Assembly: GCF_004134865.1 (NCBI RefSeq)
Contig: NZ_SDPO01000002.1
Span: forward strand, 124,001-188,000
DNA from: Agromyces fucosus
GTDB taxonomy: Bacteria; Actinomycetota; Actinomycetes; Actinomycetales; Microbacteriaceae
Length of the DNA stretch: 64,000 bases
Reading direction: 5' to 3'
Under the pieces are notes generated by a model. It worked only from the letters and a program-made list of their open reading frames with translations, did not search any database and was not told the DNA's origin. Position numbers and translations under genes: made by a program. Shown here piece after piece: positions 1 to 64,000 of this stretch (position 1 is the first letter of the stretch; each line of letters opens with the position of its first letter).

Positions 1-389
1 CCGAGCGCAGCCGCGCTCGGCGTGACGAGCACGAGCCGATCGATGCGCTGGGGGTACCTGGCCGCGTACATGACCGCGAGGTTCGTGCCGGCGGAGTGCG
101 CGAGCACATCGAGCCGGTCGAGCTCGAGGTGTTCGCGCAGCGCTTCGAGATCGTCGACGAGTCGGTCGCATCGATACGACGAGAGGTCGGAAGGAACGCC
201 GGAGGCGCCCGTGCCCCTGGGATCGAACAGGATCAGCCCGCGGTGCGCCGAGAGACCGCCGAGGTCGCCCAGATACCGGGAGTCGTGCATCGGGCCGCCC
301 GGCACGCAGACGAGCGGCCTGGCTGCCGACCCGACCGGGTGCTGGTGGTAGGCGAGTTCGGTTCCGTCGAACGCTGCGAAGGTCGGCAT
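1..389 (-). CDS. alpha/beta hydrolase, 3' end cut by window edge
   Basis: Reading leftward from an ATG at 389 gives about 129 residues with no stop before the window edge. The fold signature is visible: an early strand ending in VPGGP (oxyanion-type HGxx equivalent), FDPRGTG after the second strand, and a nucleophile elbow AHSAG close to residue 100. The order and spacing match proline-iminopeptidase/alpha-beta hydrolase fold 1 enzymes. The catalytic Asp and His would lie beyond the edge. Substrate cannot be told. There is no good Shine-Dalgarno, but the next upstream in-frame codons look non-coding. Alternative: a haloalkane dehalogenase- or esterase-like member of the same fold. Confidence 0.8.
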   Translation of the reverse strand, partial: MPTFAAFDGTELAYHQHPVGSAARPLVCVPGGPMHDSRYLGDLGGLSAHRGLILFDPRGTGASGVPSDLSSYRCDRLVDDLEALREHLELDRLDVLAHSAGTNLAVMYAARYPQRIDRLVLVTPSAAAL

Positions 390-588
390 CCGATCGATCC
401 TTGCAGCTTCCGGCGCCGACCGGGGAAGTTCTCCACAGGCCGCCGCGGCGCCGACCGTGCTGCGTCGAGGCCATCGAACCTGAGAGAAAGCCAAGAGTCC
501 TTACTCTCGTCGTCATGATCGCGTCACTCGACCATCTCTCAAGTGAGGCGGTGCCCGTCGTCTCGACGTTCGATTCCCACGGAGACCT

Positions 589-2481
589 GTGAATACCCGA
601 GCTTCTGCGCGCGAGCGCACCCACTTCGTCATGCGTACCGCCATCGCCGCGGCATCCGCGACCGGTCTGGCCCTGATCGGCGCGGTCGCGCTCGGAGCCG
701 CCCCGGCCACGGCCGCCCCGGCCGCGACCGCTGCCGCCCCGATGCCGTTCTGCCCGCCGTCCGGCGAGATGCCGGGCATCGGCAACGTACCGGCCTACAC
801 CGACTCGAACGTCGCCGTCTTCGCCGGCGGCGACTACCTCGCGACCGGCACCTCGGCCGAGTCCGAGGGACTGCTGCTCGTCGAGGGCAACGCTCGATTC
901 GACAAGGCGAACGGCGGCGTGTTCAACGTCGGCACCGTCGGCGTCGGCTCCGGCATCGTGCCCCCGGGCGGCTCGACGATGCTCGCCGTCGGCGGCGACA
1001 TCACCGTCGGCCCGACCACGAGCGTGCACGTCGGCGCGAACCTCGACGGCGGCGGCGCGGTCGCAGCCGGCGGCGCGGCGAACGGCAGCTTCGACACGAA
1101 CGGCGCCACCCTCACGGTCGACCTCGGCCGGGCGGCCGCGATGGCACCGAACGAGGACTTCCAGTCGATCGTCGACGACACGTCCGCATCACTCGGCGCG
1201 AGCCCCGCCACCGGCACGACCGACATCGCGTTCGGACGGGTGACCTTCACGGGCACCGCGGGCGACGCGATGCAGGTCTTCGAGGTCGACGGCGCGGCGC
1301 TCGCCACGACCTTCGAGGTGTTCTTCGAGTCGATCCCCGCCGACGTTCCGATCCTGATCAACGTCACGGGCAGCGATGTGTCGTTCGCACCGAACTACTT
1401 CTCGCTGAACGGCGAGCGGGTCGACGCCTTCTCGAGCCCGAACTTCGGCAACGCGGCATCCCGCATCCTCTGGAACGTCACCGATGCCACGTCGCTGCTC
1501 ATCGGCGGCTCGAGCCAGTTCATGGGCTCGGTGCTCGCTCCCATGGCGACGACCGAGGTGACGGCGAGCACGAACGGCCGGATGCACGTCGGCGGCGACC
1601 TGACCTACTCGGGCCTCGGCAACGAACACCACAACTACCCCTGGACGGGCGGCGGATCGCTCGGATGCGGCGGCGGCTTCAGCGCTGCCAAGCTCGTGAC
1701 CGGCAGCGGCGCGACCCTCGTGCCGGGCGACACGGTCTTCACCCTCGCCTACGACTACGAGCTCGACGGCCGCACCGTCACGGGGACGCTGCCGCTGCGT
1801 GCCGACGGCACCGTCGCCAACGGCCCGCAGGGCCTGCCCGATGGCACCGTGGTGCACCTCGACGAGATCGACCTGCCGACGATCCCGGGCGTGCAGTGGG
1901 GCCCAGCGACGATCAGCCCCGAGGTCGTCACGATCGCGGCGGGCGAGGTCGTGCACGTGACCGTCACGAACACGGCGAACGCCACGGCACCGAACGCCGT
2001 CGGCGGCTTCTCGGTGTCGAAGGCGCTCGGCGGCGAGGCATCCGCGCTCGTTCCCGATGACACCGCGTACACCGTGCAGTACCGCTACGAGCTCGACGGC
2101 GAGCCGGTCACCGGCACGCTGACCGTGCGGGCCGACGGCGTCGCCGTCGACGGCCCCGAGGGGCTGCCCGTCGGCACGGTCGTCGAGTTCACCGAGATCG
2201 ACCTGCCCGAGATCGACGGCGTCGAGTGGGGCACGCCCGTGTTCAGTCCCGACACGGTGACGATCGCCGACGGCGCGTCGACCCTCGTGACGGTCACCAA
2301 CACGGCGACGGATGCCCCGGTCGTGCCGACCCCGATCGACCCGGCCACCCCCGAGACCCCCAAGGGCGGAGCGGACCTCGCGAGCACCGGCGTGCAGGCA
2401 CTCGTGCCCGCGCTCGTCGCGGCACTTCTCGTGGCCGCCGGCATCACGGCCGTGGTCGTGCGCCGCCGGCGCACCGCCTGA
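589..2481 (+). CDS. choice-of-anchor A surface protein with two DUF5979-type repeats and LASTG sorting signal
   Basis: 630 aa, GTG start with GGAGA five bases upstream. An N-terminal signal peptide (hydrophobic to about residue 45, Ala-rich cleavage area) is followed by a choice-of-anchor A type domain at about 60-300 (glycine-rich, with a silver-like SSQFMGSVLAP segment near 305-315). Two tandem repeats of about 100 residues follow at about 363-470 and 473-575; each has an ELDG..VTGTL core and ends with VTVTNTA, typical of the DUF5979 surface family. The C-terminus has LASTG at about 597-601, a membrane helix and RRRRTA, so it should be sortase-linked to the wall. The ligand is unknown; an adhesin or pilin-like role is inference. 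No sortase gene lies in the window. The ATG at 631 is an alternative start. Confidence 0.9.
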   Translation: MNTRASARERTHFVMRTAIAAASATGLALIGAVALGAAPATAAPAATAAAPMPFCPPSGEMPGIGNVPAYTDSNVAVFAGGDYLATGTSAESEGLLLVEGNARFDKANGGVFNVGTVGVGSGIVPPGGSTMLAVGGDITVGPTTSVHVGANLDGGGAVAAGGAANGSFDTNGATLTVDLGRAAAMAPNEDFQSIVDDTSASLGASPATGTTDIAFGRVTFTGTAGDAMQVFEVDGAALATTFEVFFESIPADVPILINVTGSDVSFAPNYFSLNGERVDAFSSPNFGNAASRILWNVTDATSLLIGGSSQFMGSVLAPMATTEVTASTNGRMHVGGDLTYSGLGNEHHNYPWTGGGSLGCGGGFSAAKLVTGSGATLVPGDTVFTLAYDYELDGRTVTGTLPLRADGTVANGPQGLPDGTVVHLDEIDLPTIPGVQWGPATISPEVVTIAAGEVVHVTVTNTANATAPNAVGGFSVSKALGGEASALVPDDTAYTVQYRYELDGEPVTGTLTVRADGVAVDGPEGLPVGTVVEFTEIDLPEIDGVEWGTPVFSPDTVTIADGASTLVTVTNTATDAPVVPTPIDPATPETPKGGADLASTGVQALVPALVAALLVAAGITAVVVRRRRTA

Positions 2482-2536
2482 CCCGCAGCGCCTGAAACGC
2501 ACCGCCTGACGCGCAGCGCCTGACGCAACCGACGCA

Positions 2537-2578
2537 GAGCGGATGCCTCGAAGCCGCACCGGCTCGAGGCATCCGCTC
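2537..2578. terminator. perfect 15-bp hairpin between convergent genes
   Basis: Arms 2537-2551 and 2564-2578 are exact reverse complements around a 12-nt loop. There is no U-tract. It sits between the stops of the surface protein and the convergent oxidoreductase, so it could end both transcripts. Both arms contain the CGGATGCC/GGCATCCG octamer. Confidence 0.65.
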
Positions 2579-2603
2579 ACTCACCGCCACCGAGCGACCG
2601 GTG

Positions 2604-3479
2604 TCAGCCCGCGATCGCCCCGGCGACCTCGCCGACGCCGCGCATGAACCCCTCGAGGTCGGGCTCATCGGAGGTCGGCTGCAGCACGACCGCGTCGACC
2701 CCGGCGGCGAAGTAGCGTTCGGCGACCGCAGCGACGGCCGAGGCGTCGCCCACCGCCGCGGTGCGCTGGTCTTCGGGCATGTTCCACTGCGTGAGCTCGT
2801 GCGCGACGCGGGCCTCGGCGTCGCCGCCGCCGAAGGCCGCCATGAGGTAGACGACCACTTCGCTGCGCCCGTCGCGCCCCGCAGCGGTGCGCCCGGCCGC
2901 GATCGCGGCGACGGCCTCGGCGGCGCGCTCGGCCGTCGTGCCGCCGGTGAGCACGGTGCCGTCGGCGACTTCGCCGGTGAGGTGCAGCGTCTTCGGGCCC
3001 TCGCCCGCCGCGTAGACGAGCGGCACCTCGGCGGGCGGCCAGTCGAGCTTCACGCGGTCGAGCTTCACGTAGCGCCCGTCGGTAGTGACCTCTTCGCCGG
3101 CGAGCAACTGCCGCAGTGCCGGCACGTACTCGCGCATGAGCGTGAGCGGCGAGGCGACCCGGCTGCCGGTCTGCGCCATCCAGCGCTGCACGCCGTGGCC
3201 GACGCCCGGCACCAGCCGGCCCGGGAACATGCGGGCGAGCGTCGCGATCTCCATCGCGGTGACGGCGACGTTGCGGAGCGGCATCGGCGCGACGCCGATG
3301 CCGACCCGCATGCGCTCGGTCCACGCCAGCGCGGCGGCCGCCGTCGCGAACGCCGACTGCTGGAAGCAGTCCTCCCAGAGCCAGAGCTCGGGCACTCCCC
3401 CGGCCTCGGCCGCTTCGACGGTCGACCGCAGGCGCTCGGGTGGGAAGGCGGGCTGGAAGATGGCTCCGATTCGTCGCAT
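2604..3479 (-). CDS. LLM-class (luciferase-like) flavin-dependent oxidoreductase
   Basis: 291 aa. The chosen ATG gives MRRIGAIFQP, the usual first beta strand of the bacterial luciferase-like TIM barrel; the open frame upstream is non-coding and runs into the divergent gene. Conserved features are an ELWLWED stretch near residue 35, RMRVGIGVAP near 60-70, an FPGRLVPGVGHG segment near 90-100, and a late TVLTGG turn. Such proteins use FMN or F420; which one cannot be read from the sequence. It is divergent from a small membrane protein with only 64 bases between the starts, so the promoters overlap. Substrate unknown. Confidence 0.85.
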   Translation of the reverse strand: MRRIGAIFQPAFPPERLRSTVEAAEAGGVPELWLWEDCFQQSAFATAAAALAWTERMRVGIGVAPMPLRNVAVTAMEIATLARMFPGRLVPGVGHGVQRWMAQTGSRVASPLTLMREYVPALRQLLAGEEVTTDGRYVKLDRVKLDWPPAEVPLVYAAGEGPKTLHLTGEVADGTVLTGGTTAERAAEAVAAIAAGRTAAGRDGRSEVVVYLMAAFGGGDAEARVAHELTQWNMPEDQRTAAVGDASAVAAVAERYFAAGVDAVVLQPTSDEPDLEGFMRGVGEVAGAIAG

Positions 3480-3543
3480 GACCTCACTCTCGCAGCATCC
3501 GCGGACACCGCGAGCCGGGGACGCGCTGGGGCATGATGGGCGC

Positions 3544-3903
3544 ATGAGCGAATCCGCACCGACCACCGCCCAGGGCTCGACGACGAACTTCCGGCTGCTC
3601 GGGGTCATCGCATTCGTCATCGGCGCCGCCGCCGTCGTGATGACCCGGCTCCTCGGCCTCGTCTCGCCGTTGCTGATCAGCACCGGACTGCCGTCGGCGT
3701 ACGAGCTCATCAGCGGATTGGGCCTGCTCGCCAACGGGCTCTCGCTCATCTGCGGCATCGCGGCCCTGGTGCTCGGCGTCATCGTGCTCCTGCGTCGCGA
3801 CGCACCGAAGGGGTTCGCGGCTGCGGGCGCGGCTCTCGGCGGCGCCGAGGTGCTGAGCGCGTTCACGGGATTCGGCCAGGCCGCGTTCTACTCGTTCATG
3901 TGA
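3544..3903 (+). CDS. small membrane protein, unknown function
   Basis: 119 aa from the ATG at 3544. Three to four hydrophobic segments are visible (about residues 17-35, 42-65, 68-85, 95-115). The first, containing GVIAFVIGAAAVVMTRLLG, is preceded by a short polar N-terminus. The pattern of paired helices resembles small DUF4190/DUF4064-type actinobacterial membrane proteins, but I do not recognise a defined family. It is divergent from the oxidoreductase gene and stands alone; the next gene begins 112 bases later. Confidence 0.7.
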   Translation: MSESAPTTAQGSTTNFRLLGVIAFVIGAAAVVMTRLLGLVSPLLISTGLPSAYELISGLGLLANGLSLICGIAALVLGVIVLLRRDAPKGFAAAGAALGGAEVLSAFTGFGQAAFYSFM

Positions 3904-4015
3904 TCGTCGGGCACGCCCCACCTTTCGACCCACGTCGAAACACTGGCGACGGATGCCTCGGCACCCGAGTCTGTTCGAGGGGGATGCCGCGGTGGCATCC
4001 GCGAAGGGACCGCAG

Positions 4016-4306
4016 ATGTCATTCCAGGCCTACCTCGACAACATCGAGAAGAAGACCGGGCTCACGCCACGCCAGTTCGTCGATCTCGCGACCGAGAAGG
4101 GCTTCGGCCCCGGTACGAAGTCGACGCCGATCGTGGCCTGGCTGAAGGAGGACTACGACCTCGGGCAGGGCCACGCGATGGCCCTCGTGCACGTCATCAC
4201 CAAGGGCCCGACGATCAGCACCAAGCACGTCGGCACCGACGGCGCGCACAGCGACGCCACCGACACGCTCTGGCTCGACGGAGCGGCGACGAACCCGAAC
4301 GGGTAG
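4016..4306 (+). CDS. DUF4287 domain protein
   Basis: 96 aa, ATG at 4016 with GAAGGGA about 8 bases upstream. It opens with MSFQAYLDNIEKKTG and continues with a LTPRQF segment, the signature of DUF4287, a small domain sometimes fused to DUF5655 in actinobacteria. The second half (WLKEDYDLGQGHAMALVHVI) is the conserved helical pair. The last 25 residues are polar and likely disordered. Soluble and cytoplasmic. Biological role unknown. Confidence 0.85.
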   Translation: MSFQAYLDNIEKKTGLTPRQFVDLATEKGFGPGTKSTPIVAWLKEDYDLGQGHAMALVHVITKGPTISTKHVGTDGAHSDATDTLWLDGAATNPNG

Positions 4307-4395
4307 CCGGTGACGGGGAGCCGCCGGCACATACAATCGCGGTGACGTCGAAGCGCCGGGCCGGAATTCCGGACCGGCGGGAGGGAGGGGCCGAG

Positions 4396-4842
4396 ATGTT
4401 CGGTTCGAAGAAGAAGCGGATCGGCCTCGACGACCTGATGGAGCGGCTCCGGCCCGACCTGAGTCGGGAATCGCTCGGCGTCGGCCCCGACTTCCCGGGC
4501 GTGGCCCCGAACCCGCTCATGAGCAGTGCTGCGTTCAAGCGCAACGCCGAACTGCGCAACGGGGCGCTCGCGCTCGGCGTTCTCGTCGACTGGCGGGAGG
4601 TCAACAGCAATCCGCGCGTGGTCCTGATGCTCGACGTGGAGACCGCCGACGGCATCGCGTTCCGCGGTATCGCGGACACGAGCCTCACGATCACCGAGCT
4701 CACCCGACTCGCCCCCGGGCAGACGTTGCCCGTGCGCTACCGGCCGGCCGTCATGGACCACTACGTCGCACTCGCCCGGGATGCGGACCCCGCCGAGGTG
4801 CAGCGACTCGCCGACGACATCGGGAGCCGCAAGCGAGCCTGA
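4396..4842 (+). CDS. conserved hypothetical protein
   Basis: 148 aa from the ATG at 4396, chosen because a strong GGAGGGG lies 7 bases upstream. No signal peptide or membrane segment. A basic start (FGSKKKR) is followed by a predicted beta-rich region at about 45-125 (LGVLVDWREV, VVLMLDVET, LPVRYRP), which looks like a small beta-barrel of the kind seen in actinobacterial DUF3592-type or TerD-associated proteins, though neither is firm. Convergent with the Nudix gene, with 30 bases between stops. Confidence 0.65.
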   Translation: MFGSKKKRIGLDDLMERLRPDLSRESLGVGPDFPGVAPNPLMSSAAFKRNAELRNGALALGVLVDWREVNSNPRVVLMLDVETADGIAFRGIADTSLTITELTRLAPGQTLPVRYRPAVMDHYVALARDADPAEVQRLADDIGSRKRA

Positions 4843-4872
4843 CGACCTCGGAGTCATCGGCAGGGAGACGCC

Positions 4873-5550
4873 CTACAGGTCGTCGGGCTCGACGATGCGC
4901 TCGTGGTTCCACGGCTCGGCCCAGCCGAGCTCGTCGAACATGCGCGAGAGCACGAGCGCGGTGAACCCCCAGACGACGCGGCCTCCCACCGTGAAGGCGG
5001 GCGAGCGATACGCGCGCCCGCCGTAGACGTGCTCGGTGTTCGCACGGTTCGCGGGGTCGAGCATCTCGCCGACCGGCACCCGGAACACCTCGACCGATTC
5101 GTCGTGATCGACGGCGGCGACCTCCGACGGGCGGGTCCACCACGCCGGCACGGGCGTCACCAGGTGGTTGCTCACCGGAACGGGCATGGGCGGCAGCGTG
5201 CCGAGCGGCTCGATGCCGTCGACGTCGACGTCGGTCTCCTCACGGGCCTCGCGCACCGCGGCGGCGACGGGCCCGGCATCGGATGCCTCGAGCCGCCCGC
5301 CGGGGAAGGCGATCTGCCCCGCGTGGCTGCCGAGGGTCGCCGCGCGGCGCAGCAGCAGCACGTCGAGGTCGCGCGGCACGGCTCCGCCGGTGCGGCTCGG
5401 CACGGAGTCGAGCACCCCGAAGAGCACGAGCACCGCGGCCGGGCGGAGGCCCGAGACATCCGCTCGACTCTTCGGCAGTTCGGGGTGCCAGTCGAGGCCG
5501 CGCTCGCAGAGGGCGATGAGCTCGGCACGTGCGTCGGCGACTACGGGCAT
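4873..5550 (-). CDS. Nudix hydrolase, CoA pyrophosphatase (NudL) type
   Basis: 225 aa. The Nudix box lies near residues 85-110: FPGGRLEASD, then AAVREAREET, matching the GG-x5-7-E/D-REAxEE pattern. The preceding LLLRRAATLGSHAGQIAFPGG is the LRS..x..H.GQxxFPGG signature of the CoA/acyl-CoA pyrophosphatase subfamily. These enzymes split CoA or dinucleotide CoA derivatives into 3',5'-ADP and phosphopantetheine products with Mg or Mn. The Gly of the classical REUxEExGU is Asp here (EETDV), as in several actinobacterial homologues. It lies 23 bases downstream of the DoxX gene on the same strand, probably co-transcribed. Confidence 0.88.
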   Translation of the reverse strand: MPVVADARAELIALCERGLDWHPELPKSRADVSGLRPAAVLVLFGVLDSVPSRTGGAVPRDLDVLLLRRAATLGSHAGQIAFPGGRLEASDAGPVAAAVREAREETDVDVDGIEPLGTLPPMPVPVSNHLVTPVPAWWTRPSEVAAVDHDESVEVFRVPVGEMLDPANRANTEHVYGGRAYRSPAFTVGGRVVWGFTALVLSRMFDELGWAEPWNHERIVEPDDL

Positions 5551-5573
5551 GGCCCCACCCTATGGTCCCCTCG

Positions 5574-5984
5574 TCAGCGGCGCGGCTCGGCGGTCGACCA
5601 GATCGCCAACGCCACGAGCAACGGCTGGAAGATCAGGCGGATGCCCCGTGCACGATCGGAATCGAGTCCGAATGCGGCTCGCTTCTCGGTGAACTGCGCG
5701 ATGTTGCCCGGGAACACGGCGACGAAGAACGCGGCCACGATCCAGCCGATGCGCCGGCGCTCGCGGGGCAGTGCCACGAGTGCCGCGCCCAGCCCGATCT
5801 CGACCGCGCCCGATGCCACGACGACGCCGTCGGCATCCATCGGCACCCACGACGGGACCTGCGAGCGGAACTCCTTGCGCGCCCAGAAGAGATGACTCAC
5901 CCCGGCGAAGACCAGGCCCGCGGCGAGCGCGACTCGCGCGATCGTGCGGGGCGTGGTGCTCGTGGGAACGTCCCTGCGTGCCAT
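5574..5984 (-). CDS. DoxX family membrane protein
   Basis: 136 aa with four hydrophobic helices at about 15-30, 52-72, 78-96 and 112-130, and the VFAGVSHLF motif at the end of helix one that is typical of DoxX/DoxD-like proteins. The segment between helices one and two carries the usual Pro-rich WVPMDADG loop. Function in this family is poorly defined; links to thiosulfate oxidation and redox stress are known for some members. It reads toward the Nudix gene and lies 27 bases after the stop of the CPBP protease. Confidence 0.8.
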   Translation of the reverse strand: MARRDVPTSTTPRTIARVALAAGLVFAGVSHLFWARKEFRSQVPSWVPMDADGVVVASGAVEIGLGAALVALPRERRRIGWIVAAFFVAVFPGNIAQFTEKRAAFGLDSDRARGIRLIFQPLLVALAIWSTAEPRR

Positions 5985-6011
5985 GTCGACCTCCGGCCCG
6001 ATGTGTACGCC

Positions 6012-6815
6012 TCAGCTCCCGACGACGGCGGCCGCCGTGAGCACCGACACGGTGATGAACACCCAGTCGTTGATGATGTGCGCGCCCGCCGACACCCAGA
6101 GGTTCTTCGTGCGGATGAACGCGAGGGTGAGCGCGATGCGCGCCGAGCCGATGACGACGATGGCCTGCACCCAGTTCCAGTCGTAGGTCGGCAGGTGCGC
6201 CGCGCCGAACCAGATCGCGGAGATGATCCAGGCGAGGATGATCGCGGTCTTGCGCGAGACGCCGGCCTTCGCGAACAGGAAGTACATGAGCGCGAGGAAG
6301 GGCAGCACGACGAAGATCTCTTCACCGATGAGCTGGATGCCGCTGCCGGCGTACAGGGCGATCGTGTCGACCACGCCGCCCGAACCCGCTCCTGCGATGA
6401 CATCGTTCGGCGCCACCGGGAAGATCAGCGACACGATGCCGCCGATCACGAAGGTGAGCACGATGTTGAGCGCCGCGAAGAAGAACATGTTGCCGACGTC
6501 GACGAGGCGCACCCGGCGGAAGATCGCCGTCCAGGCGCGACCGGCGACGAGGGCGAGCACCGCGAGCGGAATCACCACGAAGAGCGTTCGAGGCAGGAGC
6601 GCGCCGAGGTTGTTCGGCGTCGGGATGAAGATGAGCGCTGCGAAGCCCGCGGCGACCGCGAGCCACACGATGATCCACTTCACGGCGGAGAGCTCGACCG
6701 GCACTCCGTTGTAGTATGGGAAGTCCGCGCCGTCGCGGCGCTCGATCAGGCGGCCGAAGCGGTCGTGCTCGCTGAGCGGGCGGAGTGTGCCGGGGGTGGT
6801 GGCTTCGGCGGTCAT
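6012..6815 (-). CDS. CPBP family intramembrane metalloprotease
   Basis: 267 aa, seven to eight membrane helices. The three conserved motifs of the CAAX protease/bacteriocin-processing (Abi/CPBP) family are present: GEEIF at 164-168 with the Glu pair, FGAAHLPTY with His near 207, and GAHIIND near 245-250. The Arg of the canonical EExxxR is Val here, so this belongs to a divergent branch. Members cleave prenylated or peptide substrates inside the membrane or act in bacteriocin self-immunity. Substrate unknown. It may form an operon with the downstream DoxX and Nudix genes. Confidence 0.85.
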   Translation of the reverse strand: MTAEATTPGTLRPLSEHDRFGRLIERRDGADFPYYNGVPVELSAVKWIIVWLAVAAGFAALIFIPTPNNLGALLPRTLFVVIPLAVLALVAGRAWTAIFRRVRLVDVGNMFFFAALNIVLTFVIGGIVSLIFPVAPNDVIAGAGSGGVVDTIALYAGSGIQLIGEEIFVVLPFLALMYFLFAKAGVSRKTAIILAWIISAIWFGAAHLPTYDWNWVQAIVVIGSARIALTLAFIRTKNLWVSAGAHIINDWVFITVSVLTAAAVVGS

Positions 6816-6924
6816 TCGTGCTCCTCTTGGGCGGCGTGCTCGCCCCGAATGGAGCGCAGTGTCGATTCTCTCAGCCGCGAGCGCGATCGTCCCACATCGT
6901 CAGCCGCCATTTCGAGTCGAACAC

Positions 6925-7503
6925 TCAGCCGACGATTGCCGAGTCCAACCGGTCCACGATCCAGTCGACCGTCTGCTCGGCTGTCTGCTCGGTCGAGTCC
7001 ACCCAGAGGCCGACGGGCGGCACCTCGCCGACCCATCCGTCGAACGTGCGCACCGCGTCGGCGAGCGTGTCGTCGCCGATCCACCCGTCGTAGGCACCAG
7101 TGCCGCGTTCGGTCTCGCGGCGCACGATCGCCTCGACGCTCGGCCGCAGCACGACGAGTGCGCGACGGCGCGGCATGCGGTCGAGCTGCGCGGTGACCCC
7201 GTCGCCGAAGATGTTGTCGACGTGCACAGCGCTGATGCCCGCCTCGACGAACGAGCGGCTGAGCATCGCGCCGTGCCGGTAGCGCAGTTCGAGCTGCGCG
7301 AGCGCGGCGTCGCTGGGCGGGTCGGCCATGTCCTCGCGCCCGCCGACGACCATCTGCCAGAGCGTGTCGCCCTCGATGAACGCGCCGGGGCGAAGCCGTT
7401 CGGCCAGCAGCCGGCCGACGGTCGACTTGCCCGACGCCGGCGCGCCGACGACGAGGATCGCGGTCGGCGCGAGGTCGGTCGTTCGGGCGGCCGGTGCGGT
7501 CAT
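6925..7503 (-). CDS. P-loop kinase-like ATPase (zeta/AAA_33 type)
   Basis: 192 aa. Walker A is GAPASGKST near residues 20-28, followed by FIEGDTLW (the acidic residue after strand two, as in gluconate-kinase/zeta-like kinases) and an arginine-rich RRRALVVLRPS strand where the lid and base-recognition parts are expected. No other domain. The closest families are AAA_33 small-molecule kinases and zeta toxins. No epsilon-like antitoxin is next to it, so a metabolite kinase or O-phosphotransferase is more likely than a toxin. Phosphate acceptor unknown. Confidence 0.75.
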   Translation of the reverse strand: MTAPAARTTDLAPTAILVVGAPASGKSTVGRLLAERLRPGAFIEGDTLWQMVVGGREDMADPPSDAALAQLELRYRHGAMLSRSFVEAGISAVHVDNIFGDGVTAQLDRMPRRRALVVLRPSVEAIVRRETERGTGAYDGWIGDDTLADAVRTFDGWVGEVPPVGLWVDSTEQTAEQTVDWIVDRLDSAIVG

Positions 7504-7538
7504 CTCGTCAGGCTATCGAACGGATGCCGCGGCTCGCG

Positions 7539-8171
7539 CTACTCCCCCGCACCCGCCCATTCGAAGCCGTCGGGGTCGGTGAACGCACCGGCGTCCCCAT
7601 TGATGCGGATGCGGTGCGACCCCGAGCCCTCGGCGGCGACGCCGACGGTCTTGGCGAGGGCACGCCGCTTGTAGAGGCCGAGGCCGATCGGGCTGCCGGG
7701 GGCGGCGAAGTCGACGTAGCTGCCGAAGCTCTTCGCGACGGCGAGCCCGCGGTCGACGTAGAAGCGCTTGCTCGCGCCGACGTCTTCGGCGCCGATGAGC
7801 AGCACGAGGTTGTCGATCGTGCGGGTCGCAGGTCCCGTGTCCTTCTTCGACGAGGTCGCGACCTGCCAGATCGCGCCGTCGGGTGCCTGCACGACGCCGC
7901 CGAAGCCCCACAGGGACTTCTCGGCCGGCTTCAGCACGGAGGCGCCGGCGGCGACCGCGGAGTCGAACAGCGAGGTGACATCGGCCGGCTGCGACACGAT
8001 GACCGACATGGTGAATCCGCGGAACCCGCTCGACGGGGCATCCGCTGCCCGGAGGCGAACCTGCGGGCCGAGCCCGAAGGCGTCGGCGTAGAAGCGCGCG
8101 GCCGCGTCGGGGTCGGCCGCGTCGAGGGTGATCGAGTCGATGGTGGTGAGCTTGGTCGTTTCCGTGTTCAT
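7539..8171 (-). CDS. VOC/glyoxalase-like protein with two modules
   Basis: 210 aa from the ATG at 8171. A GTG 18 bases further upstream is possible, but the second start leaves the usual short leader. Two paired beta-alpha-beta-beta-beta modules are visible: the first begins TTIDSITLDAADPDAAARFYADAFG and the second TIDNLVLLIGAEDVGASKRFYVDRG; DPDG-like turns end both (APDGAIW and TDPDGFEW). That is the vicinal oxygen chelate architecture. The metal ligands are not obvious, so it may be a resistance- or lyase-like protein with an unknown substrate. Monocistronic by spacing. Confidence 0.85.
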   Translation of the reverse strand: MNTETTKLTTIDSITLDAADPDAAARFYADAFGLGPQVRLRAADAPSSGFRGFTMSVIVSQPADVTSLFDSAVAAGASVLKPAEKSLWGFGGVVQAPDGAIWQVATSSKKDTGPATRTIDNLVLLIGAEDVGASKRFYVDRGLAVAKSFGSYVDFAAPGSPIGLGLYKRRALAKTVGVAAEGSGSHRIRINGDAGAFTDPDGFEWAGAGE

Positions 8172-8228
8172 GTCTTCGACGATATTCACCGCTCGCAGCC
8201 CGTGCTTCTCCGATTCTGCTCGCTTCGC

Positions 8229-8260
8229 GGGGTCTCGATACGCCGCACTCCTCGACCGGC
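8229..8260 (+). repeat. REP-like dispersed palindromic repeat, copy 1
   Basis: The stretch beginning GGGGTCTCGATACG and ending CTCCTCGACCGGC recurs at 20763-20800 (reverse), 29114-29146 and, more decayed, 33443-33473 (reverse). All copies are intergenic. This copy lies just upstream of the VOC gene and after the stop of the serine hydrolase. It resembles the GGTCTCGATACG...CTCGACC intergenic palindromes common in related actinobacteria. Confidence 0.75.
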
Positions 8261-8267
8261 ACTGCGG

Positions 8268-9629
8268 TCAGCCGAGCGCCGCGATCGCGTCGGCGACGAG
8301 CTGCCGTTCCGACGGCTCGTCGTCGGCCGCCGGGGTGAAGCCCATGCGCACCACGACGAGCTCCTCCGAGGGCACCATGACGACCTTCTGCCCGTCGTGC
8401 CCGCTCATGTAGTAGGTGTCGTCGGGCAGCTCGGGCCAGCGCAGGCTGCCGTCGGGCAGCACGTTCGTGCGGAAGCCCATCGCGTAGCCGGGGTCGTCGG
8501 TCGCCTCGTGGTCGACGTTCGTGAGGGTGTCGTCCATCCACCCCTCGGGGAGCAGCTGCTCGCCGTTCCATTCGCCATCCTGCAGCGCGAACTGGCCGAG
8601 TGCAGCCCAGTCGCGGGGTGCCGCCCAGAGGTACGACGAGCACACGGGCGTGCCCGCGCCATCCGGTTCGAAGACGGCCGTCGACAGCCCGAGCGCGCCG
8701 AGGATGGTCTGGCGGGGCAGGTCGGCGCCGAGGCCCGTGCGCTCGGTCAGCACCGAGCAGAGCAGGGTCGTGCTGCCGCTCGAGTACTCCTGCACCGTGC
8801 CGGGCTCGTGCTCGAGGGGCAGGCTCGCGACGTAGCTGCCCATGTCGGGCTCGAGGTAGAGCATGCGGGTGATCGGCGTGCCGAGGTCGTAGGTCTCGTC
8901 CCACTCGAGGCCGCTCTGCATGCGCAGCAGGTCTTCGACGGTGATGTCGGCGCGCTCGTCGGTCCATTCGGGTCGCAGGTGGTCGTCGTCGAGCGAGACG
9001 ACACCCTGCTCGACCAGCATTCCGGTCATCAGTTCGGCGACGCTCTTCGACATCGACCAGCCGAGCTGCGGGGTCTCGGCGTCGAAGCCGTCGGCGTAGC
9101 GTTCGGCGACGAGCTCACCGTCCTTCACGACGACGACCGCGCGGGTGCCGAGCGCCTCCTGGTCGGATGCCGCGAGCTCGTCGCCGAACGCCCGGCCCAT
9201 CGCCTGCTCGAGCGCGGCGTCGGCCTCGGGGGTCGGGGCGGCTGGCGTTGCGGCGTCGGTGAACGGGTTGGCTCCGGCGTCGATCGCAGTGGCCTCGCCG
9301 AGCTCGGGCCGCTGGTCGGCGAGCGTGCAGCCGAAGCCGTCGGTGTACCAGGCCGTCTGGTGCGCGATCGCGCCGAGGATCGAGCCCGTGGTGCGGTCGG
9401 CGTCGACGTCGACGTCGACCTGCAGGTAGGGCACGAGCGGGTTCGGCGGCAGGTCGGTGGCCGGGTCGTCGCGACCGGCGACCTCGGTGACGGCGCACGC
9501 GTTGTGCGCGGCGTAGCCGGTGCCGGTCAGCAGGATCGGCTGCTGCCAGAGGTAGACCCCGGTGAACGCGGCGATGAGAACGAGGGCGGTGACGGCGACG
9601 ATGACGATCACCCGACGGAGGATGTGCAC
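8268..9629 (-). CDS. membrane-anchored serine hydrolase (class C beta-lactamase fold)
   Basis: 453 aa. An N-terminal helix (about 7-27) with no clear cleavage site suggests a membrane anchor with the domain outside. The catalytic motifs of the penicillin-binding/beta-lactamase class C-like family are present: SMSK at 192-195, YSS at about 282-284 in place of YSN, and HDG at about 411-413 in place of KTG. About 140 residues precede the catalytic domain, longer than usual, including two Cys (45 and 101) that could form a disulfide. It may be a D,D-peptidase-like or esterase enzyme rather than a true beta-lactamase. Three further members of the family lie near 52-58 kb. Confidence 0.85.
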   Translation of the reverse strand: MHILRRVIVIVAVTALVLIAAFTGVYLWQQPILLTGTGYAAHNACAVTEVAGRDDPATDLPPNPLVPYLQVDVDVDADRTTGSILGAIAHQTAWYTDGFGCTLADQRPELGEATAIDAGANPFTDAATPAAPTPEADAALEQAMGRAFGDELAASDQEALGTRAVVVVKDGELVAERYADGFDAETPQLGWSMSKSVAELMTGMLVEQGVVSLDDDHLRPEWTDERADITVEDLLRMQSGLEWDETYDLGTPITRMLYLEPDMGSYVASLPLEHEPGTVQEYSSGSTTLLCSVLTERTGLGADLPRQTILGALGLSTAVFEPDGAGTPVCSSYLWAAPRDWAALGQFALQDGEWNGEQLLPEGWMDDTLTNVDHEATDDPGYAMGFRTNVLPDGSLRWPELPDDTYYMSGHDGQKVVMVPSEELVVVRMGFTPAADDEPSERQLVADAIAALG

Positions 9630-9694
9630 GAGCGGATGCTAGCAAGCCCGAGTCGTGCGGCCGAATCCTGTTCGGTTTTCCACAAAACAGCCAT

Positions 9695-12139
9695 TCAGGC
9701 GGTGAACGACCCGAAGGCGCCGCCCGCGAGTCGGGCCGGCACCGCGGGGTTCGGCTCCGAGCCCTGAGCCGTCGTCGAGGGGGCCGGCTTCGGTGGCTCG
9801 GCCGGGCGCGACGACGGCACGTCGACGACCGACGCTGCGTTCAGGTGCGTGAGCAGGCCGACCATGAAACGGGCGATGTCCTCGAGCTCCTTGGTGGTCG
9901 GCACCCAGAGCACCGCGCGCGCGACCGACCGGATCAGGGCGTCGAACTCCTGCGCGAAATGTCCCGCGAGCGCGCGGATCGAGAAATCGGCGCCGTCGAT
10001 GAGGTAGCGCACCGCCCGCAGCCGTTCGGTCTCGGTCAGGCAGCCCTCGTCGGTCGCCATGCCCGTCTTGAGGATCTCGGAGGCGTCGACGAGCATCGCG
10101 AACTCCTCGGCGCCGAGGCCGAGGGCGTCGCCGAGGCCGAGCAGGCCGGGCGCGTCGGCGATGCCGGCCGGATCGAAGATGCCGCGCTGCTCGAGCCGGT
10201 CGCGCACCGCCGCGAACCGGGCGATCTGCCACGGGGAGCTGATGGGGGCGAGCACGAGCTCGCGCATGCGCGGTTCGCGGCCGAGCAGCATCAGCTCGGG
10301 GTCGCGCGCGGCCTCCCGCTGGTAGAAGTCCACCTGCCTGGCATAGCGGATGCCTCGGATCGCCTCAGCGACGAGGGCGTCGTGCTCCTCGGGCGCGGCC
10401 ACCGCGAGGGCGCGGCGGGCGGTGAAGCAGGCGCACGAGTAGCGGATCTCGACCTCGAGCGAGCCGTTCGCATCCTCCATCCAGCGGCGAGCGGCGGCCG
10501 CGACCCGGGCCTCCGTCTGCTTCGCCGGCAGCCGTGCACCGCGGCTGGCGGAGCCGGCGGCATCCGCTGCGGCCCATTCGTCGGCGATGCCGGGGGTGAA
10601 GATCACGTAGCTGAGGGCGGCGCGGGCGCGCATGCGCGAGAGCACCCGGTTCGGGTCGCGGCGGGGCCCGCCGGTCTGGTGCTCGAGGAGCGCGATGTAG
10701 CGAACGACGGCATCGTGGATGCGTTCGCGTCGCACGGCGACGCCGTCGCCGTCGCCCGTGCCGTCGCCGTCGCCCTCGCCGGCGAGGTCGACGAATGCCG
10801 ACCAGTTGCGGGCCGCTGTGAGGTACGCCATCAGGCTGCGCAGCAGCATCGCATGCGGCTCGGGTGCGGGCGGTCGGGCCCGCCGCCGTTCGTCGAGGCG
10901 GATGCGGATCGGCCGCAGGGCGGCGCGCACATCTGAGGGGTCGAGGCGCCGGCCGCCTACCGCGGCGGCGGTGCGCACGTACGCGTGCCAGACCTTCGGC
11001 GGCACGTCGTCGAACACCGGCGGCTCGCCGCAGAGCCAGGCCGCCTGGTTCACGATCGGCTCGATGCGGTCGAGGAACGCCTCGTGCGCCGTCTGGTCGT
11101 CGAGCCCGTCGACCCGGTCGAAGACGCGATCGTATTCTGCGAGGATGCTCGTCGGGTCCTCCTCGATCGCCCGGTTCAGGTAGTGGCGATGCTCGGCGCC
11201 GCTCGTCATGCGCGCGAGGCCGAGGAACCCGACCGACTTCCAGCCCGTCGCGCGATAGAACCCGCGCACGTCGGGGTACCGCTCGGCCATCGTCATCGCG
11301 GTGAAGCCCGCGGCGAGCGCGAGCAGCTTGCGGTGCTGGTCGGACTGGGCCGACTCCCACTCGAGTTCGAGTTCGACCTCGTCGACCGGGTGGCCGTTGC
11401 GGCGCAGCGTCGCGATGCCCGAGCGTTCGTCGAGGATCGTGACCTGCAGCATCCACGGTGCCGAGTTGAACAGCACCTGGAACAGCCAGGCGATCGCGGA
11501 GGCGATGCCGCTGCCGCTGCGGTCGGCGATCGCGATGAACTCCCCGAGGTCGGGCGTGCTCGGCCGCTCGACGCGCTCGGCGGGGTCGTCGAGGTTCGCA
11601 TTGCGCACCTGGTTCAGGGCGTCGATCGACCACGCGGTGTTCACCGAGCCGTCGGAGTCCATCACCTTGGCGTCGAGGCGCGACCGGCTCGCGAGCCCCG
11701 GGCCCAGCACCGCGATCGCGACGAGCGCGAGCGGCAGCGCGACGACGAGCCAGGCGGCGAACCCGTCGCTCACGGAGGCGGTGGCGATCACGATGACGAC
11801 CGGGGTGATCCCGACGAGGGCCCAGCCGACGACCCGCAGGACGGCTCCGGTGCGACGGCGGATCGTCAGGTTCCGCACGCCCGGCGTGAGCGCGACGAGC
11901 CGTGCACCGACCGCGAGCACGAGCCACGCGACGAGCATCGCGAGCAGTGCGTCGCCGACCGGCACGAGCACGACCTCGACGAACGACTGCCATCGCGTGC
12001 TGATCCCGGCCGTCCACGAGCTGAGCGAGCTGCCGTCGCCGACGTTCGCGCTGCAGCCTGCGAGCGCGAGGACGGCACCGGCCGCGAGCACCGCTCCCGA
12101 TGCCCGTGGCGGTCGACGTCCCATCCCCTGCTCGCGCAT
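9695..12139 (-). CDS. large membrane protein of unknown function
   Basis: 814 aa from the ATG at 12139; an ATG 15 bases downstream is equally possible. The N-terminus has a hydrophobic stretch ending LALAGCSAN, a lipobox-like site, then further helices at about 50-75, 95-120 and 125-145. The remaining roughly 650 residues are soluble, mainly helical and rich in Ala, Arg and Glu, with no motif I recognise; the spacing of helices suggests a repeat (TPR-like) scaffold. Three short acidic Gly-Asp repeats occur near residue 460. The last 60 residues are Pro-rich. No enzymatic motif is visible. The stop is 65 bases from the divergent serine hydrolase. Confidence 0.7.
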   Translation of the reverse strand: MREQGMGRRPPRASGAVLAAGAVLALAGCSANVGDGSSLSSWTAGISTRWQSFVEVVLVPVGDALLAMLVAWLVLAVGARLVALTPGVRNLTIRRRTGAVLRVVGWALVGITPVVIVIATASVSDGFAAWLVVALPLALVAIAVLGPGLASRSRLDAKVMDSDGSVNTAWSIDALNQVRNANLDDPAERVERPSTPDLGEFIAIADRSGSGIASAIAWLFQVLFNSAPWMLQVTILDERSGIATLRRNGHPVDEVELELEWESAQSDQHRKLLALAAGFTAMTMAERYPDVRGFYRATGWKSVGFLGLARMTSGAEHRHYLNRAIEEDPTSILAEYDRVFDRVDGLDDQTAHEAFLDRIEPIVNQAAWLCGEPPVFDDVPPKVWHAYVRTAAAVGGRRLDPSDVRAALRPIRIRLDERRRARPPAPEPHAMLLRSLMAYLTAARNWSAFVDLAGEGDGDGTGDGDGVAVRRERIHDAVVRYIALLEHQTGGPRRDPNRVLSRMRARAALSYVIFTPGIADEWAAADAAGSASRGARLPAKQTEARVAAAARRWMEDANGSLEVEIRYSCACFTARRALAVAAPEEHDALVAEAIRGIRYARQVDFYQREAARDPELMLLGREPRMRELVLAPISSPWQIARFAAVRDRLEQRGIFDPAGIADAPGLLGLGDALGLGAEEFAMLVDASEILKTGMATDEGCLTETERLRAVRYLIDGADFSIRALAGHFAQEFDALIRSVARAVLWVPTTKELEDIARFMVGLLTHLNAASVVDVPSSRPAEPPKPAPSTTAQGSEPNPAVPARLAGGAFGSFTA

Positions 12140-12270
12140 GATCCGCAGCCTGCCTGGCGCGAGTCTAGTGACGCGGCATCGCACCGCGACAGGGGTGACA
12201 CTGAGGGATGCTCACCCGCTTTCGGGGGGCGAGCACGGGCGAGCCGCGCCGCCGACGGAGCGCCGCAGGC

Positions 12271-12936
12271 TCAGAATCGCGTCGGGAAGGTGAGCAGCAC
12301 GATGAGTCCGCCCACGGCGATGAGACCCGCGAGCCCGAGCATCATCCACGCCGCGATGTGGTGGATGTCGCGCTGGGCCATCGCGGTCAGGAACAGCACG
12401 AGGGCGAACAGCACGGTCAGCAGCGAGTAGTTGTCGCCCCGCTCGGTGTCCTCGACCGCGTCGGCGAACCTCGCTTCGGCGTACGCCGAGCGTTCCGCGC
12501 TCTCGGCTGTTCCCGGCGGCACGTACTCGGGCATCGCGAACGGGCCCTGGGCCGCCTCGTCGCCGTCTCGCCACGCGTCGAAGGCGAGTGCGAAGTGCGG
12601 GGTGAACCGGGCCTCGATGGCGTCGGCGAGGGCCGTCTCGCCCTGAGCGCCCGCCGTGACCCAATCGGAGTAGATGATCAGGTCGACGACCCGGGCCTCA
12701 CGCGCTTGGTTGTCGGCATCGCTCGCCTCGACCCGGGCAGCGGATGCCTCGGCGAAGGCGATCGACCGCTCGCCGCTCCACTTCGACGCCTGGAAGCCGC
12801 ACCACGCCGTGAGGATGGCGGTCACCGAGAGCATCGCGACGGCGACGATCTCGATGAAGGGCCGGTGCCGCCAGCGGGACACGGGTGCCCTGGGACTCGC
12901 GACTGCCGGGGCGACGATCGCCGATTCCTCGCTCAT
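12271..12936 (-). CDS. membrane protein of unknown function with extracytoplasmic insert
   Basis: 221 aa. The ATG at 12936 is preceded by GGAAGG at the right distance, which decides it over an upstream in-frame ATG. One helix near residues 32-52, then about 110 residues with a coiled-coil-like Ala/Glu-rich part (EASAARVEASDADNQAREAR), then two helices near 165-185 and 192-215. The layout (helix, long alpha-helical loop, two helices) is like DUF4337-type bacterial membrane proteins. Function unknown. Confidence 0.7.
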   Translation of the reverse strand: MSEESAIVAPAVASPRAPVSRWRHRPFIEIVAVAMLSVTAILTAWCGFQASKWSGERSIAFAEASAARVEASDADNQAREARVVDLIIYSDWVTAGAQGETALADAIEARFTPHFALAFDAWRDGDEAAQGPFAMPEYVPPGTAESAERSAYAEARFADAVEDTERGDNYSLLTVLFALVLFLTAMAQRDIHHIAAWMMLGLAGLIAVGGLIVLLTFPTRF

Positions 12937-13058
12937 GACTGGCCTTCCGTCGCACGCTCGACACGGGTCGCTGCTCACACTGGCACAGCAGCCGCCTCCA
13001 GGCCAGCACGGCGCACGAGGTGATTGTGCACGGCAGGAGACCGGAGGATCCTGAGACC

Positions 13059-13454
13059 ATGAGCGATCGCGAGGATTTCCTGATCTGGCTCCAGAGCGAG
13101 TTCGTGCGGGCCGAACGCGCCATGTTCGACGGCGACGACGGCCCTCGCCGCGCGATCTGGTCGGCGGACGAACCGGTCAGCGTGCTCGGCGCCTGGCGCA
13201 ATGCCTCGAACCGCGCCGAACTCGTCGACGCGTTCGAGGAGCTGTCGACGAGCTTCTCGAACTGCACCGACTACGCGTTCGACCTGATCGCCTTCGACGT
13301 GCTCGGCGAAGCCGCATACACGGTGGGCTACGAGCGCGCCTCGGCATCGGTCGACGGCGAGCCGCGCACCTTCACGCTGCGGGCGACGCAGGTGTACCGC
13401 CGAGAGCCGGGCGGATGGCGCGTCGTGCACCGGCACGCCGACAAGCTCGGGTGA
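13059..13454 (+). CDS. DUF4440/SnoaL-like (NTF2-fold) protein
   Basis: 131 aa. ATG at 13059 with GGAGGAT 9 bases upstream. The NTF2 cone is recognisable: long N-terminal helices (EDFLIWLQSEFVRAERAMFDG), AIWSADEPVSVLGAW, the pair of strands ending TVGYERAS, and the closing strand WRVVHRHADKLG typical of DUF4440/SnoaL_3 proteins. These act as small-molecule isomerases or as accessory ligand-binding domains; no catalytic residue can be assigned. The first 80 bases of the gene and its leader recur, decayed, at 32094-32180. Confidence 0.85.
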   Translation: MSDREDFLIWLQSEFVRAERAMFDGDDGPRRAIWSADEPVSVLGAWRNASNRAELVDAFEELSTSFSNCTDYAFDLIAFDVLGEAAYTVGYERASASVDGEPRTFTLRATQVYRREPGGWRVVHRHADKLG

Positions 13455-13473
13455 CCCGAACACCCGGGGCCGA

Positions 13474-13504
13474 ACCGGCGGGCGCGGATGACGCGCCCGC
13501 CGGT
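13474..13504. terminator. perfect 13-bp hairpin, bidirectional
   Basis: Arms 13474-13486 (ACCGGCGGGCGCG) and 13492-13504 are exact reverse complements with a 5-nt loop; GGCC on both flanks can extend the stem with a bulge. It lies between the convergent DUF4440 and WxL-like genes and should end both transcripts. Confidence 0.8.
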
Positions 13505-13512
13505 CGTGGCCG

Positions 13513-14157
13513 TCACTCGAAGAGCGACAGCGTGAGCTTCGACGTGTAGTTGCCGGGTGCCACGTCGCTCGCGGTGCGGAGGAAGAGGTCCGCGTTCGCG
13601 GTCCATGCGCCGTCGGCCGCGACATCCTCGGAGTCCCACGCCGAGGCGAACAGCTCCTGGTCGACGAGGCCGACGTTGTTCTCGCCCTGCGTGGGTGCGT
13701 CGATCACGGTCACGACCTCATCGCCGACGGCGACGAGTCCCGACGCTCCGCCGTCGACGAGGTTCGGGCGCCACCCGAGGTGCCCGGCTCCGATCGGCGC
13801 CTGGCCGGCGTCACCGACGAAGTCGCTGGTCGTGCCGAGCACGTACCAGGCTGCGGCGTCGGGGATCTCCTCCGCCGTGCGGGTGTCGGTGATCGTCACG
13901 GTCGGCAGCTGCCCCGTGAACTCGCGAACGGCAGGCGCGTCCGACGTTCCTTCGGTCAGCGCGACCTCGGTGCCGGCCACGGTCATCGCGAGCACGCCAG
14001 GCTCGGTCAGCGGGGCCACCTCGACGGTGACGTCGACGGTGCTGTCGCCGCCCACGAGCTCATCGGCGTTCGCGGCGGCGGCCGCGGCCGTCAGCAGCAT
14101 GGCGCCGACGGTGACGGCCGTCACGCGCGCCGCGGTGGTCTTGGTGATGCTCTTCAT
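13513..14157 (-). CDS. secreted WxL-like cell-wall domain protein
   Basis: 214 aa. ATG at 14157 with AGAAGAG upstream. Signal peptide to about residue 32 (ending AANADE). The mature part follows WxL-domain logic: a GVLAMTV strand, then LPTVTITDTR, an AAWYVLGTTSDF segment in the place of the Trp-x-Leu motif, a GAGHLGWRPN turn and a closing PGNYTSKLTLSLFE. WxL domains bind peptidoglycan or other wall polymers non-covalently; that role here is inference. Only one clear Trp-x-Leu-type motif is present, as is usual in actinobacterial versions. It lies 64 bases after the metallophosphoesterase stop on the same strand, likely one operon. Confidence 0.7.
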   Translation of the reverse strand: MKSITKTTAARVTAVTVGAMLLTAAAAAANADELVGGDSTVDVTVEVAPLTEPGVLAMTVAGTEVALTEGTSDAPAVREFTGQLPTVTITDTRTAEEIPDAAAWYVLGTTSDFVGDAGQAPIGAGHLGWRPNLVDGGASGLVAVGDEVVTVIDAPTQGENNVGLVDQELFASAWDSEDVAADGAWTANADLFLRTASDVAPGNYTSKLTLSLFE

Positions 14158-14221
14158 CTCGGGTATCTCTTCTCTCTCGTGGTGCATCGGTCTCGGGGGG
14201 GGTTCGGTTCGTCGGTTCGGC

Positions 14222-16189
14222 TCACTCGCAGGTCGCGGCGTCGTACGGAGCAGTCGTCGCGACGGTCACGGGAGTACCGCCGATCACGCGGGTCGCCTGC
14301 ACGGTGACCGCTCCCGCGGGCGCACTCGCCGCGCGCACCGGGAACGAGTGCACCGAGCTCTTGCCCGCGATCACGTTCGCGAACGACTTCTCGCCGTACA
14401 CGGTGCTGATCGCGAGCGCGACCGCGTCGGCCTCGTCGTTCGCCGCCTTGACCGTCACGTACGCCTTCGACCCGAGGCATCGCGCCTCGGCTTCGACCGG
14501 TACGCCGTCGAAGCCGGCGACGAAGTCGACCGACGTCGTCGCGGAGCGATTGCCCCAGCCGTCGACCGCGGTCACGGTGGCGGTGTACGCGCGGCCGTTC
14601 GTGAGCGAGACGACCGGTGAGGCGGGCTGGAGGCCCTGCTTGATGGCGAGCGGGATCTCGAGCACGGAGGGCATCGGCGCGAAGAAGAAGTCGCTGGACA
14701 CCTTCGCCCCGGCACGGAACGGCAGCGCCGCGGCGCCGGTCGCGACATCCGTCACCGTGATGTCGTAGCCGGAGACCTGCTCGTCGTCGCTGGCCCGCGG
14801 CACGCGCAGCACCGAGCCCGTCGCGGTCGAACGCACGCTCGGCTCGTCACCGAGCACGGGAGCGGTGCGGTCGGCGCGGACGGCGTCGGTGTAGTCGAAG
14901 TTCGCCTTCACCTCGGCTGCGGTCGCCCCGTCGAGCCGAACCGTCCAGGTCGGGCCGGCCAGTGCGCCCGCGCTCGGGGTCGGCACCGTCGGCGGGTACG
15001 GCGCCCAGCCGCCGTTCGCGTCGTAGGTGCGACGCGGCTCGGCGCTGAAGGCGATGCGGTCGATCTCGGTGCGGTCGGCGTAGACCTCGATGAAGATCGC
15101 CTGCGGCACCGGCAGCGTGAAGTTGTCGATCAGGTGCGGGCCGTAGTTCTGGTACGCGTCGCGCGGGATCTGCGAGTACGACATCGAGCCGTCGTTCACG
15201 GCCGTGAAGTCCTTCTGGTGGATCGACTTCTCGCTGTTCACGTTCAGGTGCGAGTGCCCCGAGATGAAGACCGACTGCGGGTAGGCCGCCAGATCGGCGG
15301 CGATCGCCGGGTTCGTTGCCTGGGCGCCGTCGTTCACCGTGCCCGGCGTCGGGCGGTGGCCGACCACGAACACGGGCCGGTTGAGTGCGCCGGGCTCGGC
15401 CGCGATCGCGGCGAGCCTGCCCTGCAGCCAGGCGCGTTGCGTCGCGTCGTAGGCCTCGGTGTTCAAGATCAGGAAGTGGTGCCCCTCGACGACCTGCTCG
15501 TAGTAGCCGCCGCCAGTGTGCGGGAACCACTCGGTCGGGTAGTACTGGGACATCACGTTCAGCCGGTCGTCGTGGTTGCCGAAGGTGACGAGCATCTTCG
15601 TGTCGTCGAGGCCGTGGCTCGTGAGGCCGTCGCTCAGCAGGGAACGGATCACCTGGTGGTGCGGGCCGGTGTTGTAGTTGTTGTCGGCGATCTGGTCGCC
15701 GTTGGAGAGGATCAGGTCGGGCGCGGCCTGGATCGACGTGATCGTGTCGAAGTAGTGGTCCCAGCGAGCCCGGCTGGCCTCGTCGTAGCTCGTGGTCTCG
15801 ATGTCGCTCATGACGACGAACGAGAGCAGCGGCTCCTCGGACTTGATGAGGTAGCCCTCGATCTCGGCGGCGGACACCTCGCCGCCGAGCACGGAGACGG
15901 CCGAGAGGTTCGCGGACTCCTCGATCGTGATCGGCTCCTCGTAGCGCGGGCTCGTGAGCGTGGGCATCGAGCCGTCGAGCGTGTAGCGGATGTCGGCGCC
16001 CGCCGGCGCCGAGAGCTCGACGGTGGTCGGGCCGACGTGGCGGCCGCCGTCGACGCTGAACGTCGGCGCGGCGAGGTCGTCGGTGGCGTGGGCGACCGGT
16101 GCGGCCGCCCCTGCTGCGGCGATGACGGCCGCCACCGTGACCGCGACCGCACCGGGAAGGGCGACGGCCGGCTTTCGCGAGAAAGGCAT
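14222..16189 (-). CDS. secreted metallophosphoesterase with N-terminal chitobiase-like domain and shared C-terminal module
   Basis: 655 aa. ATG at 16189 with GGAGGATCC upstream. Signal peptide to about residue 35. Residues 40-115 form a chitobiase C-terminal/CHB_HEX-type sandwich (IRYTLDGSMPT). The phosphoesterase core follows: NGDQIAD, GNHDD, GHRP and SGHSHLN are the GDxxD, GNHD, GH and GHxH motifs. The first motif reads SDIE, not DxH, so one metal ligand looks altered. About 100 residues of FN3-like sequence precede a C-terminal domain (about the last 90 residues, RCLGSKAYVTVKA start, two Cys) that also ends the divergent phosphodiesterase. Probably an extracellular phosphodiesterase or phosphatase. 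Confidence 0.88.
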   Translation of the reverse strand: MPFSRKPAVALPGAVAVTVAAVIAAAGAAAPVAHATDDLAAPTFSVDGGRHVGPTTVELSAPAGADIRYTLDGSMPTLTSPRYEEPITIEESANLSAVSVLGGEVSAAEIEGYLIKSEEPLLSFVVMSDIETTSYDEASRARWDHYFDTITSIQAAPDLILSNGDQIADNNYNTGPHHQVIRSLLSDGLTSHGLDDTKMLVTFGNHDDRLNVMSQYYPTEWFPHTGGGYYEQVVEGHHFLILNTEAYDATQRAWLQGRLAAIAAEPGALNRPVFVVGHRPTPGTVNDGAQATNPAIAADLAAYPQSVFISGHSHLNVNSEKSIHQKDFTAVNDGSMSYSQIPRDAYQNYGPHLIDNFTLPVPQAIFIEVYADRTEIDRIAFSAEPRRTYDANGGWAPYPPTVPTPSAGALAGPTWTVRLDGATAAEVKANFDYTDAVRADRTAPVLGDEPSVRSTATGSVLRVPRASDDEQVSGYDITVTDVATGAAALPFRAGAKVSSDFFFAPMPSVLEIPLAIKQGLQPASPVVSLTNGRAYTATVTAVDGWGNRSATTSVDFVAGFDGVPVEAEARCLGSKAYVTVKAANDEADAVALAISTVYGEKSFANVIAGKSSVHSFPVRAASAPAGAVTVQATRVIGGTPVTVATTAPYDAATCE

Positions 16190-16504
16190 GCGGATGGATC
16201 CTCCGGAATCGAGTGCGGATTCGCACCGAGCGGTGCGCAACCATCGCGACGCTACGGACGGGCGGGCTCGACCCGGCTGCGGGTTCGTCGCCGAGCGGCG
16301 AACGGCGCGTGAACTCCGGCGGGAGTCGTTCGGACAACAGGCGGTCGATCCGCCTGATCAGGGGGCTCGATCGTTCGAGTGATCGAGGCCATCGGAAATC
16401 GGTATCGACGGCCTCTTGACGGGGCTGTCACGGCACTGATCTGATGTGAGCGTTTGATCGCGATTTGAATCACAAACAATCAGCCTTGATGAAAGTGAGC
16501 AACG
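16190..16504. promoter_or_regulatory. divergent promoter region of two secreted phosphoesterases
   Basis: 315 bases, AT-richer toward the right. A rightward promoter candidate is TTGACG at 16416-16421, 18 bases, then TCTGAT at 16440-16445. GTTTG...CAAAC half-sites flank position 16465. No PHO-box pair was evident. No open frame here looks coding. Confidence 0.45.
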
Positions 16505-19048
16505 ATGATCCTCCGTCCAACGCGCCGCCCCCGGCAGGGCTCCAGGGCCCCCGCGATCCTCGCCGCGGCCTCGATCGCCCTGCTGGCCACGGCGGGCATC
16601 TCGCCTGCGGTCGCCGCAGAGACGGCCACGCCGATCGCGGCCGAGAACTTCGACTCGCTGACGGCATCGCTGCAGCCGCGGGTCGGCGAGACGCACATCC
16701 CCGTCGGCACGCTCGGCTGGACCCCGAACGCGCCCGCAGGCTGGACCGTCACGAGCGACGCGTCGATGACCGGCAAGGGCAAGCCCGAGTGGCGCGGATG
16801 GACGTTCGCGACGCCGCAGTTCTGGTCGGCCGCGCAGACCGGCCAGGGCCGGGAGGCGTTCACGCGCGCGACCGGCGTCATCGCGGTCGCCGACAACGAC
16901 GAGTGGGACGACGGCAACTCCCCCGCCGAGCAGCTCTTCGCGAGCACGCTCACCTCGCCCGACATCGCGGTCGCGGGCAAGTCGACGGTGCACGTCAACT
17001 TCGCCTCGAACTACCGCCAGACCGGCCCGCAGGTCGCCGCCCTCCAGGTGTCGTTCGACGGCGCCGCCCCCGAGCGGCTCTTCGAGTACAGCACGGCCGT
17101 GCTCGGCGACCAGGTCTACCTGCAGAACAAGCTGCTCACCCAGCCCATCGAGGTTCCCGCCGGCGCCACCTCGATGCGACTCGGCTGGGTCATCGAGCAG
17201 GCCACGAACGACTGGTACTGGGCCATCGACGACGTGACGGTGACGGATGCCCCGGTCGCCGGCGCCGAGCACCCGCTGCCCGATCCGCCGAAGGGCCCCG
17301 CCGACGTGCCCGACGGCATCAGCGACAAGAAGGTGCTCTTCATCGACTTCGACGGCATGCGCATCGACAAGCTGCGCGACTACGCGACGCCGAACCTCGA
17401 CGCCCTCGCCGCCCGCGGCCAGTTCGGCGTCGGGTACATGCCCGACAGCGCGCTCGCGGGCACCTGGTCCGGACACGGGCACGCGAACCTGCTCACGGGC
17501 GTCTGGGTCGACAAGCACCGTTCGCCCGACAACAGCTTCACGAACCCGAACTTCACGCAGTACCCCGACATCCTCACCCGGGTCGAACAGGTGAACCCGG
17601 ACTTCTCGACGTTCTCGACGCTCGACTGGGCGCCGCTGAACCAGTACGTCATCGCGACGCCAGACGTGAAGATGCAGCAGGTCGGCGCGAACCAGAAGAT
17701 CACCGATGCCCTGAGCGTCGCCGATGCCGTCGAGGTGCTCGACACCCGCAACCCCGACCTCATGTACGTCTACCTGCACGACGCCGATGCGATGGGCCAC
17801 GCCTACACGGCCGAGTCGCCCGAGTACAAGGCGGCGGTCGAGAAGCTCGACCAGCAGGTCGGCGAGCTCATCGCCGCGATGGAGGCACGTGAGAGCTACG
17901 CGGACGAGGACTGGCTCGTCGTCGCCTCGACCGACCATGGCGTCACGGGCTACGGCCACGGCGGCGACCAGCACACGAGCCGCGCCATCTGGACCCTCGC
18001 GGCCGGCGGCGAGGTACCGGTGACCGGCCAGGCGACGCGCGAGTGGCGTCAGGTCGACATCGTCCCGACGATCCTCCGCCACCTCGACGTGCCGATCGAC
18101 CCGGCCTGGGGCCTCGAAGGGGTGCCGATCGGCACCGAGTCGCAGGATCCGTTCGACACGGTGGCCGGCTCGTTCCAGGGCGTGCTCGACGAGGCGCCCA
18201 AGCCCGCCGACACGAAGGGCTGGACGAAGCAGACCCCGGCGGGCTGGACGATCGACGAGAAGACGCCTGCGGTCGGCGTGCGCGAATACCGCGGCTGGTC
18301 GTTCATGTCCGACGAGTTCTGGGCCACCAGCGAGGAGGGTCAGGGCCGCGGATCGTTCGTGCGCGGCCGTGACGTGATCGCCGTGGCCGACGCCGACGAG
18401 TGGAACGATCTCGGCGACCCCGCAGCCACGGGCGCTCGCTTCGACTCGACCCTGTACTCGCCGTGGCAGGCGGTGAAGCCGGGCGGTGCGGTCGACCTCT
18501 CGTTCTTCCACCACTACCGCCAGATCACGGCGGGCATCCCGCAGCACGCCGAGGTCATCGCCGAGTTCGGTGACGGCTCGAGCCAGGTGCTCTGGAGCCG
18601 CGACAGCGCTCAGGGCACGGTGTTCGAGATCAACCAGCCGGTGTCGCTCAGTGCCACCGCGCCGGCGACGGCGAGTAAGGTGCGCATCGGCTGGCGCCTC
18701 TCCAACGCCGGGAACAGCGGCTACTGGGCGGTCGACGCGCCGCAGATCTCGGCGGAGACGCCCGAGGTCGCCGTCGATACGGTCGCCGAGACCCGCTGCA
18801 TCGGTTCCAAGGTGTACGTGAGCGTCAAGGCGACGAACCACGAGAGCACGCCTGCGGCGGTCGAGATCTCGACCGCCTTCGGCGACAAGTCGTTCGCCAC
18901 GGTCGCACCCGGTGCGAACGCGGTGCACACCTTCGCGGCGCGCGCCTCGAGCGTCGCCGCGGGTGAGGCGTCGGCCACCGCCACGGTCGGCGACGCATCG
19001 GTGTCGGCGACGGTCGCCGCGCCGTATGCGGCGCGCACGTGCGGCTGA
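16505..19048 (+). CDS. secreted alkaline phosphatase-superfamily phosphodiesterase with duplicated beta-sandwich domains
   Basis: 847 aa. Signal peptide to about residue 38. The core at about 275-535 belongs to the type I phosphodiesterase/nucleotide pyrophosphatase branch: VLFIDFDGMR (metal Asp), GTWSGHGHANLLTG (nucleophile region), YLHDADAMGH (Asp and His) and STDHGVTGYGHGGDQH (Asp-His and distal His). The core is flanked by two homologous domains, about 50-250 and 555-760, each with GWT....AGWT, EYRGW or EWRGW, VIAVAD, DEWxD, a YRQ strand and a closing W-x-(I/V)D; these look like MAM/carbohydrate-binding sandwiches. The last 85 residues match the C-terminus of the divergent metallophosphoesterase. 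Secreted without a visible membrane anchor. Confidence 0.88.
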   Translation: MILRPTRRPRQGSRAPAILAAASIALLATAGISPAVAAETATPIAAENFDSLTASLQPRVGETHIPVGTLGWTPNAPAGWTVTSDASMTGKGKPEWRGWTFATPQFWSAAQTGQGREAFTRATGVIAVADNDEWDDGNSPAEQLFASTLTSPDIAVAGKSTVHVNFASNYRQTGPQVAALQVSFDGAAPERLFEYSTAVLGDQVYLQNKLLTQPIEVPAGATSMRLGWVIEQATNDWYWAIDDVTVTDAPVAGAEHPLPDPPKGPADVPDGISDKKVLFIDFDGMRIDKLRDYATPNLDALAARGQFGVGYMPDSALAGTWSGHGHANLLTGVWVDKHRSPDNSFTNPNFTQYPDILTRVEQVNPDFSTFSTLDWAPLNQYVIATPDVKMQQVGANQKITDALSVADAVEVLDTRNPDLMYVYLHDADAMGHAYTAESPEYKAAVEKLDQQVGELIAAMEARESYADEDWLVVASTDHGVTGYGHGGDQHTSRAIWTLAAGGEVPVTGQATREWRQVDIVPTILRHLDVPIDPAWGLEGVPIGTESQDPFDTVAGSFQGVLDEAPKPADTKGWTKQTPAGWTIDEKTPAVGVREYRGWSFMSDEFWATSEEGQGRGSFVRGRDVIAVADADEWNDLGDPAATGARFDSTLYSPWQAVKPGGAVDLSFFHHYRQITAGIPQHAEVIAEFGDGSSQVLWSRDSAQGTVFEINQPVSLSATAPATASKVRIGWRLSNAGNSGYWAVDAPQISAETPEVAVDTVAETRCIGSKVYVSVKATNHESTPAAVEISTAFGDKSFATVAPGANAVHTFAARASSVAAGEASATATVGDASVSATVAAPYAARTCG

Positions 19049-19082
19049 TGCCGCGCGACGCTCGCGACTGAGCGAGCGAGAG

Positions 19083-19118
19083 CGGATGCCCCGGACCAGG
19101 GACGGTTCGGGGCATCCG
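19083..19118 (+). terminator. perfect 11-bp hairpin after the phosphodiesterase gene
   Basis: CGGATGCCCCG at 19083-19093 and its exact complement at 19108-19118, loop 14 nt, no U-tract. It lies 34 bases after the stop. As at 2537, the stem is built from the CGGATGCC octamer. Confidence 0.6.
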
Positions 19119-19183
19119 TCGTCTTCGGTCTCCGTGCGACATCCGTGCAGCGTCGCGGGTCGGTGCGACCGTAGAATCTCAGG

Positions 19184-19822
19184 GTGCAGATCGGTCGCGG
19201 CGCCCAGGTGAGACGGGCGTTCGCCGTCGTCGGCACCGCGATCGTCTCCGCCTCGCTCGCGCACACCGTCGGCGGAGGTGCGCCGCCCGGCGTCGTGACG
19301 ATCGCTCTGGCGCTGGCCATCTCGGCGCCGTTCGCGATGGTGGTCGTGGGCGGCCGGCGCAGTACTCCGCGCGCGGTATTCGCCGCCGTCGGCGCCCAGC
19401 TCGCGCTGCACGCGCTCTACTCGCTGACCCCGAGGGCCGGCACGGGCACCGTGGCACCGGCTCCTGCCGCCGGATCGCACCACCACGGCTCGGGCAGCGC
19501 GATGGTGTTCTCGGCCGGCGCCCCCGTGCACGACGAGCACTTCGGCCCTGCGATGCTCGTGGCGCACTCGGTCGCCGCCATCCTCACGATCTTCGCGGTG
19601 GCCCTCGCCGATCGCATGCACGAGGCCGTGCGGTTCGCGGCGCGCGGCGTCGACATCGCGCGCATCGTGCTCACGGCTCCGCTCGTGCCGCCGCTGACGG
19701 CGCACGTCGTGCCCGCCGCCCCGCTAGTGGTCGGCGCGGATGCCTCCTCACTGCTCTGCACCGCCTTGCGGTACCGCGGACCACCTCGTCAGCCCTTCGC
19801 CGCCCTCGCGGCGACTCGCTGA
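19184..19822 (+). CDS. membrane protein of unknown function upstream of ycnI-like gene
   Basis: 212 aa, GTG start with AGGG overlapping; exact start uncertain. Helices at about 12-28, 36-55, 63-80 and 120-142. A His-rich loop (SHHHGSGS near 97-104, plus HDEHF near 116) faces one side, a feature of metal-handling membrane proteins. It lies 75 bases before the YcnI gene on the same strand, so a role in copper handling is a fair inference from context, but I do not recognise a family. Confidence 0.65.
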   Translation: MQIGRGAQVRRAFAVVGTAIVSASLAHTVGGGAPPGVVTIALALAISAPFAMVVVGGRRSTPRAVFAAVGAQLALHALYSLTPRAGTGTVAPAPAAGSHHHGSGSAMVFSAGAPVHDEHFGPAMLVAHSVAAILTIFAVALADRMHEAVRFAARGVDIARIVLTAPLVPPLTAHVVPAAPLVVGADASSLLCTALRYRGPPRQPFAALAATR

Positions 19823-19897
19823 CACATCCGCATTCGCGAACGCTCCGAAGCACACCTCGATCGTGTGCGTCCGTTCGCAGACCCTGAAAGCAGAGAC

Positions 19898-20638
19898 ATG
19901 AAGACCTCCATCCGCACGACCCTCGCCGCCGCCGTCGCCCTCGGCGCGGGCACCGCACTCGCCCTCGCCGCACCGCTCGCGGCGAGCGCCCACGTCGTCG
20001 TCGACCCCAGCGCGACGGCCGCCGGCGCCTACACCGTGCTGAGCTTCGGCACCCCGCACGGCTGCGGCGAGAGCCCCACGACCAAGCTCACCTTCACGAT
20101 GCCCGAGGGCATCGACCGAGTCACGCCGACCGTCAACCCGGGCTGGACCATCGAGAAGGTCGTCGAGCAGTTCGACGCACCCCGCAAGGACTCGCACGGG
20201 GCCAACATCACCGAGCGCGTGAGCTCGGTCGTCTACACGGCGGTGACCCCGCTGCCGAGCGACTTGCGTGACGTCATCGAGCTGTCGCTGCAGCTGCCGG
20301 CGGATGCCGCGGGCGAGACCCTGGCCTTCCCGGTGCTGCAGGAGTGCGCCGAGGGCCAGACCGATTGGAGCGCGGTCGCCGAGGAGGGCGAGGAGGAGCC
20401 CGAGCACCCCGCCCCCACGATCACGGTCACCGAGGCGAGCGCCGACGGCCACGGCCACGCGGTCGAAGCGGATGCCCCGGCGGAGCACGACTCCGCGACG
20501 GCGAGCACCTCGGGCTCGGCCGATGACGCCGGCTCCGACGACGTGGTCGCCCGCGCGCTCGGCATCGCCGGCCTGCTGGTGGGTGCCATCGGCATCGTGC
20601 TCGCGGTCACCGCGCGGCGCGGCCGCAAGCAGGCGTAA
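19898..20638 (+). CDS. YcnI family copper-binding protein (DUF1775)
   Basis: 246 aa. ATG at 19898; a CAGAGA element lies just upstream. The signal peptide ends ASA, so the mature chain starts with His (HVVVDP), the copper ligand of the YcnI mono-histidine brace; the conserved Trp is in NPGWTIEK and the conserved GCGESPT is present. The DUF1775 domain spans about 30-175. An acidic, His-containing linker follows, then one helix near 215-237 and a basic tail, so the protein is membrane-anchored on the outside. YcnI binds Cu(II) and is usually next to copC/copD (ycnJ)-type genes, which are not found here. Confidence 0.92.
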   Translation: MKTSIRTTLAAAVALGAGTALALAAPLAASAHVVVDPSATAAGAYTVLSFGTPHGCGESPTTKLTFTMPEGIDRVTPTVNPGWTIEKVVEQFDAPRKDSHGANITERVSSVVYTAVTPLPSDLRDVIELSLQLPADAAGETLAFPVLQECAEGQTDWSAVAEEGEEEPEHPAPTITVTEASADGHGHAVEADAPAEHDSATASTSGSADDAGSDDVVARALGIAGLLVGAIGIVLAVTARRGRKQA

Positions 20639-20655
20639 CTCCCGGGCGGCGCGCC

Positions 20656-20690
20656 GAACGCCCGGGCCTCTTCGCGAGGGCCGGGCGTTC
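20656..20690 (+). terminator. hairpin after ycnI-like gene
   Basis: Arms 20656-20670 (GAACGCCCGGGCCTC) and 20676-20690 pair over 14 of 15 positions around a 5-nt loop. The stem sequence AACGCCCGG/CCGGGCGTT recurs in hairpins at 29043 and 35036, so it is a recurrent terminator design in this genome. Confidence 0.8.
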
Positions 20691-20704
20691 GCCGTCGAGG
20701 CGGC

Positions 20705-20742
20705 CGGTACTTCGGTACTTCGGTACTTCGGTACTTCGGTAC
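20705..20742 (+). repeat. 8-bp tandem array CGGTACTT, four units plus partial
   Basis: Units at 20705, 20713, 20721 and 20729, then CGGTAC. The end CGGTAC-TTCG-GTACCG (20729-20744) is a perfect 6-bp stem with a UUCG tetraloop, a very stable RNA or DNA hairpin. Similar arrays lie at 29091 (two units) and 31972 (three units). Confidence 0.9.
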
Positions 20743-20762
20743 CGCGCTGACACGCAGACCAC

Positions 20763-20800
20763 GCCGGTCGAGGAGGCGCGCCAGCGCCGTATCGAGACCC
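20763..20800 (-). repeat. REP-like dispersed repeat, copy 2 (reverse)
   Basis: Reverse-complement form: GCCGGTCGAGGAGGCGCGCC...GTATCGAGACCC, with a central GGCGC/GCGCC self-pairing. It follows the GGTACTTC array by 20 bases, as in the composite element at 29 kb. Confidence 0.8.
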
Positions 20801-20841
20801 GCTCTCGCGAGCGGCGTCGCGACGAGTCGTAGGATCGGGCC

Positions 20842-21366
20842 ATGGGGGCGCGGGAGTACCGATACGACACCGACGTCGTGCGACTGATGTACGACTACGC
20901 CTCGTCGGTGGTCTGGTTTCCCGACCCGGTTCGATACGAGCAGAGCGGGCTCAGCCCCGAGCTGATCACCGACCTGCAGGCGTGGGGGCGGCTCCACGAC
21001 GAGGGCCTCGACTCCGACTTCGAGTGGCGCTCGCCCGATCTACCCGGTCGGATCGACCGGGAGGGCCAAGAACTCGCACATCGCCTCGGCGACGAGCTGG
21101 GTTCGGCCTTCGAGATCGAGTTCCATGTGCCGCACGGCGTCTGGTTCGGGCCGCGACACGCGAGCTACCGCTCGCCCAGGCCGCCCACGAATCCCGCGGC
21201 CGCCGCGATCTTCACGGCATGGGCGGACGCAGCCAGAAGCGAGCGCGCCGAGCTGGAACGGCGAGCCGCCGAGCGGCGGGCCGCCGGCGAGAGCGGCGGC
21301 GCCTGGTTCGCCGTGCTTCAAAACGGGCAGGAGTTCGTGCCGCTCGAGCGACCCGAACGAGAGTGA
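20842..21366 (+). CDS. conserved hypothetical protein
   Basis: 174 aa. No signal peptide or helix. A Tyr/Asp-rich N-terminal half (YRYDTDVVRLMYDYASSVVWF) is followed by a strongly helical Glu/Arg/Ala stretch at about 125-152 and a short C-terminal strand. The family is not one I recognise. Codon use and third-position GC are those of the neighbours, which supports coding. The next gene starts 56 bases later. Confidence 0.6.
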   Translation: MGAREYRYDTDVVRLMYDYASSVVWFPDPVRYEQSGLSPELITDLQAWGRLHDEGLDSDFEWRSPDLPGRIDREGQELAHRLGDELGSAFEIEFHVPHGVWFGPRHASYRSPRPPTNPAAAAIFTAWADAARSERAELERRAAERRAAGESGGAWFAVLQNGQEFVPLERPERE

Positions 21367-21422
21367 GGAACCGGGGGTTCTCCGGATTCCCCCGCGGCAT
21401 CCGCTCTTTCTAGATTCGAGAC

Positions 21423-22007
21423 ATGCCCATCGCCGCCTTCCTCCGAATCTGGCTCGCCTGCGTCGTCGCGTGCTTTCCGCTCCTCGCATTGCTGCTGACC
21501 CCCGAACTCATGCGCAGCCGGGCGGGCAGCGAGCAACTGCTCATGATCGGCACGTTCGCTCTGCTCGCACTGCTCGTCGCGGCCTTCATCGCCGCCCCGT
21601 GGATGGGCGCCATCGCGGCGCCTGTCGCGGAACGATGGACGCCTCGCGTCGCGCTCGCGAAGACGCGGGCGGTGTGGCGGTCACGCACCGGCAGTGCCTG
21701 GCTGGTACTCGCGGCCGCCGTGCTCATCTACGCGGCGGCGCAGGCCGTCGGCTACTGGGTCGGCACCGTCGTGCCATCCGTGAGCGACAACCCCGCCTTC
21801 GGCACCGACGCCTCGGAACCCCGCTGGCTCATCGACTACCCGGCCTACGTGCTGCAGGCCCTCACGATCTACTCGATCACGACCCTCGCGATCGCCTGGT
21901 ACGGATGGCGCATGCGCACCCTCTCGCTCGCTTCCGCCGGTGCGCGCACGAGGGCTTCAGAGACACGGTCGCATGAGACGCTCACAGGCCGGTCGTGCAC
22001 GAGCTGA
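21423..22007 (+). CDS. membrane protein of unknown function
   Basis: 194 aa. Four or five hydrophobic helices, about 7-25, 38-65, 95-115 and 140-165. A loop of about 25 residues lies between helices three and four. The last 26 bases overlap the 3' end of the convergent giant secreted protein; the terminal segment ASETRSHETL is polar and may be read-through of a formerly shorter frame. Function unknown. Confidence 0.6.
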   Translation: MPIAAFLRIWLACVVACFPLLALLLTPELMRSRAGSEQLLMIGTFALLALLVAAFIAAPWMGAIAAPVAERWTPRVALAKTRAVWRSRTGSAWLVLAAAVLIYAAAQAVGYWVGTVVPSVSDNPAFGTDASEPRWLIDYPAYVLQALTIYSITTLAIAWYGWRMRTLSLASAGARTRASETRSHETLTGRSCTS

Positions 22008-25000
22008 ACCCGCTCGTCGCCGTCGAGAGCACGGTGCCACCGACACCGACGCTGCCCGACGCGCTCGTGTTGAGCCCGTTGAGGTAGTTCTCGACGGCGG
22101 GCGACGCCGTCTGGCCCTGCGGGAGCCCCTCGATGCCGAAGTCGTTGATCGTCGGGTCGGTCGAGAGTTTCGAGAGTTGGATGCCCGTCGCCTGGAACAC
22201 ACCGGTGCCACCGGCGGTCGTGTTGCCCGTGATCGCCACGCAAACGGGGGAATCCGGGCCGGCGATCGAGCCCGCTGCGACGATGATGCCCGCGTACCCC
22301 GCATACCCATCGCCGGTCGGCGCGAGCACGTTGTTGCCGGTCACCTTCGCCGTGGCCATGCCCGCGCCTGACGCACCGACGAAGATGCCGGGGCCGCCGG
22401 TCGCGCTGACCTGATTGTTCGTCACGCGTGCCGCGAGGGTCGCACCGACCGTGTTGAGCGAGGTCGCGTTCGCGGAGATTCCGGAACATCCTGGCCGGCT
22501 GCCCGCTGCGATCACGTTGGCATCGAACTTGGCCGTGACGTTCGCCGCGCCGCCCGTCATCAGCGAGATCGCCTGACAGTCGAGGTGACGGATCGGCTCG
22601 GCATCCGTGCCGTTCGTCGACACGTCGACGTTGGCGTCGCCCGCCCCGAGCACCTGCACGTCGACGAACGTTTCGGGCTGCTGCTCGATGCCGCCGCTGC
22701 CGCCGTCCATGCGGTTGCCGGTCACCGCGACGACGTTCGTGACGCTACCGGGATTCCCGAGCGTCGACTTCGCGGCTCCCGCCTGGTTGCCGCCGATGAG
22801 CCTGATTCCGTGCCCGGCGCGGAAGTCGGTGATCACGTTCGACGAGATCGTCGCCTTCGTGATCGTCGCGGCGCCGCCGGTGGTACCGGTGGCCTGCAAC
22901 AGCAGCGCCGCCCCCGGCGTGAGCAGGTCGCCGGCATCCGAGATGCGGTTGCCGCTGATGGTCGCCGACGAGATCGTGCCGCCCGCGTTCGTGATCGAGA
23001 TGCCGGATGCCTCGTTCGAGGTGAGCACGCTGTTTGAGATGTCGACCGCGCCCGAGAGGTTGGCGTTCGACCCGTCGAAGGCGATGCCGTCTTCGCCGTC
23101 GGCGTCACCCGCCCCCGTGACCGTGCCGCTGAGGAACGAGAACCCGATGACGCCGACGCCCCCGATGCCGTTGCCGGCGCTGTTCTCGACGCGCATGTTG
23201 CGGAACGAGACATCCGCCGTGCTCAGCAGCGAGATGCCGTCACCTGTGGCGGCGGCGATCGTGCCGCCCGAGGCATCCCCGCCCTGAACCGTGCTGCCGT
23301 TGCCCGTGACGTGCAGGCCGCCCGCCGTGCCCGTGCCGAGCAGCACGATGCCCGAGGGCGCCCCGTTCGAGGAGATTCGCCGGAACGTGACATCGTCGGC
23401 CCCGATTCCGGTCAGCACGATCGAGAGTCCGGTGCCGGTCGTGCTCGAGAGCGTGTTTCCCTCGCCGGTGACGACGATGGTGCCCGAGAGGGAGGCGGCG
23501 AGCGGCACCCCGCTCGTCGTCGTGACGTCGAGGCCGCCGCCGGTGATCGAGAGGGCGTGCCCGTTGGACGACCCGAACGAGACGCCCGGATTCGCGCCGG
23601 TCTCGAGGTGCTTCGACGGTCCCGAGAGCACGGTGGCGCCGCCGGTGTTGTTCGCGACGACGACGCCGCCGCCCGTGTCGCTGCCGTCGGTGATCGACCC
23701 CGAGAGCGTGACGGTGCCGCCGGTGCGGCTCTGGATGTCGACACTCGTGGTTGCGGGTCCGTCGGTGATCGAGCCGCCGTACGAGATGTCGCCGCTGCCG
23801 CCGCGCACCCTGAAGGGGGTGGATCCGAAGGGCCCCGCGGAGAGCTCGCCGGCTGCCGCCGAGAACGTGCCCGCGCCGATCTCGTCGAGGTTGATGCCGT
23901 ACACGCTGCTCTTCGTCGAGGTCACCTCGTCGAACGAGAGCGACGAGCCCGACGACGCGGCGACGTCGACCGCCGGGCCGTTGGTCGCGACGATCTTCGC
24001 GGTCGCGTTCGCGGGCACGGTCACCGGGCCGGTCAGAACCAGCGAGAACGCCGCCTGGGTCGAGTTCAGCGTGCGGATGTCGAGGTCGCCGAAGGTGATG
24101 ACGCCGGTCGTCTGCTGCAGCCTGACGCCGCTGTCGAATGAATCGTCGACGACGATCCGATCGATCTGGCTTCCCTCGAGGTTGCTGCGCTGCGCGAGGA
24201 ACGCCCACCCGCTTCCGGAGGTGCGGATGCTCACGGTGGCCGCCGGATCGAACACGATCTTCGCGGTGTCGTTGACGACGACGCCGAGGCCGATGACGTC
24301 GACCTCGAGGTCGCCGATCGTGTTCGTACCCGTCGCGTTCTGCAACGCGAGCCCGATGCCGCCGGCGCCCGTGTCGACGATGCGCACGTCGTCGATGGTC
24401 GCGTCGCCGCCAGGGCCGGAGACGCGGATGCCGCCGCCCGTGGTGACCGGGTGCACCTCGAGCCCGGCGACACGGTTGCCGACGCCGAGGCTGACGACAT
24501 TCGCTCCTGGCGACGCGGTGATCGTCGGCCGCTTGGCCGGGTCACCCTGGTGCAAGAGGCGGCCGCCGACGACGAGATCGGATGCCTCGCCGATGAGCTG
24601 CTGGTCGTCGTCGAGCACGATCGCGGTCGAATACCCGGTCGAGGTGCCGTCGCCGTCGAACACGAAGATGTCGTCGCCCGCGCTGCTCGCCGCCGCGGCC
24701 TGCGCGATCGTGTCGAACGGCTTGCTCCCGTTGCCGTCGTTGCCGTCGGCGGCGTTGTCGACGTACCAGACGCAGTCGCTGATGGCGATGGTCACATGCC
24801 CGGTGTCGGTCAGCGCCTGCACGACGCCCTGGTCGGTGACGGCGTAGTCGAACCCGTCGGCAGTGGCGTTGCAGCCGACTGGTGGCAGATAGGCGAAGTC
24901 CCCGTCGGCCTCGAGGTAGACGAAGCCGCCCTGCTCGGTCACGGTGACACCGGACTCGATCGCGAGCTCGGTGCCCGGGTCGGCGTCGGTGTCGCCCTCG

Positions 25001-26502
25001 AGCAGGTTGCCCGCGACGAGGAGGTGCGGGCGGGAGAGGTCGATCGCGCCGTCGCTCGGGTCGTCGACGATGAGGAAGGTGTTGCCGACCGCCCCGTCGG
25101 GACCGTCGAACGTCTCGTCGTCGGCGACGGGCGCATCGGCGATGCAGATCACCTTCACCGAGACCTGCGCGTTCGCGTCGCCGGGGCTCAGCGTGTAGCT
25201 GAACACGTCGTTCGCGTCACCGGGTGGCGCGTTGCAGTACTCGGCGTCGGGCTGGTACGTCAGGCCGGTGCCACCGCCCGTGATGACGACCGTGCCGTAC
25301 TCGGGCTGCACGACGCTCGTGATCGAGCGCGCGCCGCCGTCGCTGTCGGTGTCGTTCGCGAGCACGTCGATCGCCGTGGCGGCGGCATCCTCGTCGACGG
25401 TGGCTTCGTCGTCGGCGGCGACCGGCAGGTCGTCGACGCACGTGACCTTCACGCCGACCGTCGTCGTCGAGCCGCCGGGCGCGAGGGTGTAGGTGAACTC
25501 GTCGGTGGTCGTGCCGGGCGGGGCGTTGCAGTATCCGGCGTCGGGTTCGTAGGTGACGGATGCCTCGTCGTCGGCGATCACGACGGTGCCGTGATCAGGC
25601 TGGCCGACGCCACTGATCGAGATCGGCCCGCCGTCGACGTCTTCGTCGTTGACGAGCACGTCGACGGTGGTCGGTGCGGCGTCTTCGTCGACGGTCGCCG
25701 TGTCGGCGACGGCGGTCGGCGGCACGTCTTCGACGACGTCGAGCACGCTGATCGTGAAGACCTGCTCGAGACTGCCGCCGTACCCGTCGGTGCCGCGCAC
25801 GCGGATCGAGTAGCTCGCCTTCGTCTCGAAGTCGAAGCTCGCCGCGGTCTTGAGCGTCGATCCGGTGACCGTGAACGCCGCGTTGTCGGTGCTGCCGGCG
25901 CCGCTGACCAGCGCGAACGCGGGCGTCGCGGCGGGGTCTTCGTCGACGAGGCCGAGGGTGCCGACGATCGTCGCGGCGGGTTCGTTCTCGAGCAGCGAGT
26001 CGTTCGAGAGCGTGAGGGCGCTCGGCGCGTGGTTGCCGATGACGTAGCGCTGCTCGGTGCTGAGGCACACCGTCGAGGCGTTCACCCGGCGCAGCACCCC
26101 CGAGCTCGGAGCGCAGAAGTACACGGGCTGGCCGTTGGTGGTCGGCACGACGAGGAGCGTACCGGCGGGCTTCGCGCCCATGCACGACTTCGCCGACGCG
26201 AAGCGGCGCACCGAGCCGTCGGGCTGGGTGCAGAGCGCGGTCGGGCCCGGCCAGATCGTGACCGGCGTCTCCTGCTTCGTGCGGCAGTCGCCTGCGCTCG
26301 AGGCCACTCGCAGCAACCCGTTCGACTTCTGCGCGCACGCGTAGCGCAGCTGCGTCGCGGTGTCGGCCGCGAACGCGACCGACGGGGTCGCGAGCACGAC
26401 GATCATCGCCACGACCGTGAACAGCACGAGTGCGAGGCGAGTCGAACGCCGCGAATCGGGAGCGGGTGCAGCGACGGATTGCAGACGAAGCGCGTTGGAC
26501 AC
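21982..26502 (-). CDS. giant secreted cadherin-like/right-handed beta-helix protein
   Basis: 1506 aa. GTG at 26502 with GAGGAG upstream; further in-frame sequence upstream looks non-coding. Signal peptide to about residue 45. Residues 50-150 hold three short Cys-containing repeats (Cys...G-x-LRxV or VRRF...Cys). A cadherin-like domain follows (LTLSNDSLLENEPA to FTISVLD, about 155-265), then two tandem VCBS/Cadherin_5-like domains (VADTATVDEDAAPTTVDVLV and the near copy DDEATVDEDAAATAIDVLA, about 270-445), and a third, longer one to about 585. From YVDNAADGNDGNGSKPF (about 590) to the end it is a long right-handed parallel beta-helix rich in Gly, Ser, Thr and Asn. No sortase tail, so it is probably secreted. 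Adhesin, polysaccharide-binding or fibre role is inference. Confidence 0.88.
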   Translation of the reverse strand: MSNALRLQSVAAPAPDSRRSTRLALVLFTVVAMIVVLATPSVAFAADTATQLRYACAQKSNGLLRVASSAGDCRTKQETPVTIWPGPTALCTQPDGSVRRFASAKSCMGAKPAGTLLVVPTTNGQPVYFCAPSSGVLRRVNASTVCLSTEQRYVIGNHAPSALTLSNDSLLENEPAATIVGTLGLVDEDPAATPAFALVSGAGSTDNAAFTVTGSTLKTAASFDFETKASYSIRVRGTDGYGGSLEQVFTISVLDVVEDVPPTAVADTATVDEDAAPTTVDVLVNDEDVDGGPISISGVGQPDHGTVVIADDEASVTYEPDAGYCNAPPGTTTDEFTYTLAPGGSTTTVGVKVTCVDDLPVAADDEATVDEDAAATAIDVLANDTDSDGGARSITSVVQPEYGTVVITGGGTGLTYQPDAEYCNAPPGDANDVFSYTLSPGDANAQVSVKVICIADAPVADDETFDGPDGAVGNTFLIVDDPSDGAIDLSRPHLLVAGNLLEGDTDADPGTELAIESGVTVTEQGGFVYLEADGDFAYLPPVGCNATADGFDYAVTDQGVVQALTDTGHVTIAISDCVWYVDNAADGNDGNGSKPFDTIAQAAAASSAGDDIFVFDGDGTSTGYSTAIVLDDDQQLIGEASDLVVGGRLLHQGDPAKRPTITASPGANVVSLGVGNRVAGLEVHPVTTGGGIRVSGPGGDATIDDVRIVDTGAGGIGLALQNATGTNTIGDLEVDVIGLGVVVNDTAKIVFDPAATVSIRTSGSGWAFLAQRSNLEGSQIDRIVVDDSFDSGVRLQQTTGVITFGDLDIRTLNSTQAAFSLVLTGPVTVPANATAKIVATNGPAVDVAASSGSSLSFDEVTSTKSSVYGINLDEIGAGTFSAAAGELSAGPFGSTPFRVRGGSGDISYGGSITDGPATTSVDIQSRTGGTVTLSGSITDGSDTGGGVVVANNTGGATVLSGPSKHLETGANPGVSFGSSNGHALSITGGGLDVTTTSGVPLAASLSGTIVVTGEGNTLSSTTGTGLSIVLTGIGADDVTFRRISSNGAPSGIVLLGTGTAGGLHVTGNGSTVQGGDASGGTIAAATGDGISLLSTADVSFRNMRVENSAGNGIGGVGVIGFSFLSGTVTGAGDADGEDGIAFDGSNANLSGAVDISNSVLTSNEASGISITNAGGTISSATISGNRISDAGDLLTPGAALLLQATGTTGGAATITKATISSNVITDFRAGHGIRLIGGNQAGAAKSTLGNPGSVTNVVAVTGNRMDGGSGGIEQQPETFVDVQVLGAGDANVDVSTNGTDAEPIRHLDCQAISLMTGGAANVTAKFDANVIAAGSRPGCSGISANATSLNTVGATLAARVTNNQVSATGGPGIFVGASGAGMATAKVTGNNVLAPTGDGYAGYAGIIVAAGSIAGPDSPVCVAITGNTTAGGTGVFQATGIQLSKLSTDPTINDFGIEGLPQGQTASPAVENYLNGLNTSASGSVGVGGTVLSTATSGFSSCTTGL

Positions 26503-26630
26503 GGGGTCTCCTCGAGGCGGCACCAAGCCGTCGATCCGCGTTCGTCGGGTTCGATGCGGAGCTGTGCCAACAATCGACCCGTCGCGCCGGTTCCACCAGA
26601 CCCGAGAACGGGGGTGGCGCGCGGCTTCGC

Positions 26631-26660
26631 TTGACAACTTTACTGAGTCGACTCATAATT
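26631..26660 (+). promoter_or_regulatory. sigma70-type promoter of the hydrolase-EthD-TetR operon
   Basis: TTGACA at 26631-26636, 17-base spacer, TCATAAT at 26654-26660. The perfect -35 and the canonical spacing make this the clearest promoter in the window. Transcription would start near 26667, leaving a short leader with AAGGAGA before the ATG at 26690. Confidence 0.85.
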
Positions 26661-26671
26661 GAGTTAATTCA
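26644..26671. promoter_or_regulatory. two adjacent palindromes, probable TetR operator
   Basis: TGAGTCGACTCA (26644-26655) is a perfect 12-bp palindrome. TGAGTTAATTCA (26660-26671) is the same palindrome with one mismatched pair, 16 bases on. They cover the spacer, -10 and start point, where a repressor would block RNA polymerase. The TetR gene at the end of the operon is the obvious candidate. Confidence 0.7.
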
Positions 26672-26689
26672 CCAACAAGGAGAATTCTC

Positions 26690-27556
26690 ATGAGCACCAC
26701 CCCCGAGACCGCGAGTGGCCCCGTCACGTCGTACGCCACGGCGCCCACCCGCACGATCACCGCGGGCGGCGTCACCTACGCCTACCGCGAGCTGGGTCCG
26801 AAGGGCGGCGTGCCGGTCGTCTTCTTCGTGCACCTCGCCGCGACGCTCGACAACTGGGACCCGCGCATCATCGACCCCATCGCCGAGGGCCGCCACGTCA
26901 TCACCTTCGACAACCGCGGCGTCGGCGCCTCCACCGGCGAGGTGCCCGACTCGGTCGAGGCGATGGCCGCTGACGCGTACAGCTTCATCCGTGCGCTCGG
27001 CTTCGACCAGATCGACGTCTTCTCGTTCTCGCTCGGCGGCATGATCGCCCAGGCTCTCGTCGTCGAGCACCCCGAGCTCGTGCGCAAGCTCGTGCTCACC
27101 GGCACCGGTCCCGCCGGCGGGAAGGACATCGACAAGGTCGCGGGCGTCACCTACCTCGACATGCTGCGTGCCGCCCTGACCCGGTCTGACCCGAAGGAGT
27201 TCCTGTTCTTCAACCGGAACACGGCCGGCAAGCGTGCCGGCAAGGCGTTCGTCGCGCGACTCGCAGAGCGCACCGCCGACCGCGACGAGCCGATCAGCGT
27301 GAAGGCATTCCAGACGCAGCTGAAGGCGATCAAGAAGTGGGGCCGCTCGGCACCCGCCGACCTCTCGAAGCTCACGCAGCCCACACTCATCGCCAACGGC
27401 GACCACGACCGCATGGTGCCCTCGGTGCTCTCCGATGACCTGCACCGCCGCATCGCAGGGTCGGAGCTGATCATCTACCCCGACTCCGGCCACGGCGGCA
27501 TCTTCCAGTTCCACGACCGCTTCGCGCCCGTCGCCGCCCGGTTCCTCGCCCGCTGA
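26690..27556 (+). CDS. alpha/beta hydrolase (first gene of TetR-controlled operon)
   Basis: 288 aa. ATG with AAGGAGA upstream. Alpha/beta hydrolase fold 1: FFVHLA oxyanion strand near 45-50, FDNRGVGAS near 73-81, nucleophile Ser114 in FSFSLGG (Phe-x-Ser-x-Gly, no first Gly), the acid in NGDHDRMV and His in SGHGG near 265. A cap region lies between about 135 and 210. The closest relatives are 3-oxoadipate enol-lactonase-like or chloroperoxidase-like hydrolases. Spaced 31 bases from the next gene, behind a strong regulated promoter; a detoxification role for an inducing compound is inference. Confidence 0.85.
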   Translation: MSTTPETASGPVTSYATAPTRTITAGGVTYAYRELGPKGGVPVVFFVHLAATLDNWDPRIIDPIAEGRHVITFDNRGVGASTGEVPDSVEAMAADAYSFIRALGFDQIDVFSFSLGGMIAQALVVEHPELVRKLVLTGTGPAGGKDIDKVAGVTYLDMLRAALTRSDPKEFLFFNRNTAGKRAGKAFVARLAERTADRDEPISVKAFQTQLKAIKKWGRSAPADLSKLTQPTLIANGDHDRMVPSVLSDDLHRRIAGSELIIYPDSGHGGIFQFHDRFAPVAARFLAR

Positions 27557-27587
27557 GCGGCATCCGATTCGACCAGGAGAACACGCC

Positions 27588-28385
27588 ATGACGAACACGA
27601 TCCCGTTCACGAAGAAGCCGTTCGCGTCATCGATCCTGCTGTGGATGCGCACCGACCAGCCGCGCCAGCAGGGCATGGAGCACTGGAAGGGCCCGCACTC
27701 GAAGATCATCTCGGCGACGCCGGGAATGGACGAGTACCGGCAGATCCACCTCGCCGCCGCCAACCCCGGCCTGTGGCCCGCCACGCCGGGAGTCGAGACC
27801 ACCATCCCCGCCGACCGTAGGATCGACGGCGTCGCCGACGTCACGTTCCAGTCGGTCTTCTCGCCGCTGCTCGGCCGCAAGCAGACCCGGCTCGCCTTCG
27901 CCGACGAGATCAACGTGTTCCGGCGCACCCTCCTCTACGCCGGTCCGCCGAACTCGACCCGCTGGTACCACGTCGCCCGGCCCGATGAGCAGACGGGAGC
28001 GCGAGCCCTCGTCTTCCTCCGGAGACGAGACGGCGTCGGCACCCGCCGGTTCCGGAAGTACTTCGCCGACGAGTTCGTGCCCGCGCTCGCGAAGGCGGCG
28101 GCACTAACCGAGTTGCGCACGGAAGTGTTCATGCCCTGGAACGAGAAGCTCTGGGACTCCCCCGACGTGGCCCACGACAACCCGGCCGACCAGCGATTCC
28201 ATGCCTCGGTGATGCTCGGGTTCGCCGATGCATCCGCTCGCTCGTCGTTCTTCGACAGTGCCGCGATCGCGAAGCTGTCGGATGAGGTGTCGGCGTTCGC
28301 ATCGGCCGTGCATGCGTACGAGGTGTCCGAGGCGCTGACCTACGTCACGGATGGCGCCGTGTTGCCGCATTATGCTCGAAACTGA
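27588..28385 (+). CDS. EthD-like dimeric alpha-beta barrel protein
   Basis: 265 aa. ATG with CAGGAGA 10 bases upstream. Two halves are seen: about 10-110 begins ASSILLWMRTDQPRQQGMEHWKGPHSKII, the EthD-type strand with an H-W-K-x-x-H pattern, and about 135-255 repeats the arrangement less clearly (ALVFLRRRDGVGTRRFRKYF). EthD-like domains occur with monooxygenases or aromatic/ether catabolism. No catalytic residue is certain. Second gene of the operon; 31 bases after the hydrolase and 31 bases before the TetR start. Confidence 0.7.
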   Translation: MTNTIPFTKKPFASSILLWMRTDQPRQQGMEHWKGPHSKIISATPGMDEYRQIHLAAANPGLWPATPGVETTIPADRRIDGVADVTFQSVFSPLLGRKQTRLAFADEINVFRRTLLYAGPPNSTRWYHVARPDEQTGARALVFLRRRDGVGTRRFRKYFADEFVPALAKAAALTELRTEVFMPWNEKLWDSPDVAHDNPADQRFHASVMLGFADASARSSFFDSAAIAKLSDEVSAFASAVHAYEVSEALTYVTDGAVLPHYARN

Positions 28386-28416
28386 GCACAGTCGGATCCG
28401 ATTCTTGGAGGACGCG

Positions 28417-29019
28417 ATGGCCTCGGTCACGGCACCCGTCGGGCGGCGCGAGCGCAACAAGCAGGTCAAGCTCGAACGCATCACGGCCGCCGCGCGCGAA
28501 CTCTTCGCCGAGCACGGCGTCGACGATGTCACCACGCAGCAGATCGCCGAGAAGGCCGATATCGGCGCCGGCACCCTGTTCCTCTACGCCAAGACCAAGG
28601 GCGAGCTGCTCCTGCTCGTACAGAATTCCGCCTACGCCGACGCCCTCGAGGAGGGACGGGCGGGCGCAGCGAGCCTGCCCGACGTGCTCGACGCGGTGAC
28701 CGCGATCGTGCGCCCGGTCGTGCACTGCAACCGCATCCAGATCGACAACGGGCGCACGTACCTGCGCGAACTCGTCTTCGGCGACCCCGAGGAGCCGCAC
28801 CACCGGGACGCGCTCACGCTGACGCTGCAGACCGAAGCGGCCGTCGCCGACGTGCTGCGCCGCGACGACCGCCTCGGCGAACGTGAGGCCGCCACCCTTG
28901 CGCGCGTCATCTCGGCGATCATGTTCGTCACGATGGCAGCTACGGCGAACATCTCCCGCACCGTCGACGAGCTCGTGCAGGAGATCCGCGACCACGTCGG
29001 CGTGCTGCTGCCGCGCTGA
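28417..29019 (+). CDS. TetR family transcriptional regulator
   Basis: 200 aa from the ATG at 28417, chosen for its GGAGG 8 bases upstream. The N-terminal HTH is clear: ITAAARELFAEHGVDDVTTQQIAEKADIGAGTLFLYAKTKGELL, the canonical TetR DNA-binding signature at about 20-65. The ligand domain (about 70-195) is helical. It is the third gene of the operon whose promoter holds two palindromes, so autoregulation of all three genes is likely. The inducer is probably a substrate of the hydrolase (inference). Confidence 0.93.
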   Translation: MASVTAPVGRRERNKQVKLERITAAARELFAEHGVDDVTTQQIAEKADIGAGTLFLYAKTKGELLLLVQNSAYADALEEGRAGAASLPDVLDAVTAIVRPVVHCNRIQIDNGRTYLRELVFGDPEEPHHRDALTLTLQTEAAVADVLRRDDRLGEREAATLARVISAIMFVTMAATANISRTVDELVQEIRDHVGVLLPR

Positions 29020-29042
29020 ACGCACCACTCGCAGCGACGCAC

Positions 29043-29075
29043 AACGCCCGGCCCTCGTGACGAGGACCGGGCGTT
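29043..29075. terminator. hairpin between TetR and LASTG protein genes
   Basis: Arms 29043-29057 and 29061-29075 (AACGCCCGGCCCTCG and partner) pair at 14 of 15 positions with a 3-nt loop. Same stem family as 20656 and 35036. It ends the TetR operon and can serve the convergent gene. Confidence 0.82.
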
Positions 29076-29090
29076 CTCTGCGCGGTCGGC

Positions 29091-29112
29091 CGGTACTTCG
29101 GTACTTCGGTAC
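29091..29112 (+). repeat. CGGTACTT array, two units plus partial
   Basis: Units at 29091 and 29099, then CGGTAC. CGGTAC-TTCG-GTACCG at 29099-29114 forms a UUCG hairpin. It directly follows the terminator and directly precedes a REP-like copy. Confidence 0.9.
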
Positions 29113-29113
29113 C

Positions 29114-29205
29114 GGGGTCTCGATACGCTTCGCTCCTCGACCGGCGTCAGGCGCTTCGCTGCTCGACCGGCGTCAGGCGCTTCGCTCCTCGACCGGCGTC
29201 AGACG
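29114..29205 (+). repeat. REP-like repeat copy 3 leading into three 26-bp tandem repeats
   Basis: GGGGTCTCGATACGCTTCGCTCCTCGACCGG starts the element; its second half then continues as three tandem 26-bp units at 29128, 29154 and 29180, each CTTCGCT(C/G)CTCGACCGGCG followed by TCAGGCG or TCAGACG. It ends 9 bases before the stop of the LASTG gene. Expansion of the right arm of the REP unit explains the structure. Confidence 0.9.
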
Positions 29206-29213
29206 CTCCGACG

Positions 29214-31799
29214 TCAGGCGTTGCGACGTCGCCGCACGAGCACGAGCAGGCCCGCGCCGAGTGCGACTGCGAGGGCCGCGAACATCCCGAGGGTGATGAG
29301 GGCCGAATCGACACCGGTCGACGCGAGCGCCCCGGTTCCCGAGCCCGATCCTGCCTGACCGTCGCCGGTTCCGCCGCCGGGCGCTCCCGGCTGGCCGCCG
29401 GGCTCCCCGCCGGGCTCACCGCCGGGCACCGTGCCGCCGGGCACCGTGCCGGCCCGCAGGGCGGCCGGCTGCTCGCCGTCGGCGAACCACCAGGCGGGGC
29501 GCGCCGGCGCCGCGGCATCCGCGAGCGCGCTCGCCTGAACGAACGGGCTCACCCGAGCGAGCGGAGCCGCATCCGCAGCAGCACCGCCAGCAGCAGCAGC
29601 GACCGTCGACAGCGACTCGGGCGCCGTCGCGAAGCCCTCGTTGTTGAGGTTCGGCATGCCGGCAGGGCGAGCGAAGAGCTCGACCGTCGGTGCTGCACCC
29701 GTGAAGGTGATGCCGGCGCCGCGACCCTCGCAGCCGTTGTCGCAGAGCGCCCACAGCCGATCGAGCACGGTGTCGTAGTCGAGCGCCATCACACCGCCGA
29801 GGCCGGGGTCGATCGCCGCGATCTGCGTGCTCGTTCCGTCGGTGTTGAGGGCGTAGGCGTAGACGACGCCGTTGTCTTCGACGGCGACGAAGAACAGGCC
29901 GTCACCGTGACCGGGGTGGTCGGCTGCGTCGTACGGGGCGCCGGTGGTGGCGTCGACGAGCAGGCCTTCGAGCGCGGCATCCGGCACCCATTCGACCGCT
30001 TCGAGACCCGTGTTCGCCGCGACCTGCGGCAGCGAGGCGGTGAGGTCCCACTCCTGCTCGGCGACGACGTCGGGTCCCTCGGTGTCGGGGTCGACCGCGA
30101 GGATGACGTTCTGGTTGACGCCCTTGTTCGAGTTGTCGCGCTCGGAGGCGATGTAGAGCCGCCCGGCACCGTCGACGGTGATGCCCTCGGCGTCGGGCCC
30201 GGCCGCACCGGGGTTCTCGGCGTCGCGCTGGAAGCGCACCCGCTTGCCCGCGTTCCAGCCGTCGGCGAAGGCGACCGACCCGTCGGCGCGCGCGTCGAGC
30301 TTCCAGAACAGGCCCGTGCCGTTGTCGACCGCCCAGAGCACGACGCCGTCGGCCGTCTGCTGCGCGTCGAGGCCCGAGGAGTCGCTCTCGAACATCTGGC
30401 TCTCGTCGATCACGGTGACGTCGGCGGCGCCCGGCCAGACCGCGACATCCGGGTCGACGGGATCGACCGGCCCAGCGCCGCACGCGTTCGGCTGACCCTT
30501 GGTGGCGACGGATGCATCGCCGAAGGCACCCGTGCCGTCGGGGCAGCGCGCCCACGTGACGGCGGCGTGATCGGCCCAGGCGTATTCGACGACCGTGAGG
30601 CCGGCGGCAGTGCGGATCGTCGCGACATCCGCTCCCCCGAGGCCGAAGCCGAAGTGCGTGCCGCCGTCGAAGACGAAGAACGCGCCGGGGGCGAGCGTGG
30701 TGCCGGCCGCGACGGGCGTGACGTCGGCCGCGTGCCCGATCGGGTCGCTGTCGATGAGGGTCCAGCCCGTGAGGTCGATGGGCTGCGAGCCGTTGTTGAC
30801 GACCTCGACCCAGTCGGTGGCGTCGCCGTTGGACTCGACCTCGTTCACGGCCACCGACGGCAGCACGCAGGTGTTGGGCTGGCCCTTCGTCACCTGGGCG
30901 ATCGCGAAGCCGCCGGTCGCGTCGGGGCAGCGCGCCCAGCTCGCGGCCGCCTCGTTGCCGTCGATCGCGGGGTGCCCCGCCCACGCGTACGTGTCGAGCT
31001 GGGTTCCGGCGTCGTCGTAGAGCCGGATGGAGTCCGAACCGCCGATGCCGATGGCCGCCGTGAACGTCTGCGGCGCACCGTTCGCGTCGACGCCCGCCGT
31101 GGATTCCTCGACGACGAGCCGTGCGCCGGCCGCGATGGTCGTGCCGGCCGCGAAGAACCAGCGGTGGTCGTCGGAGTTGTCGCGGATCTCGTAGCCCGAC
31201 AGGTCGAGGTCACCGGCTCCGGGGTTGATGAGCTCGATGAAGTCGGCCGGGCCCGAGTCGATCTCGGTGAGCAGCACGCTGCCGGGCTCGGGCTCGGGTG
31301 CGGCGCAGACGTTCGCCGCACCGAGGGTCACCGCGGTGGCATGGGCCCACTCGCCGCCGTCGGCACAGCGCGACCAATCGGCGAGCGGAGCCGTCGCCTC
31401 GTAGGCGTGATCGTCGACGATGGTGCCGGCGGCGTCGAACAGCGTCACGGCATCGCCTTTGCCGAGCCCGAACGGGAAGCCGAGCGGCGTCGCGTCCTTC
31501 GCGAGCACGAGGTACCCGCCGGGTGCGATCGTCGTGCCGGTCGGGATCTCGCCGGTCTTCAGCGGGTCCTTGGCGTCGTCCTGCACCTTCCAGCCCGAGA
31601 CGTCGACGGATGCCGCGGACGAGTTGTAGAGCTCGATCGCGTCAGCGGGCGATCCGTCGTACCAGATCTCGTTGATCACGACGCCGGGCTCGGCGCCGAG
31701 GGCGATCGAGGGCGTCGCGGCGATCGCGATTCCTGAGGCTGAGACCGCGAGCGCGGCGAGCATCGCGGCGCTTCTGCGGAGGGGACGGGGCAACGACAT
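29214..31799 (-). CDS. LASTG-anchored protein with three lamin-tail domains and phytase-like esterase domain
   Basis: 861 aa. ATG with AGGAGCG upstream. Signal peptide to about residue 35. Three lamin-tail (LTD) domains of about 130 residues lie at about 38-165, 175-310 and 315-445, each with (V/L)INEI or VNEVESNG...D-(W/F)-(V/I)E(L/V)xN, GW or GY after an LxLSG/LTG step, and a closing Cys. Residues about 455-740 form an esterase-like-of-phytase type beta-propeller (PDAEGITVDGAGRLYIASERDN, LEAVEWVPD). A Gly-Pro linker precedes LASTG near 826, a membrane helix and RRRRNA. Sortase-anchored surface protein; phosphoesterase activity is inference. Confidence 0.9.
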   Translation of the reverse strand: MSLPRPLRRSAAMLAALAVSASGIAIAATPSIALGAEPGVVINEIWYDGSPADAIELYNSSAASVDVSGWKVQDDAKDPLKTGEIPTGTTIAPGGYLVLAKDATPLGFPFGLGKGDAVTLFDAAGTIVDDHAYEATAPLADWSRCADGGEWAHATAVTLGAANVCAAPEPEPGSVLLTEIDSGPADFIELINPGAGDLDLSGYEIRDNSDDHRWFFAAGTTIAAGARLVVEESTAGVDANGAPQTFTAAIGIGGSDSIRLYDDAGTQLDTYAWAGHPAIDGNEAAASWARCPDATGGFAIAQVTKGQPNTCVLPSVAVNEVESNGDATDWVEVVNNGSQPIDLTGWTLIDSDPIGHAADVTPVAAGTTLAPGAFFVFDGGTHFGFGLGGADVATIRTAAGLTVVEYAWADHAAVTWARCPDGTGAFGDASVATKGQPNACGAGPVDPVDPDVAVWPGAADVTVIDESQMFESDSSGLDAQQTADGVVLWAVDNGTGLFWKLDARADGSVAFADGWNAGKRVRFQRDAENPGAAGPDAEGITVDGAGRLYIASERDNSNKGVNQNVILAVDPDTEGPDVVAEQEWDLTASLPQVAANTGLEAVEWVPDAALEGLLVDATTGAPYDAADHPGHGDGLFFVAVEDNGVVYAYALNTDGTSTQIAAIDPGLGGVMALDYDTVLDRLWALCDNGCEGRGAGITFTGAAPTVELFARPAGMPNLNNEGFATAPESLSTVAAAAGGAAADAAPLARVSPFVQASALADAAAPARPAWWFADGEQPAALRAGTVPGGTVPGGEPGGEPGGQPGAPGGGTGDGQAGSGSGTGALASTGVDSALITLGMFAALAVALGAGLLVLVRRRRNA

Positions 31800-31869
31800 T
31801 CGGGCGCTCCTGTCGGGCTGAACGGGGGTCGTTCGTACTCGACCGTTCGCCGGTGACGGGAATGCGTCC

Positions 31870-31891
31870 GCGTGGTGAACGCACGGTGTAG
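31870..31891 (-). promoter_or_regulatory. PHO-box-like direct repeat (weak)
   Basis: Read on the minus strand: CTACACCGTGC then GTTCACCACGC, two 11-nt units; the second matches the GTTCACC core of streptomycete PhoP boxes and the first shares CACC. About 70 bases upstream of the LASTG/phytase-like gene. Could be chance. Confidence 0.35.
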
Positions 31892-31971
31892 TTCACGCGG
31901 CAGGATGCCGCATCGCTCAGCGGACGAATGCCCGTCCCTCAGAATGCGGGCCGGTGCTGTCTGCGATCGGC

Positions 31972-31995
31972 CGGTACTTCGGTACTTCGGTACTT
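31972..31995 (+). repeat. CGGTACTT array, three units
   Basis: Units at 31972, 31980 and 31988, followed by CGGCAC, where GTAC has mutated so the terminal UUCG stem is imperfect. Followed by GAGTCTCGACATGCGAG, a decayed REP-like arm. Confidence 0.85.
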
Positions 31996-32093
31996 CGGCA
32001 CCGAGTCTCGACATGCGAGTCGTTCTCCTCGCCTGCGACTCGGCGGCAGGTGAGATCGTGGCAGTTCTGCTCGGCACGCAACCCCGTTGTGGA

Positions 32094-32180
32094 CGACCGC
32101 AGACCGGTGCATCCTGAAACCATCAGGGACCGCGAAAAGACTTCCTGATCCGGCTGCCGAGCGAGTTCGAGCGGGCCTGG
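32094..32180 (+). pseudogene. decayed fragment of DUF4440 gene start
   Basis: Compared with 13025-13111, the runs GAGACCGG/GCAGACCGG, ATCCTGA, ACCAT, CGCGA, TTCCTGATC, GGCT, GAGCGAGTTCG and GCGGGCC align in order over about 85 bases. The ATG reads ATC and there is a one-base insertion before the TTCCTGAT block, so it cannot be translated as the original. It includes the leader as well as the first 20 codons, so it is a DNA-level copy or remnant. It runs straight into the leader of the DUF2188 gene. Confidence 0.75.
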
Positions 32181-32204
32181 CGCACCAAGGGGAGGAAGCT
32201 GAAT

Positions 32205-32423
32205 ATGGCTGACGGAGATGTGGAGACCCGCTCGAACCGCGGGCAATGGGAGAACGCCGTCGAGGGGTCGCCCGAGTTGTCGCAGAGCTTCGCGAGCCGC
32301 GATGAGGCGATCGACGCCGGCCGCGAGCTCGCCGTGACCCTCGGCTCCCACCACACGGTGCGCGAGAGCGCACCGACCGGTGTCATCACCGACGAGGACT
32401 CCGCGGCGGGCGAGGGCGGCTGA
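32205..32423 (+). CDS. DUF2188 domain protein
   Basis: 72 aa. GGGAGGAAG precedes the ATG. The conserved pattern WENAVEGSPELSQSFASRDEAIDAGRELA is the DUF2188 core, a small alpha-beta domain in which residues around GQW and the second helix are conserved. The tail is acidic. Function unknown. It stands between the decayed DUF4440 fragment and a weak terminator, convergent with the next gene. Confidence 0.85.
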   Translation: MADGDVETRSNRGQWENAVEGSPELSQSFASRDEAIDAGRELAVTLGSHHTVRESAPTGVITDEDSAAGEGG

Positions 32424-32439
32424 GCGATGCAGGAGTGAC

Positions 32440-32460
32440 GCCCGCCCACGAGGGCCGGGC
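32440..32460. terminator. short GCCCG/CGGGC hairpin between convergent genes
   Basis: GCCCG (32440-32444) and CGGGC (32456-32460), with partial pairing inside, followed by ATTCG. It is a weaker relative of the AACGCCCGG hairpins. Confidence 0.45.
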
Positions 32461-32468
32461 ATTCGTGG

Positions 32469-33338
32469 TCATCCGCCGATGCAGTTCGGATCACCCTCGC
32501 CCATGCAGGTCGGGCCGCGAGGAGCGTCGGCCGGAGGCGCCTGCTCGGAGAAGAAACGGTCGGCCGGAACCGCAGCGGCGACCGTGATGAGCAGGCCGAG
32601 GCATCCGACGATGCACGAGGTGATGATGAGGCCACGCCGACGGCTGACCGCCGCGAACACGATGGCGCCGACGTAGGCGACGAGGGTGAGCGTAGCCGTG
32701 ACGAGGTACCGATCCTCTTGCGCCTGCGTGACCACCACCGGCGAACCCCACAGCGAGAAGTACGTTTCGAAGGTCTGCCAGGCGAGCACGAGTGTGAGCA
32801 GTCCGCCCATGGCGAGCAGCCCGCCTGCGATCCTCGCGGTCCGGCGCCGTTCCCGGCTGAGGTACGCCGCGGTGAACGCGACGCCGAGCGCGACGACGAC
32901 GGTGAGGATTCCGGCGTCGAGCCAGGCGATGCCGTTGCCGAGTACCGCGCCGAAGCCGAAGCTCGAGAGACCGGGCAGGCTGCGCACGGTGGCGGCTACC
33001 AAGACCGCGACCGGCGCGGCGAGCACGATCATCGCCCATCGCCCCGGCCGGCGCATCGACCGCAGTCCGAACTGCACAGCGACGGTGAGCGCTCCCCACA
33101 CCAGCAAGTTCAGGTCGAAGACCATGGCGACGAGTGGAAGAACCAGCGCGCCGGTCGCACCCGGCCCGTCTGATGAGACCACCAGCAGCAGCACGCCCAG
33201 CACGCGAAGCACGATAACGGATGCCACGAGCACGACCGTCTCGACGATGCGCGCCCTCAGCTCGAACGTCGGTCGGTCGGGCGCGACCGCGTCGCTGACG
33301 CCGGTGTCGTCGTCGGCTTCGGGCAGGGCACCGCTCAT
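32469..33338 (-). CDS. membrane protein of unknown function
   Basis: 289 aa with about seven helices (30-50, 62-90, 103-122, 135-160, 172-195, 212-232, 238-258). The first 28 residues are acidic, the last 35 outside the membrane and include two Cys (in PTCMGEGDPNCIGG), likely a disulfide. Many Val/Leu-rich helices and little else to identify it. No family recognised. Divergent from the next membrane protein across 236 bases. Confidence 0.7.
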   Translation of the reverse strand: MSGALPEADDDTGVSDAVAPDRPTFELRARIVETVVLVASVIVLRVLGVLLLVVSSDGPGATGALVLPLVAMVFDLNLLVWGALTVAVQFGLRSMRRPGRWAMIVLAAPVAVLVAATVRSLPGLSSFGFGAVLGNGIAWLDAGILTVVVALGVAFTAAYLSRERRRTARIAGGLLAMGGLLTLVLAWQTFETYFSLWGSPVVVTQAQEDRYLVTATLTLVAYVGAIVFAAVSRRRGLIITSCIVGCLGLLITVAAAVPADRFFSEQAPPADAPRGPTCMGEGDPNCIGG

Positions 33339-33411
33339 TCGTCAAGCATGCATCGGCCGGCGCGGTTGCGCATCAGGGTCGCCCCCGAACTGCCGCGGCA
33401 GCCGAAGACGA

Positions 33412-33432
33412 CGGCCCTCTCGATAAGGGCCG
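33412..33432. terminator. hairpin of the GGGCCGGGCGTT family in a divergent region
   Basis: CGGCCCT (33412-33418) and AGGGCCG (33426-33432) pair perfectly, and GGGCGTTCG follows as in the other family members. Neither neighbour reads into it in the usual way, so it may mark a lost gene. Confidence 0.5.
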
Positions 33433-33442
33433 GGCGTTCGTC

Positions 33443-33473
33443 GGTCGAGCAGGCGCGACAGCGCCGAATCGCG
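33443..33473 (-). repeat. REP-like repeat, copy 4, decayed (reverse)
   Basis: GGTCGAGCAGGCGCGACAGCGCCGAATCGCG differs from copy 2 (20763) at about three positions over its core. It follows the hairpin at 33412 by 10 bases, the same order as at 20.7 and 29 kb. Confidence 0.7.
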
Positions 33474-33574
33474 TAGTAGAGGCGGAGGTGATGTGGCCGA
33501 CGTTCATCGGCACCCTCGTCGCCGATGTCAGCGGCGGACGAGATCATGACCGCAACACCAGCGTGAGGGGCAAC

Positions 33575-35035
33575 ATGGACAGTGACTGGATCGGCGCGGC
33601 GATCGCCGTCGTCCTGCTCATCTTCATCGCCTTGGTCGCCGCAGTGGGAGCTTCCTCCCAACGTTCGCCGAATTGGGACGATGCGTTCCGGGATCTCGCG
33701 GAACGGGAACTTGCGGCCTGGGACTTCCGCCGCGGCGAACTGACGACCGACGTGGAAGCGACCATCGCTGCGCTGCTTCCGACGCGAAAACCACCAGATG
33801 CCGGGTTTGATGCACTTGGGAATCTTCGAGCGGCGCTTCATCTGACGGGCATGCCCGTCACAGCGGCATCGATTGCCGGGCTCGAGTCATCTTCGGAGGC
33901 GGTTCTCGCAGAGGCGCTCGATCGTCAGCGAAAAGCCGTTGAGGGAGCAACGTCGGTCGGGTCGCTGCGTCGACGGTGGCAGTTCGGCCGAACCGTCAAT
34001 GCACTCGTCCTCTGGCGGCATGGGGTGGTCTGGTTCGTTCCGAAATGGCTTCGACGTGTCGGCGCCGTTGCCGCTCCGACATTGGGTGCTGCTGCGGTAG
34101 TCGGACCGGTACTCGGCTTCGCCGCATGGTTCATCGGCAGATACGCCATCGTCCGCAACGAGACGTTCCCGTCCTGGACAACGACGGTGGGCGAGCTCTC
34201 CACAGCAGTGCTGGGGTTCGCGATCTTCGGGCTCTGCAGTTGGCAGATCTGGTCGATGACGAAACAACTCCGCAGCATCTCTCACCAACCGGGTGTCAAA
34301 GATGCAGTCAGGATGTTGATCGCACTCGCAGTGCTGACGGGCGTCGCCGTCCTAAGCGGCGACACGACAGCAACCCGCGAAGTGAAAGCGTGGAACGACG
34401 GTGCGATCCTCTGGATGGAGTCGACGGGCGTTGCCGAGGTCCTCGGCGCACTCGTGATGGCCGGCCTACTTGTGGTGCTAATCCGCAACGTGCTGAGTCG
34501 GATCTCTGATGCCCGACGGCCTTGGAGCGAGCGACTGCTGGCAATCGGTCTCGCCCTCTTTCTGTTTGTGCTCTTAGTGGCCGTTGCATTCTTTCTCGCC
34601 TCCCGCACAGGACTCGACGCCGCGGTCCCGATCGGGGTGGTGGCAGGCGGTGTCATCCTCACCGCCCTGATTGGAGTCGTCGCAATGTTGCTATCGCTCG
34701 TCGAACACTTCACCCGCGAACGTGCGATCTGGCGGGCCGGGCTCCGCACCGGAGGGGGTACTTTGACGATCGTCGCAGTGTCTGCTTTCGCTGGGGTGAT
34801 GGTCACTCTTGCGGTTGCCACCGCGGTGTTCGGTCTCCTGCCCGAGTTCTCGACCAGCCCGCTGGCGCCCATCTTCGGTCTTCAGTTCTTCTGGGCTGCC
34901 CTGCTCTTTGCTCCGTCTACTGTGCTCATCGTGGTGGTGATTTGGCTCCGAACCCGGTCCGTCGATCGGATATATCGAATCTGGAGGCGTCAGGGCTCGC
35001 CCTCGGCGACCACCTTGCCGTCTTCCGCGGGATGA
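33575..35035 (+). CDS. polytopic membrane protein of unknown function, lower-GC codons
   Basis: 486 aa from the ATG at 33575 with GAGGGG upstream; a GTG-type start 87 bases earlier lacks one. Helix at about 7-28, then a soluble segment to about 140, then eight or nine helices to the end. Residues 30-140 are helical and charged (RDLAERELAAWDF). No channel, transporter or protease motif. It uses more ATT, TTC/TTT, CGA and CTT codons than its neighbours, suggesting acquisition, and there is no CGGATGCC octamer in it. It is followed at once by a terminator. Confidence 0.75.
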   Translation: MDSDWIGAAIAVVLLIFIALVAAVGASSQRSPNWDDAFRDLAERELAAWDFRRGELTTDVEATIAALLPTRKPPDAGFDALGNLRAALHLTGMPVTAASIAGLESSSEAVLAEALDRQRKAVEGATSVGSLRRRWQFGRTVNALVLWRHGVVWFVPKWLRRVGAVAAPTLGAAAVVGPVLGFAAWFIGRYAIVRNETFPSWTTTVGELSTAVLGFAIFGLCSWQIWSMTKQLRSISHQPGVKDAVRMLIALAVLTGVAVLSGDTTATREVKAWNDGAILWMESTGVAEVLGALVMAGLLVVLIRNVLSRISDARRPWSERLLAIGLALFLFVLLVAVAFFLASRTGLDAAVPIGVVAGGVILTALIGVVAMLLSLVEHFTRERAIWRAGLRTGGGTLTIVAVSAFAGVMVTLAVATAVFGLLPEFSTSPLAPIFGLQFFWAALLFAPSTVLIVVVIWLRTRSVDRIYRIWRRQGSPSATTLPSSAG

Positions 35036-35070
35036 CGAACGCCCGACCCCGCAAAGGGACCGGGCGTTCG
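35036..35070 (+). terminator. hairpin directly after the membrane protein stop
   Basis: CGAACGCCCG (35036-35045) pairs with CGGGCGTTCG (35061-35070); an inner CCC/GGG pair shortens the loop. Same AACGCCCGG design as 20656 and 29043, starting one base after the stop codon. Confidence 0.85.
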
Positions 35071-35126
35071 TTGTCGACTGGTTACGGTCGCTGCTTCACG
35101 CGGTTACGTGCGACGCCGCGAGGCGG

Positions 35127-37733
35127 TTACGCCGCCTGCGGCACCGTCACGGTGGCGCGGGGCACGGATGCCACGACGAACTCGCCGCCCGACGCATCCA
35201 CTGTCACGCCCTCGCCGTCGCCGAGCGCGCCGCTCACGAACAGGTCGCTGATGCGGTCGTCGATCTCGCGCTGGATGACGCGGCGCAGGGGCCGGGCACC
35301 GTACTCGGGCTCGTAGCCGCGTTCGGCCAGCAGCGACACCGCGGCATCCGTCACCTCGAAGGCGACCTCCCGCGCGGCGAGCCGCGACGCGGTCGCGCCG
35401 AGCATGAGGCGCACGATCTGTGCGAGCTGCGGCTCGTCGAGCTTCTGGAACAGCACGATCTCGTCGATGCGGTTCAAGAACTCGGGGCGCATGGCCTCGC
35501 GCACCTTGCCCATGACGCGGTTGCGCACGTCATCGGAGGAGCTGAAGCCCGAGCCATCCGTCGAGGCGACGAAGCCGAGCGCACCCGAACGCGACGCGAG
35601 GAACTCCGAACCGAGGTTCGAGGTCATCACGATCACCGTGTTGCGGAAGTCGACCGTGCGGCCCTGGCCGTCGGTCAGGCGTCCGTCGTCGAGCACCTGC
35701 AGCAGCAGGTTGAACACGTCGGGGTGCGCCTTCTCGATCTCGTCGAACAGCACGATCGAGTACGGGTTGCGCCGCACGCGCTCGGTGAGCTGCCCGGCCT
35801 CGTCGTAGCCGACATAGCCGGGAGGGGCGCCGACGAGGCGCGACACCGTGTGCCGCTCGCCGAACTCGCTCATGTCGAATCGCACGATCGCCTGCTCGTC
35901 GTCGAAGAGCGACGACGCCAGCGCACGCGCCAGCTCGGTCTTGCCGACACCCGTCGGCCCGAGGAACAGGAACGACCCGACCGGGCGCTTGGCGTCGCCC
36001 ATGCCGGTGCGGCTGCGGCGCACGGCCTTGGCGACCGCGGTGACCGCGTCGTCCTGACCGATGACCCGTGCGTGCAGCTCACCCTCGAGGTCGCCGAGGC
36101 GCTCTCGCTCGCTCTCGGTGAGGCGGTTCACCGGAATCCCGGTGGCCCGCGAGATCACGGCGGCGATCTCGGCCTCGTCGATCACGGTCGAGCGCTCAGC
36201 ACCTTCAGAGCCGAGCCCAGCGGATGCCGCGGCGCGCCCCTTCTCGGTGGCCGCATCGAGCCGGTCCTGCACCTTCGAGATCTCGTCGCGGATGCGCGAG
36301 GCCTCCTCGTAGTGCTCGGCGCTCACGGCGGCGTTCTTGTCGGCCTCGAGGTCGGCGAGTCGCGCGATGAGCGCGGAGACATCCGTCTTCATGCCGAGCT
36401 TCAGGCGCAGGCGCGCGCCGGCCTGGTCGATGAGGTCGATGGCCTTGTCGGGCAGCACGCGGTCGGTGAGGTAGCGCGCGCTCAGCTCGACGGAGGCGCG
36501 CAGCGCGGCATCCGTGTACTGCACGCCGTGGTGCTCCTCGTAGGCGGGCTTCAGCCCGTGCAGGATGAGCACGGCGTCTTCGATCGAGGGCTCCCCCACG
36601 CGCACCGGCTGGAACCGGCGCTCGAGGGCGGGGTCCTTCTCGATGGCGCGGTACTCCTTGAGCGTGGTCGCACCGACGAGGTGCAGCTCGCCGCGCGCGA
36701 GGCGCGGCTTCAGGATGTTGCCCGCGTCGGTGCCGCCGTCGCCAGAGCCGCCCGCGCCGACCACGGTGTGGATCTCATCGATGAAGATGATGAGCTCGCC
36801 CTTGTGCGCGGCGATCTCCTCCATGGTCTTGGTGAGCCGCTCCTCGAAGTCGCCGCGGTAGCGGGTGCCCGCGAGCATGCCGGGCAGGTCGAGCGAGATC
36901 ACGCGCTTGTCGAGCAGTGCCTCGGGCACCGACTCCTCGACGATCGCGCGGGCCAGGCCCTCGACGATCGCCGTCTTGCCGACGCCGGCCTCGCCGATCA
37001 GCACCGGGTTGTTCTTGGTGCGACGGCTGAGGATCTCGATGGTCTGCTCGATCTCGTCGGCACGGCCGATCACGGGGTCGAGCTCGCCGTTCGCGGCCAG
37101 CTCGGTGAGGTCGGTGCCGAACTTGTCGAGCATGGGGGTCTCGGATGCCCCGGCGCCCGGCATGCCCGAGGCATCCGTGTCATCGGCACCCGGCATGCCC
37201 GCTTCGACCGTCTCGCGCATGCCCTGCGTGAGGGCCTCGGCGGTGACGCCGGCGCGCGCGAGCACCTGGCCGGCAGGGGCGTCCTGCCCCAGCACGAGCG
37301 CGAAGAAGAGGTGCTCGGGGTCGATGTAGGTCGAGCCGGCCGAGCGCGCCACCTGGTAGCTGTGGAACAGCGCGCGGGAGGCGCTCGGGGTGATCGTGGC
37401 CGCATTGATGTCGGCGGTGTCGCCGGCAGCGGGCAGGCGCGCCTCGGTCGCGGTGATGAGCCGCTCGGGGGCGACGCCGATGCGGGCGATCGCCTGCGTG
37501 ACGCTCTCGTCTTCGACGATCACGCGCAGGATGTGCAGGGCGTCGAGCTCGGTCTGGCCGCGCTCAAGCGCGAAGCGTCCTGCTTGACGCAGGATGCCTT
37601 GAGTACGGGCGGTCAGGAACCGGCTGAGGTCGATCGACCGAGCCTGACGCGCCTGCTCACCCGCGAGATAGCGGGCGAGAAACTCGTCGAACGAGCTCGC
37701 GCCGGCTTCGGGGTTGAAGTCTTCGGGCACCAA
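35127..37733 (-). CDS. ClpB/ClpC-type ATP-dependent chaperone (two AAA+ modules)
   Basis: 868 aa, GTG start with AGGAGG upstream. Two Clp-N repeats (about 37-100, 108-170), first AAA+ with Walker A GEAGVGKT at 247-254 and FIDEIHT at 317-323, a short UVR-like middle (about 455-500, much shorter than the ClpB coiled coil), second AAA+ with GPTGVGKT at 592-599 and [11 protein letters not shown], and an ALGF loop at 719-722 as in ClpP-binding ClpC proteins. So it is ClpC-like by loop and middle domain, with an atypical N-terminal start (no FERFT). An HspR-type inverted repeat lies 14 bases upstream of the start. Unfoldase or protease partner in the heat-shock response is likely. Confidence 0.93.
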
Positions 37734-37746
37734 TCCTCCTGGAGAG

Positions 37747-37766
37747 TTGAGCGGGGTACGCTCAAG
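37747..37766. promoter_or_regulatory. HAIR-like inverted repeat (predicted HspR operator)
   Basis: TTGAGC (37747-37752), 7-base spacer, GCTCAA (37760-37765) then G. The HspR-associated inverted repeat is CTTGAGT-N7-ACTCAAG; arms and spacer match with GC for TA at the inner pair. It lies in the leader or start-point area of the Clp gene. Confidence 0.75.
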
Positions 37767-37853
37767 TTCAACGCGGCGGGGGCGTGGGTATTCCCTTGCA
37801 GCTAGACGGGTGCCAGCCTTGGCCCACTTGCTCGTTCAACCTACGAAGAATCT

Positions 37854-37872
37854 GTACCCCGAAGTGGGGTAC
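37854..37872. promoter_or_regulatory. perfect 7-bp inverted repeat upstream of SIR2 gene
   Basis: GTACCCC-GAAGT-GGGGTAC, 54 bases before the SIR2 start. Could be an operator of the defence genes or a terminator for leftward readthrough; the short leader has no Shine-Dalgarno before the ATG. Confidence 0.45.
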
Positions 37873-37926
37873 TTGCGGCCTGCACCATGACGAGAGGGGA
37901 ACGAGCCCAACTGCAATACTGCAACG

Positions 37927-39111
37927 ATGTGTCCTGCAGATCCAACGGCTGTCGCCGCCGACTTGACCATTCTTTCGGACGCTCAGTTGCTTCAGGAAAG
38001 CAGCCCGCATGACTACATCAACTCGATCGCGGCCCTGGAGCGGGCCGTCTTCGATGATTCTCGACCATTCGCCTTCCTACTAGGCGCAGGTTGCTCTACT
38101 TCGGTACCAGGAATCGCCGGGCCTCTTGTCCCAGATATCGCCGGATTGACGAAGCAAGTCGCAGGCCAGCTGAACCAGACGCATCCGAAGTTGCTCGTGC
38201 TGAACGACATGCTGATCGCGGATGGGGTCGTTCAACCAACGCTCGAAGACTGGCTGACTCGTCTGAGAATCTTGGCCTCAATCTCCGGGGGAGAGTCAAT
38301 CCGAGGAATCAACTCGTCCGAAATCGACGCCCTCGAAGTTGCACTTGTTGAGCACATCTCTAAGGCGGTCAATGTCGACCTACCGGAGGATGGTGGAGGC
38401 TACGACGCGGTATCCCGCTGGGCAGGTTCCTTCGACCGAAAATACCCCCTTGAGGTGTTCAGCTTAAACTACGACCTCTTGGTCGAGCAGTCATTTGAGC
38501 GCCATCGCGTTGCTTACTTCGACGGTTTTCTTGGAAGCCACGAACCATTCCTCGACATTCGAGCGATGGAAGATGATGTTCTGCCGACTCGCTGGGCACG
38601 TTTGTGGAAGATGCACGGATCGGTGAACTGGGCGAACATCGACGGGCGGGTCGTCCGCCGCTCAGGGCATGTGATTGGAAGCGGCGCAGGAAGCTTGATT
38701 CATCCGTCTCACTTGAAGTACGACCAAAGCCGGCGGATGCCGTACCTCGCAATGCAAGATCGCCTTCGCACCTTCCTTCGACGGACCGGCGCGTTGCTCG
38801 TCGTCGCTGGTTACTCGTTTGCGGACGAACACATCAACGAGATACTGATCGAGAGCCTGTCAGGAAATGCGAGCGCCGTATCATTCGGGTTGCTCTACGG
38901 GCCTCTAGGCAATTACCCCCACGCGGTCAAGATCGCGAAGCGAACACCCAATCTGCGATTGATGGCGGCCGACGAAGCCGTCATCGGCGGCGCACAAGGC
39001 GCCTGGCAGGCAGTCGATGAAGTATTTCGTCTACCACCCGAGCAGTTGGGTGATTTCTCGTCGATGAGGAAGCTTCTACGGTTAGGCAGAGAGGACGAAG
39101 ACCATGCGTGA
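37927..39111 (+). CDS. SIR2-family NADase, SIR2-HerA defence system
   Basis: 394 aa. SIR2 Rossmann signature: LLGAGCS at about 51-57, SLNYD at 179-183, catalytic-His motif KMHGS at 228-232, and a late GYSFAD at about 295-300. These match the SIR2 NAD-hydrolysing defence family more than protein deacetylases (no Zn Cys cluster). The C-terminal 90 residues would contact HerA. Overlaps the herA start by 8 bases, so translation is coupled. No Shine-Dalgarno before the ATG and codon use AT-richer than the chromosome. In known SIR2-HerA systems the pair assembles a large complex that degrades NAD and acts on DNA after infection. Confidence 0.9.
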   Translation: MCPADPTAVAADLTILSDAQLLQESSPHDYINSIAALERAVFDDSRPFAFLLGAGCSTSVPGIAGPLVPDIAGLTKQVAGQLNQTHPKLLVLNDMLIADGVVQPTLEDWLTRLRILASISGGESIRGINSSEIDALEVALVEHISKAVNVDLPEDGGGYDAVSRWAGSFDRKYPLEVFSLNYDLLVEQSFERHRVAYFDGFLGSHEPFLDIRAMEDDVLPTRWARLWKMHGSVNWANIDGRVVRRSGHVIGSGAGSLIHPSHLKYDQSRRMPYLAMQDRLRTFLRRTGALLVVAGYSFADEHINEILIESLSGNASAVSFGLLYGPLGNYPHAVKIAKRTPNLRLMAADEAVIGGAQGAWQAVDEVFRLPPEQLGDFSSMRKLLRLGREDEDHA

Positions 39112-40930
39112 GGCGACCTCTATCGGGCACGTTCGTGACATCGATGGCGCGAGCGTTGCCGTGGCGCTTGCCGCCGATGTGCCAACTGGCCTCGTCTTTG
39201 TCGCCGGCGAGCCGTACAGCGTCGGACAAGTAGGCAGTTTCGTGCGCATTCCGGCCGGCCTTCGGAATTTGGTCGGTGTTGTAACTCGCGTCGGTGCCGG
39301 CGCCGTACCTGAGAGCGTCGGCATTGACACGACGCGATGGATGTCTGTTCAACTTGTCGGCGAGACTCAGCCTGGCAGCCAGTTCCAGCGAGGAGTGGCT
39401 CAGTTGCCCAGCATCGGCGACCGTGTTCATTTGGTGACTCGGGCAGATCTCAGCAAGATCTATGGGCACCAGTCGGCGAAGGACGGGTATGTTCGAATCG
39501 GTCAGGTGGCGTCGGCCGAGTCCATCGACGCCCGCGTAGATCTGAATCGACTCGTCTCCCGTCACTCTGCGGTTCTAGGCTCCACCGGATCTGGCAAGTC
39601 GACTACGGTCGCAACATTCTTGTCGGCAATGTCGGAGCCGAACTCGTATCCATCTGCTCGAGTACTTCTGTTCGATCTACACGGCGAGTATGCACGCGCG
39701 TTCGCAGGCAAGGCGAATGTTCTGACACTTGACCGCGATGTTCCGGGATCGGAGCTTCTACACATCCCCTACTGGGCTCTCACCTTCGATGAACTGATTC
39801 CGCTTCTTTTCGGCGCGCTACCAGACGACGCTGGCCGGGCATACGTGCGCGATGAGATCACTCGATTGAAACGATCGACTATCGAGCACGGCGAGTACAA
39901 CCTGTCCACGGAGCACGTAACGGTCGACAGCCCCGTGCCGTTCAGCGTGCATCAGCTCTGGTTCGACATCCACGTACTGCTCAACGCCACACACACGGTC
40001 CCGGGCGGTCAGAGCCGAGATACATGGGCGCTCGCGCGCGATGCGAACGACGAGGACATTCAAGCCGGCGACCCCCAATCCGTCATTGCACCTGTCTTTT
40101 CGCCGCAAACTCAGGCCGCCGGCCAGAACAAGATCTACCTATCTTCCTCCCCTCTTAACATTCGCCGCCAGGTCGATGTACTGGCCTCACGCCTCCGTGA
40201 TCGGCGTTTTGAATTCCTGCTGAGACCCGGCAACTGGGCGCCCGACCTCGACGGTTCCACGGAGAAGGGACTCGCTGATCTGCTCGAAATTTGGCTCGGA
40301 CCATCGGAACCGATCACCATCATCGACTTGTCTGGAGCACCCCCAGCCATCGTGGGAGACCTCGTTGGCTCGATGACGCGTGTTGCCTATGACGCCATGT
40401 ACTGGGCGCGAAATCTCTCGGAGGGTGCCCGGGAACGCCCCCTTCTGTTCGTATTTGAGGAGGCACACGCGTACCTGGGCGCGGTCGGTTCAGGTTCAGC
40501 ACGTACCGCCGTCCAACGGATCGTTCGCGAAGGCCGCAAGTATGGGGTGGGAGCGATGATCGTGAGCCAGCGCCCCTCAGAACTGGACAGCACCATCCTG
40601 TCGCAATGTGGCACACTAATCGCGCTTAGGCTCACCAACTCAGCCGACCGCGCGTTCGTACTGTCATCAGCGTCGGACAACATGGCAGGCATTCTCAGCA
40701 TGTTGCCGATTTTGAGAACGGGAGAAGCGATCATCGTCGGCGAGTCCGTTCCCCTGCCCACCCGAACACTCGTTGCACTACCGGAACACAAACCAGATAG
40801 CGCTGACCCGGTAATCGCCGGGAGTCGATTGCCTGGCGGATGGGACCGTGAACGCGAACCATCTCGCTACTCCGATGTGGCACTCGCCTGGGAGACCCAG
40901 AACGCGCGGCTCGTCGACGTGAGTACTTAG
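39104..40930 (+). CDS. herA: HerA-like DNA translocase, SIR2-HerA defence system
   Basis: 608 aa. N-terminal HAS-barrel (about 1-125), then RecA-like ATPase: Walker A GSTGSGKST at 159-167, LLFDLHGEY just after, a helical insert at about 225-330, Walker B LLFVFEEAH at 447-455 with the paired Glu, and QRPSELDSTILSQCGT, the sensor/arginine region typical of HerA/DUF87 proteins. The core is a hexameric dsDNA translocase. Its frame overlaps the SIR2 stop and is 9 bases from the KTSC gene, so the four genes are probably one transcript. Confidence 0.93.
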   Translation: MREATSIGHVRDIDGASVAVALAADVPTGLVFVAGEPYSVGQVGSFVRIPAGLRNLVGVVTRVGAGAVPESVGIDTTRWMSVQLVGETQPGSQFQRGVAQLPSIGDRVHLVTRADLSKIYGHQSAKDGYVRIGQVASAESIDARVDLNRLVSRHSAVLGSTGSGKSTTVATFLSAMSEPNSYPSARVLLFDLHGEYARAFAGKANVLTLDRDVPGSELLHIPYWALTFDELIPLLFGALPDDAGRAYVRDEITRLKRSTIEHGEYNLSTEHVTVDSPVPFSVHQLWFDIHVLLNATHTVPGGQSRDTWALARDANDEDIQAGDPQSVIAPVFSPQTQAAGQNKIYLSSSPLNIRRQVDVLASRLRDRRFEFLLRPGNWAPDLDGSTEKGLADLLEIWLGPSEPITIIDLSGAPPAIVGDLVGSMTRVAYDAMYWARNLSEGARERPLLFVFEEAHAYLGAVGSGSARTAVQRIVREGRKYGVGAMIVSQRPSELDSTILSQCGTLIALRLTNSADRAFVLSSASDNMAGILSMLPILRTGEAIIVGESVPLPTRTLVALPEHKPDSADPVIAGSRLPGGWDREREPSRYSDVALAWETQNARLVDVST

Positions 40931-40939
40931 GAGAGAGAA

Positions 40940-41149
40940 ATGCAGCGAATCGGTGTCAGTTCATCGAACATCGTCACGATCGGATACGACACGGCCTCCC
41001 AGACGATGGAGATCGAGTTCATCGGCGGAAGCGTTTACCAGTATTTCGACATCCCCGCCCACATCTACGAAGGGCTACTCGCAGCTGGGAGCGCCGGCCA
41101 GTTCTTCCATGCCCAGGTGCGGGGGCACTACCGGTACGCACGCGTCTAG
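40940..41149 (+). CDS. KTSC domain protein
   Basis: 69 aa. GGAGAGAG ends right before the ATG. The whole protein is a KTSC domain: SSNIVTIGYDTASQTMEIEF, GGSVYQYFDIPAHIYEGLL, and a closing GQFFHAQVRGHYRYARV. KTSC is named for a lysyl-tRNA-synthetase-associated C-terminal domain and is found alone in many bacteria and phages; its job is unknown. Being 9 bases after herA puts it inside the defence operon. It could be an accessory regulator, a nucleic-acid or peptide-binding adaptor, or a passenger. Confidence 0.88.
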   Translation: MQRIGVSSSNIVTIGYDTASQTMEIEFIGGSVYQYFDIPAHIYEGLLAAGSAGQFFHAQVRGHYRYARV

Positions 41150-41186
41150 GTCGCGCGTCAGGCTCGTAACACGAAAGTAGGCAGGA

Positions 41187-41723
41187 TTGCGAACCAGGAA
41201 TAGCTCTGCAGATCAAGGATCACTTCGACGTTCGCGGCAGCCCCGGCCACAGCCTCCGTCGCACCCGCTAACTGCCGGCCTTTCGCCTCAAGACCTCGCC
41301 GAGGCGATACGGGCGCACATACGCGAAGCCAAGGAATACGCACGATGGCGCCGCGGAGCCTGGAGCGGGCTGGCCACTGCCGCACAACTCACCATCTTTT
41401 GCTTGTCAGCGACCGCAACAATTGCTCTCGGCTTTGCCAACCTTGAATGGCCGGCCAACCTAGGCTTCGTTTGCTCAGCGCTCGTGACAACGGTGTCGGC
41501 ACTTGAACCGTTCTTCAATTGGCGCTCGCGCTGGGTTCTTGCCGATGAAACGCTCGCGAAGTGGCACGAGCTTGAGGATGAACTCTTCTTCTTCGTCGCG
41601 ACAAGGAAGGAGGAGGAACTCACAATTGAAGAGCTACTTCACTTCCAGAATCGCAGCGCATTCATCTGGCGCGAACTCACTGCCGAATGGGTTACCGCCC
41701 GACGCACCAACGGAGTCGGCTAG
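41187..41723 (+). CDS. SLATT domain two-helix membrane protein
   Basis: 178 aa, TTG start with AGGCAGGA just before it; start uncertain by some residues. About 35 polar residues lead into LSPQDLAEAIRAHIREAKEYARWRRGAW, two membrane helices at about 60-80 and 85-106, then FFNWRSRWVLADETLAKWHELEDEL and a helical C-terminus. This is the SLATT (SMODS/SLOG-associating two-TM effector) pattern, a predicted pore-forming effector in nucleotide-signal immunity systems. Here it has no SMODS or SLOG neighbour but follows SIR2, HerA and KTSC, 37 bases downstream. Confidence 0.78.
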   Translation: MRTRNSSADQGSLRRSRQPRPQPPSHPLTAGLSPQDLAEAIRAHIREAKEYARWRRGAWSGLATAAQLTIFCLSATATIALGFANLEWPANLGFVCSALVTTVSALEPFFNWRSRWVLADETLAKWHELEDELFFFVATRKEEELTIEELLHFQNRSAFIWRELTAEWVTARRTNGVG

Positions 41724-41911
41724 CGTCGACGCTGATCTTCGACGACATGAGTTTGGAACGATGTGCATTGGTAGATGACGTGGACGCTGGGTCGTGAATA
41801 CCCCAACGACTACAAAAGACAAGCGCTCGTCACCTATTCGAGTGCTGCCGCATCGCCCGCTGCCGCTCAACTGACACAAGCCGGCAACCCCGGTACAACT
41901 GACCGAACGCC

Positions 41912-43075
41912 TTACTCCGTGTTGGCGTTCCTCACCAACCGGAGTGGCGGCCGCTGATCCTCTGCGCCTATGATCTCTCGCACTCGTGCCGGTTTCCATT
42001 TCAGATCGCGCGCTAGATCAACCACCGAGAACCCGAGACTCTCGGCCAGGAGCGCGGCTTCACTCAACATCGTCGGCATCTCGCCTGGATACGCGCTAAC
42101 GGGCTCCGCTGTCTCTAGCCCCGAACTTCGCAAGTGGTTCAGTTTTTGATATCCCCGCCTAATTGATGCGTCGGACACGGTTCCGGTCTCCTTCATCCGA
42201 AGCAAAAGCGAATCAACTGAAACGCCCCAGTATCGAGAAAGCTCGTCCAACCGTGGAAGGTTTACCGTCCGCGGAAGCATGTTGGTGATTTGGGAACGTG
42301 GGGTCAAGAACTCAGCAGCAAACTGATCCGCTTCGCGCTCTTGCTGATGGTCTCCTGGCGTCGCCTCATCATGAAGAAGGATGTGGCCCAGCTCATGAGC
42401 TACCGTGAATCGGTAGACGAAAACAGACCTGGCACGCTCCGGTGTAACCACCACAACGGGCCGAGCGAGATGTGACGTGGAGAACGCGCCCACACGAGCA
42501 ACGTCAGCATTCGCCAGCGTGAGCAGAGACACCACCAGCCCGCGAGACTCCGCCACAGCGACGAGGTGCTTTACCGGCTTCTCTCCAAGACCCCAATGCT
42601 CACGAAGGACGCGCGCAGCCTCGGTCGGGTCTGCGTGCTCACGATCGATGAGTGGAAGATCGACATCGGGGAACCTAACCTTCTTCTCCAAGGAGAAGGT
42701 CAACTCCCACACCTGTTCGATGAACGCGATCGCCTTCGCCCGGTCTCTGGCAGTTGTCGATCGCAGGCTCCGAAAATGAGCCTGCGTGCCATCGATACGT
42801 CCGATTGGCCGTCCGGTCGCAAAGAAGTCCACAGGGACACCAAGCTCGCGAGCCAGAACCGGCAGAACCTCTCGCCTGGGTGATACAACCTGGGCCTCGT
42901 ACTGCCCGATCGCCGCAGGAGTCACCCCGACAAGATCCGCAAGCTTTGCCTTCGACAAGCCTGCGGCAAAACGTGCCTGAGTCAACCGGGCAGGATCAAA
43001 CGCGCCAGAGACCGCATCAAGACTTGGGCGGGTTGACGACTCGAAAAGAGAGAGTGGGGTGTCACGGTCGACCAT
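41912..43075 (-). CDS. XRE-ImmA/IrrE metallopeptidase
   Basis: 387 aa. ATG at 43075 with GGTGAGG 3 bases away; a GTG 9 bases upstream is possible. XRE helix-turn-helix at about 28-82 (LTQARFAAGLSKAKLADLVGVTPAAIGQYE), then the ImmA/IrrE (COG2856) zinc peptidase: HELGH at 227-231, with the third ligand in EREADQFAAEFL. C-terminal 110 residues helical. Such fused proteins cleave or sense a repressor, or act with a partner as a toxin-antitoxin-like pair. It overlaps the upstream partner by 14 bases and faces the SIR2-HerA operon, convergent. Confidence 0.9.
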   Translation of the reverse strand: MVDRDTPLSLFESSTRPSLDAVSGAFDPARLTQARFAAGLSKAKLADLVGVTPAAIGQYEAQVVSPRREVLPVLARELGVPVDFFATGRPIGRIDGTQAHFRSLRSTTARDRAKAIAFIEQVWELTFSLEKKVRFPDVDLPLIDREHADPTEAARVLREHWGLGEKPVKHLVAVAESRGLVVSLLTLANADVARVGAFSTSHLARPVVVVTPERARSVFVYRFTVAHELGHILLHDEATPGDHQQEREADQFAAEFLTPRSQITNMLPRTVNLPRLDELSRYWGVSVDSLLLRMKETGTVSDASIRRGYQKLNHLRSSGLETAEPVSAYPGEMPTMLSEAALLAESLGFSVVDLARDLKWKPARVREIIGAEDQRPPLRLVRNANTE

Positions 43076-43796
43076 GTGCCTCACCGCGTTCTACTTCGCC
43101 CTTCACCCCCAGCTGAGGGCGAGGGATGGGGCCGTCAGAGAACGACTCATCCACCTGATTCACGTCGACGAGCGACCCATCGCCGCTATCCAGCAGAGAC
43201 TCGAGAGACTCGAACGCGAGACAGCCGTCCGATCCCAATGTGGCCTCACCCCATTCAACGCTGTGCAACGCCGCAGGGTTACTCGCGTACGGAACGACGA
43301 CAACACGCGAGTGGCTCGCCAGGGCGGCAGTAAGAGCCCTTCCCTCCGCATCGAGGTGAGCGTGCTCTTCCTCGGTCAGCTCGGGGTGATCGAAGGCGAT
43401 ATCCAATCGAGCATCCGACGAGCCGCGGTTCTCCGTGAACAGAGAGACTCTCGCACCTGACACAGCGAAGGGACGCGCGCCAACATCAACGGAGCGTTCC
43501 CTCGCGAAACGCCAAGGGAAAAGCACCACGCCGTTGAAGGAGACCAACTTATAGCCGGAACGCGGGACGGTGATCAACTCGGCGGAAGGAAGGCGACCGA
43601 GGACGCTGCTGAACTCATCAAGGCAACGGCGCCAGATATACCCGTACGGGCCTGAGTGCTTCATGTCGGCCTCTACCTGGGCGTTCGCCATCTTCTCGTG
43701 ACAGTCACGGATGATCACAGGAATCTGCTCCCGAACCAACACACCGTCAGGCCCCAACGTCGTCAACGCCCACGCACGACTCTCATCAATCGCCAC
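43062..43796 (-). CDS. unknown protein, partner of XRE-ImmA/IrrE
   Basis: 244 aa. GTG at 43796 is preferred since GAAGGGG lies 6 bases upstream; a TTG 6 bases earlier is the longest frame. No known domain seen. An N-terminal helix-rich part (EQIPVIIRDCHEKMANAQVEADMKHSG) precedes about 130 residues of alternating strands and helices ending in an acidic segment. Upstream gene of the ImmA/IrrE pair, overlapping by 14 bases, so translation is coupled. It may be the toxin, target or repressor of the pair. Lower-GC codons like the rest of the island. Confidence 0.65.
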   Translation of the reverse strand: MAIDESRAWALTTLGPDGVLVREQIPVIIRDCHEKMANAQVEADMKHSGPYGYIWRRCLDEFSSVLGRLPSAELITVPRSGYKLVSFNGVVLFPWRFARERSVDVGARPFAVSGARVSLFTENRGSSDARLDIAFDHPELTEEEHAHLDAEGRALTAALASHSRVVVVPYASNPAALHSVEWGEATLGSDGCLAFESLESLLDSGDGSLVDVNQVDESFSDGPIPRPQLGVKGEVERGEAHGRP

Positions 43797-44173
43797 AGTC
43801 AACCCCCTTCATCGGTACACCAATAAGGTATCACAATGCTTTAGTTTTGAACAGCATTCGATCACAGGGAGCCATTTCGTATCCGGCATCCTCAGGCCAG
43901 ACGCTACATCGCGCCGCTGACACGACGCCACGGATCGGATGCGTCGACGTCAGAGCGACCATCCCCGACACCGTTGGGGGGTGCACAAAAACGTCGATCG
44001 AAGAGCACCAATGGCAACCACAAACGAGCTGACGGGCCGTGCTTCCACCGAGCTCGACAACACGATCTCCGGCCTAAATGGACCTGGACTTCGGGGGCGT
44101 TTCACCCGACTGGGCGCCTATCGGGTCGACGCGCCTTGGTCGCGCACACAGGCGTACCATTACGGTCTCATTC
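43797..44173. other. 377-bp AT-richer intergenic region at the right island border
   Basis: Next to the unknown/ImmA operon lies GGTACACC-AATAA-GGTATCAC (about 43817-43838), a candidate XRE half-site pair in the leftward promoter area. A short frame from ATG at 44011 reads MATTNELTGRAS but has no support. Codon-bias and octamer return to chromosomal type at the next gene. No direct repeat pair or integrase was found to define the border. Confidence 0.5.
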
Positions 44174-45073
44174 ATGGCCCAACACCCCCGCACCGCCATC
44201 ACTGGCGGCACCGGATTCGTCGGACGCCACCTGGCCGAACGGCTCGGGCCCGAGGCATCCGTCGTCATCTCTCGCCGCACCGGCGTCGACACCAGTGACG
44301 TCGACGGGCTGACGCGAGCGTTCGAGGGGTGCGAGGTCGTCGCGCACTGCGCGGGCATCAACCGCGAGATCGGCGACCAGACCTACCGGCGGGTGCACAT
44401 CGAGGGCACCGCGAACGTGATCGAGGCGGCCAAGCGAGCCGGGGTGCGCAAGGTCATCATGCTGAGCTTCCTGCGGGCGCGACCCGACTGCGGATCGCCG
44501 TACCACGAGTCGAAATGGGCGGCCGAAGAGCTGATCCGCGACTCGGGCCTCGACTACACGATCCTCAAGGCCGGCATGATCTACGGCCGCGGCGATCACC
44601 TCATCGACCACCTCAGCCACACCGTGCAGACCCTGCCGGTGTTCGCGACCGTCGGCTTCCGCGAGAAGCCCATCCGACCCATCCCGATCGACGACCTCAC
44701 CGACATCCTCGTCGCCGCGATCGACGGGCGGATGCCGCGCGAGACCGTCGCCGTCGTCGGCGCCGAGCAGCTGCTGCTGTCGAAGGCCGTGCGCCGCGTG
44801 GCATCCGTTCTCGGACGCCGCGTGGTCGTGGTGCCGTGGCCGGTATGGGCGCAGTACGCGCTCGCGCAGGTGACCGAGTGGATCATGACGGTGCCGCTCG
44901 TCGCGAAGGCCCAGGTGCGCATGCTCGCCGAGGGCGTGACGGATGCCGCGCCGCCCGCAGCATCCGTGCCCGACGACCTGCGGCCGCGGCGCATGTTCAC
45001 GGCGGAGCGGATCCGGGCGAGTCTGCCCGAGGCCGGGCGGTTCGGGTGGAAGGATCTGCGGATCAGTCGGTGA
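44174..45073 (+). CDS. NAD(P)-binding SDR (NDUFA9/extended-SDR type)
   Basis: 299 aa. ATG at 44174; no clear Shine-Dalgarno, so leaderless translation is possible. Rossmann glycine motif TGGTGFVG at about residues 11-18, Arg-rich loop SRRTG for cofactor phosphate, HCAGIN, then YHESKWAAEE, in which the Tyr-x3-Lys pair is Y-H-E-S-K. The C-terminal half is less conserved. The layout fits the NmrA/NDUFA9-like extended SDR branch. Substrate unknown. First gene with normal codon bias after the island. Confidence 0.82.
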   Translation: MAQHPRTAITGGTGFVGRHLAERLGPEASVVISRRTGVDTSDVDGLTRAFEGCEVVAHCAGINREIGDQTYRRVHIEGTANVIEAAKRAGVRKVIMLSFLRARPDCGSPYHESKWAAEELIRDSGLDYTILKAGMIYGRGDHLIDHLSHTVQTLPVFATVGFREKPIRPIPIDDLTDILVAAIDGRMPRETVAVVGAEQLLLSKAVRRVASVLGRRVVVVPWPVWAQYALAQVTEWIMTVPLVAKAQVRMLAEGVTDAAPPAASVPDDLRPRRMFTAERIRASLPEAGRFGWKDLRISR

Positions 45074-45156
45074 ACGCTCTCGCCTCTCGCCGTCGCCCGC
45101 GAGTACTGGCGGGCGTTCATGGTTCCATGTCGGACGTCGGGAGGAGACTGCAAGGC

Positions 45157-45642
45157 GTGACTTCTTCAGACTTCGACTTCCTCCTCGGCGATTGGGAGGT
45201 CCAGCACGACCGACTCATCGACCCCTTCGGTCCAGCAGATGGGCCGCGCGTGCGCTTTCGCTCGACGGCGTCGGTGCAGTCGATCCTCGACGGGCTGGGT
45301 ACTACCGACGAAACGCGGGGCACGCTTCCTGATGGCACCGGCTTCGTCGGGTTCAGCCTCCGGCTCTACGATCCGGCAGAAGACGAGTGGGCGATCTGGT
45401 GGGCCTCCGCGGCCAGGCCCGGGGTGCTCGACGACCCCGTGCGCGGACGCTTCGAAGACGGTCGCGGCACCTTTGTCGGCCCCGCCGCAACAGGCGACCG
45501 GGAGTACCTCGCACGATTCCACTGGGTCGACACGTTCGGGCCGCACCCGGTTTGGGAGCAGGACTTCTCGTTCGACGGGGGCGCGACCTGGGAGCCGGTG
45601 AATTGGCGCATGGTGCACACCCGAGTGGCCGGGTCGCTGTGA
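45157..45642 (+). CDS. DUF1579-like small beta-barrel protein
   Basis: 161 aa. GTG at 45157 has GGGAGGAG 10 bases before it; an ATG at 45127 is in frame and would add 10 residues. The start SSDFDFLLGDWEVQHDRL is the FDFLxGxWxVxH signature of a common small beta-barrel family; other conserved points are RGTLPDGTGFVGFSLRLYDP, W-A-I-W-W-A and RFHWVDTF...WEQDFSFDGGATWEPVNW. Probably a small-molecule binding or carotenoid-type barrel; function unknown. Confidence 0.75.
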   Translation: MTSSDFDFLLGDWEVQHDRLIDPFGPADGPRVRFRSTASVQSILDGLGTTDETRGTLPDGTGFVGFSLRLYDPAEDEWAIWWASAARPGVLDDPVRGRFEDGRGTFVGPAATGDREYLARFHWVDTFGPHPVWEQDFSFDGGATWEPVNWRMVHTRVAGSL

Positions 45643-45727
45643 TGACTGACGACTGAACCCACGACCGTCGGCGTCGGCTCCGAGCAAGTCTTGCTCCGAA
45701 GGCCGAGCCGCGCCGCTCGACGCGAAA

Positions 45728-45761
45728 CCCGCCGTTCAGGAGCGGACTCCGGAACGGCGGG
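45728..45761. terminator. 10-bp hairpin between convergent genes
   Basis: CCCGCCGTTC (45728-45737) and GAACGGCGGG (45752-45761) pair perfectly; loop 14 nt, which can add a GGAGCGGACTCC-type inner pair. Confidence 0.75.
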
Positions 45762-45790
45762 CGAGTGGGTTGATCTCAGTCGGGTTTTGC

Positions 45791-46153
45791 TCAGTAGTTG
45801 TAGAACCCGCTGTAGTAGCCGCCGACTTCGTCTCGGTAGCCGGAGTCATCCCAGCTGGTTCCCTCGTTGAGTTCGGGCGAGTTCTTGATCTGGTCCTTGG
45901 TCAGGTCCACATAGACCCGCTCCTCGGTGTCATCGACTCGGTCGATCGTGCCGGCAGGCAGCAGGACCTTGCGGCCGAAGATCCACGGGCCGGTGTCGAC
46001 GACGATCTGGCTCCGGCCGACGTCGTCGCTCGCCTCATCGACCTTGCCGATGTGACCATCCGTGGCGTGAACTTCGTAGCCGACGATGTCCGCGCTCTGC
46101 GCGGTGCGCCCAGCTGATTGGCGGTACGTCCACGCGTCCCAATTGGTGCTCAT
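45791..46153 (-). CDS. PRC-barrel domain protein
   Basis: 120 aa. The second of two adjacent ATGs at 46153 has GGAGG at best spacing. PRC-barrel core at about 28-90: DIVGYEVHATDGHIGKVDEASDD, GPWIFGRKVLLPAGTIDRVD and VYVDLTKDQI. The C-terminus is Tyr/Asp-rich (YYSGFYNY). PRC barrels occur in RimM and photosynthetic reaction centres; free-standing actinobacterial versions are common in stress-linked genes. Probably soluble. Confidence 0.85.
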   Translation of the reverse strand: MSTNWDAWTYRQSAGRTAQSADIVGYEVHATDGHIGKVDEASDDVGRSQIVVDTGPWIFGRKVLLPAGTIDRVDDTEERVYVDLTKDQIKNSPELNEGTSWDDSGYRDEVGGYYSGFYNY

Positions 46154-46293
46154 CATTCCTCCTTCACAGGTGCCAGTGAAGGCGCCTGACCGTGATGGTG
46201 ATACCCCGACGGTAGGTCGGAAGCAGCGCCGCAGACAGAGGGTTGACAGGGCGCCGGCGGGCGGGGCCGATCCGTCGGGCATGCTCGGGCGGC

Positions 46294-46959
46294 TCACCCC
46301 TCGCGCAATGCTGACGCGATCGCCTCTCCCAGCACACGCGCGCCCTCCACCGACGGGTGCAGCCCGTCGAGACTCATCCCATCGGCGAACCGTCCGTCGG
46401 CGGTGCGCAGGCCAGCGGATGCCTCGACCCACCGCCATCCCTGATCTGTCGCCAGCTCGTGGAGGCGCTCGTTGTACGCCTCCGCTCCCGCGGGCAACGC
46501 ATCCATCGGCGGGATCGAGACGACGACGACATCCTCAATGCCGACGACCTCGACGATGCGCTCGAGGTTCGCCGCAGAGTCTTCGAACGGGATGCTGAAT
46601 GCGACGTCATTGGTGCCGGCGAGCACCACCAGCACGTCCGCATCGACCGGGCCGACCGCGTCGGCCATCATCGCCGTCGTCGCACCCCACTCCGCCCAGC
46701 CCCCGGCGAATGCGAAGCCGTCGTCCACGACGTACTTTGCCCACGACGCGTCGCCGAAGTCGCCCGCGGCGAAATCGGGGCTGTCGGCGTCGGTGATCGA
46801 GTCGCCGACGGCGGCGAACGTGCCGAGATCGGCCAGAGCGGATGCCTCGGGCGAGCCGGTGCCGCCAGCAGGCCCTGGGGCGGAGCATCCGACCATCATG
46901 CTCGCGCACGCGACGACGACTAATGCCGCGCCGACTGCGGATGTTGCTGCCCCGGCCAT
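46294..46959 (-). CDS. SGNH/GDSL-type lipoprotein hydrolase
   Basis: 221 aa. The lipobox MMVGC at about 21-25 marks a lipoprotein. SGNH blocks are GDSIT at about 52-56 (nucleophile Ser), LAGTNDV near 113-119 (Gly/Asn), and DGLHPSVEG near the end (Asp-His pair). The second block is WAEWGATTAMM, a Gly-containing position. Esterase, lipase or deacylase acting outside the cell; the substrate is not readable. Monocistronic by spacing. Confidence 0.85.
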   Translation of the reverse strand: MAGAATSAVGAALVVVACASMMVGCSAPGPAGGTGSPEASALADLGTFAAVGDSITDADSPDFAAGDFGDASWAKYVVDDGFAFAGGWAEWGATTAMMADAVGPVDADVLVVLAGTNDVAFSIPFEDSAANLERIVEVVGIEDVVVVSIPPMDALPAGAEAYNERLHELATDQGWRWVEASAGLRTADGRFADGMSLDGLHPSVEGARVLGEAIASALREG

Positions 46960-47033
46960 GGGGCCAGTCTAGGAAATCCGCCCGCGGGCGCTGCGGCGCA
47001 CGACGGACAAGCGAGGGCGCGGCACCTGACCCT

Positions 47034-47705
47034 TCACTCCAGCGGCGGAGCCGGCAGCTTCACGACCAGCCGGTACACCTGTCGCGTCAGCCAGGACGGC
47101 AGGTGCCGTCGGCGCTCCTCGTGCGCGACCCTCGCGCGCCGGTGGGGTCGAACGGCGCTCAAAGCGCGCTGGACGGACTTCATCGGGTGGTAGTAGCCGA
47201 CGGGCTCCGATCGGTGCAACTCGATCCGACAGAGATGCTTGGTGCTGATGTAACCGTACTGACGGGGGCTCACGAGCCGCACCGGCGCACCGTGCTCCGG
47301 TGGGAGGGGCTCGCCGTCGAGCCGGTCGGCGATCAGCACGTCGACTTCGAGCGCGTCCTCGAGCGTCACGATCGAACGGTAGCCGTCGAGTCCGACGAAG
47401 ACGAGGTACTCCACCCTCGCGCCCTCGGCGAGCGCGGGCTCGATCACCAACTGGTAGAAGTCGCGGAACAGCACGCCCTCCCATCGCAGCCCGATCGCCG
47501 ACCAGCCGGCAACGCAGTGGAAATCGGCGTCGACCTCGCGATGAGGCAGTCGGGCCAGCTCGTCCAGGTCGACGGAGACACGCCGAGCGAGCGGCCCGCT
47601 CACTTCGATGCTCATTCCCTCGGGCGCTCTGGGCGGCGGACTCACCCGGTCGATGCCGAATCGGGGGAATCCGCGCACGGCACGCTGCCCGGGTGGAAGA
47701 TCCAT
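47034..47705 (-). CDS. molybdopterin-dependent oxidoreductase (sulfite oxidase family)
   Basis: 223 aa. ATG at 47705 with GAGAGG upstream. SUOX-fold molybdopterin domain: the Mo-binding Cys lies in DADFHCVAGWSAIGLRWEG, followed by the VFVGLDGYRSIVTLEDAL strand, GEPLPPEHGAPVRLVSP and KHLCRIELHRSEPVGYY, typical of YedY-like/actinobacterial proteins. No Tat signal and no C-terminal dimer domain, so it is short (223 aa) and cytoplasmic. The substrate is unknown. Divergent by 130 bases from nothing coding upstream; next gene on the same strand. Confidence 0.85.
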   Translation of the reverse strand: MDLPPGQRAVRGFPRFGIDRVSPPPRAPEGMSIEVSGPLARRVSVDLDELARLPHREVDADFHCVAGWSAIGLRWEGVLFRDFYQLVIEPALAEGARVEYLVFVGLDGYRSIVTLEDALEVDVLIADRLDGEPLPPEHGAPVRLVSPRQYGYISTKHLCRIELHRSEPVGYYHPMKSVQRALSAVRPHRRARVAHEERRRHLPSWLTRQVYRLVVKLPAPPLE

Positions 47706-47837
47706 GGATCGCCTCTCATCTCCAAACGGTGATGTCTCGCTACGATCCTCGACGCCGAGATGGCCGTGCGCGACCGGGCTCGCCGCGATGCCGCAAGCGC
47801 GTGGCAATTTCCTCGCCGAGTTCGCGAACCGCGATCG

Positions 47838-48635
47838 CTACACCTCGATCGGCACGCCTGCCGTCAACCACACGGCGCGGTCGTGAACGGATGCCCCGGC
47901 CGCATCGAGCGCGTCGCGCAGGCCGTCTTCTCCGTCGACGAAATGCGACCAGCCGTCGTAGTGGGCGAACGCGGCGACGCGAGGCTCGGCGATGCCGACG
48001 AGTTCGACGCCCTCTCGCCCGGTCATGGTGAACCTGATCGGCCCGGTCGCGGGGAAACGCACGCCGCCGACGTTGGCGAGCATCACGTCGATGTCGAGGC
48101 CTTCGACCGCGCGCCGGAGCGGGCCGAAGATCACGGTGTCGCCCGTGATCCAGATCGCGACGCGCTGCTCGTCTTCACGGCGAACAGCGAAACCGATGAC
48201 GTCACCGACGAGCCCGGTCGTGAGCGCCGGCCCATGCCGGCCCGGCATCGCGGTGATCACGAGCGCGGGCATCCCGGGCCGGGCGCCCGGCAGCGTCACG
48301 GATTCGCCTGCCCTGAGCCCGTGCAGCCGAGCGGGATCGAGACCCGGCGCAAGCCGCTTGCCGCCACTGGCCGTCGTGATCACGGCGCCGACGGACGGCA
48401 GCATCGCACGACCGGCGTCGTCGAGATTGTCGGCATGCTGGTCATGGCTGACGAGGGCGACGTCGACCTGCCCCAGCTCCTCGAGCGAGACGGCCGGGTC
48501 GAGGGTCTTCGTCGATGCGGTGCCCCACCCGAAGGCGTACTTCCGCCCGGCCGGATCGAACGTCGGGTCGACGAGCAGGCGCCATCCGTCGAGTTCGACG
48601 AGCACGGTCGGACCGCCGATGCGAGTGAGTCTCAT
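47838..48635 (-). CDS. MBL-fold metallohydrolase (UlaG-like)
   Basis: 265 aa. First strands MRLTRIGGPTVLVELDGWRLLVDPTFDPAG then the metal motif SHDQHADNLD (HxxxxDN, so the second and third His of the classical HxHxDH differ), GRHGP, ITGDTV and a final HYDGW. These match the UlaG/beta-lactamase_2-like branch of the metallo-beta-lactamase fold. Activity unknown; probably a lactonase, phosphodiesterase or hydrolase. Confidence 0.85.
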   Translation of the reverse strand: MRLTRIGGPTVLVELDGWRLLVDPTFDPAGRKYAFGWGTASTKTLDPAVSLEELGQVDVALVSHDQHADNLDDAGRAMLPSVGAVITTASGGKRLAPGLDPARLHGLRAGESVTLPGARPGMPALVITAMPGRHGPALTTGLVGDVIGFAVRREDEQRVAIWITGDTVIFGPLRRAVEGLDIDVMLANVGGVRFPATGPIRFTMTGREGVELVGIAEPRVAAFAHYDGWSHFVDGEDGLRDALDAAGASVHDRAVWLTAGVPIEV

Positions 48636-48713
48636 GTCCGGAGCATAGTGGCCCGCGCCGCCCGGGCCTCGAAGCAGACCGCACCGGCGAGCTCACCGTC
48701 GACCAGGGATTCG

Positions 48714-48755
48714 TTGACGGCCATGGGGGCCACTGCCATAGTGAGGTTAACTCAA
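48714..48755 (+). promoter_or_regulatory. promoter and palindrome of the cupin gene
   Basis: TTGACG (48714-48719), 17-base spacer, CATAGT (48737-48742). Right after, TGAGGTTAACTCA holds TGAG/CTCA arms; its minus strand reads TTGAGTTAA, a 9-mer also in the second palindrome of the TetR operon at 26659-26667. Confidence 0.6.
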
Positions 48756-48777
48756 CAATGGTGCGAAGGAGCCCCTC

Positions 48778-49140
48778 ATGTCCGCCATGATCCGCAAGAG
48801 CCTGAACCAACCCGAAGAGACGCGCCCGTTCGAGGATGGCTCGGGGAAACTCGAGCTCGTCGACGTCGAGGCCGGCGCCGTCGGCAGGGCCACATTCGAA
48901 CCCGGCTGGCAGTGGTCGAAGCACGTCAAGCCGATCGCGAACACCGAGAGCTGCCAGTTCGCCCACATGGGTTACGTCCTCGCCGGGCGGATGAAGGTCG
49001 TCATGGACGACGGCGACGAGAACGAGTTCGGCGCCGGCGACATCATGGTCATCCCGCCGGGCCACGACGCGTGGACGGTGGGCGACGAGGCGTGCGTCGT
49101 CATCGACTGGCAGGGGATGAACGACTACGCCAAGCGCTAG
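48778..49140 (+). CDS. cupin-domain protein
   Basis: 120 aa. GAAGGAG precedes the ATG. Cupin_2 barrel: WQWSKHVKPIANTESCQFAHMGYVLAGRMKVVMDDGDENEFGAGDIMVIPPGHDAWTVGD, with the first motif His-Gly substituted and the second PPGHD retained. Possible metal ligands are His 43, His 62 and His 96. Function unknown. Behind a good promoter with a palindrome, so probably regulated. Confidence 0.85.
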   Translation: MSAMIRKSLNQPEETRPFEDGSGKLELVDVEAGAVGRATFEPGWQWSKHVKPIANTESCQFAHMGYVLAGRMKVVMDDGDENEFGAGDIMVIPPGHDAWTVGDEACVVIDWQGMNDYAKR

Positions 49141-49160
49141 AGAGAGCGCAGAGCTCCAGC

Positions 49161-49184
49161 ACGACGTCACGACGTCACGACGTC
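49161..49184 (+). repeat. ACGACGTC tandem repeat, three units
   Basis: Exact 8-bp copies at 49161, 49169 and 49177 between the cupin and sigJ genes; ACGTC is palindromic in part, so each can pair. Function not evident. Confidence 0.8.
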
Positions 49185-49220
49185 GCGAAGTCACGACCCT
49201 GCGACGATCCGCTTTCGCGG

Positions 49221-50096
49221 TCACCGCACCAGGTTCGCCGCCTCATCGAGCCGCCCGAGCTTGTTCGGGTTCGCAATCGAGAAGATCCGCGTGATGCGGC
49301 CGCCCTCCACCTCGAAGCAGATCGCACCGGCGAGCTCGCCGTCGACCTCGCCGCGGATCGCGGGATGTCCGTTGACCCACGTCGGCACCGCTTCGAACGG
49401 CAGCCCGAGCTTCGCGAGACCGCCGAGCAGGTAGCGCGCGATCTTGTCGGCGCCGTGGATCGGCCGGAGCGCGGCACCCTTCACGAGTCCGCCGCCGTCG
49501 GCGACGGAGACGACGTCGGGTGCGAGCACGTCCATCAGGCCCTGCAGGTCGCCCGAGTTGACCGCCGTGAGGAACCTCGCGACGACCGCCTCCTGCTCGG
49601 CACGATCGACCGAAACACGGGGGCGCCGAGCGGCGACGTGTTCCTTCGCCCGATGGGCGATCTGCCGCACGGCCGCCGGCGTCTTGTCGACGGCCGCCGC
49701 GATCTCGTCGTACGGCACGTCGAACACCTCGCGCAGCACGAACACCGCGCGCTCGGTCGGGCCGAGCGTCTCGAGCACGGTCAGCATCGCGATCGACACG
49801 CTCTCGGCCAGCTCGACGTCGTCCGCGACATCCGGACTCGTGAGCAGCGGCTCGGGCAGCCACTCCCCCACGTACGACTCGCGCCGCCGCGACATCGTGC
49901 GCAGGTGATTGAGGGCCTGCCGGGTCACGATGCGCACGAGGTACGCGCGCTCATCGCGCACCTCGCTGCGGTCGACCTGGTCCCACCGGAGCCAGGACTC
50001 CTGCAGCACGTCCTCCGCGTCGGCGGCTGAGCCGAGCATCTCGTACGCGACCGTGAAGAGCAGGCCGCGGTGGGTGACGAACGGATCGTCGGTCAT
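49221..50096 (-). CDS. sigJ: ECF41-family RNA polymerase sigma factor SigJ
   Basis: 291 aa. Sigma2 at about 8-75 (LQESWLRW, RAYLVRIVTRQALNHLR) and sigma4 at about 105-155. The ECF41 fingerprints are all present: WLPEPL at 79-84, DVVSVADGGG at 194-203 and NPNKL at 280-284, in the fused SnoaL-like C-terminal domain that tunes activity. It overlaps the CMD gene by the ATGA sequence, so it is translated from the same mRNA. ECF41 factors drive their own operon; a matching promoter lies upstream of CMD. Confidence 0.95.
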   Translation of the reverse strand: MTDDPFVTHRGLLFTVAYEMLGSAADAEDVLQESWLRWDQVDRSEVRDERAYLVRIVTRQALNHLRTMSRRRESYVGEWLPEPLLTSPDVADDVELAESVSIAMLTVLETLGPTERAVFVLREVFDVPYDEIAAAVDKTPAAVRQIAHRAKEHVAARRPRVSVDRAEQEAVVARFLTAVNSGDLQGLMDVLAPDVVSVADGGGLVKGAALRPIHGADKIARYLLGGLAKLGLPFEAVPTWVNGHPAIRGEVDGELAGAICFEVEGGRITRIFSIANPNKLGRLDEAANLVR

Positions 50097-50701
50097 GCTT
50101 TCGAACCTACAACGGATGCCGCGACATCCGCCCGGGTGGCGAGCGGCGGCATCTCACAGGCATCCGCATAGCCCTCGGAGTGGATGCCGAGCGAGATGTT
50201 CAAGCGCGAGCTCATGTTCATGAACGCGACCTTGGCACTGAGCTCGATGAGCGCGGCTGGGCCGAGCGCGTCGAGCAGCGAGGCCGACAGCTCGTCGGTG
50301 ACGCTCGGCGGCGTCTGGCTCATCGCCTCCGCGTACTCCATGACCTGACGCTCGAGCGGCGTGAACACGGATGCCTCGCGCCAGACCGGCACCTGCCGCG
50401 CCTTCTCCTCGTCGAGGCCCTCGTTGTGCGTCTTGTAGTAGTTGAAGTCGAGGCACCAGCTGCAGCCGATGTAGGCCGCCGTCGCCATCACCGCGTAGCT
50501 CGCGAGGTTCTCGTCGAGCTCGTCGAGCGCCTCGATCTTGCGGCCGATGCCCATCGACGCCCGCATCAGAGCGGGGTGGTGCGCGAGCACGCCCATCGAG
50601 TCGGGCACCCGGCCGATCATGCGCTTGGCGGCGATCTTCACGACGGTGCCGAAGACGCCGGTCAGCTCGGTCGGCGGGATGCGGGTCTGGGTGGTGGTCA
50701 T
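50093..50701 (-). CDS. carboxymuconolactone decarboxylase-family protein, ECF41 partner
   Basis: 202 aa. The second of two ATGs at 50701 is best spaced from AGGAGG. AhpD-like fold: the redox CSWC pair sits near residues 85-88 in AAYIGCSWCLDF, followed by the conserved EKARQVPVWREASVFTPLERQVMEYAEAMS helices. CMD-type proteins are the best-known neighbours of ECF41 sigma factors (with oxidoreductases or epimerases). Substrate unknown; peroxide reduction or thiol-dependent chemistry is inference. Stop overlaps the sigJ start. Confidence 0.9.
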   Translation of the reverse strand: MTTTQTRIPPTELTGVFGTVVKIAAKRMIGRVPDSMGVLAHHPALMRASMGIGRKIEALDELDENLASYAVMATAAYIGCSWCLDFNYYKTHNEGLDEEKARQVPVWREASVFTPLERQVMEYAEAMSQTPPSVTDELSASLLDALGPAALIELSAKVAFMNMSSRLNISLGIHSEGYADACEMPPLATRADVAASVVGSKA

Positions 50702-50761
50702 CATGTCCTCCTGCGTGTCGACGGCCCGGGGTTCGGTTCCCGGATGATCCGTCGACATGAA

Positions 50762-50788
50762 GACACCGGATGTCGCGTGGTTGTGACA
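50762..50788 (-). promoter_or_regulatory. predicted ECF41 promoter of the CMD-sigJ operon
   Basis: Read leftward: TGTCACA (50788-50782), 16 bases, TGTC (50765-50762), against the ECF41 consensus TGTCACA-N16-CGTC. About 60 bases upstream of the CMD start. Supports autoregulation by SigJ. Confidence 0.75.
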
Positions 50789-50835
50789 TCCGGATGGGAA
50801 GAAGTTCTCAGTGGCAGAGATGGACCCTGGCCGTT

Positions 50836-50848
50836 CTGACATAGTCAG
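50836..50848. promoter_or_regulatory. CTGAC-ATA-GTCAG operator of the XRE/NTase pair
   Basis: Perfect 5-bp inverted repeat upstream of TATTAT (50852-50857), the probable -10. An XRE antitoxin bound here would block its own operon. Confidence 0.6.
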
Positions 50849-50887
50849 GCGTATTATGAGATGAATCGAATACTGGGAGGTGAAGCG

Positions 50888-51463
50888 ATGAACGCAGGAA
50901 GCTTGATCCGAACTGCTCGCAAGAGCCGTCGTCTGACGCAGGGCGCACTCGGGCGCCGAGCCGAGCTGTCGCAGTCGCACCTCTCGCTGATCGAGCGGGG
51001 CCACCAGAACCCGTCGTACGACGCGGTCGAGCGCGCGCTCCGGGCGACCGGGCACCGCCTCATCGCCGTGCCGAGCGTTCGGGACGATGCCGCTGCGGTC
51101 GCCGCCGACATCCGTTTCGCAGTGCTCGACGGTCGTGACGACCGTGCTTTGCGGCGATTCATCCAGCTCAGCGACAATCTGCTCGCGGAGCACGGAGCTG
51201 TGCGATTCGCGCTCACGATCTCGGAGCCCGAATCCTCGGGAAGCAAGCAGTGGGATGCCGCGATCGCCGCGCTCGTGGCGCACCACCTGGTTGCCGAGGG
51301 CCTTCCTATTCCCGACTGGGCGAACAGCCCGGCACGTTCACTGCGCCGACGGTGGGCGGTCGGAGAAGGCCCGTACACGCTCGTACCCGAGCTGCACCGG
51401 GTTCCGCCCGAGTTCCTGCGACGCGGCGTGCTCATCGATGCGGACACGCTGGTGAGCGTGTGA
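50888..51463 (+). CDS. XRE antitoxin-like regulator
   Basis: 191 aa. ATG at 50888 with GGAGGTGA upstream. HTH at about 4-58: SLIRTARKSRRLTQGALGRRAELSQSHLSLIERGHQNPSYDAVERAL, a lambda-repressor-like fold. The C-terminal 130 residues are helical and probably cover the toxin. Its stop overlaps the nucleotidyltransferase start (GTGA), the standard layout of an AbiEii-type/XRE toxin-antitoxin operon, and CTGAC-ATA-GTCAG sits at the promoter. Confidence 0.85.
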   Translation: MNAGSLIRTARKSRRLTQGALGRRAELSQSHLSLIERGHQNPSYDAVERALRATGHRLIAVPSVRDDAAAVAADIRFAVLDGRDDRALRRFIQLSDNLLAEHGAVRFALTISEPESSGSKQWDAAIAALVAHHLVAEGLPIPDWANSPARSLRRRWAVGEGPYTLVPELHRVPPEFLRRGVLIDADTLVSV

Positions 51464-52038
51464 CCACCCGATTCGACCGCGACGGCCTGATCGACGGTCT
51501 TCAGCAGCTGATCGTGAAACTCCGCGAGTCCGACGGCCCGACCGGCGTGCGCATCATCGGCGGCGCCGCGCTCGCACTGCGCTACTTCGAACGCGAGTCG
51601 ACCGTCGACATCGACGCCCGACCGATCGGTGATGCCGAACGGGTACTCGCCGCGGGCAAGGCGATCGCCGCTGTGAACGGTTGGCCCGAAGACTGGCTCA
51701 ACGCGCAGGCGTCAGGCTTCATCCCCGATTACGGAACGTCCGCGACCGAATGGCACACGCTGCACGACGATGGCACAGTCGTCATCCAGGTGGCGTCAGC
51801 CGAGGCGATGCTCGTGATGAAGCTCCGAGCGAACCGCCCCGGGCGCGACGAGCGCGACATCGCGAACCTCCTCGCAATCTGCGACGTCACCACGCTCGAT
51901 GACGCCGAGACGCTCTACGAGTCCTACTACCCGGCCGATCTCTTGCCTGATCGCGCGGTGCGAATGGTCGAGCGGATTCTGAAGGTCGGCATTCCCGAGA
52001 CTCCGACGGCTCCGCCGCCACCGGATTTCGGAGGCTGA
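51460..52038 (+). CDS. nucleotidyltransferase (AbiEii/DUF6036-like), probable toxin
   Basis: 192 aa, GTG start overlapping the antitoxin stop. MNT-fold features: IIGGAALALRYFERESTVDIDARP, where GG and the D-x-D pair (DID) are the nucleotide and metal-binding signature; a later Glu/Lys-rich region follows. The frame ends in a Pro-rich tail. Similar to the DUF6036/AbiEii nucleotidyltransferase toxins, which modify tRNA or other targets. No HEPN partner. The toxin assignment is inference. Confidence 0.8.
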   Translation: MTTRFDRDGLIDGLQQLIVKLRESDGPTGVRIIGGAALALRYFERESTVDIDARPIGDAERVLAAGKAIAAVNGWPEDWLNAQASGFIPDYGTSATEWHTLHDDGTVVIQVASAEAMLVMKLRANRPGRDERDIANLLAICDVTTLDDAETLYESYYPADLLPDRAVRMVERILKVGIPETPTAPPPPDFGG

Positions 52039-52101
52039 CGAGACGCCGCCGACTCGCGGAAACACCTCGATGAGAAAGGCGGGCGCACCGCGGCGACCGC
52101 G

Positions 52102-53385
52102 TCACCCCTCGACGATGGGGTGCCCCATCACCTCGGCGAGCGCGTTGCCGATGAACACGGCCGGGTCGGAGCACACGCCCGTGGTGCGGCCTCCTTCAAC
52201 GGTGCCGACGCTCTCGGGGCACTCCCCCGACTTGATGTCGCTGTTGGCCATGACGATGAGCGTGGTGCCCGACTCGAGGTGGTGCTGCAGCACGGTGTTG
52301 AAGCCGGGCATCGTGCCGTCGTGGCCGTGCCATCCGAGCGCGAGGCCCATGCCGAGGCCGTAGGCGCGAGCCGGGCTCTGCGGCGCATCGGTCTCCGCGT
52401 CGACGTACACGGGCAGCGAGAAGTCGAACGAATCGATGCGCTGCTGCTGCCATTCGGGCGCGAGGATCCCGTCACCGGTGGCCAGCGACTCGCTCCAGGT
52501 GAGCAGGTCGTCGAGGTCGGAGATGACGGAGCCCGCCGTCCACCCCCATGACGGGTTCCAGTCGGTGGTCTCGACGGGCACGCCGTCGTCGACGCCCTGC
52601 AGCGTGTACCCCTGCGCGTGCGGCTCGGGGAACGAGGCATCCGTCGGGAAGATCGTGCCGTCGAGGCCGAGCGGTTCGAAGATCTGCTCCTGCAGCACGT
52701 CTTGGATCGGCTCGCCCGTGACCTGTTCGATGACCATGCCGAGCAGCACGGTGTTGGTGTTGGAGTAGAAGGTCTTCGTGCCCGGCGCGAACATCGGCTC
52801 TTCGCCGCGCACGATGTCGACGAGGGCCTCGGGCGTCCAGACGTAGTCAGGGTCGCTGAACAGCTTCTGCTCGAACTCGGTGTCGAACGTGTACGAGGGG
52901 ATGCCGCTGCGCATAGCGCCGAGTTCGAAGAGCGTCGCGTCGCCGTTCGGCATGCCCGGCACGTACTTCTCGATCGGGTCGTCGAGCGAGAGGTCGCCCT
53001 GCTCGGCGAGCTGCATGAGCGCCGTGACGGTGAACGTCTTCGTGACGCTGCCGACGCGGTGGTTCACGTCGGCCGCCATCGGCACGGTCTCGTCCCAGTC
53101 CTCGAAGCCGATCGTCGCAGCCCACGTGCCCTCGGGCGTTCGCACCCCGATCACGGCACCGGGCGCACTGATGCCGGCGAAGGCTTCGGTCGCGGCGGCC
53201 GCGAGCTGTTCGCCGAGCTCATCGCCGAGTCCGTCTTCGACGACGACGAGACGGCCATCGGATGCCTCGGCGGCGGGTGTCTCCGACGACGACGCGTCAC
53301 TCGACGGACTCGCGCAGCCGGCTGAGCCGGCAACGAGCGCACCGACGGCGACGGTCAAGAAGGCAGTGCGGATGTTGCTCGGCAT
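52102..53385 (-). CDS. serine hydrolase lipoprotein (class C beta-lactamase fold)
   Basis: 427 aa. Lipobox AGSAGC at about 19-24, so it is outer-face lipid-anchored. Catalytic motifs: SVTK at 113-116, YSN at 207-209, HDG at 355-357 (KTG equivalent). The residue between the motifs follows the usual lengths. D,D-peptidase or esterase-like; antibiotic hydrolysis cannot be concluded. A spacer rich in Ser, Ala and Glu precedes the domain. Divergent from nothing close; the next gene is the LysR regulator on the same strand, 38 bases away. Confidence 0.88.
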   Translation of the reverse strand: MPSNIRTAFLTVAVGALVAGSAGCASPSSDASSSETPAAEASDGRLVVVEDGLGDELGEQLAAAATEAFAGISAPGAVIGVRTPEGTWAATIGFEDWDETVPMAADVNHRVGSVTKTFTVTALMQLAEQGDLSLDDPIEKYVPGMPNGDATLFELGAMRSGIPSYTFDTEFEQKLFSDPDYVWTPEALVDIVRGEEPMFAPGTKTFYSNTNTVLLGMVIEQVTGEPIQDVLQEQIFEPLGLDGTIFPTDASFPEPHAQGYTLQGVDDGVPVETTDWNPSWGWTAGSVISDLDDLLTWSESLATGDGILAPEWQQQRIDSFDFSLPVYVDAETDAPQSPARAYGLGMGLALGWHGHDGTMPGFNTVLQHHLESGTTLIVMANSDIKSGECPESVGTVEGGRTTGVCSDPAVFIGNALAEVMGHPIVEG

Positions 53386-53423
53386 GTCGTCCCCATTCGA
53401 TCAGGCGCGGGCTGAGGCTCACT

Positions 53424-54365
53424 CTATGGGAGCGGACCGCTCTCTGCGAGGGAACCTCGAATCGCGTCGAGCACCGTCTGCAGGGCGGGCGAGTCGGCCT
53501 GGCTGCGACGGTGCACGGCTGAGACGCCGCGGGTCGACGCGGGGCGCACGGTCGGGATGCCGACGAGATCAGGATGCAGCGGCGGCCGCCCCATGCGCGG
53601 CACGAGTGCCACGCCGAGACCCGCGCACACGAGCTCGAGGTGGTTCTCGAACTCCATCGACTCGTGCACGACCCGCGGCGCGTTCGAGACGCCGTCGAAC
53701 AGTCGGCGCAGCCACTGCCGGCAGATCGTCGAGTCGAAGGTCGCGATCCACTCCTCGTCGGCGAGGTCGGTCGGCGTCAACTCGGTGCGGCCGGCGAGCG
53801 GGTGGTCGCGACGCAGGATCACGTCCGCGACATCCGTGAACAGGGGCGTCTCGACGAGGGGTTCGGGCATCGCGAGGGCGACCCCTCCCCATCGGTGCAC
53901 GATGCCGAGGTCGCGCTGACCGGATGCCACGAGCGCGATGGTCTCCCACGGCTCGCTCTCGCGGAGCGGCACGCGCAGCTTGGGATGCTCGTCGCGCAGG
54001 CGCGGCAGCACGTCGACGAGGATCCCGCGCACCGCGGTCGAGAACGCTCCGATGCGCACCTCCCCGGTGACCCGGCGCTCGGCGCCGCCGGAGCCGCTGC
54101 CGCCGCCGGCGAGGTGCAGGTCGGCCTCGATGCGCTCGAGGTCGGCGAGCACCGTCGCCGACGAGGTCACGAGGTGACGCCCGGCATCCGTCAGCACGAC
54201 GCCGCGACCCACCCGCTCGAGCAGCGCGATGCGGGTGCCGCGTTCGAGGCGCTTGATCTGCTGCGACACGGCCGACGGCGTGAAGCCGAGTGAGTCCGCC
54301 GCCGCTGCGACGCTTCCGTTCGTGGCCACCGCCCGCAGCGCGACCACGGCTTCGAGATCGATCAT
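53424..54365 (-). CDS. LysR family transcriptional regulator
   Basis: 313 aa. N-terminal wHTH: MIDLEAVVALRAVATNGSVAAAADSLGFTPSAVSQQIKRLERGTRIALLERVGRGVVLTDAG is the LysR_substrate/HTH signature. The C-terminal type II periplasmic-binding-like domain (about 90-300) carries the LysR effector fold (LGIVHRWGG, VADVILRRDHPLAGR, VCAGLGVALVPRMG). Divergent from an EamA transporter; ATCA-N10-TGAT at 54382-54399 between them is a weak LysR box candidate. Likely controls the transporter. Confidence 0.93.
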   Translation of the reverse strand: MIDLEAVVALRAVATNGSVAAAADSLGFTPSAVSQQIKRLERGTRIALLERVGRGVVLTDAGRHLVTSSATVLADLERIEADLHLAGGGSGSGGAERRVTGEVRIGAFSTAVRGILVDVLPRLRDEHPKLRVPLRESEPWETIALVASGQRDLGIVHRWGGVALAMPEPLVETPLFTDVADVILRRDHPLAGRTELTPTDLADEEWIATFDSTICRQWLRRLFDGVSNAPRVVHESMEFENHLELVCAGLGVALVPRMGRPPLHPDLVGIPTVRPASTRGVSAVHRRSQADSPALQTVLDAIRGSLAESGPLP

Positions 54366-54437
54366 GCAGCGATGCTACCGAATCAGGCGCAGAAATGATC
54401 GCTGGTGTTTCCGGATGCCGCGGGCGATCGTTGATCC

Positions 54438-55373
54438 ATGACGAGACGCGACATGCTGCTGGCCGCAGCAGTGGCCACCCTGTGGGGCTTCAACTTCGTC
54501 GTGATCGACTGGGGCATGACGGGCATTCCGCCGCTGTTCTTCGTCGCCGTGCGCTTCGGCGTCGTCGCGCTCGCGGCGCTCATCGTGCCGCGCCCCCTCG
54601 CGAGCTGGAAGACCGTCGTCGGGGTCGGGCTCTTCATGTGCCTCGGCCAGTTCGGCCTGCTGTACACCTCGATGGCCCTCGGGCTGCAGCCCGGCATCGC
54701 GGCCCTGCTGCTGCAGGCGCAGGTCGTGCTGACGATCGTGGTCGCGGCGCTCGCGCTGCGCGAGCGCCCCACCCGCCTGCAGACGATCGGCGTGCTCGTC
54801 GGCACCGTCGGGCTCGGCGTCGTGGCGTTCGGCCGCGGCGGCGACGCGCCTGCCCTCGCCGTCGTCTTGTGCCTGCTCGCCGCGTTCTCGTGGGCGATCG
54901 GCAACGTCATCTCGCGCAAGGCGGGTGTCGTCGCGCCCCCGAAACGACTCGGCGCTCTGTCGCTGACGGTGTGGTCGTCGCTCGTCGTGCCGCTGCCGGC
55001 GCTCGGCCTGTCGATGATGATCGAGGGGCCCGATGCGATCGCCGCGGGCATCGCGGCCTTCGACTGGCGCCCCATCGTCTCGACGCTGTACACGGCTGGC
55101 CTCTGCACCCTCGTCGGCTACGCGATCTTCAACGCCCTGCTCGCTCGCAACCGCTCGGCGTCGGTGGTGCCGTGGGTGCTCCTCGCGCCCGTCGTCGCGA
55201 TGGCCTCGGCCGCCCTGCTGCTCGGGCAGGTCCCGAACCTCTGGGAGACCATCGGCGGACTCGTGCTCGTCGCCGGTGTCTTCATCGCGAACGCCCCCTC
55301 GCGGCGACGGGCAGGTGCTCCACCCCTGAAATGGGGCACCTCCGCGCCGCATCGACGCGTTCCCACGGCGTAG
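54438..55373 (+). CDS. EamA/DMT-superfamily transporter
   Basis: 311 aa. Ten helices in two five-helix EamA halves; LWGFNFVVIDWG in the first helix is the conserved DMT start, with GLYTSMALGLQPGIAALLLQAQ and SVVPWVLLAPVVAMASAALLLG. A drug/metabolite exporter, often for amino acids; substrate unknown. Divergent from the LysR gene, with 72 bases between, and plausibly under its control. The C-terminus is Arg-rich. Confidence 0.9.
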   Translation: MTRRDMLLAAAVATLWGFNFVVIDWGMTGIPPLFFVAVRFGVVALAALIVPRPLASWKTVVGVGLFMCLGQFGLLYTSMALGLQPGIAALLLQAQVVLTIVVAALALRERPTRLQTIGVLVGTVGLGVVAFGRGGDAPALAVVLCLLAAFSWAIGNVISRKAGVVAPPKRLGALSLTVWSSLVVPLPALGLSMMIEGPDAIAAGIAAFDWRPIVSTLYTAGLCTLVGYAIFNALLARNRSASVVPWVLLAPVVAMASAALLLGQVPNLWETIGGLVLVAGVFIANAPSRRRAGAPPLKWGTSAPHRRVPTA

Positions 55374-55432
55374 GGTCGCGGGTGGGGGCATCCGCTCTCG
55401 AACCGAGTCTTGCGCGACGCCGGGGGCTGGTC

Positions 55433-56653
55433 ATGCGGAACTCCATGTGGGCGGTCGCCGCAGTCGCGGCCGTCACCGCCGTCACGTTGAGCGGATGCGT
55501 CGCCACGGCGTCGGATGCTGACGTCGCCGACACTCCACCAACGGCATCCACCCCGTCCCTCGACCCGGCGCTGCGCGAGCAGCTCGAGACGGCGCTCGAC
55601 GAGGGCTTCGAGGCATCCGGAATGCCCGGGGTGATCGTCGGGGTGTGGATTCCCGGCGAGGCCGAATGGGTGTCGGCGCGGGGCGTGGCCGATGTCGCGA
55701 CCGACGAACCGATGGATCGCGGCAACCAGCAGAAGATCGGCAGCATCACCAAGACGATCGTCAGCACGGTCATGCTGCAGGTGATCGGCGAGGCCGAGTT
55801 CGACGTCAGCCTCGACGACACCCTCGACCGGTGGTATCCCGAGTTCCCCGAGGCATCCGATATCACGGTGCGGATGCTGCTGAACCACTCGAGCGGCACC
55901 GGCGAGGCCGGACGGGCGCAGGTCGACCGCATCTGCAGCGCGCCCTACGCCGTGCCGACGCCCGACGAACTCATCGCGGTCGGTGCGGCGACGCCCCGAG
56001 CCGACTTCGCTCCGGGCGCGGGCTTCGAGTACGCCAACACGAACTACTTCCTGCTCGGCGGCATCCTCGAGCAGGTCACCGGCGAGGAGCTCGCGAGCCT
56101 CATCCACGACCGCATCACCGAGCCGTTCGGCATGGACCGCAGCCGGTTCGCGCCCGACGGAGAAGTCACCGCCCCATTGACCCACGGCTACTCCGACTTC
56201 TGCCCCGAGCTCGGGCAGCCGGCCGACACCGTCGGCTGGTCGAACGGCGAGAGCTGGGCGGGCGGCGGCATGGTGTCGACCCTCGACGATCTCCACGCCT
56301 GGGGTGAGGCGCTCGGCGAGGGCGCAGGCGTCACCCCCGAACTGCAGGTCGCGCGGTACACGGATGTCGCGCCGATCCCCGGGCAGGCCGGAGCCGCGTA
56401 CGGCCTCGGCACGGGTCTCGTCAGCGACGTCGAGACCGGGTGCGTGCTCAGCGTCTCCCACGCCGGAGCCGAGCCCGGGTACGGCTCGAATCTCGCGTAC
56501 TACCCGGCGACCGGGGCGGTCTTCGCGATCCTCGGCAACGGCGACGGCGGCACCGGCGACGCGACGGCGGAGGTGCTGAACGCGCTGGCGCCGGTGCTGC
56601 GCTCGGCGTTCCTCGGGTCGTCGACCGAGCCGTGCGCGGCACCATGGGGATGA
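55433..56653 (+). CDS. serine hydrolase lipoprotein, tandem copy A
   Basis: 406 aa. ATG at 55433 after a GGGGG stretch; a long frame to 54290 upstream is antisense to LysR and non-coding. Lipobox ending GC at residue 22. Motifs: SITK at 104-107, YAN at 200-202, HAG at about 343-345. The class C beta-lactamase fold is clear. It is about 70% similar in pattern to the next gene, whose start is 12 bases after its stop: a tandem duplication. D,D-peptidase or esterase role is inference. Confidence 0.87.
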   Translation: MRNSMWAVAAVAAVTAVTLSGCVATASDADVADTPPTASTPSLDPALREQLETALDEGFEASGMPGVIVGVWIPGEAEWVSARGVADVATDEPMDRGNQQKIGSITKTIVSTVMLQVIGEAEFDVSLDDTLDRWYPEFPEASDITVRMLLNHSSGTGEAGRAQVDRICSAPYAVPTPDELIAVGAATPRADFAPGAGFEYANTNYFLLGGILEQVTGEELASLIHDRITEPFGMDRSRFAPDGEVTAPLTHGYSDFCPELGQPADTVGWSNGESWAGGGMVSTLDDLHAWGEALGEGAGVTPELQVARYTDVAPIPGQAGAAYGLGTGLVSDVETGCVLSVSHAGAEPGYGSNLAYYPATGAVFAILGNGDGGTGDATAEVLNALAPVLRSAFLGSSTEPCAAPWG

Positions 56654-56664
56654 CAGGGGTCGAG

Positions 56665-57873
56665 ATGCGGAATTCGAGGAAATGGGTGGTCGCCGCGGTC
56701 GCGGCAGCCACGGTCGCCATGCTGAGCGGATGCCTCGGCGCGACGGCGGACGACGCCTCGGTACCGCCGACCGCGGCCGCCCCGCCCCTCGACCCTGAGC
56801 TGCGGGAGCAACTCGAGGCGGCCCTCGACGAGGGCTTCGAGGCATCCGGAATGCCCGGCGTGGTCGTCGGGCTCTGGGTTCCCGGCCAGGAGGAGTGGGT
56901 CGCCACCCGCGGGGTCTCGGATCTCGACGGGGACGTGCCGATGGACCGCGCGAACCAGTCGAAGATCGGGAGCATCACGAAGACCGTCGTCGGCACGGTT
57001 GCGCTGCAGGTCATCGGCGACGGCGAGGCCGGGCTCACCCTCGACGACACGATCGACGAGTGGTACCCCGACTTCCCGCTCGCGAACGAGATCACCGTGC
57101 GCATGCTCATGAACATGTCGAGCGGCATCGGCCCACCCGGCGAGGCCCAGATGGACCGGATCTGCGCCGACCCGCACTCGCCGATCACGCCCGACGAGGT
57201 GATCGCGATCGGCGCAGCGACCCCGCGCGAGGCCTATGCGCCCGGCGAGGGCTTCACCTACTCGGGGTACAACACCTTCCTGCTCGGGCGCATCCTCGAG
57301 CACACGACCGGCACCGACCTCGGCACGCTGATCGACGAGCGTCTGATGGTGCCACTCGAGATGACGCGCAGCCGCTTCGCTCCCGATGCCGTGCTGGCCG
57401 ATCCGTTCAACCGCGGCTACTCGGAGTTCTGCCCGCTGCTGCCCCAGCCCACCGACACCACCGATTGGACCAACCACGAGGGTTGGGCGGCCGGCGCCAT
57501 GCTCTCGACGATCGACGACCTCCACACGTGGGGGCTCGCCCTCGGCGAGGGATTCGGGCTCACCCCCGAGATGCTGGCCGCGCGCATCGACGATCGCGCC
57601 CCGGGCACGAGCGACGCGGGATACGGCTACGGGCTCGGCGTGAGCGTGCACGTCGACCCGGCGACCGGATGCCTCCTCGATCTCAACCACAGCGGCGCCG
57701 AGCCGGGCTACGGTGCGCACGTGCAGTACTTCGAGGGCTCCGGCGCCGTGTTCGCCCTCATCGGCAACGGCGACGGCGGCACCGGCGTGGAGTTCTTCAA
57801 GGTCGTCAAGGCGCTGCTCACCGTGCTGCCGCCGTCGGTGGCCGCGACGTCGAGCGAGGCCTGCGACTCGTAG
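56665..57873 (+). CDS. serine hydrolase lipoprotein, tandem copy B
   Basis: 402 aa. ATG at 56665 with AGGGG upstream; an ATG 15 bases earlier overlaps the previous stop. Lipobox Cys23. SITK at 103-106, HSG late, but the second motif is YSGYN, not YAN or YSN, so the Asn is displaced or lost; the paralogue just upstream keeps YAN. That may change activity. The stop codon lies inside the first unit of a 15-bp tandem repeat. Confidence 0.87.
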   Translation: MRNSRKWVVAAVAAATVAMLSGCLGATADDASVPPTAAAPPLDPELREQLEAALDEGFEASGMPGVVVGLWVPGQEEWVATRGVSDLDGDVPMDRANQSKIGSITKTVVGTVALQVIGDGEAGLTLDDTIDEWYPDFPLANEITVRMLMNMSSGIGPPGEAQMDRICADPHSPITPDEVIAIGAATPREAYAPGEGFTYSGYNTFLLGRILEHTTGTDLGTLIDERLMVPLEMTRSRFAPDAVLADPFNRGYSEFCPLLPQPTDTTDWTNHEGWAAGAMLSTIDDLHTWGLALGEGFGLTPEMLAARIDDRAPGTSDAGYGYGLGVSVHVDPATGCLLDLNHSGAEPGYGAHVQYFEGSGAVFALIGNGDGGTGVEFFKVVKALLTVLPPSVAATSSEACDS

Positions 57874-57903
57874 GCCTGCGAGTCGTGGGTCTGCGACTCG
57901 TAG
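57859..57903 (+). repeat. 15-bp tandem triplication at the 3' end of copy B
   Basis: Units at 57859, 57874 and 57889: GCCTGCGACTCGTAG, then two near copies. The first holds the stop codon TAG, so the second and third units are downstream copies of the gene end, like a VNTR from slippage. Confidence 0.9.
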
Positions 57904-57912
57904 GCTGGAGGG

Positions 57913-58503
57913 GTGCCCCGACTTCACGCCGAGCCCGACCTCTCCAAGTGGGTGCCCATCACGGACTCCCTCGGATTCCGCGGCCGCCGACACCGCAAGG
58001 CGGCGATCCGGATGCTGCTGACGCAGGCCAAGGGACCGGGTGCCGCGCCGGGCGGCGCCGGCAGCGGCTTCAGCGCGTGGGCGATGAGCCAGGCCGTCCC
58101 GTTCCTGATGCGCAAGGCCGCGGGCCGGGTGCTCGTGTGGGTCTGGAAGGCCGAGCCGGAACTGCTCGTCGTCATGGCGCAGGTGCAGGAGGCGACGCCC
58201 CAACTGCGGATGGCGCGGGCCTCGATGCCGATCGAGTACGACGACACCGAGGAGTTCCGCGGCGACTACCTCGGCGTCGGCGAGAAGCTCGCGATGCCCC
58301 TGCCCGAGGGCGGCCGCCCGCCCTTCGCCACCTACACCTGGGACCTCGGCACGCACTTCGTGAGCGTGACGGCCGTGTGCAGCGATCGCGAGCGGTTCGG
58401 CACCGTCGTCGGTGCCGTCGACGAGCTCGCGCGGGGCATCCGCGTCGTCGACGACCTCACCGTCGGCGAATCGGCGCCCGTGCTGCGGATCGACCCCGCC
58501 TGA
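57913..58503 (+). CDS. conserved hypothetical protein
   Basis: 196 aa. GTG at 57913; GGAGG lies very close (1 base), so the real start may be a few codons later. No signal peptide, weak helix near 70-85 (AWAMSQAVPFLMRKAAG). No recognisable domain; strands and helices alternate with a final LRIDPA. The next gene overlaps its stop by one base (TGATG), so translation is coupled. Function unknown; the HAD partner suggests a related job. Confidence 0.65.
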   Translation: MPRLHAEPDLSKWVPITDSLGFRGRRHRKAAIRMLLTQAKGPGAAPGGAGSGFSAWAMSQAVPFLMRKAAGRVLVWVWKAEPELLVVMAQVQEATPQLRMARASMPIEYDDTEEFRGDYLGVGEKLAMPLPEGGRPPFATYTWDLGTHFVSVTAVCSDRERFGTVVGAVDELARGIRVVDDLTVGESAPVLRIDPA

Positions 58504-59096
58504 TGATTCGCGTCGTGCTCTTCGACCTCGACGGCGTCATCCGGCACTTCGACCCCGACCACCTCGCCGGCATCGAGCGCCGGCACGGGCTCGCCGACGG
58601 CACGATCGCGGGCATCGCCTTCGCGAACCCGTTGATCGAGGAGGTCACGACCGGGCGGATCACTCGAGCCGAATGGGTGCGCCGGGTCGGCGAGTCGGCC
58701 GGGAGTGCGCCGGCGGCCGAGGAGTGGGGCGGGCAACCGTCGGTGGTGGACGACGCGCTCCTCGACCTCTCCGACGAGATCCGCGGCTTGGGGCTCACGA
58801 CGGCCGTGCTCACCAACGGCACCGACACCATCCCGGCGGAGCTCAGCGCGCAGGGCATCGCCGGTCGGTTCGATGCGATCTTCAACTCGGCCGAGATCGG
58901 CTTCGTGAAGCCCGACGTGCGCGCGTTCGAACACGTGCTCGACGCTCTCGGGGCGACCGGCCCAGAGGTGTTCTTCACCGACGACACCGCCTCGAAGCTC
59001 GTCGGCGCCGACCGTCTCTCGATGCGCACGCACGCGTTCGACGGCGTCGACGGCCTTCGCGACCAGCTCCGAGCGGCGGGAGTCGGGGTTCGGTAG
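58503..59096 (+). CDS. HAD-family hydrolase
   Basis: 197 aa. ATG overlaps the previous stop. HAD motif I FDLDGV (Asp8, Asp10), motif II LTNGT near 105, Lys in FVKPD near 140, and motif IV FTDDTASK near 157-164. Cap region short (C1 type). Similar to phosphoglycolate phosphatase- or beta-phosphoglucomutase-like sugar phosphatases. The substrate is unknown. The upstream partner of unknown function is translationally coupled. Confidence 0.9.
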   Translation: MIRVVLFDLDGVIRHFDPDHLAGIERRHGLADGTIAGIAFANPLIEEVTTGRITRAEWVRRVGESAGSAPAAEEWGGQPSVVDDALLDLSDEIRGLGLTTAVLTNGTDTIPAELSAQGIAGRFDAIFNSAEIGFVKPDVRAFEHVLDALGATGPEVFFTDDTASKLVGADRLSMRTHAFDGVDGLRDQLRAAGVGVR

Positions 59097-59132
59097 TCGA
59101 CGAGACTCCGTGCCGCACTCGGATGCCGCGGC

Positions 59133-59591
59133 TCACCCTCGCCGCGGCGTCAACCGGATCACCGGGATCTCCCGGTCGGTGATGCGCTCGTACCGTGCGA
59201 ACCCGGGCGCCTGGGCCGTGATCTTCTGCCAGGCCGCCTCGCGATCGGCGCCGTGCAACTGCACGGCCGTGACCTCGATGCGCTGGCCGGCGTACTCGAT
59301 GCGAACCCGGTCGGGGTGGGCCGCGACGTTGTAGTACCAGGCAGGGTTCCGAGGCGCGCCGCTCGCCGACGCCACGATGAGTCGGGTCCCGCCGTCGCCG
59401 GAGAACCAGCGCACCGGAGTCATCCGCTCTTCGCCGGTCTTCTTGCCCACCGTCACGAGCACCAGCTTGTTGCCGCTCCGGTCGCCCTTCCGACGCAATC
59501 GCTGGGCCATTCGCAGGTTCGCCCACCGCTCGAAACGATTGCGTCCCGGCTGGCGGGCTCCACGGGTACCGTTCGTCGTGTCGAATGCCAT
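59133..59591 (-). CDS. nitroreductase/F420H2-dependent (Ddn-type) oxidoreductase
   Basis: 152 aa. ATG at 59591 with GGGAGG upstream. The flavin/deazaflavin-dependent split-barrel family: GNKLVLVTVGKKTGEERMTPVRWFSGDGGTRLIVASASGAPRNPAWYYNVAAHPDRVRIEYAGQ is the F420-binding core. Length and pattern match the short Ddn/PNPOx-like class found in mycobacteria and other actinobacteria. Probably reduces quinones or xenobiotics. Convergent with the HAD gene, 36 bases between stops. Confidence 0.87.
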   Translation of the reverse strand: MAFDTTNGTRGARQPGRNRFERWANLRMAQRLRRKGDRSGNKLVLVTVGKKTGEERMTPVRWFSGDGGTRLIVASASGAPRNPAWYYNVAAHPDRVRIEYAGQRIEVTAVQLHGADREAAWQKITAQAPGFARYERITDREIPVIRLTPRRG

Positions 59592-59769
59592 GACGTTCGC
59601 CTCCCTGAGGTGCGATGCGTACATCAATCATCCCGCGAACACACTCCCGCGTCCCCGAATTCAGACGGAACGGAGAGGGTCGCGCTCATGCGGATACTCG
59701 GTGCCCGGCATCGTTGACGCGCCGCGAGCGCGGGCGTAGACCTGAGGCATCCGACAAGGAGGTGCCGAC

Positions 59770-60165
59770 ATGGCGAAGGATCTCTTGGTCACCCTCGAGG
59801 ACCAGCCCGGCGAGGGGGCCCGACTCGGCGAAGCGCTCGGGGGTGCAGGCGTCAACATCGAGGGCATCTGCGCGATCATGGAGGGCGGCCGGGGTGCCGT
59901 GCACATCCTGGTCGAGGATGTCGCGGGCGCCCGTACCGCGCTCGAGGAGGCCGGCATCGCGGTCGAGGCCGAGACCGACGTCATCGTCAGCCCGGCACTG
60001 CCCGAGCCCGACCTCGACACCCCCGGCGTGTTCGGTGGCATGGCCCGCGCGCTGGCCGAGGCGGGCATCAACATCTCGCTCGTCTACGTCGCCGCGAGGA
60101 ACCGCGTCGTGCTCGCGACCGATGACAACCAGCGGGCCACGAAGCTGCTGCAGTCGATGATGTAG
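59770..60165 (+). CDS. protein with two ACT domains
   Basis: 131 aa. Two ACT-type beta-alpha-beta-beta-alpha-beta units, about 5-68 (LVTLEDQPGEGARLGEALGGAGVNIEGICAIMEGG) and about 80-130 (VFGGMARALAEAGINISLVYVAARNRVVLATDDNQRATKLL). No catalytic domain. ACT proteins bind amino acids as allosteric modules; stand-alone versions often regulate enzymes. AGGAGGTG precedes the ATG. Confidence 0.85.
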   Translation: MAKDLLVTLEDQPGEGARLGEALGGAGVNIEGICAIMEGGRGAVHILVEDVAGARTALEEAGIAVEAETDVIVSPALPEPDLDTPGVFGGMARALAEAGINISLVYVAARNRVVLATDDNQRATKLLQSMM

Positions 60166-60174
60166 CGACGCGCG

Positions 60175-60969
60175 CTACTGGCGCGCGTCGATGATCTGCT
60201 CGAGCACCCGCTCGTAGGCGCCCGGCCCGATCGAGATCGCCCCGGCGAACGGGTGGTCGGTGTCGGCCGTGACGAAGATCACGAGCCCGATGAACACCGC
60301 GAGCAGCCCTGCCATGAGCAGGTGCAGGCGGCGGTTCGACACGTGGATGAACGCGATCAGCACCGCGTTGACGGCAGCACCCACCCAGATGACGACCCAG
60401 AAGAGCGGCGGCAATGCGAGGGCGGTGGCGTCGATGCGCGCTCGGCGGGACTCGATGAAGTCGTCGAAGGTGGCGAGCGCCTGCTCGAACTCGGCCTGGT
60501 CGCCGCGCGTCTCGGCCTCGACGGTGTGCAGGAGCCGCTCGAACTGGTCGACCTGCACTTCACTGGCGCTCGGGAGCTCCCCCTCCGACTGATCGGGGAA
60601 GTCGACCTCGATGACCGCGTGCATGTAGGCGTCGAGCACCTGCCGCATCCGGTCGCCCTGGTCGTCGGGCAGGCCCGTGGTCGCCCGGTAGAGCGCGCCG
60701 ACCTGGCCGGCCTCCTCGATCGCGGCCTGACGCGTGGACGCGAAGTTCTCGTAGACCGACACGGCGACGAGCGCGAGCAGGATGCCGAAGAAGACGCCGA
60801 ACGTGCCGATGACGTGCGCGAGAGCGCGGTCCCACTCCTTCGGGTCGGTCACGAGCCGGTTCACGACCGGACGCAGCGCGACGACGATCAGGCACGAGAT
60901 CAGCACGAATCCGCCCACGAACAGCGGCAGCGTGATCAGGATGCTCGTCTCGTAGAACCAGTCCACCAT
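60175..60969 (-). CDS. DUF4239 membrane protein (bestrophin-like)
   Basis: 264 aa. Helices near 12-32, 53-73, 185-205 and 210-230. The middle (about 85-175) is helical and charged, with DQGDRMRQVLDAYMHAVIEVDFP. The arrangement and the EFEQALATFDDFIESRRARIDA segment match DUF4239, a bestrophin-like anion channel family. Pentameric channel function is inference. Convergent with the ACT gene, with 9 bases between stops. Confidence 0.85.
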   Translation of the reverse strand: MVDWFYETSILITLPLFVGGFVLISCLIVVALRPVVNRLVTDPKEWDRALAHVIGTFGVFFGILLALVAVSVYENFASTRQAAIEEAGQVGALYRATTGLPDDQGDRMRQVLDAYMHAVIEVDFPDQSEGELPSASEVQVDQFERLLHTVEAETRGDQAEFEQALATFDDFIESRRARIDATALALPPLFWVVIWVGAAVNAVLIAFIHVSNRRLHLLMAGLLAVFIGLVIFVTADTDHPFAGAISIGPGAYERVLEQIIDARQ

Positions 60970-61094
60970 GCTCGCTCCCCCACCCCGGTGGAGAACGGAC
61001 GACGCGCGCCCGTCGATGCGGCACAGCCTACGGAAGGGGTGCGGTCGCCCGCCATCCCCAATCCGCGGCGGAGTCCTGCGCCGTCACTGTGCCG

Positions 61095-62558
61095 TCACCC
61101 CGACGAACGCGACCCGGTCTCGAGCAGGCGCCACCGCTCGTACCGGTCGACCGGCTCGTGCACCTCGATGTACTCGCCCCCCGGCAGGCGCACGATGCGC
61201 CCGGTCTCGAACCCGTGGAGCACGACGTCGCGGTCCTTGCGCTGCAGGCCGAGGCACACCCGCCGTGTGATGGTGAAGCCGATGGCGGGCCCGACGACCA
61301 GCACGACCTGCAGGGTGAGCACGACACCCTCGATCGTGAGGCTGAAGGCGTCGGCGATGAGATCGGCACTGCCCGCGGCCCAGAGCGTGGCGTAGAACAC
61401 GACGCCCGCGACACCGATGCCGGTTCTCGTCGGCATGTTCCTCGGGCGGTCGAGCAGGTGGTGCTCGCCCCGGTCGCCCGTGATCCGCTCCTCGAGGAAC
61501 GGGTACACGGCCACGACGAGGAGGAAGGCCCCGATCACCGCGAGCGGCACGAGCACGGCGAGGGTCCAGGTGCGATCGAGCGCGACGAACTCCCAGCCCG
61601 GGGGCACGAGCCGCAGCGCGCCGTCGAGGAAGCCCGTGTACCAGTCGGGCTGGCTGCCGGCGCCGGCATCGCCGGGCGAGGCCGGCCCGTACAGCCAGAT
61701 CGGGTTGATCGTGACGGTCGCCGCGATCAGCATCAGCATGCCCGAGACGATCAGGAAGAGCCCGCCCGCGCGGGCCGCGGCATTGGGGAACAGCGGCACG
61801 CCGACGACGTTGGCCTCCGTTCGCCCGGGGCCGGCGAACTGCGGCGGCCGGTGCCGGGCCAGCAGCGCGACGCGCACCACGAGGAGCGCGATCATCGCCG
61901 GCACGACCACGAGGTGCAGCGGGTACAGGCGCTCGATGATCTCGCCAGGGAACGCGCCGCCGAACAGCAGGTCCTTCAGCCAGGTGCCGACCACGGGGAT
62001 GCCGAGCGTGATGCCCTCGACGATGCGCAGCCCGGTGCCCGAGAGCATGTCGTCGGGCAGCGCGTAGCCGCTCCATCCGCCCGCGAGCGCTGCGATGAGC
62101 AGGAGGAACAGCAGCACCCAGCCCGCACGTCGTGGCCGGCGGAACGCCCCCGTGAAGAAGGTCACCAGGAGCTGCGCGAGCAGGGCCGCCGGCAACAGGA
62201 GCGCGGCCCAGTGATGCGCCTGCCGGAGGGCGAGCCCGCCGGGCACCTCGAACGAGACGTGCATGGTCGACGCGAACGCCTCGGAGACCTGTGCGCCGTG
62301 CAACGTCGGATACGCCCCGTCGTAGGCGACGGTCGCACTCGACGGCGTGTAGTGGAACATGAGCACCACGCCCGTCACGGTGACGACCGCGAGGCAGGCC
62401 AGCGCGACGACTCCGAACAGGTTCGACCAGTGCAGCGGCACGACGCGGTGACGGAGCTCCTGCATCGCGGCGCCCCCGCGCCTGCCGATCCGCGTCTTCG
62501 ACATGCTCTCGGCCAGCCGTCCCGTGACGTCCGTGCGCGTTCCCGATGCTCCCGACAC
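61095..62558 (-). CDS. stand-alone cytochrome b (QcrB-like), heme bH ligands replaced
   Basis: 487 aa, GTG with GAGGAG upstream. Eight or nine helices. N-terminal cytochrome b domain: HHW at 115-117 with heme ligand His115, FFTGAF, and RLYPLH with His216; the QcrB-like PDWY quinol-site signature follows. In canonical QcrB each heme has two His: first-site His115/His216 are present (heme bL), but the partners are Gln129 (in LAQLL) and Arg230, so heme bH should be missing. No qcrA, qcrC or ctaE genes are nearby. The C-terminal ~110 residues are helical plus a polar tail. A novel electron-transfer or quinone-binding role is inference. Confidence 0.85.
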   Translation of the reverse strand: MSGASGTRTDVTGRLAESMSKTRIGRRGGAAMQELRHRVVPLHWSNLFGVVALACLAVVTVTGVVLMFHYTPSSATVAYDGAYPTLHGAQVSEAFASTMHVSFEVPGGLALRQAHHWAALLLPAALLAQLLVTFFTGAFRRPRRAGWVLLFLLLIAALAGGWSGYALPDDMLSGTGLRIVEGITLGIPVVGTWLKDLLFGGAFPGEIIERLYPLHLVVVPAMIALLVVRVALLARHRPPQFAGPGRTEANVVGVPLFPNAAARAGGLFLIVSGMLMLIAATVTINPIWLYGPASPGDAGAGSQPDWYTGFLDGALRLVPPGWEFVALDRTWTLAVLVPLAVIGAFLLVVAVYPFLEERITGDRGEHHLLDRPRNMPTRTGIGVAGVVFYATLWAAGSADLIADAFSLTIEGVVLTLQVVLVVGPAIGFTITRRVCLGLQRKDRDVVLHGFETGRIVRLPGGEYIEVHEPVDRYERWRLLETGSRSSG

Positions 62559-62718
62559 GTTGGTCTCCTCTCAGGCCCTTCACCACATACGACACGGGCC
62601 GACCCCGATTTGTGACAGGTCGAGAAACTTCTGCCGGAGGTGTCCGATCGGGGCCACGCTGTTCGTAGCAAGGGTGAGAGGTCGCCGATCGGAGGCGGCC
62701 CGTGAAGGGACCAGGATC
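62559..62718. promoter_or_regulatory. divergent promoter region of cytochrome b and RibD-like genes
   Basis: 160 bases between starts. Holds GGAGG-type leader of the cytochrome b gene on the minus strand and an AGGAT before the rightward ATG. A TGTCCGA at 62641 may be a sigma-type -35 for the ECF operon, but the -10 is unclear. Confidence 0.35.
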
Positions 62719-63318
62719 ATGAAGCTGATCACCAACACCCAGATCACCGTCGACGGCGTGATGCAGGCCAACGGCGGCAACAACCCGGAGTTCGATCCCG
62801 GGTTCGAGCGAGGCGGGTGGGCGCTCCCGCTCGGCGACGAGGAGTCGACGGCCTACATCGGCGACTTCTACCGGCGCGCCGACGCGTTCCTCTTCGGCCG
62901 GCGCACCTACGACCTCTTCGCCGGCTACTGGGGCGTGCAAGACGACTTCGACAGCCCGTTCGTCAGCTCCCTGAACACGCGCCCGAAGTTCGTGGCATCG
63001 AACACGATCACCGACCCGCAGTGGGCCGACACGACCGTGCTCTCCGGAGACGTCGAGGCCGCGGTTCGCGAGCTGAAGGCGCGGCCGGGCGGTGAGCTGC
63101 AGGTGCACGGCAGCGGGCAGCTCATCCGTTGGCTGCTCGAACGCGAGCTCGTCGACGAGATGACGCTGATCGTCTTCCCCGTGATCGTCGGCGCCGGCAC
63201 GCGACTCTTCCCGGACGAGGGCACGGACTTCGCCCTCGAGCTGCTCGAGTCGCGCACGTTCGCGACCGGCATCATGGCGCAGACCTTCCGGCCCGCAGGC
63301 CGGCCGCAGTACGCGTAG
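62719..63318 (+). CDS. dihydrofolate reductase-family (RibD C-terminal) protein
   Basis: 199 aa. ATG at 62719 with CCAGGAT upstream. RibD_C fold: TNTQITVDGVMQ (typical start), RRADAFLFGRRTYDLFAGYW, then VHGSGQLIRWLLERELVDEMTLIVFPVIVGAGTRLFPDEG, the C-terminal signature. NADPH-dependent reductase; substrate unknown. First of a probable operon with the DGPF protein and the sigma factor, 54 bases before the next start. Confidence 0.9.
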   Translation: MKLITNTQITVDGVMQANGGNNPEFDPGFERGGWALPLGDEESTAYIGDFYRRADAFLFGRRTYDLFAGYWGVQDDFDSPFVSSLNTRPKFVASNTITDPQWADTTVLSGDVEAAVRELKARPGGELQVHGSGQLIRWLLERELVDEMTLIVFPVIVGAGTRLFPDEGTDFALELLESRTFATGIMAQTFRPAGRPQYA

Positions 63319-63372
63319 CCCCGCGCGGCGGCGCAGACCAGAATGTCCCTGAACGGCACGTGGAGGTTTGAG

Positions 63373-63702
63373 ATGCAGTACTTGGTTTCCGTCATCGACG
63401 ACAAGACCGGCTCCGGCACGGAGGAGGAGATGGTGGCCATCCGGGCGTTCAACGAGCGACTCCGGGCGGGTGGCCACTGGGTGTTCGCCGCGGGCCTCGC
63501 CGCGCCCGAGACGTCGACGGTCATCGACGCGCGCGGCGAGGAACCCGTGCTCACCGACGGCCCCTTCATCGAGTCGAAGGAGCACATGGCCGGGCTCTGG
63601 ATCATCGAGGCGCCCGACCTCGACGTCGCGCTCGAGCTCATGACCGCCGGGTCGAAGGCGTGCAACCGGCGCCTCGAGGTGCGCCCGCTCCTGTTCGTGT
63701 GA
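63373..63702 (+). CDS. YCII/DGPF-domain protein, ECF42 partner
   Basis: 109 aa. ATG at 63373 with GGAGG upstream; an ATG 30 bases upstream in frame is possible. The DGPF motif LTDGPFIESKEHMAGLWIIEA and VIDARGEEP are exact signatures of the DGPF/YCII proteins that sit next to ECF42 sigma factors. His-Asp pairs in the YCII fold may give enzyme activity. It may be the signal sensor for the sigma factor (inference). Confidence 0.92.
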   Translation: MQYLVSVIDDKTGSGTEEEMVAIRAFNERLRAGGHWVFAAGLAAPETSTVIDARGEEPVLTDGPFIESKEHMAGLWIIEAPDLDVALELMTAGSKACNRRLEVRPLLFV

Positions 63703-63709
63703 GCGCCGC

Positions 63710-64000
63710 GTGAACCCCGTCGACGCACGTGAGGCGATCACCCGGGCGCACCACGCCGAGTGGTCCCGGGTGGTCGCGTCGCTCGCGAGGCGCTTCGGCG
63801 ACCTCGACATCGCCGAGGATGCGGCGGCCGAGGCCTTCGCCACGGCCGTCGAGCGGTGGCCGGCCGACGGCGTGCCGCCGAACCCGGGCGCCTGGCTCAC
63901 CACGACCGCCAACCACAAGGCGATCGATCGCATCAGGCGCGAGCAGAAGCGCGCCGACAAGCACCGGGAGGCCATGATGCTGACCGACGACACCCCGCTC
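63710..64000 (+). CDS. ECF sigma factor (ECF42-like), 3' end cut by window edge
   Basis: GTG at 63710, 8 bases after the DGPF stop; 97 residues are visible with no stop. Sigma2 core: RRFGDLDIAEDAAAEAFATAVERW (core-binding and -10 recognition helix), then TTTANHKAIDRIRREQKRADKH. The DGPF partner and this start match ECF42 factors, which have a long C-terminal DUF6596-type extension, expected past the edge. Confidence 0.85.
   Translation, partial: MNPVDAREAITRAHHAEWSRVVASLARRFGDLDIAEDAAAEAFATAVERWPADGVPPNPGAWLTTTANHKAIDRIRREQKRADKHREAMMLTDDTPL

Follow-up and report, generated by a model that had tools for sequence, protein, structure and literature searches.

A conserved QcrB paralog predicted to lack heme bH, with an ECF41-type promoter, as a possible alternative cytochrome b of complex III in Agromyces fucosus

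Results

A second QcrB gene in the host genome

We analyzed a stretch of 64,000 nucleotides of the Agromyces fucosus genome (contig NZ_SDPO01000002.1, positions 124,001 to 188,000; hereafter, the window), to which all coordinates without a contig or locus prefix refer. The gene under study is the following.

61095..62558, minus strand: gene of a QcrB paralog that has lost the heme bH ligands; starts with GTG and encodes 487 aa

The encoded protein scores 572.5 bits against the NCBIfam model bc1_QcrB_actin (NF050120), compared to a cut-off of 500; membership in the ExtP, cytochrome b6 or SoxC families was rejected, with scores far below the respective cut-offs. The predicted structure (pLDDT 83.6, pTM 0.84), when compared with solved structures, has the fold of actinobacterial QcrB: the best nine Foldseek matches are all QcrB chains from supercomplexes of Mycobacterium and Corynebacterium (TMq 0.82-0.87, with 0.87 to 6hwh), and VIA-align gives a Z of 41.8 to 7q21_B over 463 residues. 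The identification as QcrB in a first-pass annotation, made from the nucleotide sequence and its open reading frames, is thus confirmed by the family score, by the PDWY motif and by the structural comparison that the annotation had proposed.

There are two QcrB genes in the host genome. The normal gene, at C1:284656-286014, encodes all four His ligands and adjoins qcrA and qcrC on a contig other than that of the window. Near the window gene no qcrA or qcrC was found, as the annotation had noted, so this gene does not belong to a qcrCAB operon. The two QcrB proteins of the host share 56% identity across residues 31-481. The nearest relative of the paralog among the matches listed comes from Agromyces sp. 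Root81 (85%). A C-terminal tail is kept in 13 of 15 relatives, and the window protein is without it.

Loss of the heme bH site

Six positions of the gene bear on its cofactors and its quinone-oxidizing (Qp) site.

62214..62216, minus strand: His115 codon, helix-B heme bL ligand, kept (pocket survey)
62172..62174, minus strand: Gln129 codon (CAG), helix-B bH ligand position (alignment)
62109..62111, minus strand: Leu150 codon, replacing the helix-C Gly (Leu in 52 of 52 Gln-class sequences, Gly in 51 of 51 all-His sequences)
61914..61916, minus strand: His215 codon, helix-D heme bL ligand, kept (pocket survey)
61872..61874, minus strand: Arg229 codon (CGC), helix-D bH ligand position (alignment)
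61638..61649, minus strand: PDWY motif of the Qp site, P304-Y307 (sequence)

The His ligands of diheme cytochromes b follow a 14/15 spacing. We placed the bH ligands and the helix-C Gly by alignment, and we take the Gly to pack near bH. Other residue roles in the mycobacterial complex follow the accessible text of PMC11189923 and PMC8616580; the former gives His109 and His211 as the heme bL ligands of M. smegmatis. Reading the window protein back yields H115, H116, Q129, H215 and R229, with Leu at 216 and Val at 230. The residue numbers of the first-pass annotation therefore hold for 115 and 129, whereas those of helix D (216 and 230) were one too high. Its rule that each bH ligand lies 14 residues after a bL ligand likewise holds for helix B only: the helix-D spacing is 15 in normal actinobacterial QcrB, and the window protein has a one-residue deletion in this helix, despite which Arg229 still aligns with the bH His. 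The main claim of the annotation, that both bH ligands are absent and the bL pair is kept, stands in the alignment (Gln129/Arg229 versus H115/H215). Of the hallmarks of a diheme cytochrome b, the bL His pair and PDWY are present in the window protein and the bH His pair is missing. Two other histidines were considered as replacement bH ligands and rejected: His100, which the annotation had named as a possible occupant of the bH pocket, aligns with an Asp of normal QcrB and varies within the subfamily, and for a His near 236 the rejection follows from visual inspection of that alignment.

In the pocket survey, 52 Gln-class sequences were compared to 51 all-His sequences, in which the ligand columns are His by definition and the other columns are not. 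Every Gln-class sequence that covers the respective positions keeps the bL ligands, Arg106, His110, Tyr159, Asp302, Tyr304 and Asp309. The Qp site is not simply unchanged, since Phe156 is replaced by Trp in 51 of 52 Gln-class sequences and the constraint on Asn282 is relaxed (Ser in 21, Asn in 18, Ala in 7, Gly in 3 and Asp in 3 of 52). At the Qn site, Glu44 (M. smegmatis numbering) has become Val, Ala or Ile in 51/51 Gln-class sequences, the aromatic residues 48 and 257 have become Ala in 49/51 and 43/52, respectively, and Lys260 is Arg in 52/52. The window protein departs from the normal site at all four positions (Val50, Ala54, Ala260 and Arg263). A survey by region, based on columns conserved in 80 all-His sequences and scored in 54 Gln-class sequences, with helix borders set by us, found 56 of 69 such columns kept in the p-side loops and the p halves of helices B-D, and 16 of 52 kept in the n halves of helices A-E and the bc and de loops. 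The remaining columns kept number 2/6 in the p half of helix A, 0/4 in that of helix E, 4/9 in the n-side fg loop, 4/5 in helix F, 7/8 in the C-terminal domain and 6/8 in the rest of the core.

Taken at the level of sequence, these comparisons strongly support loss of the bH site in the window paralog, and they suggest that, broadly, the quinol-oxidation half has been retained and the quinone-reduction half rebuilt in the Gln class. With the bL pair kept and the bH pair lost, a single protomer should not run a Q cycle by itself. Across the subfamily, the Gln and the Arg hardly vary and hence are probably functional, and they might hold a different redox cofactor or ligand at the bH position; we see only a slim chance of this, given that the change of the helix-C Gly to Leu fills the pocket rather than opening it.

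A patchy clade under constraint

The survey for the Gln/Arg pair that the first-pass annotation had suggested recovered this pair in other genomes. Among 111 combined sequences, the ligand patterns were His-Gln-His-Arg (54), all-His (51), His-His-His-Tyr (3), His-His-His-Asn (1) and His-Gln-His-Trp (1); the remaining sequence, L088, has Gln/Arg and is missing its N-terminal part because of an in-frame stop. Four of the 54 His-Gln-His-Arg sequences are from genomes seen twice (L063, L066, L070 and L077) and were dropped from later counts, leaving 50. Two more Gln/Arg sequences are L150 (family code f46) and L179 (Nocardioides). In total, there are 54 distinct Gln-class sequences, the window included, of which 53 are Gln/Arg and one is Gln/Trp; their hosts are Microbacteriaceae, Promicromonosporaceae, Nocardioides and Microlunatus.

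The scan of named genomes gave at least 80 loci. At least 16 of 299 Microbacteriaceae genomes, the host included, carry the Gln/Arg paralog; these carriers are the window genome, 14 of the 15 loci L005-L019 (all but L018) and Humibacter albus (L093). In a class-wide sample, Gln/Arg forms were found in 5 of 394 genomes (matches at E <= 1e-190). The trait is patchy within the genus of the host as well, where 4 of 7 genomes carry the paralog.

In a tree of 136 sequences, a branch with SH-aLRT 100 sets the 54 Gln-class rows apart from all others, and three Tyr forms and an Asn form branch between these and the 78 all-His rows; the tree comes from a quick search and includes eight long-branch rows, one flagged long-branch join and seven rows with odd composition. 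The Tyr forms (L018, L073 and L074) keep the helix-B His, with Tyr at the helix-D bH position and Ala or Val for the helix-C Gly. Having lost one ligand and this Gly and kept Glu44 and Tyr48, they look, by sequence, like an intermediate stage. The Asn form, L021 (G029), is another QcrB paralog; Asn occupies its helix-D bH position, and ALWY stands in place of PDWY, so that its Qp motif is altered as well.

The NG86 dN/dS values are 0.12-0.27 for 12 pairs of Agromyces paralog copies and 0.06-0.15 for 10 pairs of normal qcrB genes of the genus. The paralog is under constraint but a looser one, with a dN/dS about twice that of normal qcrB. This difference, together with an interrupted or cut frame in 2 of 56 copies (L088 and L119), is what a decaying duplicate might show, and the annotation had raised a sequencing error at both codons. 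However, the same residues recur in 50 distinct complete or near-complete copies, which excludes such an error, and these copies form one clade; moreover, the measured dN/dS is well below 1 and the promoter is conserved. Chance, sequencing error and a pseudogene are ruled out by the copy count, the clade and the dN/dS, and we give decay or error practically no weight.

An ECF41-type promoter upstream of the paralog

The features below concern the regulation of the gene.

62588..62617, minus strand: ECF41-type promoter, TGTCACA-N16-TGTC with GTA next to it on the 3' side; begins 59 nt upstream of the GTG (motif scan)
50762..50788, minus strand: second ECF41-type promoter in the window, before the genes of a carboxymuconolactone decarboxylase (CMD) and an ECF41-like sigma factor
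50093..50758, minus strand: CMD-domain protein, 221 aa (PF02627)
49221..50096, minus strand: SigJ/ECF41-like sigma factor with a SnoaL_2 domain, one of three such host genes; candidate

The published ECF41 consensus promoter is TGTCACA-n16-CGTC, according to the accessible text of PMC3426412, and the region upstream of the window gene matches the pattern TGTCACA-n16-[C/T]GTC of an ECF41 regulon. This exact motif, with either C or T allowed in the -10 element, has three sites in the 4.0-Mb host genome, compared to 0 for the reversed pattern. They lie upstream of the window gene, before the CMD and ECF41-like sigma genes of the window, and divergent from another such sigma gene. By our estimate, one to two exact sites are expected in this genome from base composition, so the locations of the sites weigh more than their number.

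A first scan found the exact motif upstream of 18 of 60 non-normal loci versus 1 of 50 all-His loci. When the region before the lead gene was considered, the exact motif occurred in 21 of 56 distinct loci, the reversed motif in 0/56 and the exact motif in 0/82 all-His loci. A wider motif, [TC]GTCAC[AG]-n16-nGTC, which was chosen after inspecting the other upstream regions, is found in 48 of 56 loci, plus 3 loose matches, compared to 0/56 for the reversed motif, a mean of 0.06 loci for single-base shuffles and 3/82 for all-His genes. It should be noted that the corresponding Fisher p of 6e-25 ignores relatedness and the post hoc widening, and that most of the all-His control regions fall inside the qcr operon and thus are not true promoter controls. 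The 8 of 56 loci without a strict match to the wider motif comprise the loose matches (L013, L080 and L119), L014, in which the site lies before the preceding gene, L019, in which the site overlaps the aligned start, and L021, L088 and L096, in which no upstream site for the wider motif was found.

The three all-His qcrB genes with the wider motif are L130, L180 and L186. Two Promicromonospora genomes each carry a tandem pair, of which L180 and L186 represent the same member, and L130 is an orphan near SigJ-like genes. The tandem pairs (L180/L185 and L181/L186) each place two four-His qcrB genes within about 3 kb, which makes three QcrB copies per host. The L130 region (8103-9596 and flanks) combines the orphan four-His QcrB gene and its ECF41-type promoter with two sigma genes of the SigJ-like kind, a weaker relative, a CMD protein, NmrA-like SDRs, an SdhA-like flavoprotein and a flavohemoglobin-like protein. 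Since L130 has an ECF41-type promoter yet stands apart from the Gln clade, these sequences suggest that ECF41 control of a second QcrB arose more than once.

A form of the motif with TA after the -10 element also has three sites in the host genome and 0 in the reversed orientation: one before the window gene, one at C3:135137 before a hydrolase gene, and one antisense inside a long ORF, the last of which is probably due to chance. The row that starts at the second site (C3:135137-142925, L217) encodes a hydrolase, a DHA2-type efflux pump, another hydrolase, a SigJ/ECF41-like sigma factor, a 121-aa protein and NmrA-like SDRs. The small, stand-alone 121-aa protein (L217:9108-9470) is encoded after the sigma gene and matches no Pfam family; L036:10972-11343 encodes a small stand-alone protein resembling the C-terminal domain of SigJ-type sigma factors. 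The C3 sigma factor is 71-89% identical to those encoded near the paralog in L009, L013, L054, L056 and L075, and, as judged from this similarity, it ranks first among the candidates for the cognate factor of the paralog. This SigJ type, found near several paralog copies, is absent in 5 of 16 carriers at E <= 1e-60. At an identity of at least 55%, it is found in 11 of 16 carriers versus 4 of 20 genomes without a known paralog; the 20 include G023, whose second QcrB copy may be of either class, and the Fisher p of 0.006 ignores relatedness.

Gene neighbors and partner subunits

An NDH-2 gene lies directly upstream of the paralog, in the same orientation, in 22 of 56 loci, and adjoins 0 of 82 all-His qcrB genes, many of which have only 1.5 kb of flank. 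Identified by sequence, the upstream NDH-2 is similar to solved NDH-2 structures (9mqy, 6.4e-32; 5na1, 6.8e-31). In 7 of 16 carriers, this NDH-2 subtype occurs beside a housekeeping-like NDH-2, and in G288 it is unlinked to the paralog. In the window, no NDH-2 was found beside the gene; the single NDH-2 homolog of the host is housekeeping-like and is without an exact ECF41 site. A co-oriented SdhA-like flavoprotein gene lies nearby in L010, L084 and L087. NDH-2, SigJ, NmrA-like SDR and hydrolase genes recur in part of the loci, and a fixed neighborhood common to all loci was rejected.

Other genes of the window include an F420H2-dependent quinone reductase family protein (59133-59624, minus strand; PF04075), about 1.5 kb from the cytochrome b gene, and a tandem pair of beta-lactamase-family (PF00144) proteins (55433-57873, plus strand). 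On the other side of the gene lies a divergent unit (62719-64942, plus strand; its last gene runs past the window) with a RibD_C protein, a YCII-domain protein and a large ECF sigma factor with DUF6596, which we take to resemble ECF42 units.

All 16 carriers, one of them a Tyr form, have one full-length QcrA copy and one QcrC copy. A dedicated second QcrA or QcrC was sought and not found in 16/16; the extra QcrA hits are short Rieske-domain stretches.

The position of the gene apart from qcrA and qcrC in the window genome and the NDH-2 pairing noted above would also suit a single-heme cytochrome b or quinone sensor that stands alone outside complex III, perhaps working with the NDH-2 of its operon. 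We consider this quite unlikely, because a sensor without a Rieske partner has no obvious need for the cd and ef loops and most Qp residues, which are conserved. The first-pass annotation had proposed such a quinone sensor or one-electron carrier along with the absence of a Q cycle. The latter proposal is supported by the loss of the bH and Qn sites, whereas the former has become the less supported one. An alternative complex III subunit fits better because of the conserved Qp site and cd/ef loops, the linkage to NDH-2 or SdhA-like genes at some of the loci, the ECF41-type promoter and the single-copy QcrA and QcrC.

Discussion

The reading that we favor, with a probability of roughly 0.45, is that the paralog is an ECF41-induced alternative QcrB that uses the resident QcrA and QcrC and oxidizes menaquinol without a Q cycle of its own. 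An ECF41 sigma factor would induce the paralog, which would then replace normal QcrB alongside the resident single-copy QcrA and QcrC. Menaquinol would be oxidized at Qp, with one electron passing to the Rieske protein and the second reaching bL, from which no bH or Qn would be available in the same protomer. Two exits for this electron can be envisaged. It could join the high-potential branch after a short circuit, or it could cross the dimer through bL-bL transfer to a normal QcrB partner. The first exit would amount to a complex III without a Q cycle and, with NDH-2, to a respiratory branch conserving less energy, which could keep running in the face of a high proton motive force or when the Qn site is impaired.

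These two sub-models, a low-coupling complex or a mixed dimer, reflect what the accessible text of PMC4330944 describes for Rhodobacter. There, the bH knockout lacks the antimycin-sensitive phase of cytochrome c reduction, and a symmetric bH-knockout fusion was not obtained, which speaks against an efficient homodimer of the paralog; conversely, the bH-less half of a mixed dimer works through bL-bL transfer. Hence, the paralog may instead pair with normal QcrB in one complex III dimer, in which its bL would pass electrons to the bL, bH and Qn of the normal half and so complete a Q cycle with two Qp sites and one Qn site. The engineered heterodimers, the single-copy QcrA and QcrC, and a normal four-His QcrB in 11 of 11 carriers for which we read the second copy (a Tyr form among them) are all consistent with such pairing, but separate promoters give no guarantee of joint expression, and we think it unlikely. 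The failure of normal turnover in the Rhodobacter knockout (PMC4330944) also fits a dominant-negative brake, which would enter complex III under stress and halt electron flow and proton pumping. The stress-type promoter would suit such a brake; however, the kept Qp residues and the pairing with NDH-2 suggest flow rather than a stop, making a brake very unlikely.

An alternative QcrB working with resident partners could, in some Actinomycetota, be part of a switchable complex III. Under ECF41 control, QcrB would be exchanged for a naturally bH-less version, accompanied in certain species by NDH-2 or an SdhA-like flavoprotein, and the resulting respiratory branch would free menaquinol oxidation at Qp from the Q cycle. 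In this full form the proposal is tentative and rather doubtful. To our knowledge, a low-coupling mode of complex III has so far been observed only in laboratory mutants or under inhibition. The layout of cytochrome b with two hemes and two quinone sites is treated as fixed in complex III, and some soil bacteria might, under stress, swap in a version that works differently. A natural, conserved cytochrome b devoid of both bH and Qn would offer a ready test of the purpose of the Q cycle, and the paralog would also test bL-bL electron crossing in a living cell and bifurcation at Qp without an exit. If our favored reading is true, ECF41 sigma factors, whose known targets are few, would gain a respiratory target. 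Moreover, automated annotation gives the name "cytochrome bc1 complex cytochrome b subunit" also to proteins that should not run a Q cycle alone. In the literature reached (most subscription journals lay outside its scope), we found no description of a natural bH-less cytochrome b.

Comparison with known systems

The promoter is shared with the ECF41 regulons of PMC3426412, and the host also has a typical pair of CMD and ECF41-like sigma genes. According to the accessible text of that paper, the COE genes (carboxymuconolactone decarboxylase, oxidoreductase, epimerase) are the only known, detectable ECF41 targets; its main text contains no word starting with cytochrome or NADH. In Streptomyces coelicolor, QcrB2 and the orphan QcrB3 (SCO7236) are, like the paralog, second QcrB proteins encoded outside the qcr-cta locus (PMC7931247). 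QcrB3, a precedent for an alternative QcrB that works with resident partners, co-purifies with parts of the bcc-aa3 supercomplex, and the authors, in the accessible text, propose that it may replace QcrB in spores, which by their account is not unequivocally shown. The orphan QcrB of Streptomyces sp. NRRL WC-3626 (L130) has all four His, unlike the window paralog. The engineered bH-knockout cytochrome b of Rhodobacter (H212N) likewise has bL and Qo present and bH removed at one ligand, as the accessible parts of PMC4330944 and PMC4807273 describe; it is one laboratory change, whereas in the paralog both ligands and the pocket have changed in nature, and stably. With the QcrB of the actinobacterial bcc-aa3 (CIII2CIV2) supercomplex, the paralog shares the fold, the bL ligands, PDWY and most Qp residues; it differs in the missing bH ligands, the rebuilt Qn site, the separate gene, the ECF41-type promoter and, in 22/56 loci, the NDH-2 neighbor.
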